Shown here: piece after piece, positions 1-33,599 of the stretch
How the letters are laid out: the number at the start of each line of letters is the position of its first letter
How positions within the stretch are numbered: position 1 is the first letter of the stretch
Assembly: GCA_023300665.1 (NCBI GenBank)
Contig: JALZUU010000457.1
Location: 1 to 33,599, forward strand
Origin: Saprospiraceae bacterium
GTDB lineage: Bacteria; Bacteroidota; Bacteroidia; Chitinophagales; Saprospiraceae
Direction of reading: 5' to 3'
Length of the DNA stretch: 33,599 bases
Made by a program: the position numbers and the translations under genes
Notes under the pieces: generated by a model
What the model saw: the letters and a program-made list of their open reading frames with translations, nothing else
Told to the model about the DNA's origin: nothing
The model's database searches: none

Positions 1-200
1 TATATATAATAAAGGGGTTTTCGTTTCGATAGCAAAAGAACACATTCATCAGAGATGATAAACTTAGTAGAATGTTAATTCTGGTTAAGAATTGGTTAAG
101 GGCTGCTTATCTAAACTTCTAGAAACGCCTAAAAAAGAATCTGCTCTTATTATCGGGGTTACGACAACGGCAAGGCATCATTTTTGCTTAAATTTGTATT

Positions 201-377
201 ATGACTTTATTAAAAAGAATCATTGGGATACCATTATCCATTATTATGGTCTACAGTATGTGGAGTAAACTACAGAATGGTCTGTATGGAATGGAAAATC
301 AGGGTGCATTAGCAGCTCTGATTCTAATCTTTATCTGTATGATCTTATTGGTAGTTCGCCGAGTGATTACTTACTAA
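201..377 (+). CDS. Small (58 aa) predicted membrane protein with two hydrophobic segments
   Basis: Read directly: ATG at 201, TAA at 375-377; MTLLKRIIGIPLSIIMVYSMWSKLQNGLYGMENQGALAALILIFICMILLVVRRVITY. Below the length cut-off of the supplied ORF track. Two hydrophobic stretches with basic flanks. Confidence 0.55.
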   Translation: MTLLKRIIGIPLSIIMVYSMWSKLQNGLYGMENQGALAALILIFICMILLVVRRVITY

Positions 378-547
378 GTACTTGCTATTAGCCTTACTCA
401 AAGGCATTTTGACACCTTTTTTCTCCTACCATCTTAATATTTTAAATCCATCGACAAGCCTGTCTGTACTACGCTAATCGGTCATCAATATTGATTGTAC
501 AACTTTTAGATTTCTCCTTTGTTATTAGTTTTCAAAATAGAAATATT

Positions 548-1492
548 ATGTTTGAGTCATATCATGCTGGACAGTTAGCAATCCAAAAAAAAACTGGAGA
601 AGAGGAAATAGCCAATAGAAGGCTTCCTAAATTCCAATCTACACTTCATGAAAGATCCGTACGGTTTATAGAACGTCAGGTACTCGCTTTTCTTGGGAGT
701 GAAGACGCTAGTGGAGATATTTGGATATCCTTATTGGTAGGTGAAAGAGGATTTATTCATATTCCTTCCTTAAAAGAAGTAAAGTTTGATTTATCCAAAG
801 TGATCAGTAATCAATCGGATATTTTCTTTAAAAACATTGAAACCAATCCAATAGTAGGGTTACTATTTCATGAAGCAGCAAAAAGGTCTCGATATAAAGC
901 TTGGGGAATTGCTCGTAAAGAGGAAGACCAAGTTAGTTTTGATATTACGATGGGATATAAAAGTTGTCCTAAATTTATACAACGAGAAAAAATAGAAGTA
1001 CCAGAAGATTCAAAATCCGTTTCTCCAGCCTATCAAAATGGAACTACACTAGGTACATCAGAGCGAGAATGGATTAGCAGTGCACATACTTTTTTCATAG
1101 CGACACAAACGAAAAAGGGAGAAATTGAAACATCCCATAAAGGTGGGAATCCTGGTTTTATTGAAATCCAAGAAAATGGTGTTTTACGAATACCTGATTA
1201 TTTTGGAAACAGTATTTATAATACTTTGGGAAATATTTACGAAAATCCTAAGGCGGCACTGCTTTTTGTAGATTATAAAAGAGGAGAAACACTACAAATC
1301 ACGGGTAAAGCAGCATTAGAATTTGATCAAAATTCAGCGGACGATCTTCACAAGTCTGGTGACACTGGTAGATTTTTAACATTCGAAACAAAACAGTGGA
1401 TCAGAACAAAAGATCATCATAAAGTAAATACAAGGTTTGTTGATTTCTCAAAATTCAATATATCAACGAATGCTGAAGATAACCAAGGATGA
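548..1492 (+). CDS. Pyridoxamine 5'-phosphate oxidase family (FMN-binding split barrel) protein
   Basis: Start likely the internal ATG at 548 (MFESYHAGQLAIQ...). Two split-barrel-like halves (ERQVLAFLGSEDASGDIWISLLVGERGFIHI; TFFIATQTKKGEIETSHKGGNPGFIEIQENGVLRIPDYFGNSIYNTLGNIYENPKAALLFVDY) typical of PNPOx-like proteins. Confidence 0.8.
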   Translation: MFESYHAGQLAIQKKTGEEEIANRRLPKFQSTLHERSVRFIERQVLAFLGSEDASGDIWISLLVGERGFIHIPSLKEVKFDLSKVISNQSDIFFKNIETNPIVGLLFHEAAKRSRYKAWGIARKEEDQVSFDITMGYKSCPKFIQREKIEVPEDSKSVSPAYQNGTTLGTSEREWISSAHTFFIATQTKKGEIETSHKGGNPGFIEIQENGVLRIPDYFGNSIYNTLGNIYENPKAALLFVDYKRGETLQITGKAALEFDQNSADDLHKSGDTGRFLTFETKQWIRTKDHHKVNTRFVDFSKFNISTNAEDNQG

Positions 1493-1502
1493 TCATCCAC
1501 TA

Positions 1503-2888
1503 TTAATCTTCAAACAAAATACGATAGAGTTCTTCAATCTTCCCTACTGTTTGAATTTTAATTTTATAGCGTTTGGCGTCCAAGCCTTTGGTATTGTATT
1601 TTGAAATAAAGATACGACCAAATCCTAATCTATCTGCTTCTTGTATTCGTTGGTCTACGCGACTAACTGCTCGTATTTCTCCAGACAAGCCAACTTCTCC
1701 TGCAAAGCAGACATCACCAGGAACCGAAATATCTTGCAAAGAAGAGATCAAAGCACATAAAATCGCCAGATCAATTGCTGGATCATCTACTCGTATTCCT
1801 CCCGCAATATTTAAAAACACATCCATCTGTCCAAACTGAAATCCACATCTCTTTTCCAAGACTGCCAAAATCATACTCAACCGTCGCAGGTCAAATCCTG
1901 TAGCAGAACGTTGTGGTGTTCCATAAACAGCTGTACTCACCAGCGCTTGGGTTTCAATCAGCATCGGCCGCATTCCCTCCATGGTAGCACTTACAGTGAT
2001 ACCGCTCAGTTCTTCTTCATTTTGTGATAATAATAGTTCAGAAGGATTAGAAACCTCTCGCAATCCGGTAGCCTGCATTTCGTAGATTCCCATTTCATCG
2101 GTAGATCCAAAACGATTTTTGATGGTTCTTAAAATACGATAGGTATAATTACGGTCTCCCTCAAATTGTAAAACACAATCTACAATATGTTCTAATAGCT
2201 TAGGGCCAGCGATGGCGCCATCTTTAGTGATATGCCCGATAACAATAACTGGAATTCCTGTCTCTTTCGCAAAACGTTGTAATTCTCCAGCACAATCTCT
2301 TACCTGCGAGATACTTCCCGGCGTAGAATCGAGATGTGGAGAAGATAATGTTTGGATAGAATCTACGATTAGAATATCTGGTTGCAGTTGTTGTGCTTGT
2401 GCGAGAATTTTTCCGGTATTCGTTTCTGTATAGATAAAACAATTAGAAATAGCTTCCCCGATTCGGTCTGCTCGCATTTTTATCTGTTCTTCACTTTCTT
2501 CACCTGATACATATAATACCTTGGCATCGATATTTAATGCTAACTGTAACATCAAGGTTGATTTACCAATTCCGGGCTGTCCTCCAATCAAAGTGATAGA
2601 TCCGGCTACAATACCACCTCCGAGCACTCGATCCAATTCACCATCTCCAGCAGAGAGTCGTTGGGTGTTACCCGATTTCACTTCTTTGAGCGCGACAGGT
2701 TTTATGGTAGCGATACTTGTAGAGCCTTCGGTCTTCCAAGCTCGTTTTTTTACCTCTTGCTTTGTCTCTTTAACCAGCACTTCTTCCTGATAAGTATTCC
2801 ATTCATCGCAAGACTGACACTTTCCAACCCACTTAGGAGAGGTAGCACCACAATTGGTGCAAGCAAATATTTTTTTGATTTTAGCCAC
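1503..2888 (-). CDS. radA: DNA repair protein RadA
   Basis: N-terminal C4 zinc finger (CTNCGATSPKWVGKCQSC), Walker A GGQPGIGKST, KNRFG motif, Lon-like C-terminal domain. Confidence 0.97.
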   Translation of the reverse strand: MAKIKKIFACTNCGATSPKWVGKCQSCDEWNTYQEEVLVKETKQEVKKRAWKTEGSTSIATIKPVALKEVKSGNTQRLSAGDGELDRVLGGGIVAGSITLIGGQPGIGKSTLMLQLALNIDAKVLYVSGEESEEQIKMRADRIGEAISNCFIYTETNTGKILAQAQQLQPDILIVDSIQTLSSPHLDSTPGSISQVRDCAGELQRFAKETGIPVIVIGHITKDGAIAGPKLLEHIVDCVLQFEGDRNYTYRILRTIKNRFGSTDEMGIYEMQATGLREVSNPSELLLSQNEEELSGITVSATMEGMRPMLIETQALVSTAVYGTPQRSATGFDLRRLSMILAVLEKRCGFQFGQMDVFLNIAGGIRVDDPAIDLAILCALISSLQDISVPGDVCFAGEVGLSGEIRAVSRVDQRIQEADRLGFGRIFISKYNTKGLDAKRYKIKIQTVGKIEELYRILFED

Positions 2889-3361
2889 AGGTTATTTTTT
2901 TAACAAAACCCTAAGGATTTTAACACTTTTTTAAAGAAAAACAAATGTCCACAAATATCGACAGATTATCAACATTTTTTAAAATAAAATGTTTTAAAAT
3001 TGATATTTATTTTTTCCTCTTACAAAATTTTATTTTACATAAATATCATAAAGCACAATAAATCAAACATTTATACATTTTTTTATTGTTTTCATGTAAT
3101 TCCTTTCAATATCTGAACGATCAGGCCTTTTTTCTAAAACTATCTAAGAATAAGAAAAGAAATATTTCTTTTATCTGATTTGTGACTTTCTAATCGAACC
3201 TCGTCAAAACATCGAAATCAACGCAAGTGAATTGATTGAATTGAAAAAAAAGCGAAGGTTTCCAAAATAAAAAAAAGAGCAGAACGCTGCTTAAGAAATA
3301 TTTTATATCTCCTTTTCGGAGGAGGTATGTAGATTGTTTTCATTTGGTTTTTTGGGGTTAT

Positions 3362-3406
3362 ACAGGGTGCGACGTATTAATTTACGTTTGTACCCTGTTT
3401 TTTTTT
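3362..3406 (+). terminator. Rho-independent terminator-like hairpin, + strand orientation
   Basis: ACAGGGT-gcg-ACGT-attaattt-ACGT-ttgt-ACCCTGT followed by an uninterrupted T tract. On the - strand there is no T tract after the stem. Confidence 0.6.
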
Positions 3407-3445
3407 ACCTTAAAAATATTGAATCTATTCAATTGCCATTCCTCT

Positions 3446-3781
3446 CTAGCGATCTGCACAACGAACACACCGACTGCTTTCAGGCATATACATAAGACGA
3501 GCGGGCTGGATTGGATTTTTACAAAAAGCACAATTTCCAAAATCATCATTATCTACCCGCGATAGTGCTACTTTTAGCTTGCTTAGTTTCTGACGGGTAC
3601 TCCGCAAACTTGCTTCCGCAACACTTTTGTTATTAATCGCATCCATTCGACTTACTCGTCCAATTGAATTTTCAGGTGAGATCGGCTTGGTCAATTCTTC
3701 CAAACTTTCAATTTTTTCTTGGGTAGAACTAATTGCTGCTACAATTTTTGATTTTAATTCCTTTCTGGCAGAGGGTGTCAT
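3446..3781 (-). CDS. DksA/TraR-family C4 zinc finger protein
   Basis: C-terminal CAFCKNPIQPARLMYMPESSRCVRC resembles the DksA/TraR zinc finger; N-terminal helical region. Confidence 0.8.
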   Translation of the reverse strand: MTPSARKELKSKIVAAISSTQEKIESLEELTKPISPENSIGRVSRMDAINNKSVAEASLRSTRQKLSKLKVALSRVDNDDFGNCAFCKNPIQPARLMYMPESSRCVRCADR

Positions 3782-3872
3782 ATGTGAAATTTATTTTGTA
3801 AATTACTAAAGGAGATATTAGGCTTAATTTCTCGACTTAAGGCCTTTCTAAGTAAGAGAAGTTGTTTAAAAA

Positions 3873-3990
3873 CTCCCAAATTAGGACTGTACTACTAAGT
3901 GTGTCATTTTGCAGCCCGCGTCCCGGCAGTACCGCCGGGAAAGGCCAACCCGCTGACACACTTTAACCGAATAGTCTCCCCAAATTAGGA
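3873..3990. repeat. GC-rich REP-like palindromic segment flanked by short direct repeats
   Basis: Direct repeats CTCCCAAATTAGGA (3873-3886) and CTCCCCAAATTAGGA (3976-3990); inverted repeat AAGTGTGTCA (3897-3906)/TGACACACTT (3954-3963); inner palindrome TCCCGGC-agtacc-GCCGGGA. Confidence 0.6.
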
Positions 3991-4147
3991 TAAATTGAGG
4001 CGTACTTTTCATATAAAAATAGCCTAATTTGTTACATTTTTACGCTTCTACGTTATATTTATTGGACTTATGAGGAAGATTTTTTATTTCTTGTATGATA
4101 TTTGTAATGAATATGTAAGATCTTAAATTGAATATAAAAACATTATA

Positions 4148-5044
4148 GTGAATCAACTCAGCTGGACTTATTTAGCGGATGACGGAAAACAGCACTTTGT
4201 TGGGCTTGCACATGGTGCGGAGAGTGGTCATTTGGTAGTACACTGTAATTCAAAGGTGGTTTTGATTGATTTTAAGGTTTTTGATAATGCCTCTTATTCA
4301 ATTTTTATTGATGAGCAGCTCTGTGAAATCGCTATTGAGAAACAAGAAGGGCAATATTTTTATAGTTTTGAAATAGATAATCAAGCCGATACCCCCCGTA
4401 ATCGAGCTCGTAAAAAGCTTGAAAAACAACATTTGTTACAAAGCATCGCTTTTCTTGGCACCTTGGTATTAATTGTCAGTATCGCCATCTTCAGTATTAC
4501 TCGATGGACTTCTAAACAAGATCAAAGAAATATTGCAACAAAATTAAAAGGTACAGGTCAACAGATCAGTGCTAAAATTCTAGTTCCAAAAGAAGCGTCT
4601 GTGGATTATGCTAGTTATTATTTTGTGGTTAATGGAAAATCTTATGCCTCTTCGACTACCTACTCCAACAAACTTACAGAACTATTACCCAACGGGATGC
4701 CGTTAGAGGAAGGTGACGAGTTTTTAGTCACCTATGTTCCTAGTAATCCTTCTTTAAACGAAATAGACTACGGAAAACCTACTCAATTTCAAATCAACCG
4801 ATATAGAGATCGAGTCTTAAACCGATTGTTCGAAAATAATCCTAAGATCACTAAGGAGTCTTTAACCTGCTTTTTCGATCAAATCTACAAAGAGAAAGGT
4901 ATAGAAGGCGTCGCTCAACTATATTTTCAGAAAACCACCTCTTCTAAAAATTCTCGACATAATCGCCAAACCTTTGAACGATTATTACAAGAATCTAATT
5001 TGAAAGAAACAATTCAAAAGACCTGTGGAAAGATTTCTTTCTAA
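4148..5044 (+). CDS. Membrane protein: FAIM-like N-terminal domain (tentative), one TM helix, DUF3592-like outer domain
   Basis: GTG start; single TM LLQSIAFLGTLVLIVSIAIFSI; outer part VNGKSYASSTTY...EEGDEFLVTYVPSNPSLNEI is DUF3592-like. Confidence 0.7.
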   Translation: MNQLSWTYLADDGKQHFVGLAHGAESGHLVVHCNSKVVLIDFKVFDNASYSIFIDEQLCEIAIEKQEGQYFYSFEIDNQADTPRNRARKKLEKQHLLQSIAFLGTLVLIVSIAIFSITRWTSKQDQRNIATKLKGTGQQISAKILVPKEASVDYASYYFVVNGKSYASSTTYSNKLTELLPNGMPLEEGDEFLVTYVPSNPSLNEIDYGKPTQFQINRYRDRVLNRLFENNPKITKESLTCFFDQIYKEKGIEGVAQLYFQKTTSSKNSRHNRQTFERLLQESNLKETIQKTCGKISF

Positions 5045-5177
5045 GAAGGTTTTTTAGGAAGACTATTTATTTTCTTCTATTCAAAAAGTATTTCCTGCCA
5101 AAGACTATTCAATTCCATAGTATTGCGTAACTTCGTACTCTTGAATTATTTAGATTTATTCCTAAAATTATTACGCA

Positions 5178-6146
5178 TTGGAGTATTTAGCGCAACATAT
5201 CGAAGGCCTTATTTTTACTGCTCCTAATCCCCTGTCAGTTAAGGAGATTCAGGAATGCCTTGAGGAAACTTTTGAAACCCCTTTTCCGGATACGGATATT
5301 AAATCAGCCATCAACTCAATAAAAGATCGCTATCAAGAAAGTGATTTCTCCTTTGAGATAGTGTCTGTCAGTGGTGGTTATCAATTTATGACCAAAGGTG
5401 CTTATCATCAAACAATTGGTACGCTTCTAAAACAGACTACTAAAAAGCAGCTATCTCGTGCAGCACTAGAAACGCTCTCGATCATCGCTTATAAGCAACC
5501 CGTGATCAAAAGTGAAATCGAAAAAATTAGAGGAGTTAGTTGTGATTATGCCGTCCAAAAATTACTCGAAAAGGAGTTGGTCGATATCAATGGTCGAAGT
5601 GAAGGTCCAGGAAGACCCTTATTATATGGTACTAGTGAAAAATTTATGGACTATTTTGGCCTAGAAAGTCTCAACGAACTACCTAAACCGAAAGACTTCC
5701 GATTACCAGATAATGTGGTGGGTGAAGCAGCTCCGATTGAAGAATCTATGCTGGTAGAAGTAGATGAAGCCAATCAAGGCATCCAAATTGGCAACCTTAA
5801 CCTTGCTCCTGTTGTTGTATTAGATATGAAGGGCGAAGAGTTGGTCGTTGATCAACTCGATCCAACCCTAGAAAATGCCATTGCAGTGATTTCAACTGGT
5901 ATTGGATTATTTGATGAAGTAGATTTATCTCCACAAGTGGTCCTTCCAACTCCTGCCGCAGTAGGAACAAAAAAATCGGATGCAGAAGCAATTAGTGATA
6001 CCCTTGCAGATCCACTAATGAATGAGGTCGTAGAAACTTGTATTTCAGTGGCAGCTATTTTTGATAAAGAAAAGCCAACACCAAAAACGGTTCCACCGTT
6101 ACCTGCTGATGCTATTTTTTCAGCAGCAAAAAATGAAGAAGAATAA
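5178..6146 (+). CDS. scpB: Segregation and condensation protein B (ScpB), TTG start, long C-terminal tail
   Basis: YLAQHIEGLIFTAPNPLSVKEIQECL...; RAALETLSIIAYKQPVIKSEIEKIRGVSCDYAVQKLLEKELVDINGRSEGPGRPLLYGTSEKFMDYFGLESLNELP is the ScpB winged-helix signature. Confidence 0.95.
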   Translation: MEYLAQHIEGLIFTAPNPLSVKEIQECLEETFETPFPDTDIKSAINSIKDRYQESDFSFEIVSVSGGYQFMTKGAYHQTIGTLLKQTTKKQLSRAALETLSIIAYKQPVIKSEIEKIRGVSCDYAVQKLLEKELVDINGRSEGPGRPLLYGTSEKFMDYFGLESLNELPKPKDFRLPDNVVGEAAPIEESMLVEVDEANQGIQIGNLNLAPVVVLDMKGEELVVDQLDPTLENAIAVISTGIGLFDEVDLSPQVVLPTPAAVGTKKSDAEAISDTLADPLMNEVVETCISVAAIFDKEKPTPKTVPPLPADAIFSAAKNEEE

Positions 6147-6148
6147 AA

Positions 6149-6673
6149 ATGGATAATCATAAACCTTTAGTAAATCGCGTAGCAGCTAGTGGGCTTATCA
6201 CTATTAATCTCGAAGATTTCTTTCCGACAGAAGAAGTGGTCGTTTTTGATATAAAGGATTATTTATACATGGAGCTGATGCTCAAAGAAAAAGACTTTCG
6301 AGCAGCACTCAAAGCACATGATTGGGAACAATATAAAGGCAAACACCTCCTTGTTTATTGCTCTACTGATGCGATTGTACCTGTCTGGGCTTTTATGTTG
6401 GTGACTGCTTATGCAACTCCGCATACCACCTCGATTTTTAATGGTGAGGAAAATGCCTTTTATCAACAAGCTTTTAATACTGCTTTAGCAAACTTTAAGG
6501 CTGATCAATATGAAGGTAAACGTATCGTGATCAAAGGCTGTAGTAATAAACCTGTTCCAGTTAGTGCCTACGTTGAGCTGACTCATCTCTTACAACCCTA
6601 CGCACAAAGTATTATGTATGGTGAACCGTGTTCTACCGTTCCCATTTTTAAACGTCCTCGAAAACTGAAATAA
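6149..6673 (+). CDS. DUF2480 family protein
   Basis: MDNHKPLVNRVAASGLITINLEDFFP...DIKDYLYMELMLKEKDFRAALKAHDW matches the Bacteroidota DUF2480 pattern. Confidence 0.85.
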   Translation: MDNHKPLVNRVAASGLITINLEDFFPTEEVVVFDIKDYLYMELMLKEKDFRAALKAHDWEQYKGKHLLVYCSTDAIVPVWAFMLVTAYATPHTTSIFNGEENAFYQQAFNTALANFKADQYEGKRIVIKGCSNKPVPVSAYVELTHLLQPYAQSIMYGEPCSTVPIFKRPRKLK

Positions 6674-6837
6674 ATAGACTATATTATTTATCGAGTAAAA
6701 TTCGTTAATTAATAAACTCCTATTACTCGAATCAATTATCTGGTAAAATCAGTATAACTGATAAGCCGGACTAATTATCTAAGGAATGATAATCAAATAG
6801 ATTAACATTCCTAATAAACCTATATAACATTCAGGAT

Positions 6838-7776
6838 ATGAAACCTATTTCTCTATATTCAATTGTATTAGCTACTTTTTTGACTTTCGCTCTTTTTGTT
6901 TCTTATACTGAAAACGATCGTCCCCCTTCAGAAGAAGCACCTACTAGTTCGACTAATACCGTTCCTGCTGCAGTTGATTTACCACAGATCATTAAAGCAG
7001 TAACACTCAATAAAACTTTTGACTTTGGTGGAGAAGTTTTACCAACACACGAAAATTTTGATGTTCGTGAAAGACTAGATCAAGAGCTATTGCGAAACGC
7101 TTATTATCATTCTAATACGATCTTAAACATCAAAAAAGCCAATCGATACTTTCCTGTCATTGAGCCAATTCTTGCTAAGCATGGTGTACCAGACGATATG
7201 AAATATCTAGCTGTTGCGGAAAGCGATTTACGAAATGCGACTTCGCCTGCTGGTGCTAAAGGTATCTGGCAATTTATGAAAGCAACCGGTAAAGCTGCTG
7301 GCATGGAAATCAATTCAGGAATCGACGAACGATATCATATCGAAAAAGCAACCGAAGCAGCTTGTAAAAAATTAAAAAAAGATAAAAGAGAATTTGGATC
7401 ATGGACCTTGGCTGCAGCAGCTTATAATATGGGTAATACCCGACTCCGAAAAGAAATTGCAGTACAACGTACCAAGAGTTATTACGATATGAATCTCAAT
7501 CAAGAAACCATGAAGTATGTATTGAGAATCGTATCCATTAAAGAAATTCTATCTAATCCTGAGCAGTTTGGTTTTTATGTAAATCCTGAAGATAAATATG
7601 CACCGTTCGATTACGTTACAACTACTGTTACCAAGACCATTCCCAACCTTGGTGATTTTGCGATTCAGAATGGTACTACTTATCGAATGATTAAGTTATT
7701 AAATCCTTGGTTGTTGGGTAGCTCACTTCCCAATAGTTCTGGTAGAACTTATCAGGTAAAAATTCCTCGACAATAA
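6838..7776 (+). CDS. Lytic transglycosylase (SLT/MltD-like), secreted
   Basis: N-terminal hydrophobic signal; AVAESDLRNATSPAGAKGIWQFMKATGKAAGM and LAAAAYNMGNTRLRKEI are SLT-domain motifs; LysM-like C-terminus. Confidence 0.92.
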   Translation: MKPISLYSIVLATFLTFALFVSYTENDRPPSEEAPTSSTNTVPAAVDLPQIIKAVTLNKTFDFGGEVLPTHENFDVRERLDQELLRNAYYHSNTILNIKKANRYFPVIEPILAKHGVPDDMKYLAVAESDLRNATSPAGAKGIWQFMKATGKAAGMEINSGIDERYHIEKATEAACKKLKKDKREFGSWTLAAAAYNMGNTRLRKEIAVQRTKSYYDMNLNQETMKYVLRIVSIKEILSNPEQFGFYVNPEDKYAPFDYVTTTVTKTIPNLGDFAIQNGTTYRMIKLLNPWLLGSSLPNSSGRTYQVKIPRQ

Positions 7777-7838
7777 AAGAAGTTTGTTTATCTTGGCCCT
7801 AGAACCATTCGCAGCATTGCGGATATAAACAAACTAAT

Positions 7839-9224
7839 ATGTTTTCTGCTAAGATTTACCGCAGTCGTCGTGCTGCCCTCACTAAAAAAATGAATAAGGG
7901 TGTTCTCCTATTTTTAGGAAATGGTTACAGCCCAATGAATTATAAAGGCAACCCTTATCACTTCCGACAAGACAGTAGTTTCCTCTATTATTTTGGATTA
8001 GATCAAGCAGGGCTTGTCGCAACAATTGATCCTGAAGAAGGTAGAACTATCATCTATGGTGATGAGCTTACCCTAGACGATGTGGTCTGGACAGGTCCTC
8101 AACCGACTATTCGCTCGCTCGCTAAAAAAGTAGGCGTCACCGAAGTAAAAACCAAAGCGGAACTCACCAAATATTTACAGACGATCAATCCCATTAATCG
8201 TCGGGTTCATTATCTTCCGCCATACCGAGGCGCCAATAAAATTAAAATTCACGAATGGCTCAATAAACCAATCGGAGCAGTTGAACGAGATTACTCTCCC
8301 AAACTCGTGGCTACCGTTGCTAAACAACGATCCATCAAGCAAGCAGAAGAAATTAAGGAAATGCACGAGGCCGTAAATCTTAGTGCTGCGATGCACCTAT
8401 CTGCGATGCGCGCAACCCGTGCTGGATTATACGAATCAGATTTAGTCGCAGTAGCTCATGGAGAAGCACTTAAGAAAAATAGCCATCCAGCATATGGGAT
8501 TATTTTAACTATTAATGGTCAGACTTTACACAATCATCACCACGATCAACGACTAAAAAAAGGACAGCTCATACTGGCCGATATGGGGGCAGAATCTTCG
8601 TTACATTATGCAGGTGATATCACACGGACTTTTCCAGTATCTCGAAAATTTTCAAAAAAACAAAAAGAGATTTATCAGATTGTATTGGATGCCCAACTAG
8701 CGGTACTCGATGCCTTAAAACCGGGTGTTAGTTATCGATCTATGCATTTACTTGCTGCTAAAGTAAAAGTAAAAGGATTGAAAAAATTAGGTCTAATGAA
8801 AGGTGATGTAGCTAAAGCAGTAGCAGCTGGTGCACATGCGCTTTTTTTTCCACATGGTCTGGGACATTTGATTGGACTAGATGTACATGATATGGAAGAT
8901 TTGGGAGAAGACATGGTAGGTTACGATAAAGAAACCACTCGTAGTGATCAGTTTGGCTTAGCTTATTTACGTTTAGGAAAAAAACTAAAAAAAGGCTACG
9001 CAATTACAGTTGAACCTGGTATTTATTTTATTCCTGAACTAATGGATCAATGGAAAAAAGAAGGTAAATTTTTGGATTATATTAATTATAAAAAGGTCAA
9101 TGAATATCGTGATTTTGGTGGAATTCGAATCGAAGACAACGTAGTCATTACCGCAAAGGGTTACCAATTATTAGGAGATCCTATTCCAAAAACAATTGCT
9201 GAAATTGAAAAGGTGATGAAATAG
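7839..9224 (+). CDS. Xaa-Pro aminopeptidase (aminopeptidase P family)
   Basis: Pita-bread metal-site motifs DMGAESSLHYAGDITRTFP, HGLGHLIGLDVHD, EPGIYFIP, GGIRIEDN. Confidence 0.94.
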   Translation: MFSAKIYRSRRAALTKKMNKGVLLFLGNGYSPMNYKGNPYHFRQDSSFLYYFGLDQAGLVATIDPEEGRTIIYGDELTLDDVVWTGPQPTIRSLAKKVGVTEVKTKAELTKYLQTINPINRRVHYLPPYRGANKIKIHEWLNKPIGAVERDYSPKLVATVAKQRSIKQAEEIKEMHEAVNLSAAMHLSAMRATRAGLYESDLVAVAHGEALKKNSHPAYGIILTINGQTLHNHHHDQRLKKGQLILADMGAESSLHYAGDITRTFPVSRKFSKKQKEIYQIVLDAQLAVLDALKPGVSYRSMHLLAAKVKVKGLKKLGLMKGDVAKAVAAGAHALFFPHGLGHLIGLDVHDMEDLGEDMVGYDKETTRSDQFGLAYLRLGKKLKKGYAITVEPGIYFIPELMDQWKKEGKFLDYINYKKVNEYRDFGGIRIEDNVVITAKGYQLLGDPIPKTIAEIEKVMK

Positions 9225-9238
9225 TTTTTTTAGCTATT

Positions 9239-9300
9239 GGCTATTGGCCCTCTTCTATGGCGATAGCGTGAAGCAAATAGCCAAAAGCCCTTTTTTTTTT
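9239..9300 (+). terminator. Intrinsic terminator downstream of the aminopeptidase gene
   Basis: GGCTATTGG (9239-9247) pairs with CCAAAAGCC (9281-9289, one mismatch), followed by a T10 tract ending at 9300. Confidence 0.65.
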
Positions 9301-9313
9301 AAGATATACTTCG

Positions 9314-10603
9314 ATGTATTATAGACTTGTTCTAATTTCTTTGGTTTTTATTTTTTTCTATGGATGTCAGCCTACGGATGACAAGGCGGTAGAGGCAACT
9401 AAAAAATTGATGGCGAATTATGCAGCAGGGTACGATACTTTAGCGATTCCTAGATTAGAACTTTCCTATCAAAACAATTTAAAAAATATGGCACTGCCGG
9501 ATACGCTGAATCGGCAGGAATCATTTTTTCAGGCATATCAAAAAGACTTGGCAAAAATTGATGCAACGTATCTTCCAGAGGATTTACTAGGAGACTATGA
9601 ACTCCTTGTCTTCGAAATTTCCTTACAACTTGAACGGATACAACTCCAACGAAATCATCAGGAAAATCATCAAAATCGGCCAATTAGTGAGAAAGGCATT
9701 TATTTTATACCCAATGGAAAAGCATGGTATCGTTACTATCTTAAGCGTTGGTTAATGGCCGATGTAGAACCGGAAGCAATGATTGAATTTGGTACTGAAA
9801 AAATTCAATCTGTCCAGCGAGATATTCAAAAGTTACAACGAGATTTAGGTTTTAGAAAAGATACGCTTGCCTTTTATGATCATTTAAACGAACCCTTATT
9901 TAAAGAAAAAAGCAAACGAAAAATACAACGATTATTTGAGGGTCGTCAAGAGATTGTGAAAAAAAATCTAGCTGTTTGCTTTGAAAATATAGCGGTCAAA
10001 TTACCGAATATTGAACGGGGAGACAATCCAGAATTAAGCGAAGTACCCGCTTATTATCGTTCCAGTACAGAGACTTTTTATTATAATGTTTTTGAACAAC
10101 CTTTTAATAAAAGGCTGACAGATTTGCTTTATCTACACGAGGCGATTCCTGGTCATCATTATCAAATGCAAATTGAAAAACTATATAAAGATTCGATTCC
10201 TGCTTTTTATCAATACCTCCCACAAAGTGTCTATCGAGAAGGCTGGGCAGCCTATGTTGAAGAGTTGGGAGAAGAGATGGGTTTGTATCGAACCTTGTAT
10301 GATTTAATGGGTAAGCACGAGTGGAATTTAGTTAGATCCGTTCGAGTGGTTTTAGATATTGGCCTAAATTATCAAGGATGGAGTGATGAAAAAGCGTTGG
10401 CATTTTGGAAAAAAAATATTAGCAATCAAGAAAATATTGCTATGCGAGAAATCAATCGAATGCGACGTTGGCCCGTACAAGTGATTACCTATAAATATGG
10501 TTCTGCTAGAATATTGGAAAAGCGTAGAAAGGCGAAACTAAAAGGAGGATTTAACTTAAAAGATTTTCATCAAGAAATTTTATCACGCGGGGCGGTGTTC
10601 TAA
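9314..10603 (+). CDS. DUF885 family protein, predicted lipoprotein
   Basis: Lipobox-like FFYGC; LLYLHEAIPGHHYQMQ (HExxxGHH) and YREGWAAYVEELGEEMGLY typical of DUF885. Confidence 0.88.
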   Translation: MYYRLVLISLVFIFFYGCQPTDDKAVEATKKLMANYAAGYDTLAIPRLELSYQNNLKNMALPDTLNRQESFFQAYQKDLAKIDATYLPEDLLGDYELLVFEISLQLERIQLQRNHQENHQNRPISEKGIYFIPNGKAWYRYYLKRWLMADVEPEAMIEFGTEKIQSVQRDIQKLQRDLGFRKDTLAFYDHLNEPLFKEKSKRKIQRLFEGRQEIVKKNLAVCFENIAVKLPNIERGDNPELSEVPAYYRSSTETFYYNVFEQPFNKRLTDLLYLHEAIPGHHYQMQIEKLYKDSIPAFYQYLPQSVYREGWAAYVEELGEEMGLYRTLYDLMGKHEWNLVRSVRVVLDIGLNYQGWSDEKALAFWKKNISNQENIAMREINRMRRWPVQVITYKYGSARILEKRRKAKLKGGFNLKDFHQEILSRGAVF

Positions 10604-13066
10604 TTTTTCTTCCACAAAGTACATATCTACCGAACCTTTATTTTTAGCCACCACACCTCCACGATACTGACATTTGTATAAATCCTTCACGTGTTTATAA
10701 GTAGCATCTGAAATATTTATCCGACCATCTTCTCCACTACTTTCCATTCTACTGGCCAAATTAACCGTATCGCCCCAGATATCATAGGCAAATTTTTTCT
10801 TTCCAACAACTCCAGCGATTACTTCCCCTGTATGAATTCCGATGCGCATTCCCCAGTATTTTCTCCCTTCTTTTTTTCTAGTATTTCGTCTTTCCGCAAT
10901 ATAGTCTTGCATAGCTACCGCTGCATTGACCGCATTAATTGGGTTCGTTTTATTAGCTGCAGGTACTCCTCCGGCACACATATAAGAGTCACCAATCGTT
11001 TTTATTTTTTCCATATTATTTTGTTCCATGATTTCGTCAAATTTCATAAAACAAATATTAAGTTCTTCAATTAATTCATCCGGTTCCATCTCTTCGGCTG
11101 CAGAAGTAAATTCACTAAAATCAGAAAAAAGCACAGAGACCATTTCGTAATTTCGAGGAGTCGCTATACCTGTTTCTTTAAGTTCTTGAGCGATTTCTGC
11201 GGGGAGAATATTTAGGAGAATTCCTTCTGCTTTTTGCCGTTCCTCTTCTACTTGTTGATGACTATGCTCAATTTCAATTTTTTGATTTTCGATCTGTTCA
11301 TTTTGTTGAGCCAACTTTCGATTAGCGCTTCGAAAATAAAAGAGACCTGCCAAAATCATCAACAATATTAAGAGACCAATACCAGATAAGACATAAATCG
11401 TTTCCAATTCTCCTTGTCGTTTTTCTAAGTTTAAGCGATCTAACTCTTGTTGTTGTGTTAGTAAATTTTTGTCTTTAGTTAGCAAGTCTTTGTCTTTTTT
11501 TAGCACTTCATTTTCTCTAGAGATTTTTTGTTGTTTAAGTCTTTCAAGTTCTTCTTTTTGACGCAATTCACCGAGCGATCGTTCTTTCTGTTCGGTCTCT
11601 AGTCGTTGAGCGGTGAGTCGTAAAGTCTGTTCGGTACGTTCGGTTTCTAATGCTTTATTTTTTATTTCTCCTTCTTGAATAGCCCGTTCTTGTTGTAGCC
11701 GAATTAGTTCACTTTCTTTGGTTTTGTTTTCGAGTTGAAGCTTTTCAGATTCCAGAGATATTTTATCTTTTTCTAAATTAAGTTGACTAATCATCAACTT
11801 TTGAATATCCTGTTGAACCATCAAAAGTCTCATTTCTTTTTCTGATCGATTGAGTAAGAATTGTTGTTGGAGTAAATCCTGTTGACGTTTACGATCTTCT
11901 AGCAGAAAAGAATCTCGAAGGGTAAGATGGCGTTGATAATAATCAAGAGCAGCTTCATATTCGTATAATTTTTCATTAATATTTCCAGCGGTAGTATAAA
12001 TATCAATCAGTAGTTTTTGGTTATTTTTATCATTCGCAATTTGCTGTGCTTCGTCAATAGATAGCTTGGCATTATAGATATCTTCGCTATTAAAATAAAT
12101 AACCGCTAGCGAATAGACTAGGTTTGCCATTTCTTCATTAGGGTCTCCGTTTTTTCGCAGTATTTTTTTTGCTTGATTCAAATAATCAATTGCATTATTA
12201 GAACGTTTTAGGTTATGATAAGTAATACCAATGTTCGTCAATAATGCTGCTCGATCCACATAGTCTTCCTTCTTACAAAGGTCTTCTGTTTCCTCAAAAT
12301 ACATTAATGCTTCTTGGTGGTTTCCAAGTGCGCTGTGGATAAATCCAATATTATTATTAATGGTAGCACGAAGCTTTGGATCATCGTGCTTTTCAACAAT
12401 TTTCTTTATTCTTTTATTATACGCAAGTGCTTCGTTCAGAAGGCCAGCATTTTTATAAAGTGAGACAATCCGTTGATAAAGCTGCAATCGTTTTTCATCC
12501 TTTTGACTCTTTAGATATAAATCTTCCAATTCTCCAAAATAAATCATTGCACTATCTTGCTGTCCCGTTAGAAAATAATTTTCCCCAATTTTTTCATAAA
12601 GAGAAGTTCCTTCCGCAAGTTCGAAATCATCCCCAATAATTTGTATCGCTCGTTGATAATAAATCTTGGCTTGTTCGTTGAGATTTTCTAATCCATAAAT
12701 ATCTCCCATCTGAACCATCATCTCATAATGCATCATTTGATTATCTCCTTCATCTCGATTACTTTCTCGAATTACTTGCAACGCATACCTCAATGCAGTT
12801 GGTAAGTTCCCTTGTTTTTTTTCAAAATAAGAAAGCTCAGCTAAGGTACGTTGGACGGCCCAGCTATCATTAATAGAGTTCGCAATATTGTAAGCATTTT
12901 TTAAAACAGCTTGAATTGAATCTGGATCTTTTAACTTACGAGATTGATCCAATAGTTCAAAGACCGCCGTACTTTCAGAGACGCCGAATTCTAACTCTTG
13001 CGCTGTAGTTGTACAGGCAAAAAAGCAAAAAGCAAGTAATGATGTTAATTTAACAATCGTTTTCAA
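10583..13066 (-). CDS. TPR/coiled-coil transmembrane class III adenylate/guanylate cyclase
   Basis: Signal peptide, multiple TPR-like repeats, coiled coil, TM YVLSGIGLLILLMILAGLFYF, C-terminal class III catalytic domain (VLFSDFSEFT, KIKTIGDSYM, FAYDIWGDTVNLASRME). Confidence 0.95.
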   Translation of the reverse strand: MKTIVKLTSLLAFCFFACTTTAQELEFGVSESTAVFELLDQSRKLKDPDSIQAVLKNAYNIANSINDSWAVQRTLAELSYFEKKQGNLPTALRYALQVIRESNRDEGDNQMMHYEMMVQMGDIYGLENLNEQAKIYYQRAIQIIGDDFELAEGTSLYEKIGENYFLTGQQDSAMIYFGELEDLYLKSQKDEKRLQLYQRIVSLYKNAGLLNEALAYNKRIKKIVEKHDDPKLRATINNNIGFIHSALGNHQEALMYFEETEDLCKKEDYVDRAALLTNIGITYHNLKRSNNAIDYLNQAKKILRKNGDPNEEMANLVYSLAVIYFNSEDIYNAKLSIDEAQQIANDKNNQKLLIDIYTTAGNINEKLYEYEAALDYYQRHLTLRDSFLLEDRKRQQDLLQQQFLLNRSEKEMRLLMVQQDIQKLMISQLNLEKDKISLESEKLQLENKTKESELIRLQQERAIQEGEIKNKALETERTEQTLRLTAQRLETEQKERSLGELRQKEELERLKQQKISRENEVLKKDKDLLTKDKNLLTQQQELDRLNLEKRQGELETIYVLSGIGLLILLMILAGLFYFRSANRKLAQQNEQIENQKIEIEHSHQQVEEERQKAEGILLNILPAEIAQELKETGIATPRNYEMVSVLFSDFSEFTSAAEEMEPDELIEELNICFMKFDEIMEQNNMEKIKTIGDSYMCAGGVPAANKTNPINAVNAAVAMQDYIAERRNTRKKEGRKYWGMRIGIHTGEVIAGVVGKKKFAYDIWGDTVNLASRMESSGEDGRINISDATYKHVKDLYKCQYRGGVVAKNKGSVDMYFVEEKLEHRPA

Positions 13067-13075
13067 ATTGTTTGT

Positions 13076-15361
13076 TTATTGCATTCGATAACTCATCCCC
13101 AACCAAAAGGTTCTACTTCGTTGTGGATTATAAGCCAAATCATCCAGGGTCCCTGTTGCTCCGATTCCGCCATAGTAAGTATTAAAAAAATTGTCAATTT
13201 TCCAAAAAGCATTAAAGCTACTCGATAGTTGTAATCTTCCCATAAAATCAAGATTAAAATACCTTGAGGAAGTAAATTCTCGAGTACCTTCTGCTTCAAT
13301 AAAATTTCGATTATTCCAATCATCCGAAAAGAAGCCGTTTAGATGAAGGTAAAGCCGTTTTATCAATCGAAAAGAAGTATTTATCTGTCCATAGTATAAC
13401 GGTTGCATTCTTACACTTTCAATCCTTCCTCCATCAAAAGGTAAAATTTCTCTACCTCGACTAAGGTTAAAACTTCCTCTTATTTCCAAGTCTCTATCTT
13501 CCCATAAATCATTTAGTGTGAAATTTATTTGAGAACCATAAAGTAAAGATTCAGATGCATCATCATTTGAAAATCCAGTCAAAACTTGAACTTCTTGTGG
13601 ATTAGAAAAATCAAAATTTGTGAAAGGAGAAATGATATTATTGGTACGATTAACAAAAAAATTAAAATTCACGTTGACTTTTTTATTCAATCGAAACCGA
13701 AAACCAAAGTCTGCAGACTCCGTTTCCTCCGGAAGTATAGGTAGCGGATTTGTGGTAAAATCTGTAAAACTAGTAGACCGCACCAAGTAGGTATTAGCAC
13801 CATAAAAAGGAGAAGGTGCTCGAAAAGCCGTAGCCAAAGAACCATAAGCAGAAAGACGAGGACTGATCTTGTAAAGCATCCCAATTCGTGGATTCACCGT
13901 CTTCCCAAAATTACTAAATGAATCATAACGAATCCCCGCAATGATATTTAGTTTTTTCAGCGTTAAATATAACTGTGTAAATAATCCAAGACTTGCATTA
14001 ATATCATCATCTACAAAGATGGGACCTCTCTCCTGATTTCTTGCATTAGGTGTATTTAAATAGTTTATCAGAGGTTGATTAATATCTGCTGCTAGATTTA
14101 AGCCCATGACTACCTCAAGATTCTTAATAGGCCGAATATTTAGTAATTGCTCTAGCCGAAAATCATTTGAAGAAGCATACTGATATCTACGTCCAGAAAA
14201 ATAGGTATTAAAATTTTCATTGTTAATCGTATCTCTTAATGCAGGTGCTCCACTAAAAAGTGTATTTACATAAAACTTCAATACTTTAGATAAGTTATTA
14301 TTTACATAAATAGTAGAAGAATTATTATCCATCTCATAACCAATATAATTAATGTTGATATTCATTCCCCATTTAGGTTTCTTTTTGGTAAAGCCAACAT
14401 TAAAGGTATTGATGGTCTCACCAGTAAACGTAGATGGATCAGCGTAAGAGACTGCCAATGGATTTAGACCAATTGCGCTATGATCACGACGATACATTTT
14501 ACTAAATGAAAGATTAAACGCTCGATATTTAAGGTCTACCCTCAATGACTTACTGAGATGCGGTAAGTCATTAATTACATTCTGATCAATACTGCCTACA
14601 TAATTAGGATTATCAAGATAGCTTGTATCGTTTAAATCTTGCCGATATAGCAATGGATTATAAAGCACCGCTCGATCATACTCTATATTTCGGGTATCAA
14701 ATTCCGTTGTACTTCCAGATACAGAAAATCTTAAAACACGCTTACCCTTGCCTATTTTTCCACCAAACATTACGCTGAGGTGGTTGTATTGATTACTACC
14801 AATACCAAGATCCGCTTGCGCGTAAATAGGACGTTCTGTTTGTAAAGTAATTATGTTGATGACTCCTGCTGAGGCATCGGCGCCATAGATAGAAGCACCA
14901 GGTCCAAAAATAATTTCAATTCGCTCCGCTTCTTTGATGGGAAGCTGAGCACCGATGGGCATTCCATTGACCACAAATGGTTTGACGGGCAGATCATTTA
15001 TCAAAATTTTAGTATAACCATTTCCCAATAGCCCCCGCATTACAAAGGTTTCTCCTTCTAAGGCAGATCCTGGTTGAGAAACTCTGATTCCTGGAACCGT
15101 TTTGAGAACATCAACCAACGTGTTATGGTTATTTTTAAAAATTTCTTCTCGGGTAACTACATAAATCGTGAATGGCAATTCATCGACCGATTGTAAGGTT
15201 CGACTAGCGGACAATACGCGCTGATCGTTTTCTCCGAGAGGATGAATTTTGACATCACTTTGCCCTAACCGATCAAAAGAAAGCAAATCGCTCGATGGTT
15301 CCTGAGCAGAAAGATGATTTGCAACAACTAATAAAAGTAGATATAGCCAGTGTTTTTTCAT
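13076..15361 (-). CDS. TonB-dependent outer-membrane receptor
   Basis: Start likely at 15361 (MKKHWLYLLLLVVANHLSAQ). Plug domain DELPFTIYVVTREEIFKNNHNTLVDVLKTVPGIRVSQPG...GPGASIYGADASAGVINIIT; beta-barrel C-terminus ending in aromatic/amphipathic strand FWLGMSYRMQ. Confidence 0.95.
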   Translation of the reverse strand: MKKHWLYLLLLVVANHLSAQEPSSDLLSFDRLGQSDVKIHPLGENDQRVLSASRTLQSVDELPFTIYVVTREEIFKNNHNTLVDVLKTVPGIRVSQPGSALEGETFVMRGLLGNGYTKILINDLPVKPFVVNGMPIGAQLPIKEAERIEIIFGPGASIYGADASAGVINIITLQTERPIYAQADLGIGSNQYNHLSVMFGGKIGKGKRVLRFSVSGSTTEFDTRNIEYDRAVLYNPLLYRQDLNDTSYLDNPNYVGSIDQNVINDLPHLSKSLRVDLKYRAFNLSFSKMYRRDHSAIGLNPLAVSYADPSTFTGETINTFNVGFTKKKPKWGMNININYIGYEMDNNSSTIYVNNNLSKVLKFYVNTLFSGAPALRDTINNENFNTYFSGRRYQYASSNDFRLEQLLNIRPIKNLEVVMGLNLAADINQPLINYLNTPNARNQERGPIFVDDDINASLGLFTQLYLTLKKLNIIAGIRYDSFSNFGKTVNPRIGMLYKISPRLSAYGSLATAFRAPSPFYGANTYLVRSTSFTDFTTNPLPILPEETESADFGFRFRLNKKVNVNFNFFVNRTNNIISPFTNFDFSNPQEVQVLTGFSNDDASESLLYGSQINFTLNDLWEDRDLEIRGSFNLSRGREILPFDGGRIESVRMQPLYYGQINTSFRLIKRLYLHLNGFFSDDWNNRNFIEAEGTREFTSSRYFNLDFMGRLQLSSSFNAFWKIDNFFNTYYGGIGATGTLDDLAYNPQRSRTFWLGMSYRMQ

Positions 15362-15375
15362 AGTTAAAATAAATC

Positions 15376-15624
15376 TCAAGAGCAAGATAGTATATTTTCC
15401 TTTCCATCTGCCGAAATCAGATAATCTAACCGAATAAGTTTTCCATCTAATAATTCAATATATTCTGCCTTTTCTTTGGTAAAAACATCTTTAATCATTG
15501 TCTGCTCGGTTATTTGTTCGTCTGCTTCATTTCGATAGACAATTTCACAAATTTTCTTTTGCATAACTAATAAGACTAATTCATCGTAATAATTACAATC
15601 AATTGGATGATATTTTTTTTCCAT
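15376..15624 (-). CDS. Rof-like Rho-binding antiterminator
   Basis: MEKKYHPIDCNYYDELVLLVMQKK...KEKAEYIELLDGKLIRLDYLISADGKEN; remembered E. coli Rof/YaeO pattern Y-x-PI-[ND]-C-x-x-YD-x-L-x-L and EYL..G...LRLD.I. Confidence 0.75.
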   Translation of the reverse strand: MEKKYHPIDCNYYDELVLLVMQKKICEIVYRNEADEQITEQTMIKDVFTKEKAEYIELLDGKLIRLDYLISADGKENILSCS

Positions 15625-15735
15625 AAACCATTCTTTTATTGATCCTTAGCATAATAATTGATAAAGAATAAGGGTATACGCCTCATTTCCATCATCGAAG
15701 TTCATAAAGACTTCATTATATAAATATATACCGTC

Positions 15736-16326
15736 ATGGGTCAATTAGCATTTTTATATACCTCTATAAATGTAGTAAAAAGAAAGCTCTTTAGTAAAAG
15801 TACATTGGTAAATGACCATCTTAAGGTAAATTCTACCCTTAAATATACGGAATGGACCGGAAAAAAAGACCATAACTGGCATGAACCAGCTAATTGGTCC
15901 AATGGATTACCTTTTCGCTATTTACATGCATTTATCCCACGAGTACCTCGAGGAAATCATTTTCCTCAAATTATTGATCCTTGCCAAATCAATTTTACGG
16001 TTAAGAATGAAGGAATTATCTCCAATCAAGGACAAATCGAAATAACTGGCCACGGATTAATGCAAAATCACGGAATTCTGAAAATTGAAAAAAAAGGAGT
16101 TCTTAATAATTTTGGTAAGCTAATCAACCACGGTACGCTTCGAAATGAAGGACACCTCAATTCTCAAAGCCTTTTCTGTAATCTGAAGGCCATCGAAAAC
16201 AATGGAACTATCACCAAAGAATCTCGTATTCTACAACTATCAGAGCTTTTAAAAGCTGAAGTAAATCCATTGGCGGTATTCGATTCTATCAAAAATCAAA
16301 CGCTTGTAACTACCCAAAAAAGCTAA
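15736..16326 (+). CDS. Hypothetical protein with WTG...NW...NWSNG...P module and beta-helix-like repeats
   Basis: TEWTGKKDHNWHEPANWSNGLP...IPRVPRGNHFPQI, then NEGIISNQGQIEITGHGLMQNHGILKIEKKGVLNNFGKLINHGTLRNEGHLN repeats. No clear signal peptide or T9SS tail. Confidence 0.6.
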   Translation: MGQLAFLYTSINVVKRKLFSKSTLVNDHLKVNSTLKYTEWTGKKDHNWHEPANWSNGLPFRYLHAFIPRVPRGNHFPQIIDPCQINFTVKNEGIISNQGQIEITGHGLMQNHGILKIEKKGVLNNFGKLINHGTLRNEGHLNSQSLFCNLKAIENNGTITKESRILQLSELLKAEVNPLAVFDSIKNQTLVTTQKS

Positions 16327-16395
16327 CAAACACATATCAACTAAAAATATTTATAAATTATTAGTCAAAACCTGTATTTTTAAATTCATATTTTT

Positions 16396-16403
16396 TATAT
16401 TTG
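16396..16403 (+). promoter_or_regulatory. Candidate Bacteroidota -7 promoter motif (TATATTTG)
   Basis: Matches TAnnTTTG; no convincing -33 TTTG seen. Confidence 0.35.
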
Positions 16404-16479
16404 TGCACGGCGTTAGAATTACATTTAGCTTTTCTTCTAACAAACTTTCACAAAAAGCAAAATATAACCTACCTACAAT

Positions 16480-16522
16480 TGTGTATTCTCAGGCATTTAT
16501 TTGCTAAGTACACAGTTTTTTT
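16480..16522 (+). terminator. Terminator/attenuator-like hairpin
   Basis: TGTGTA (16480-16485)/TACACA (16509-16514) with inner partial pairing, followed by a T7 tract (16516-16522). Confidence 0.4.
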
Positions 16523-16878
16523 ATTCCCGAAACCTGACCTATAAGCCTCAATATGAGGCTCCAATTACCGCATTTTAAACCTTAAAGACCTTTGTCTTGA
16601 GTTTTATTTTTGTTGAAAAACAATTAATAATCCTGTTGAATTGAAGCTTTTAATAAAATCAACCTTTGTGGCTGCAAACACAAAAGGCCTGATTGTTAAA
16701 ATTTATTATTGGCTTCTTACATATAACTCTGGTCGTATGACCGGGCCACACACTAATATTTTCTACAAAGTAATTATTTCCAATCTGCGAAATAATACAC
16801 TTAATCGATATTATAATAGTCGTATGTGTCCCTGTCACCTGATCAGTAAATTCACAAACCGAACTGTTAAAAACGATT

Positions 16879-19035
16879 ATGAAAAGGATTATTACCCACT
16901 TGTGTTTGATTTTTCTCTGCCTTCAACTCAACGCCCAAACGCCCTCACTTGTTCCTTACACAGCAATGGATACGGTACCTCCGTACCAAGACTATTTTCT
17001 CTTTGGCTCTAACCTTGGATACTATTCTCCTTGGGATGATAAACAACTAGCCGATATCGCTGCAGGTGACAAAACCAAAGGCATTCCTGGTGTAGGAGTT
17101 AACTCGCTACGTCCGACTTTACCTCACATATTTTTAGAACGTTGGGGACTTGATAACAAGATTGATGAATTTGAACATTATACCAATCTAGGTATTATTA
17201 ACAATACTGTTTTTATTGGTTATCCTTCTGACGAGCAAAGAGATTGGACAGAGTATTGTCCAGATGACCCTTCGCAAGTTTTTAAAAGACTTTACCGAGA
17301 TATTTGGGATAATGGTGAAAATGGAACACCAATCAACGACGAAAATTATTATGCCGTATATCTATGGGAAATGGTCAACCTTTATAAAGATCATGTAAAA
17401 TTTTGGGAAGTTTGGAATGAACCAGATCTCGCTGAATCAGATCTTGCTTGGAGACAGCCAGGTGATCCAGAAGGTAGCTGGTGGGATACTAATCCTCAAC
17501 CTTGTGAATTTAAACTTCATGCACCGATTTTTTCTTATATCCGAATGTTACGTATCAGCTATGAAGTGATCAAATACATCGATCCGGATGCCTACATTGC
17601 AGTAGGTGGATTGGGTTATCCAAGTTTTTTAGATGCGATCATGCGGAATACTGATAATCCAAACGGTGGCGGAGTAAACCCTGACTATCCTCATCACGGA
17701 GGTGCTTACTTTGATGTGATGAGTTTTCACTCTTACCCACACATTGATGGAAGCTTACGCGACTGGAATAACGACCTTGGAGACTTCGACTATACAAGAC
17801 ATTCTGATGCTGCCGTAGATGGCCTGATTGCTAAAAAACATGAATTTGAAGCAGTTCTCCACAATTATGGATTTGATGGTCGAAATATGCCAGAAAAGGT
17901 ATTTATTACTACCGAAACAAATATTCCTAGCAAAGAATTCGATGAATACATTGGTAGCAAAAAAGCACAGCGCAATTATCTTATCAAAAGTGTTGTCGCT
18001 GCTCAGCAAAATAACATTCAGCAACTTTGTATTTATGATCTAGGAGAAAAAGAACTAGAGTCAGAAGCCAGAGGATCTTTTGATATGATGGGACTATACA
18101 AAAGTCTAGAAGATTTCGGTCCTTATCAACAAAAAGAAACAGATGGTGGTATTGCTTATAAGACAACTTCTGATCTACTTAAATTCCTACGATATGATTC
18201 TACTAGAACCAATACTTTAGCATTACCGGAAGGTGCAAGAGGTGCTGCTTTTAAAGATCCATTCACCGATAAATACACTTATGTTTTATGGGCTGAAACT
18301 AAGAATGATCGTAGCGAATGGGTAGAAGAAGTTCCATTCTTATTTCCTGAATCATTAGGACATGATGAAATACAAGTATTTGAATGGGATTATTCTCGCT
18401 CTGAGGAAATTCATACCCTTCACGCTACTAGTAGTATAGCACTTGGTGCTTCACCGATTTTCATCAAACCTAGTACACAAGTTGTCTTACCTGTCGAATT
18501 AATCGCTTTTCGTGGCTACCGCGATAACGCCGATGTGGTCTTAGAATGGGTAACCGAGTCAGAAGAAAATAATGACCACTTTATTGTCGAACACAGTATT
18601 GACGCGAGAGATTTTGAGGATATTGGTTCACTGCCTGGAGCTGGAACTACTACTGAAACTCAGTACTATACTTTAAAACATCATAGAGCAATCCGTGGAA
18701 ATAATTATTACCGCCTCAAGCAAGTAGATACCGATGGAAGCTTTGAATATAGTGAAGTAATTGTAGTAAATATTCAGTCTACTGATTTATTTACTGTTCG
18801 TCCTACTCAAGCAGACGACGAGATTCATGTAGAGTTTTATGACTTTTATGATAGAGATATTGAACTCACTATTTTTGATGTCCTCGGTCGGGTTCGAATG
18901 GATGAAATATTGCCTGCTGGACGAAACGCACTTTCTCTTGATGTTAAAAGTTTAGACGCAGGTCATTACTTTATCAGAATGAAAGTCCAAGGTGAAGATT
19001 ACTTCACCCGAAGATTTTTAAAAGTAGAATTATAA
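16879..19035 (+). CDS. Secreted T9SS-sorted glycoside hydrolase-like (clan GH-A-like) protein
   Basis: Signal peptide MKRIITHLCLIFLCLQLNAQ; FWEVWNEPDL and VFITTETN resemble clan GH-A acid/base and nucleophile motifs; C-terminal type A sorting domain (ELTIFDVLGRVRM...LDAGHYFIRMKVQGEDYFTRRFLKVEL). Confidence 0.75.
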   Translation: MKRIITHLCLIFLCLQLNAQTPSLVPYTAMDTVPPYQDYFLFGSNLGYYSPWDDKQLADIAAGDKTKGIPGVGVNSLRPTLPHIFLERWGLDNKIDEFEHYTNLGIINNTVFIGYPSDEQRDWTEYCPDDPSQVFKRLYRDIWDNGENGTPINDENYYAVYLWEMVNLYKDHVKFWEVWNEPDLAESDLAWRQPGDPEGSWWDTNPQPCEFKLHAPIFSYIRMLRISYEVIKYIDPDAYIAVGGLGYPSFLDAIMRNTDNPNGGGVNPDYPHHGGAYFDVMSFHSYPHIDGSLRDWNNDLGDFDYTRHSDAAVDGLIAKKHEFEAVLHNYGFDGRNMPEKVFITTETNIPSKEFDEYIGSKKAQRNYLIKSVVAAQQNNIQQLCIYDLGEKELESEARGSFDMMGLYKSLEDFGPYQQKETDGGIAYKTTSDLLKFLRYDSTRTNTLALPEGARGAAFKDPFTDKYTYVLWAETKNDRSEWVEEVPFLFPESLGHDEIQVFEWDYSRSEEIHTLHATSSIALGASPIFIKPSTQVVLPVELIAFRGYRDNADVVLEWVTESEENNDHFIVEHSIDARDFEDIGSLPGAGTTTETQYYTLKHHRAIRGNNYYRLKQVDTDGSFEYSEVIVVNIQSTDLFTVRPTQADDEIHVEFYDFYDRDIELTIFDVLGRVRMDEILPAGRNALSLDVKSLDAGHYFIRMKVQGEDYFTRRFLKVEL

Positions 19036-19078
19036 ATTACTGCTTATTTAAAAGCTATTTTTTAGTTAATGGTTATCG

Positions 19079-19118
19079 AAAATCCCTGTGTGAATTGATC
19101 ATACAGGGATTTTTATTT
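19079..19118 (+). terminator. Intrinsic terminator after the T9SS glycosidase-like gene
   Basis: AAAATCCCTGT...ACAGGGATTTT (11-bp perfect stem) followed by TTATTTTT. Confidence 0.8.
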
Positions 19119-19275
19119 TTACAAAATGAGAACTTGTCTAAACTTTCATTAATTGACTGTAATTAGCAAATTTTGAGAAACGCTAAGATAGATCGCATAC
19201 TACTGGACAGATCATTCTTTCTCTTTTCATCCCTTGAGGGAATATTCGTATTTTTGTTTATAAAATATTTCCAAT

Positions 19276-20382
19276 ATGAACCGTCAAATTATCCTTCTAC
19301 TAAGTATGTTATGCTTGCCATTTATCAACCAAGCACAGATACATACTCCGCTTTTTCCTAATCTGGAAGGGGACGAATTGCTAGACGCTATTCAAGAAAA
19401 CTATTTGACTAATACGGTATTAACTTATGGGATGGCCCGCGATACCATGTTTTCTAAAATCTATAATATCAACAATAATCTAACCTGCGTTTATAGTGGT
19501 CACCAGATTTTTCTTGATCCCACAGAAGATCCTACAGAAGCAGCTTTTATGGGCGGTGCCAATAATGGGATCAATACAGAACATACTTATCCTCGATCTA
19601 AAGGAGCCGAAAATGGAAACGCGCTTAGCGATATGCACCATCTTTTTCCTACCCGTACGCCCGTCAATTCTGCTCGTGGCAGTTTTCCTTTTGCAGACAT
19701 TAATGATAATAGTACGGATGATTGGTGGCGAAATAATTCTTCTCAAAGTAGTATTCCTTCATCAAATATCATTGATGAATTTAGTGAATCTAGAAATGGT
19801 AGTTTTGAACCACGTGAAGACCATAAAGGAAATGTAGCGCGTGCCGTTTTTTATTTTTATACGATGTATCGCAATCAAGCTAATAACGCTGATCCTAGTT
19901 TTTTTGAAATACAACGAGCCACCTTATTAAGATGGCACCAAGAAGATCCAGTAGACGAAACAGAATATGATCGTACTTTTCAGATTGCCGATTATCAGGA
20001 CGACAAACCCAATCCTTTTATCCTAGATACTTTATTGGCTTATCGAATTTATTGTACTAATAATTTGGGCGTTTGTGATTTCGCTGTTCCAACTTCAAAC
20101 ATCGACTTACCTGGTTTTTCTTTAGGACAAAGTCAACCCAATCCAACTACGAGTGTTACACAAATTCCTTATACGCTTGGTACCTCCGCAAATGTTCAAT
20201 TACGCGTTTATGACTTGTTAGGAAATTTGATAAAGGTCATTATAAATGATGCTACCCAAATAGCGGGTGATTATGAAGTAGGAGTAGAATTACAGCAAGC
20301 AGGTGTTTATTTTTATGAATTAGCGGTTAGAACCGATAATGGAAATCAGCGATTTAGTCGGCGGTTGGTGGTGGGTCGATGA
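19276..20382 (+). CDS. Endonuclease I family nuclease with T9SS sorting domain
   Basis: Signal peptide; NTEHTYPRSKGAENGNALSDMHHLFPTRTPVNSARGSFPFADI is the EndA/NucM-type catalytic region; C-terminal VQLRVYDLLGNLIKVI...AGVYFYELAVRTDNGNQRFSRRLVVGR. Confidence 0.9.
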   Translation: MNRQIILLLSMLCLPFINQAQIHTPLFPNLEGDELLDAIQENYLTNTVLTYGMARDTMFSKIYNINNNLTCVYSGHQIFLDPTEDPTEAAFMGGANNGINTEHTYPRSKGAENGNALSDMHHLFPTRTPVNSARGSFPFADINDNSTDDWWRNNSSQSSIPSSNIIDEFSESRNGSFEPREDHKGNVARAVFYFYTMYRNQANNADPSFFEIQRATLLRWHQEDPVDETEYDRTFQIADYQDDKPNPFILDTLLAYRIYCTNNLGVCDFAVPTSNIDLPGFSLGQSQPNPTTSVTQIPYTLGTSANVQLRVYDLLGNLIKVIINDATQIAGDYEVGVELQQAGVYFYELAVRTDNGNQRFSRRLVVGR

Positions 20383-20439
20383 TAGAAATTATTTTCCCTA
20401 TCACATAAATCTACTGTTACTACCAAGCCAAAATTATAC

Positions 20440-22644
20440 ATGTACAAGCAAATTATTTTTCTAATATTATTAAGCGCTCAATTTTCATTTGCACAAGAAA
20501 AGAAAACAGTAGATTTTAAAAAAGACTTTCAATATCATATCCGTGCGGCTACAGATGAGATAACCATCGATGGACAACTCAACGAGTCGACTTGGAATTC
20601 AGCAGAAGTAGGTGGTGATTTTTGGCAAAAAATACCTTATTTCGCGGAAGGGGCTGATCCTAGAACAGAAATTAGACTCGCCTATGATGACAAATATCTT
20701 TATGTCGCTACCAAATCTTATCAATCAGAACCTTTAACGATTACCACCCTTAAAAGAGATGTTTACTGGGACAATGATGGAATCGCTATCATCCTCGATC
20801 CACTCAACACCAAAACCAATGCTGTCCTTTTCGGGACCTCTGCCATCGGTGTTCAATATGATGCGACCAATTCGCCTAATTCTTCCACTAATTCTGATTG
20901 GAGTAATAAATGGTATGTCGAAACCCACGTCACTGACGAATATTGGTCTGCAGAATTTGCGATTCCTTTTAAGATTCTTAGATATGATCCTAGCCTCCAA
21001 GAATGGGGAATGAATTTCGTTCGAAATATTAAATACTGCAATCAATTTCATAATTGGACGGCCGTTCCTGAAGGTTTTTTTCCACCTAATCCTGCTTTCG
21101 CTGGAGCATTGATTTGGGATACACCTCCTACCAAGAAAAAAGGCAATTTTAATCTAATACCTTATGTTAGTTCCGCCGTCAATAAAAATAAAGATGAACC
21201 CACTCAGTTCGATTATAGCTTAGGACTGGATGCCAAAGTTGCGCTTACTTCTACTCTAAATCTTGACCTGACTTTCAACCCTGATTTTTCACAGGTGGAA
21301 GTAGATGAACTAGTGACTAACTTGACTAGATTTGATATCTCTCTTCCCGAAAAAAGAACTTTCTTTTTAGAAAATGCAGATGTATTTGCAGACTTTGGTA
21401 CCGGTTCGGTTCGCCCTTTCTTTTCTAGAAGAATCGGTCTAAATGCTGATTTAGAAACCGTTCCTATTTTGTATGGTGCCAGAGCTACCGGTAATATTGA
21501 TAAAAATAATAGAATTGGTGTTATGAATATTCATAGCCGATCGTCTGCTAATTCATTTGCTCAAAATCAATCTGCAGTTTCTTATAAAAGACAATTTGGT
21601 CGATCACATATCCAAGGGCTTTTTCTTAATAGACAAGCTTATGACAATACAGAATCTGTCGAAGATGATTATGGAAGAAATATAAGTGTAGAAGGTCTTT
21701 ATCAATCTAATAATGGAGAATTAAACGTTTGGGGAGGCGCACATGGTTCGATAAAAGCGGGGTTTAATGATAAGAATATGGTTTACCATGCGGGAGGAAG
21801 ATATAGAAATGCTAATTGGACTTTTGAGAATGAAGTGGTTATGTTTCAAGAAAATTATTTTGCAGATATTGGCTTTACAGCCCGGGTTAATAATTTTGAT
21901 GCAGCGCGAGATACCATCATTCGAGCAGGATTCAATTCTGAATTTGCTTATATAGAATATCAAAAAAGACCGAGATCAGGTAATATTATTAGACATCAGA
22001 TTGATATTGAAAACAACACCATCCTTAATTCAGATTGGAGTTTTAATGAAACCACCACAAATCTGCATTATGCTATGACGTTTAAGAATACTGCTCGATT
22101 TGAGGGAGAAATTTCCTATAATGATATCTCCTTACTTTTTCCATTTAGTTTTACAGATGATACGCCTTTTCCAATAGATAGATATAAAAACTTTAGCGGC
22201 GAACTATCTTTTCAATCAGATGAAAGAAAAGATTTTTCCTTCGATGGTTCTGCAAAAACAGGTGGGTTTTATAATGGGCGATTGACGTCTTTTGATGTTG
22301 GTGTCAATTATAGAATTCAACCTTGGGGAAATTTTTCAGTTGGTTATCAATGGAACGACCTAAGTTTTCCTGATCCTTTTGGACAATCAAAAATCACCGC
22401 ACTAGTTTCTAAAATAGAAATAGGATTTAATAAAAACCTCTTGTGGACTACACTTTTTCAATATGTAGATCAATCTGATTTTATGGGAATTAATAGCCGA
22501 TTACAGTGGAGGTTCTCTCCTATGTCAGATATCTTTTTAGTCTATGTAGACAATTATGATGTTGGTAGGCTTTCGCCAAACAGTAGTCGATCTTTATTCT
22601 CTAATAATCGAGCAGTTATTCTGAAAGTTAATTATTGGTATTGA
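20440..22644 (+). CDS. DUF5916 domain-containing protein with CBM9-like N-terminal domain
   Basis: Signal peptide; ITIDGQLNESTWNSAEVGGDFWQKIPYFAEGADPRTEIRLAYDDKYLYVA; QVEVDELVTNLTRFDISLPEKRTFFLENADVF; predicted C-terminal beta-barrel. Confidence 0.92.
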   Translation: MYKQIIFLILLSAQFSFAQEKKTVDFKKDFQYHIRAATDEITIDGQLNESTWNSAEVGGDFWQKIPYFAEGADPRTEIRLAYDDKYLYVATKSYQSEPLTITTLKRDVYWDNDGIAIILDPLNTKTNAVLFGTSAIGVQYDATNSPNSSTNSDWSNKWYVETHVTDEYWSAEFAIPFKILRYDPSLQEWGMNFVRNIKYCNQFHNWTAVPEGFFPPNPAFAGALIWDTPPTKKKGNFNLIPYVSSAVNKNKDEPTQFDYSLGLDAKVALTSTLNLDLTFNPDFSQVEVDELVTNLTRFDISLPEKRTFFLENADVFADFGTGSVRPFFSRRIGLNADLETVPILYGARATGNIDKNNRIGVMNIHSRSSANSFAQNQSAVSYKRQFGRSHIQGLFLNRQAYDNTESVEDDYGRNISVEGLYQSNNGELNVWGGAHGSIKAGFNDKNMVYHAGGRYRNANWTFENEVVMFQENYFADIGFTARVNNFDAARDTIIRAGFNSEFAYIEYQKRPRSGNIIRHQIDIENNTILNSDWSFNETTTNLHYAMTFKNTARFEGEISYNDISLLFPFSFTDDTPFPIDRYKNFSGELSFQSDERKDFSFDGSAKTGGFYNGRLTSFDVGVNYRIQPWGNFSVGYQWNDLSFPDPFGQSKITALVSKIEIGFNKNLLWTTLFQYVDQSDFMGINSRLQWRFSPMSDIFLVYVDNYDVGRLSPNSSRSLFSNNRAVILKVNYWY

Positions 22645-22857
22645 AGCTATTTAAGAATTGTCTATTATATGACTTAAAGCAGAAAATATTATCGTCTTTC
22701 TGACAAAAATGTTTTTCCCAAGGCTAATCGAACACATTCTATAATAGATAATGAGCAAAATGTTATATCTTGAAAATCCTAAGAACCGCATACTGAAGTT
22801 AGACTTATCACCTTTTGTATATTTTTTAAGTAACATTTTTTATAGAAAATTATCAAG

Positions 22858-23298
22858 ATGAATAAATTATTATTTTCCACCCTATTATTATTTTCTTTTA
22901 CTTTCCTTATTACTTCTTGTGATAATGACGATGAACCTGAAATAATTAATTTTGACTATAATGCACAGATCAACTCTCCAAGTACCGCTGATAAGCGTGT
23001 AGGAGAATCAATTCATATCCATGTTGATTTTGAAAGTCAGACAGAAAAAACGGTACACCACGTAAATGTCAAAATTTACAATAAAGCAGATCCAACGCAA
23101 GTAATTTACGACGCACCTGGTGATGCACACGTTCATGAAGAGGATGGATTATTTGATTACCATGATGACTTTCCTCTAACTGCTGAAAAAGGAGTTGCTG
23201 CACATACCGATTGGATTTTGGAAGCAAAAGTTTGGGCACATGAAGCTGGACTAGCAGAAACAGTAGAGTCTATTGAATTTCACGTTCATCCTGAATAA
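22858..23298 (+). CDS. His-rich predicted lipoprotein (DUF4625-like, tentative)
   Basis: Lipobox LITSC; HIH, HH, HVH, HVH clusters; Ig-like beta pattern. Confidence 0.7.
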   Translation: MNKLLFSTLLLFSFTFLITSCDNDDEPEIINFDYNAQINSPSTADKRVGESIHIHVDFESQTEKTVHHVNVKIYNKADPTQVIYDAPGDAHVHEEDGLFDYHDDFPLTAEKGVAAHTDWILEAKVWAHEAGLAETVESIEFHVHPE

Positions 23299-23308
23299 TC
23301 CAGCCTGT

Positions 23309-23530
23309 TGGCTATTGGCCAGTTAGCTAGTTGGCTCCCTTGATCGCGGATGCCCTTCGGGCATTTTATCGCGAATTAAACGGGACTAATAAACTAACAA
23401 AAAGCAAGTAAAAAAGGGTTGTCAACATCATGTTGACAACCCTTTTTTCAACCTATAATATACTCTTGTAACTCATCACTAAAAAGATCAAATTAGAAGA
23501 GCAGCTAACTAGCTAACAGGCCAATAGCTA
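23309..23530. repeat. Inverted-repeat-bounded intergenic element (MITE/REP-like)
   Basis: TGGCTATTGGCCAGTTAGCTAGTTGGCT (23309-23336) and the reverse complement of 23503-23530 match at 25 of 28 positions; internal palindromes and terminator. Confidence 0.6.
23410..23448. terminator. Bidirectional intrinsic terminator between convergent genes
   Basis: A6-GGGTTGTCAACA-tca-TGTTGACAACCC-T6; perfect 12-bp stem. Confidence 0.9.
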
Positions 23531-23531
23531 T

Positions 23532-25301
23532 TTAGCCATTCATAGAAGTTAAGAACTCTTCATTCGTTTGCGTATGTAGCATATGCTTACGTAAGAATTC
23601 CATCGCTTCGTCTGGCTTCATATCTGCTAAGTGCTTACGAAGGATGAACATTCGCTGTAAAGTTTCCTTATCAAATAGCAAGTCTTCTCGACGAGTACTG
23701 GATTTGGTAAGGTCGATAGCAGGGTAGAGACGTTTGTTGGCCAAAGAACGATCCAACTGTAACTCCATGTTACCTGTACCTTTAAATTCTTCGAAGATTA
23801 CTTGATCCATCTTAGAACCTGTATCAATCAAGGCAGTTGCTAAAATAGTTAGTGAACCACCTTTTTCAACGTTACGTGCTGCACCAAAGAATTTTTTCGG
23901 CTTGTGTAAAGCATTTGCTTCTACACCACCTGATAATACTTTTCCGCTAGCAGGTGCTACGGTGTTATAAGCTCGTGCCAATCGTGTAATCGAATCGAGT
24001 AGGATTACTACATCGTGACCACATTCTACCAAACGTTTGGCTTTTTCTAAGACAATGTTTGCCACTCTTACGTGGTTATCTGCTGGCTCATCAAACGTCG
24101 AAGCGACCACTTCTGCATCTACGTGACGTTTCATATCCGTTACTTCTTCTGGACGTTCATCAACTAGTAAAACTAGTAAATAACATTCAGGATGATTTTT
24201 TGCAATTGCGTTGGCAACATCTTTTAATAAGAAAGTTTTACCTGTCTTAGGTTGTGCCACGATCAAACCACGTTGTCCTTTTCCGATTGGAGAAAACAAA
24301 TCAATCATTCGCTCTCCGTAATCTTTTCCATTTCCAGTTTTATCCGTTAATTGAAATTTCTCATTAGGAAATAATGGCGTTAAATAATCGAAAGGAACTC
24401 GATCTCTTACCTGTTGTGGTTCCAAACCATTGATGTTAGAAACTCTTAATAAGGCAAAATATTTTTCTCCTTCTTTTGGTGGGCGAATCGCACCTTTGAC
24501 AGTATCTCCGGTTCTCAAACCAAATAATTTAATCTGGCTTGGAGAAACATAAATATCATCAGGAGAAGTCAAGTAATTATAGTCAGAAGAACGTAAGAAA
24601 CCATAACCATCAGGCATCATTTCTAAAATTCCTTCTCCTTCTATAATACCATCTAATTCAATATTAAATTTATCCGGATCTGGTGCTGCAGGTGCTTCAC
24701 GACTGTCTCTACGATCTCGATCATCCCGATCATCTCGGCTACGACTATCACGGCGATCATCTCTACGATCATCACGGCGGTTATCGCGGCGATCGTCTCT
24801 ACGATCATCCCGACTGTCACGGCGATCATCTCTACGATCGTCCCGGCGATCGCGGTCATCGCGGCGATCGTCTCTACGATCATCACGGCTATCGCGACGG
24901 TCATCCCGACTATCTCTACGGTCTCGATCATCCCGATCATCTCGGCTACGACTATCACGGCGATCATCTCTACGATCATCACGGCGGTTATCGCGGCGAT
25001 CATCACGACTATCGCGATCAGCAGAACGACGGGTAGTTGTTTTACGATCACCATTACTTCGGCTAGATGTTTTTTCGCTTTGCTCATCTTCCTCAGACTT
25101 TGTCGTCTTAGAAACAGGCTTGGAACGTTTTTCTTCTTTCTCCTTTTTACCACTATCTTCTTTACCTACCGCTTGTTCGTCAAGGATTTTATAGATTAGC
25201 TCTTTTTTTGTCAATTTCTTATACCCTTTTAGCTCTAGTTCTTCCGCTAGATTTTTAAGTTCAGGTACCAGCATATCATTTAGCTGCAAAATGTCGTACA
25301 T
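23532..25301 (-). CDS. rho: Transcription termination factor Rho with RDD-rich insertion
   Basis: Rho N-terminal helical domain ([34 protein letters not shown]), RNA-binding domain ([48 protein letters not shown]), Walker [20 protein letters not shown]. Confidence 0.98.
24706..25001. repeat. 89-bp near-identical direct repeats within the Rho RDD-rich coding segment
   Basis: 24706-24794 and 24913-25001 are identical except for one base; offset 207 bp (69 codons, in frame). Confidence 0.9.
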
Positions 25302-25592
25302 ACAAGTGTTTTTTAAGAAAAAATTTTAGTCAATTATTGTTCGGTTAGTCAAGTCTCGTGTTATTATTATTTTCACGTTATTTGATATAGTATCTTTGAT
25401 TTGATAAGTTTGTGGAAAAGTTAAGTTGCCTATTAGGCTTTCTAGATTCAATTGGAAATGTTGAATGTGGAACTGTTTATCTGCCTGTAGGTGTTATTTA
25501 TTTCAATAAAACTTCGATTTTATAAACCTTTAAACCTAATAAGAGGTATAAATAAAGAGGAACTATAAAAAGTGGGAATTAAAGGGAATACT

Positions 25593-25610
25593 GCTTAAAC
25601 ATGTTTAAGC
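25593..25610. promoter_or_regulatory. 18-bp perfect palindrome, candidate operator
   Basis: GCTTAAACATGTTTAAGC equals its own reverse complement; lies between divergent rho and serS. Confidence 0.4.
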
Positions 25611-25708
25611 TTAATAATATTCGGGAATTAATGATGAAAAAGTAAAAAACAGGCGTGATTAACTTTCTTACGGCGTAAAAATACACAATATTTTATAAAT
25701 CCAAATAT

Positions 25709-25716
25709 TATCTTTG
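25709..25716 (+). promoter_or_regulatory. Candidate -7 promoter motif (TATCTTTG) upstream of serS
   Basis: Matches TAnnTTTG about 75 bp before the serS ATG. Confidence 0.45.
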
Positions 25717-25790
25717 CAAAAAGAAACGATAATTTTTCCACAATGTTTTGCTAAAAGCCATTTTATCACAATTTATAACTAAATATTTTA

Positions 25791-27074
25791 ATGTTAACCA
25801 TAAAATTTATTAGAGAAAACCAGGAATTACTGGTTGAACGACTACAAGTTCGCAACCTAAAAGCGGAAGAAATACAGGAAAATCTTACAAAGTTGATCAC
25901 TTTAGACGACGAAAGACGAGATAATCAGACCCAAAGCGATCAAATTTTATCTGAAAATAATAAAGCAGCTAAGTTAATTGGCCAATTTTATAAAGAAGGT
26001 AAAAGAGAAGAAGCAGAAGTGCTCAAAAACGAGGTAGCAGGACGAAAAGATAAAATTAACAGATTACAAGAGCGCCAAACGTCCGTCCAGCAAGAAATGC
26101 AAACCTTGCTGCTCAATCTTCCTAATATCCCTCATCCCTCTGTTCCAGCAGGTAACACGGATGATGATAATGAACTTTTTAAGCCTTGTCCTACGGCTTT
26201 ACCCGTTTTACCGGATAATGCGGTACCACACTGGGATTTGGTTCAAAAATATAATCTAATCGACTTTGAATTGGGTGTAAAAATTACGGGTGCTGGATTT
26301 CCACTTTTTAGAGGAAAAGGTGCCCGACTCGAACGAGCCCTTATCAATATGTTCTTAGATGAAGCTGCTGATGCTGGTTTTGAAGAAATTGTTCCTCCCT
26401 TGATGGTAAATGAGGCTAGTGCTAGAGCTACTGGGCAATTACCAGATAAAGAAGGACAGATGTATTATATGGAAAAAGACGATTTATACCTTATTCCAAC
26501 TGCCGAAGTACCCATTACTAATATTTATCGTGATGTAATTTTAGATGAAAAGGATTTTCCTATCAAACTTACAGGATATACCCCTTGTTTCCGACGAGAA
26601 GCAGGTGCACACGGAAAAGATGTTAGAGGACTTAATCGAGTACATCAGTTTGACAAAGTAGAAATTGTGCAAATTGAGCACCCTGAAAAATCTTATGATA
26701 CTTTAATGGAAATGCTTAATCATGTGGAAGGATTACTCCAAAAACTAGAACTTCCTTACCGGATTTTACGTTTATGTGGAGGTGATTTAGGGTTTACTTC
26801 TGCTTTAACTTTCGATTTTGAAGTATATAGTGCTGCTCAAAAAAGATGGTTAGAAGTTAGTTCTGTTTCTAATTTTGAGACTTTCCAGTCTAATCGCTTA
26901 AAATTACGCTACCGAGACGAAAACAAAAAAATGCAACTTGCACATACGCTTAATGGTAGCGCACTAGCACTGGCGCGAATTGTGGCGGCTTTATTAGAAA
27001 ATAATCAAACCGACGAAGGCATTAAAATACCAGAAGCTTTGCAGAAATATACTGGTTTTGCGATGATCAGCTAA
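25791..27074 (+). CDS. serS: Seryl-tRNA synthetase
   Basis: MLTIKFIRENQELLVERLQVRN coiled coil; class II motifs TGQLPDKEGQMYYMEKDDLYLIPTAEVPITNIYRD, FRREAGAHGKDVRGLNRVHQFDKVE, NGSALALARIVAALLENNQ. Confidence 0.98.
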   Translation: MLTIKFIRENQELLVERLQVRNLKAEEIQENLTKLITLDDERRDNQTQSDQILSENNKAAKLIGQFYKEGKREEAEVLKNEVAGRKDKINRLQERQTSVQQEMQTLLLNLPNIPHPSVPAGNTDDDNELFKPCPTALPVLPDNAVPHWDLVQKYNLIDFELGVKITGAGFPLFRGKGARLERALINMFLDEAADAGFEEIVPPLMVNEASARATGQLPDKEGQMYYMEKDDLYLIPTAEVPITNIYRDVILDEKDFPIKLTGYTPCFRREAGAHGKDVRGLNRVHQFDKVEIVQIEHPEKSYDTLMEMLNHVEGLLQKLELPYRILRLCGGDLGFTSALTFDFEVYSAAQKRWLEVSSVSNFETFQSNRLKLRYRDENKKMQLAHTLNGSALALARIVAALLENNQTDEGIKIPEALQKYTGFAMIS

Positions 27075-27227
27075 ATTTTAGTTAAAAAAAATAACACATC
27101 AAATATGTGACTTAATAGCTGATTTATGGTCAGATTATATAGGGGATATTAGTTAATATTAATTTTCCAATGTGTTTAGGGAAAATTTTCCACAACTACG
27201 TTTTTTAAAAAAATAAAAAGATCGCTT

Positions 27228-27920
27228 ATGAATATGGATTATATGATTTATTACGCTATTGCTGGTATTATGACCATGATTGGTGCCGCAGTAAGTGGGC
27301 GTTTAAAATCAAAATTTGCTCAATACAGCAAAGTTCCTTTAAGTAAAGGACAAAGTGGAAAAGATATTGCTGCCGAAATGCTAGCGTATTATGGCATCAG
27401 TGATGTAAAAATTGTTCGAGGCCAAGGAACTTTAACTGATCACTACAATCCAGTGACAAAAACAGTTTCTTTAAGCCCAGATGTACATGATGGCCGACAC
27501 GTAGCAGCAGCAGCGGTAGCCGCACATGAGTGTGGACACGCTGTTCAGCACGCTGAAGCTTACTCGTTTTTGACGATGCGCTCTAAGCTAGTCCCTATGG
27601 TAAAAGTAGCTTCAATTGCCCAAGGATATGGATTAATGATCGCGTTAATGATGGCGGGTTCAATTCCTCAACTATTACTTGCAGTGATCGTTGCTTTTGC
27701 TGTAACTAGCTTGTTTGCTTTTATCACACTTCCAGTTGAATTTGATGCAAGTAAACGTGCATTAGTTTGGCTCGATGAAAGTGGAGCAACGGCTGGAGCG
27801 GAACAAGAAGGTGCTAAAGATGCCTTATGGTGGGCGGCGATGACTTATGTTTCTGCTGCTATGTCTTCACTAGTAATTCTTGTATACTTGCTTTTCCGTT
27901 ACGCAGGTACTAGACGATAA
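27228..27920 (+). CDS. Zinc metallopeptidase, YugP family membrane protein
   Basis: VAAHECGHAVQHAEAYSFLTMRSKLVP (HExGH), several TM helices, LPVEFDASKRAL motif. Confidence 0.93.
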   Translation: MNMDYMIYYAIAGIMTMIGAAVSGRLKSKFAQYSKVPLSKGQSGKDIAAEMLAYYGISDVKIVRGQGTLTDHYNPVTKTVSLSPDVHDGRHVAAAAVAAHECGHAVQHAEAYSFLTMRSKLVPMVKVASIAQGYGLMIALMMAGSIPQLLLAVIVAFAVTSLFAFITLPVEFDASKRALVWLDESGATAGAEQEGAKDALWWAAMTYVSAAMSSLVILVYLLFRYAGTRR

Positions 27921-27970
27921 AATATTTCCTTTGGGAGTTCTTAAATAGAATCATTTTCAGAGGTTATTAA

Positions 27971-28013
27971 AAAGCCCTAAAAACTGAATTACCAGTTTTT
28001 AGGGTTTTATTTT
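27971..28013 (+). terminator. Intrinsic terminator after the metallopeptidase gene
   Basis: CCCTAAAAACTG-aattac-CAGTTTTTAGGG followed by TTTTATTTT. Confidence 0.85.
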
Positions 28014-28185
28014 GATCCTCGCCGATTTTAATATAACTTAGCATTCCCAAAATTGAAAAAAAATATTAGAATAATTTTATTAGACTTTATTTTAATGTAA
28101 ATAGTGGTACATTAGGAATGCTTTTTGCAAAGCCAATGACTACTAACACGAAGGAAATATTCAATTTTATAGCCTCTAAAATACT

Positions 28186-28941
28186 ATGAGTACAAAGAAA
28201 AAACGATTCGTCTTTACGGAATTTAAGACCCTGCAACACACTAGTTTTGAAAAGCTCGAAAAAGTTTGTGATAAACTTTTCGTTCTAATTAGACCAGAAG
28301 AACAACAAATTCCTTTTCCATTAGTTTTAGCCATGCAACGAATGGGAAAAAATGCAAAATGGGTCATGGCCAAATCTACGAATGCTGGTTCTCTCGAATT
28401 TCACCTTTCTTTTTTATTAGGAAAATTAGATGAAAAACTCGACGAAGAAATCGAATTCGCTATCTTATCTGGTTCTACCAATTTAGATACTGTTATTGAT
28501 TTTATCAACCAAAGCGGAAGAAGTTGCCTTAGAGTAACCGTCGAAGAGACAGAAGCAGAATACGAAACAGAAGAAATAGAAGGAAATAGTTATCTGATTA
28601 ATGAAGAAGTAGAATACGAAACAGAAACTGATCTGCAGATTGATCTTAGTGAACCTTCTAGCAGTAAAACAAAAGAAATAAATACGCAGACCACAAACCT
28701 GTCTACTACTACTTCTAATGTTATTAATAAACAAGATATTGAAACTAAAGCATTAGAAACGGTACAACGATTACAGTACACTGGGAATCGGCCTGCTGAA
28801 GTAATTTTATTAAGAGATTATATTGCGCTATTCCATCAAGGAATTGAAGACGACGACGGACAAGCAGACCAAATTATTAATAAATTGGTCGAAAACAAGC
28901 AAATTGAAGTCCGCAAAGGAATTATTAAATACAATTTTTAA
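28186..28941 (+). CDS. Divergent PIN7/NYN-like domain protein with C-terminal wHTH-like region (tentative)
   Basis: KLFVLIRPEEQQIPFPLVLAMQRMGKNAKWVMAKSTNAGSLEFHLSFLLGKLDEKLDEEIEFAILSGSTNLDTVIDFINQSGRSCLRV follows the PIN7-type pattern; C-terminal VILLRDYIALFHQGIEDDDGQADQIINKLVENKQIEVRKGIIKYNF resembles a winged helix. Confidence 0.6.
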   Translation: MSTKKKRFVFTEFKTLQHTSFEKLEKVCDKLFVLIRPEEQQIPFPLVLAMQRMGKNAKWVMAKSTNAGSLEFHLSFLLGKLDEKLDEEIEFAILSGSTNLDTVIDFINQSGRSCLRVTVEETEAEYETEEIEGNSYLINEEVEYETETDLQIDLSEPSSSKTKEINTQTTNLSTTTSNVINKQDIETKALETVQRLQYTGNRPAEVILLRDYIALFHQGIEDDDGQADQIINKLVENKQIEVRKGIIKYNF

Positions 28942-28953
28942 ATCATAACTATT

Positions 28954-29517
28954 ATGCACGAAGAAGTAATAGCAACTATCAAAAAGGCAGAAAAAGGAAT
29001 GCACGAAACAGTCGAACATCTCGAAAACGAGTTGCTCAAGGTTCGTGCAGGTAAAGCTTCGCCTTCCATGTTAAACGGTCTAATGGTCGATTATTATGGA
29101 TCGCCAACACCACTTAATCAAGTGGCAAATATCATTCTTTCTGATTCTAGAACCATCAGCATTCAACCGTGGGAAAAACCCATGATCGGCCCAATTGAGA
29201 AATCTATCTTTGAAGCTAATCTAGGAATTACGCCTCAAAACAACGGAGAAATGGTGATTCTAAATATTCCACCGTTAACGGAGGAACGAAGAAAAGATCT
29301 AGTTAAAAAATCCAAATCTTTGGGAGAAGAAGCAAAAGTTTCTATTCGTAATAACCGTCAAAAAGCAATGGACTTTATCAAACGGTCCGTAAAAGATGGA
29401 TATCCTGAAGATCAGGGTAAACGAAAAGAAAGTGAGGTGCAAGAAGAAGTAGAAAAATTCAACGCTAAGATCGCTAAGATGATCGAATCAAAAGAAAAAG
29501 ATATCATGACGATATAA
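28954..29517 (+). CDS. frr: Ribosome recycling factor
   Basis: LLKVRAGKASPSMLNGLMVDYYGSPTPLNQVANI; PPLTEERRKDLVKKSKSLGEEAKVSIRNNRQKAMD. Confidence 0.98.
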   Translation: MHEEVIATIKKAEKGMHETVEHLENELLKVRAGKASPSMLNGLMVDYYGSPTPLNQVANIILSDSRTISIQPWEKPMIGPIEKSIFEANLGITPQNNGEMVILNIPPLTEERRKDLVKKSKSLGEEAKVSIRNNRQKAMDFIKRSVKDGYPEDQGKRKESEVQEEVEKFNAKIAKMIESKEKDIMTI

Positions 29518-29530
29518 GAATATTTAGTCT

Positions 29531-30370
29531 TTATTTAGACTTAGTATTCATTTCAAATATTTTTAAAGAAGGACCGGTTCTCACGTAGAGTCGGTCTTTT
29601 TCTATACGTACCAATTGCTCAGAATCTAGTGGCAATCCTAAATCCATCGAACGAGTTTGAAGCGATTTTAAATTAAAGACATGGATTTGGCCATCCTGCC
29701 AATAAATCAATTGTTCATCAATCACCTGAAATTGAGTGAGACCTTTGACATCAACCGTTTTGGTATAATTACCAAATAAATCAAAAAGTAGAATTCCAAC
29801 CTCTGGATCATTGACGTACAATATATTGCTTCGCTCTAGAATGAAATTGGGAGCTAATGTTTTTCCCAACACTAGATTAATATTATTACTCTCTTCTATT
29901 ACTTTTCCATTACGATCTATCTTCTTTAAAATAAATCTTATATCATCATAAAGCCATAGATTATTATCACTAGAAATCCCCACTGCTTGCACATCAATTA
30001 CATCCAAATCAAATAAATCAAAAGCACCTGTTTCGCTCAGTGTCCTATCCAATAAAATTACCCTTCTAAAATCTGGATAAAACAATAATAAATTAAACGG
30101 ATCGGTGGCGTCAATAAAGGTGAGATTACCTAACGTATTATTATTATAACGAAATTGGATCTGCCCCGTTGGTGTATATTTAACTACTTCATTGGTATTT
30201 GTTACGGTATAAACATTCCGTAATTGATCCGTAGTAAACACCGGTGAAGTGATTTCTAAGGTATGTAGTAACGAATAATTCAACGGCTTATCTGATTGCC
30301 CCACCACCAAAAATGGCAGTAAGCACAAAATCCAAAACCCCACTATTTTATACTTTAATAATTTTTCCAT
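29531..30370 (-). CDS. Hypothetical secreted beta-propeller-like protein
   Basis: Start likely at 30370 (MEKLLKYKIVGFWILCLLPFLVVGQ signal peptide); repeated beta-rich NEVVKYTPTGQIQF-type segments. Overlaps the 3' end of lpxH by 23 nt. Confidence 0.65.
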   Translation of the reverse strand: MEKLLKYKIVGFWILCLLPFLVVGQSDKPLNYSLLHTLEITSPVFTTDQLRNVYTVTNTNEVVKYTPTGQIQFRYNNNTLGNLTFIDATDPFNLLLFYPDFRRVILLDRTLSETGAFDLFDLDVIDVQAVGISSDNNLWLYDDIRFILKKIDRNGKVIEESNNINLVLGKTLAPNFILERSNILYVNDPEVGILLFDLFGNYTKTVDVKGLTQFQVIDEQLIYWQDGQIHVFNLKSLQTRSMDLGLPLDSEQLVRIEKDRLYVRTGPSLKIFEMNTKSK

Positions 30371-31121
30371 GATCATTTTCAAAAAATTTAATGGTAAATT
30401 CTTTTCCATCAAATACGCCATAAGAGCAAGTATGCAACCATTCTCCTAGGTTTATATAACGTCCTGATTGCTGATTTAGCGTACAATCGATGGTCAAATG
30501 TCGATGTCCAAAAATAAAATAATCAATCGCAGGGTCCGCCTTATAGGTATTGGCAAAAATAGCCAACCATTCCTTCTCTGGCCCTTGAAAAGCAGGAATT
30601 CCATGCTCCATCTCTCGACTTTTACCGGAAGAAAACTGCATCAACCAAAGCGCAAAATTAGGGTGAAGTCGCGCATATAACCACTGGCAAAGTGGATTCG
30701 ATAGTATTTTTTTCAAAAATTTATACCCATGATCTCCTGGGCCTAATCCATCACCATGACCGATAAAAAAGTTTTTAGTCCCAAATTTTCGCGTAATCGG
30801 TGCTCGATAGATTGGAATTTCTAATTCTTTTTCAAAATAATCAAACATCCACATATCGTGATTCCCGGTAAAAAAATAAATATCGATCCCTTCATCTCGC
30901 AATTCCCGCAATTTTCCAAAAAACCGCAAATACCCTCTCGGTACGACCGTCTTATATTCGAACCAAAAGTCAAAAATATCCCCAACCAAATAAATCGCCG
31001 CTGCGTCTACTCGGATCATCTCCAACCAACGAACAATCTGCTTTTCTCTTTCTCGACTGGTTAATTTCCCATCCGAACCTAAATGAAAATCTGAGGCAAA
31101 ATATATTTTATCTTTATTCAT
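30348..31121 (-). CDS. lpxH: UDP-2,3-diacylglucosamine diphosphatase-like metallophosphoesterase
   Basis: FASDFHLGSDG, YLVGDIFDFWFEY, FTGNHDMWMFDYFEKEL, IGHGDGLGPGDHGYKFLKKIL, FGHRH. Confidence 0.9.
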   Translation of the reverse strand: MNKDKIYFASDFHLGSDGKLTSREREKQIVRWLEMIRVDAAAIYLVGDIFDFWFEYKTVVPRGYLRFFGKLRELRDEGIDIYFFTGNHDMWMFDYFEKELEIPIYRAPITRKFGTKNFFIGHGDGLGPGDHGYKFLKKILSNPLCQWLYARLHPNFALWLMQFSSGKSREMEHGIPAFQGPEKEWLAIFANTYKADPAIDYFIFGHRHLTIDCTLNQQSGRYINLGEWLHTCSYGVFDGKEFTIKFFENDHGKIIKV

Positions 31122-31355
31122 TCTTGTTATTAGCTGGTTGGTCAGTTGGCTGATTAGCTAGTTGGCTTCCATCTATCGTGTAAAAAATCTACATTTTAGG
31201 AATTTAACTAGCATTAAAGCTGTTTGTCATATGTTCAAAATTCTTTCACTTAGAACTTAATAAGCACTACCTTTGCTTCTAGAATTTGTTCGTAAACAAA
31301 ACTCTAAATTAGAAATAATTTATAGAAGTTGTTTAATAACCATAAAGACAAAAAA

Positions 31356-32144
31356 ATGAATTTAGATCTAACTGGAAAAAATGCCCTCGTTTGTGGTGGC
31401 AGTAAAGGAATTGGAAAGGCTACGGCCATTGAATTGGCCTTACTTGGTGCCAATGTGACCATCGTTTCTCGTACCGCTGAAACACTCAGTGATGCCGTTA
31501 ACGAATTAGCCATCGTCGCCGACAAACAAGACCATGATTTTTTGGTAGCTGACTTTACGGATCAAGCGGATTTACGTAAAAAAATCACCGGACTTCTCAC
31601 CATCAAGCCTATTCATATTCTCATCAACAATACCGGAGGGCCACCATCTGGACCGATTTTGAATGCTTCTCCAGAGGCATTTATAACGGCTTTTAATAAT
31701 CACTTGATTTGTAATCAGCTATTGGCATCTACCGTGGTTAAAGGAATGATCAAAGAAGAATATGGTAGAATTATCAATATTATTTCGACTTCTGTCAAAC
31801 AACCAATTACTGGACTCGCGGTCTCAAATACGATCCGTGGTGCCGTAGCTAACTGGTCAAAGACGCTAGCAAATGAATTAGGTCCACATGGAATTACCGT
31901 CAATAATTTACTGCCAGGCTCTACTTCTACTGGACGATTAGAGGATATCTTTAATGCTCGGGCCACAAAGAATGGAACAACTCGCGACGAAGAGGCTGCC
32001 AAAATGAAGAAGACTGTTCCTTTAGGTCGCTTTGCTACCCCTGCTGAAATTGGATCGGCCGTTGCTTTTTTGGCCAGCCCAGCCGCAGCTTATATTTCAG
32101 GGACGAACTTGGTAGTGGATGGAGGACGAACGAAATCGCTTTAG
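31356..32144 (+). CDS. SDR family oxidoreductase
   Basis: TGKNALVCGGSKGIGKATA nucleotide-binding motif, NNTGGPPSG, C-terminal SGTNLVVDGGRTKSL. ATG at 31356 fits the family start better than 31329. Confidence 0.94.
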   Translation: MNLDLTGKNALVCGGSKGIGKATAIELALLGANVTIVSRTAETLSDAVNELAIVADKQDHDFLVADFTDQADLRKKITGLLTIKPIHILINNTGGPPSGPILNASPEAFITAFNNHLICNQLLASTVVKGMIKEEYGRIINIISTSVKQPITGLAVSNTIRGAVANWSKTLANELGPHGITVNNLLPGSTSTGRLEDIFNARATKNGTTRDEEAAKMKKTVPLGRFATPAEIGSAVAFLASPAAAYISGTNLVVDGGRTKSL

Positions 32145-32149
32145 GAGGA

Positions 32150-32461
32150 TAATGAATAATGGGTTAATGAATAATGTGGTAATGAATAATTAATAATGCC
32201 TGCGATCGTGTAAAGTGAAGAGGAGGAAATAAATTTTATTGATTGGCCTGTTTGCCATTCACTAATTATATTCCAGATACAAAAATTTGGCTCCTTATTT
32301 AAAATTACTGGCTCATTTTCTCAGCTGTAAAACTTAAAAAAATCAATCAGTTAACTAACATTTTTTTACACTTAGCAAATTTTGCAAACTTGATTCTTAA
32401 TAAAACGATCGCAGGCATTATTCATTAAAAAATTATTAATTCTTCATTATTCATCAAAAAC
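32150..32461. repeat. Inverted-repeat-bounded intergenic element
   Basis: AATAATGCCTGCGATCGT (32192-32209) and its perfect inverse ACGATCGCAGGCATTATT (32405-32422), each flanked outward by AATGAATAAT/ATTATTCATT repeats up to the neighbouring genes. Confidence 0.65.
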
Positions 32462-32863
32462 ATGAAATTAGAACATATCGGAATTGCCGTCAAAGACCTA
32501 GAAGCCGCCAATGACTTATACGCACTCCTAATCGGTAAAAAACATTATAAAATTGAGACGGTTGAATCAGAACAAGTCAATACTTCTTTTTTTAAAACTG
32601 GATCTTCTAAAATAGAATTGTTAGAAGCGACTGGGCCAGAAAGTGCGATTGCTCGGCATATCGAAAAGAGGGGAGAAGGTATCCACCATATCGCATTTGA
32701 AGTCAAAGATATTTATGCAGAGATGGAGCGATTAAAAAAAGAAGGTTTTCGATTACTTAATGAAAAACCTAAACGCGGCGCGGATAATAAACTCGTCTGT
32801 TTCATCCATCCTAAATCTGCCAATAGTGTCCTAGTTGAACTCTGCCAACGAATCGTTGAATAA
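32462..32863 (+). CDS. mce: Methylmalonyl-CoA epimerase
   Basis: MKLEHIGIAVKDLEAANDLYALLIG... GEGIHHIAFEVKDIYAEMERLKKEGFRLLNEKPKRGADNKLVCFIHPKSANSVLVELCQ. Confidence 0.94.
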   Translation: MKLEHIGIAVKDLEAANDLYALLIGKKHYKIETVESEQVNTSFFKTGSSKIELLEATGPESAIARHIEKRGEGIHHIAFEVKDIYAEMERLKKEGFRLLNEKPKRGADNKLVCFIHPKSANSVLVELCQRIVE

Positions 32864-33599
32864 TGGAACTTCATCATTATTTAATTGCCATCATCGGTGG
32901 TGGCATTGCTGGTGTTATTAATACACTTGCGGGCAACGGATCTGCTATTACGTTAACCATTTTGACAGAGGTCTTAGGTCTTCCGCCCAATCTTGCTAAT
33001 GGGACCAATCGCGTGGGCATATTCACTCAAACGGCAGCAGGTAGTTGGATTTTTTATAAAAACGGAAAACTCGATTTGAATCGAAGTTGGGTCTATGGTA
33101 TTCCTACGATTATTGGAGCTATCTTTGGTGTCTTGGTCGCAGTCTGGGTGAGCAATGAGCAATTTAAACAGGTTTTTAGTTTTATGATGGTGGCGATGTT
33201 TTTAGTCATCCTCGTCAAACCCAAACGTTGGCTTCGCGAAACAGACCTGACCGTCAAACGCAATTATTGGTTGATTATTCCCGCTTTTTTAGCACTTGGT
33301 TTTTATGGTGGTTTTATCCAAATGGGAATGGGTATTTTCTTTTTAGCGGTCATGGTACTTGGCGCTCGACATAGCATGACGGATGCAAACGCGCTCAAAA
33401 GTTTCGTCATTATGGCGTATACCATTTTCGTCATTGCCATCTTTCAATGGAAAGGATTGATCGACTGGAAGATGGGCGCACTGATGGCCGTAGGACAAAC
33501 GACGGGTGGCTGGTGGGCCGCCACTTTTGCTTCCAATTATAAACATGCGAACTTATGGGCATATCGCTTGTTAGTAGTTATTGTCACTTTTGCCATCAT
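32863..33599 (+). CDS. Sulfite exporter TauE/SafE family protein (truncated by window end)
   Basis: ATG at 32863 overlaps the mce TAA by 1 nt (TAATG); MELHHYLIAIIGGGIAGVINTLAGNGSAITLTILTEVLGLPPNLANGTNRVGIFTQTAAGS is TauE/SafE-like; open to the window end so absent from the ORF track. Confidence 0.88.
   Translation, partial: MELHHYLIAIIGGGIAGVINTLAGNGSAITLTILTEVLGLPPNLANGTNRVGIFTQTAAGSWIFYKNGKLDLNRSWVYGIPTIIGAIFGVLVAVWVSNEQFKQVFSFMMVAMFLVILVKPKRWLRETDLTVKRNYWLIIPAFLALGFYGGFIQMGMGIFFLAVMVLGARHSMTDANALKSFVIMAYTIFVIAIFQWKGLIDWKMGALMAVGQTTGGWWAATFASNYKHANLWAYRLLVVIVTFAI

Follow-up and report, generated by a model that had tools for sequence, protein, structure and literature searches.

A gene directly upstream of frr in a Saprospiraceae bacterium encodes a protein that resembles the PIN7 family, with changes at residues expected to form the active site. 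This raises the question of what such a protein is retained for, and whether its place beside the gene for ribosome recycling factor (RRF) bears on its role. The window, i.e., the whole stretch of DNA that was analysed (33,599 nt), contains the following features in and around this gene:

27228–27920, forward strand: putative neutral zinc metallopeptidase (Zn_peptidase_2; PF04298, E 1.1e-73), below Zn-peptidase
27971–28008, no strand assigned: bidirectional intrinsic terminator-like hairpin between the Zn-peptidase and PIN7 genes, stem kept in 6 of 7 species
28186–28941, forward strand: PIN7-family protein with a degenerate active site, 251 aa (ORF and PF18475, E 3.5e-12)
28186–28539, forward strand: PIN domain, residues 1–118 (alignment with proteobacterial PIN7; omega about 0.047)
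28219–28221, 28228–28230, 28396–28398 and 28474–28476, forward strand: altered sites E12, T15, E71 and S97 (alignment with proteobacterial PIN7)
28486–28488, forward strand: D101, unaltered (alignment with proteobacterial PIN7)
28540–28731, forward strand: fast-evolving acidic and Ser/Thr-rich linker, residues 119–182 (omega about 0.26)
28732–28938, forward strand: C-terminal wHTH-like domain, residues 183–251 (NRP...YI...YNF), common to ordinary PIN7 proteins (omega about 0.022)
28912–28972, forward strand: 61-nt block from the 3' end of PIN7 across the 12-nt gap into the frr start, invariant in 7 of 7 species
28954–29517, forward strand: frr, ribosome recycling factor, 187 aa (PF01765, E 1.3e-59)

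The earlier note had placed the protein in PIN7 by eye, and profile searches bear this out. PF18475 (PIN7, Pfam) matches residues 24–111 and, with 47.3 bits, exceeds its curated cut-off of 34, all 63 full-length Saprospiraceae relatives match it as well, and a profile of the Saprospiraceae proteins aligns with six proteobacterial PIN7 proteins at an hhalign probability of 99.8 (E 4.2e-28), in 195 columns that take in the C-terminus. The motifs on which the note had relied, FVFTEFKTLQ, AGSLEFH and SGSTNLD, align unambiguously with FVLIDYENVQ, NALDFH and SKDKGFD of the proteobacterial proteins. As the match is shared by all these relatives and extends through the C-terminal domain, the likeness to PIN7 is, at the level of sequence, true homology over the whole protein (PIN domain, linker and C-terminal wHTH-like domain), and the C-terminal part is kept from ordinary PIN7 proteins, as had been claimed. 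Proteobacterial PIN7 proteins (e.g., Variovorax QRF63099.1, Acetobacter WP_157886611.1 and Cupriavidus WP_045242046.1) likewise consist of a PIN domain, a variable linker and a C-terminal domain that ends in Y-x-F/L. Unlike the window gene, they are plasmid-borne, and none of the six adjoins frr.

A second PIN-type family was compared. Rae1 (YacP, NYN_YacP, PF05991) of Bacillus subtilis is a ribosome-dependent endoribonuclease, as cited in PMC6294520. By family assignment it shares a PIN/NYN-type fold with the window protein, but the window protein has no PF05991 match at E 1, and a PF05991 search found no Rae1 gene in the window's own genome. A sequence search of solved structures with the window protein returned nothing meaningful. 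AlphaFold2 reached a pLDDT of 51.7 for the full protein and 46.2 for the PIN domain alone; this confidence is low because the input could include no more than seven near-identical sequences, which made for a shallow alignment. In the better model, itself of low confidence, strands and helices alternate, the C-terminal domain follows an HHH-EE order and the linker is unstructured and of low confidence. Foldseek matched this model to Csm6, Cam1, Can2 and, at rank 19 behind CARF proteins, the NYN domain of MARF1 (E 0.058); these matches were left out of the evidence. A phage or anti-phage defence gene was considered and rejected, with no PHROGs or PADLOC match at E 0.01 and no match on viral contigs.

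Whether the protein can still act as a nuclease depends on its active site. As no PIN7 protein with measured activity was found in the literature looked at, we borrowed the catalytic set from the PIN/NYN superfamily: D12, N15, D71, D97 and D101 in the numbering of the window protein. The reference proteins, the six plasmid-borne proteobacterial ones, were found with an approximate PIN7-like query and are represented by database sequences only. They read D-N-D-D-D, with single deviations in two of them (Ser instead of N15 in one, Ser instead of D101 in the other). Where D-N-D-D-D is taken to define PIN7, the window protein reads E-T-E-S-D, and so do its six congeners (7/7 species); the changes are D12E and N15T in motif 1, D71E in motif 2 and D97S in motif 3. 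The statement in the earlier note that Asp/Asn positions are altered in three motifs thus stands in that each motif has a changed site, but it overlooked that D101 is retained and that two of the four changes, D12E and D71E, are conservative. Judged by these residues, the window protein is a PIN7-family homologue in which the catalytic set of a nuclease is incomplete.

Among 68 Saprospiraceae relatives the complete five-residue set occurs in one (L081), and four, three, two and one canonical residues are kept in 16, 16, 21 and 14, respectively. Orthologues with intact catalytic residues, which the note had named as speaking against its reading, therefore come down to a single sequence. The other two conditions named there do not apply either, as the profile match is clear and frr synteny recurs in other genomes. 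This gene (L081, 1941–2672) does not adjoin frr and provides an intact control. Position 12 is D in 41 relatives, E in 14 and another residue in 13; position 15 is N in 23, D in 23, T in 11 and another in 11; position 97 is D in 44, S in 11 (including the whole of the window's genus), E in 7, N in 4 and K in 2; and position 101 is D in 64. At position 71 (N 33, S 9, E 7, D 1, others 18), in motif 2, the non-acidic letters include Asn, Ser, Ala, Gly, Cys, His, Tyr and Lys, and the seven sequences with Glu are those of the window's genus. By PIN/NYN motif context rather than by alignment, we take position 71 to correspond to the Asp pair of KHNYN. In this PIN-like protein the D524A/D525A mutation abolishes activity (PMC12709174). 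By parsimony on the PIN7 tree, a quick build with weak deep branches, the canonical state has changed at least 8, 10, 2, 13 and 5 times at positions 12, 15, 71, 97 and 101, respectively. In these alignments, active-site decay is thus family-wide and mosaic, and extends beyond the window's own lineage.

The same residues could also belong to an RNase that is still active with a remodelled metal site, its activity weaker or differently tuned. Because E12, E71 and D101 remain, such an enzyme is conceivable in the window's genus, and these three acids count against a pseudonuclease. In the family as a whole, position 101 is acidic in 67/68 and position 12 in 55/68, Asp/Asn swaps occur elsewhere and L081 is fully canonical, all of which fits a remodelled site, as do the D-to-E changes at 12 and 71; of the four acidic positions of SMG6, too, one is occupied by Glu (E1282; PMC12923823). 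We nevertheless consider continued catalysis unlikely, as Ser97 is genus-wide, position 71 is neither D nor E in 60/68, and the catalytic columns except 101 rank only 54th to 91st of 114 in conservation, i.e., middling to low within their own domain.

Lost catalytic residues and a patchy presence across Saprospiraceae could also mark a decaying pseudogene. However, the PIN7 reading frame is open in 7/7 species of the window's genus, and omega estimated from these seven species (dS about 1) comes to 0.047 in the PIN domain, against 0.030 in frr; the C-terminal domain has 0.022, the Zn-peptidase 0.028 and the linker 0.26. The constraint on the degenerate PIN domain is almost as strong as that on frr. 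Given these low values within the genus, the gene encodes a maintained protein under strong purifying selection; the omega estimates rule out the pseudogene reading, to which we attach next to no probability. Constraint has also moved to other residues: R7, F10, W59, G79, F91, R112 and R116 are invariant in 68/68 relatives, and E90 and K23 nearly so. Of these, R7, W59 and R112, and with them the near-invariant E90 and K23, count as newly arisen. All six proteobacterial PIN7 proteins lack R7 and a single one has R112, whereas G79 and R116 are old. This conservation pattern fits a fold that was kept while new constraints were gained.

Strong conservation without a full active site would also fit a composite nuclease. 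The degenerate PIN domain would then supply what a second PIN protein needs for a complete catalytic centre, in the way established for the inactive SMG5 PIN domain with SMG6 (PMC12923823). We regard this as highly improbable here, since a single PIN7 gene was found per genome, with no candidate partner, and separate lineages have lost the sites independently of one another. SMG5 resembles the window protein by description: its PIN domain lacks catalytic acids and is retained for function (PMC12923823, PMC6294520), but it is a eukaryotic NMD factor whose partner, SMG6, is known.

The reading that we prefer, giving it an even chance of being correct, is that of a PIN7-family pseudonuclease retained as an RNA-binding protein and co-expressed with frr. 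An ancestral PIN7 RNase would have gained a second, non-cutting role in binding RNA, which may be contacted through the PIN domain (the new basic invariants R7, K23 and R112 together with the old R116) and through the C-terminal domain. With this second function under selection, the catalytic residues could then have drifted in several lineages independently, in a protein presumably co-expressed with frr. Inactive pseudonucleases of the Ssd1/Dis3L2 type (RNase II) act as RNA-binding proteins and have lost their active site at least four times (PMC8097288). These fungal proteins share with the proposed history the repeated loss of an RNase active site and a lasting RNA-binding role, but they are eukaryotic and have an RNase II rather than a PIN fold. 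Among the pseudonucleases that we found in the literature, those with worked-out roles come from eukaryotes. In the present case, a single bacterial family displays many stages of active-site loss in a strongly selected gene that adjoins a core translation gene, so that it can be tested whether the second function came first and catalysis was lost later, with L081 as the intact comparison. The literature searched held no paper naming PF18475 or joining Saprospiraceae with a PIN domain, which is not proof of novelty.

The frr side of this reading can be followed across genomes. In the window, PIN7 ends 12 nt upstream of frr on the same strand, exactly as the earlier note had it, and the pairing recurs elsewhere: among 69 informative genomes (a set that includes one extra congener), 58 have PIN7 ahead of frr in the same orientation, and the arrangement occurs in 24 of the 28 genera holding the gene. 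The gap has a median of 95 nt and is 12 nt throughout the window's genus. Upstream of the pair lies the Zn-peptidase gene in 33 of the 52 loci with enough flanking sequence; the other 19 loci, from nine genera, have a different neighbour there, and the PIN7–frr pair is still intact. The association with frr is genuine and, in several lineages, has survived a change of neighbours. Further upstream in the window, an ORF at 23532–25301 resembles, judged from its sequence, transcription termination factor Rho with a long repeat-bearing N-terminal insert.

A real link may still be a passive one, with the gene inserted into or lost from a serS–Zn-peptidase–frr block conserved across the family, sharing a promoter and having a function unrelated to recycling. 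This explanation, whose chances we put just short of even, concerns the linkage and is compatible with a pseudonuclease. Genera without PIN7 mostly show serS–Zn-peptidase–frr and some pyrH–frr, and the Zn-peptidase gene lies directly before frr in about two thirds of those sampled. In addition, 11 genomes carry PIN7 away from frr, among them five species whose protein lacks the C-terminal domain, and PIN7 presence mapped on the weakly supported frr tree needs 16 changes, which fits many losses at one site. A passive link sits less well with the persistence of the pair in the nine genera with another upstream neighbour, and with the junction block that is invariant in the genus. As most family members have the serS–Zn-peptidase–frr block without PIN7, recycling as such does not require the gene in an organism with RRF.

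For the RNA-binding pseudonuclease, a role at the ribosome is plausible, with the frr link as its sole basis. A target on mRNA or on the ribosome, engaged during termination or recycling, is possible but doubtful. Rather unlikely is the fuller version, in which a former PIN7 RNase of Saprospiraceae now serves as a non-catalytic translation factor, acting with RRF at terminating or stalled ribosomes and made from one transcript with frr. If a role of this kind exists, the PIN7 protein would be a candidate new partner of ribosome recycling.

The region between the genes bears on their co-expression. A terminator-like hairpin precedes PIN7 and none was seen between PIN7 and frr, so the two genes likely form a two-gene transcript; co-expression is further suggested by the short gap, the terminator ahead of PIN7 and the conservation of the junction, and the co-transcription proposed in the earlier note thus appears probable. 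The next longest invariant run in PIN7 and frr after the 61-nt block is 17 nt, and a run of 61 was reached in 0 of 20,000 codon-block permutations. This block, AT-rich and little structured, most likely holds the frr initiation region and possibly also a promoter. Predicted accessibility of the frr start does not differ between loci with and without PIN7 (mean 0.42 vs 0.46), by which a special hairpin at this start in PIN7-positive genomes was rejected, and no Rfam element at the locus exceeded the gathering threshold. Upstream of PIN7, the sequence TTAGGAATGCTTTTTGCAAA at 28112–28131 is kept in 6/7 species and has a single occurrence in the genome. A 23-codon frame opened by its ATG overlaps the start of PIN7 in the window, but shares the reading frame of PIN7 in three congeners. 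Two congeners, L002 (about 450–600) and L003 (about 1330–1480), share an extra stretch of about 150 nt just upstream of the PIN7 start, possibly a small repeat, which the other congeners lack.

PIN7 was found in 69 of 298 Saprospiraceae genomes and 28 of 112 genera, including 7/7 species of the window's genus. It is missing from about three quarters of the family, in a survey of mostly MAGs where absences depend on assembly completeness; we count this absence against a pseudonuclease tied to frr. No relatives were detected outside Saprospiraceae in 396 genomes of the phylum (Pfam) or in 295 of the class (63-sequence profile), and no diverged PIN7 stands before frr in genera without the gene (best match E 0.16, 40 loci). 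Five species of one genus (L082, L083, L085, L089 and L091) have a shortened PIN7 without the C-terminal domain, which lies away from frr beside a common neighbour and in which motif 2 has decayed.
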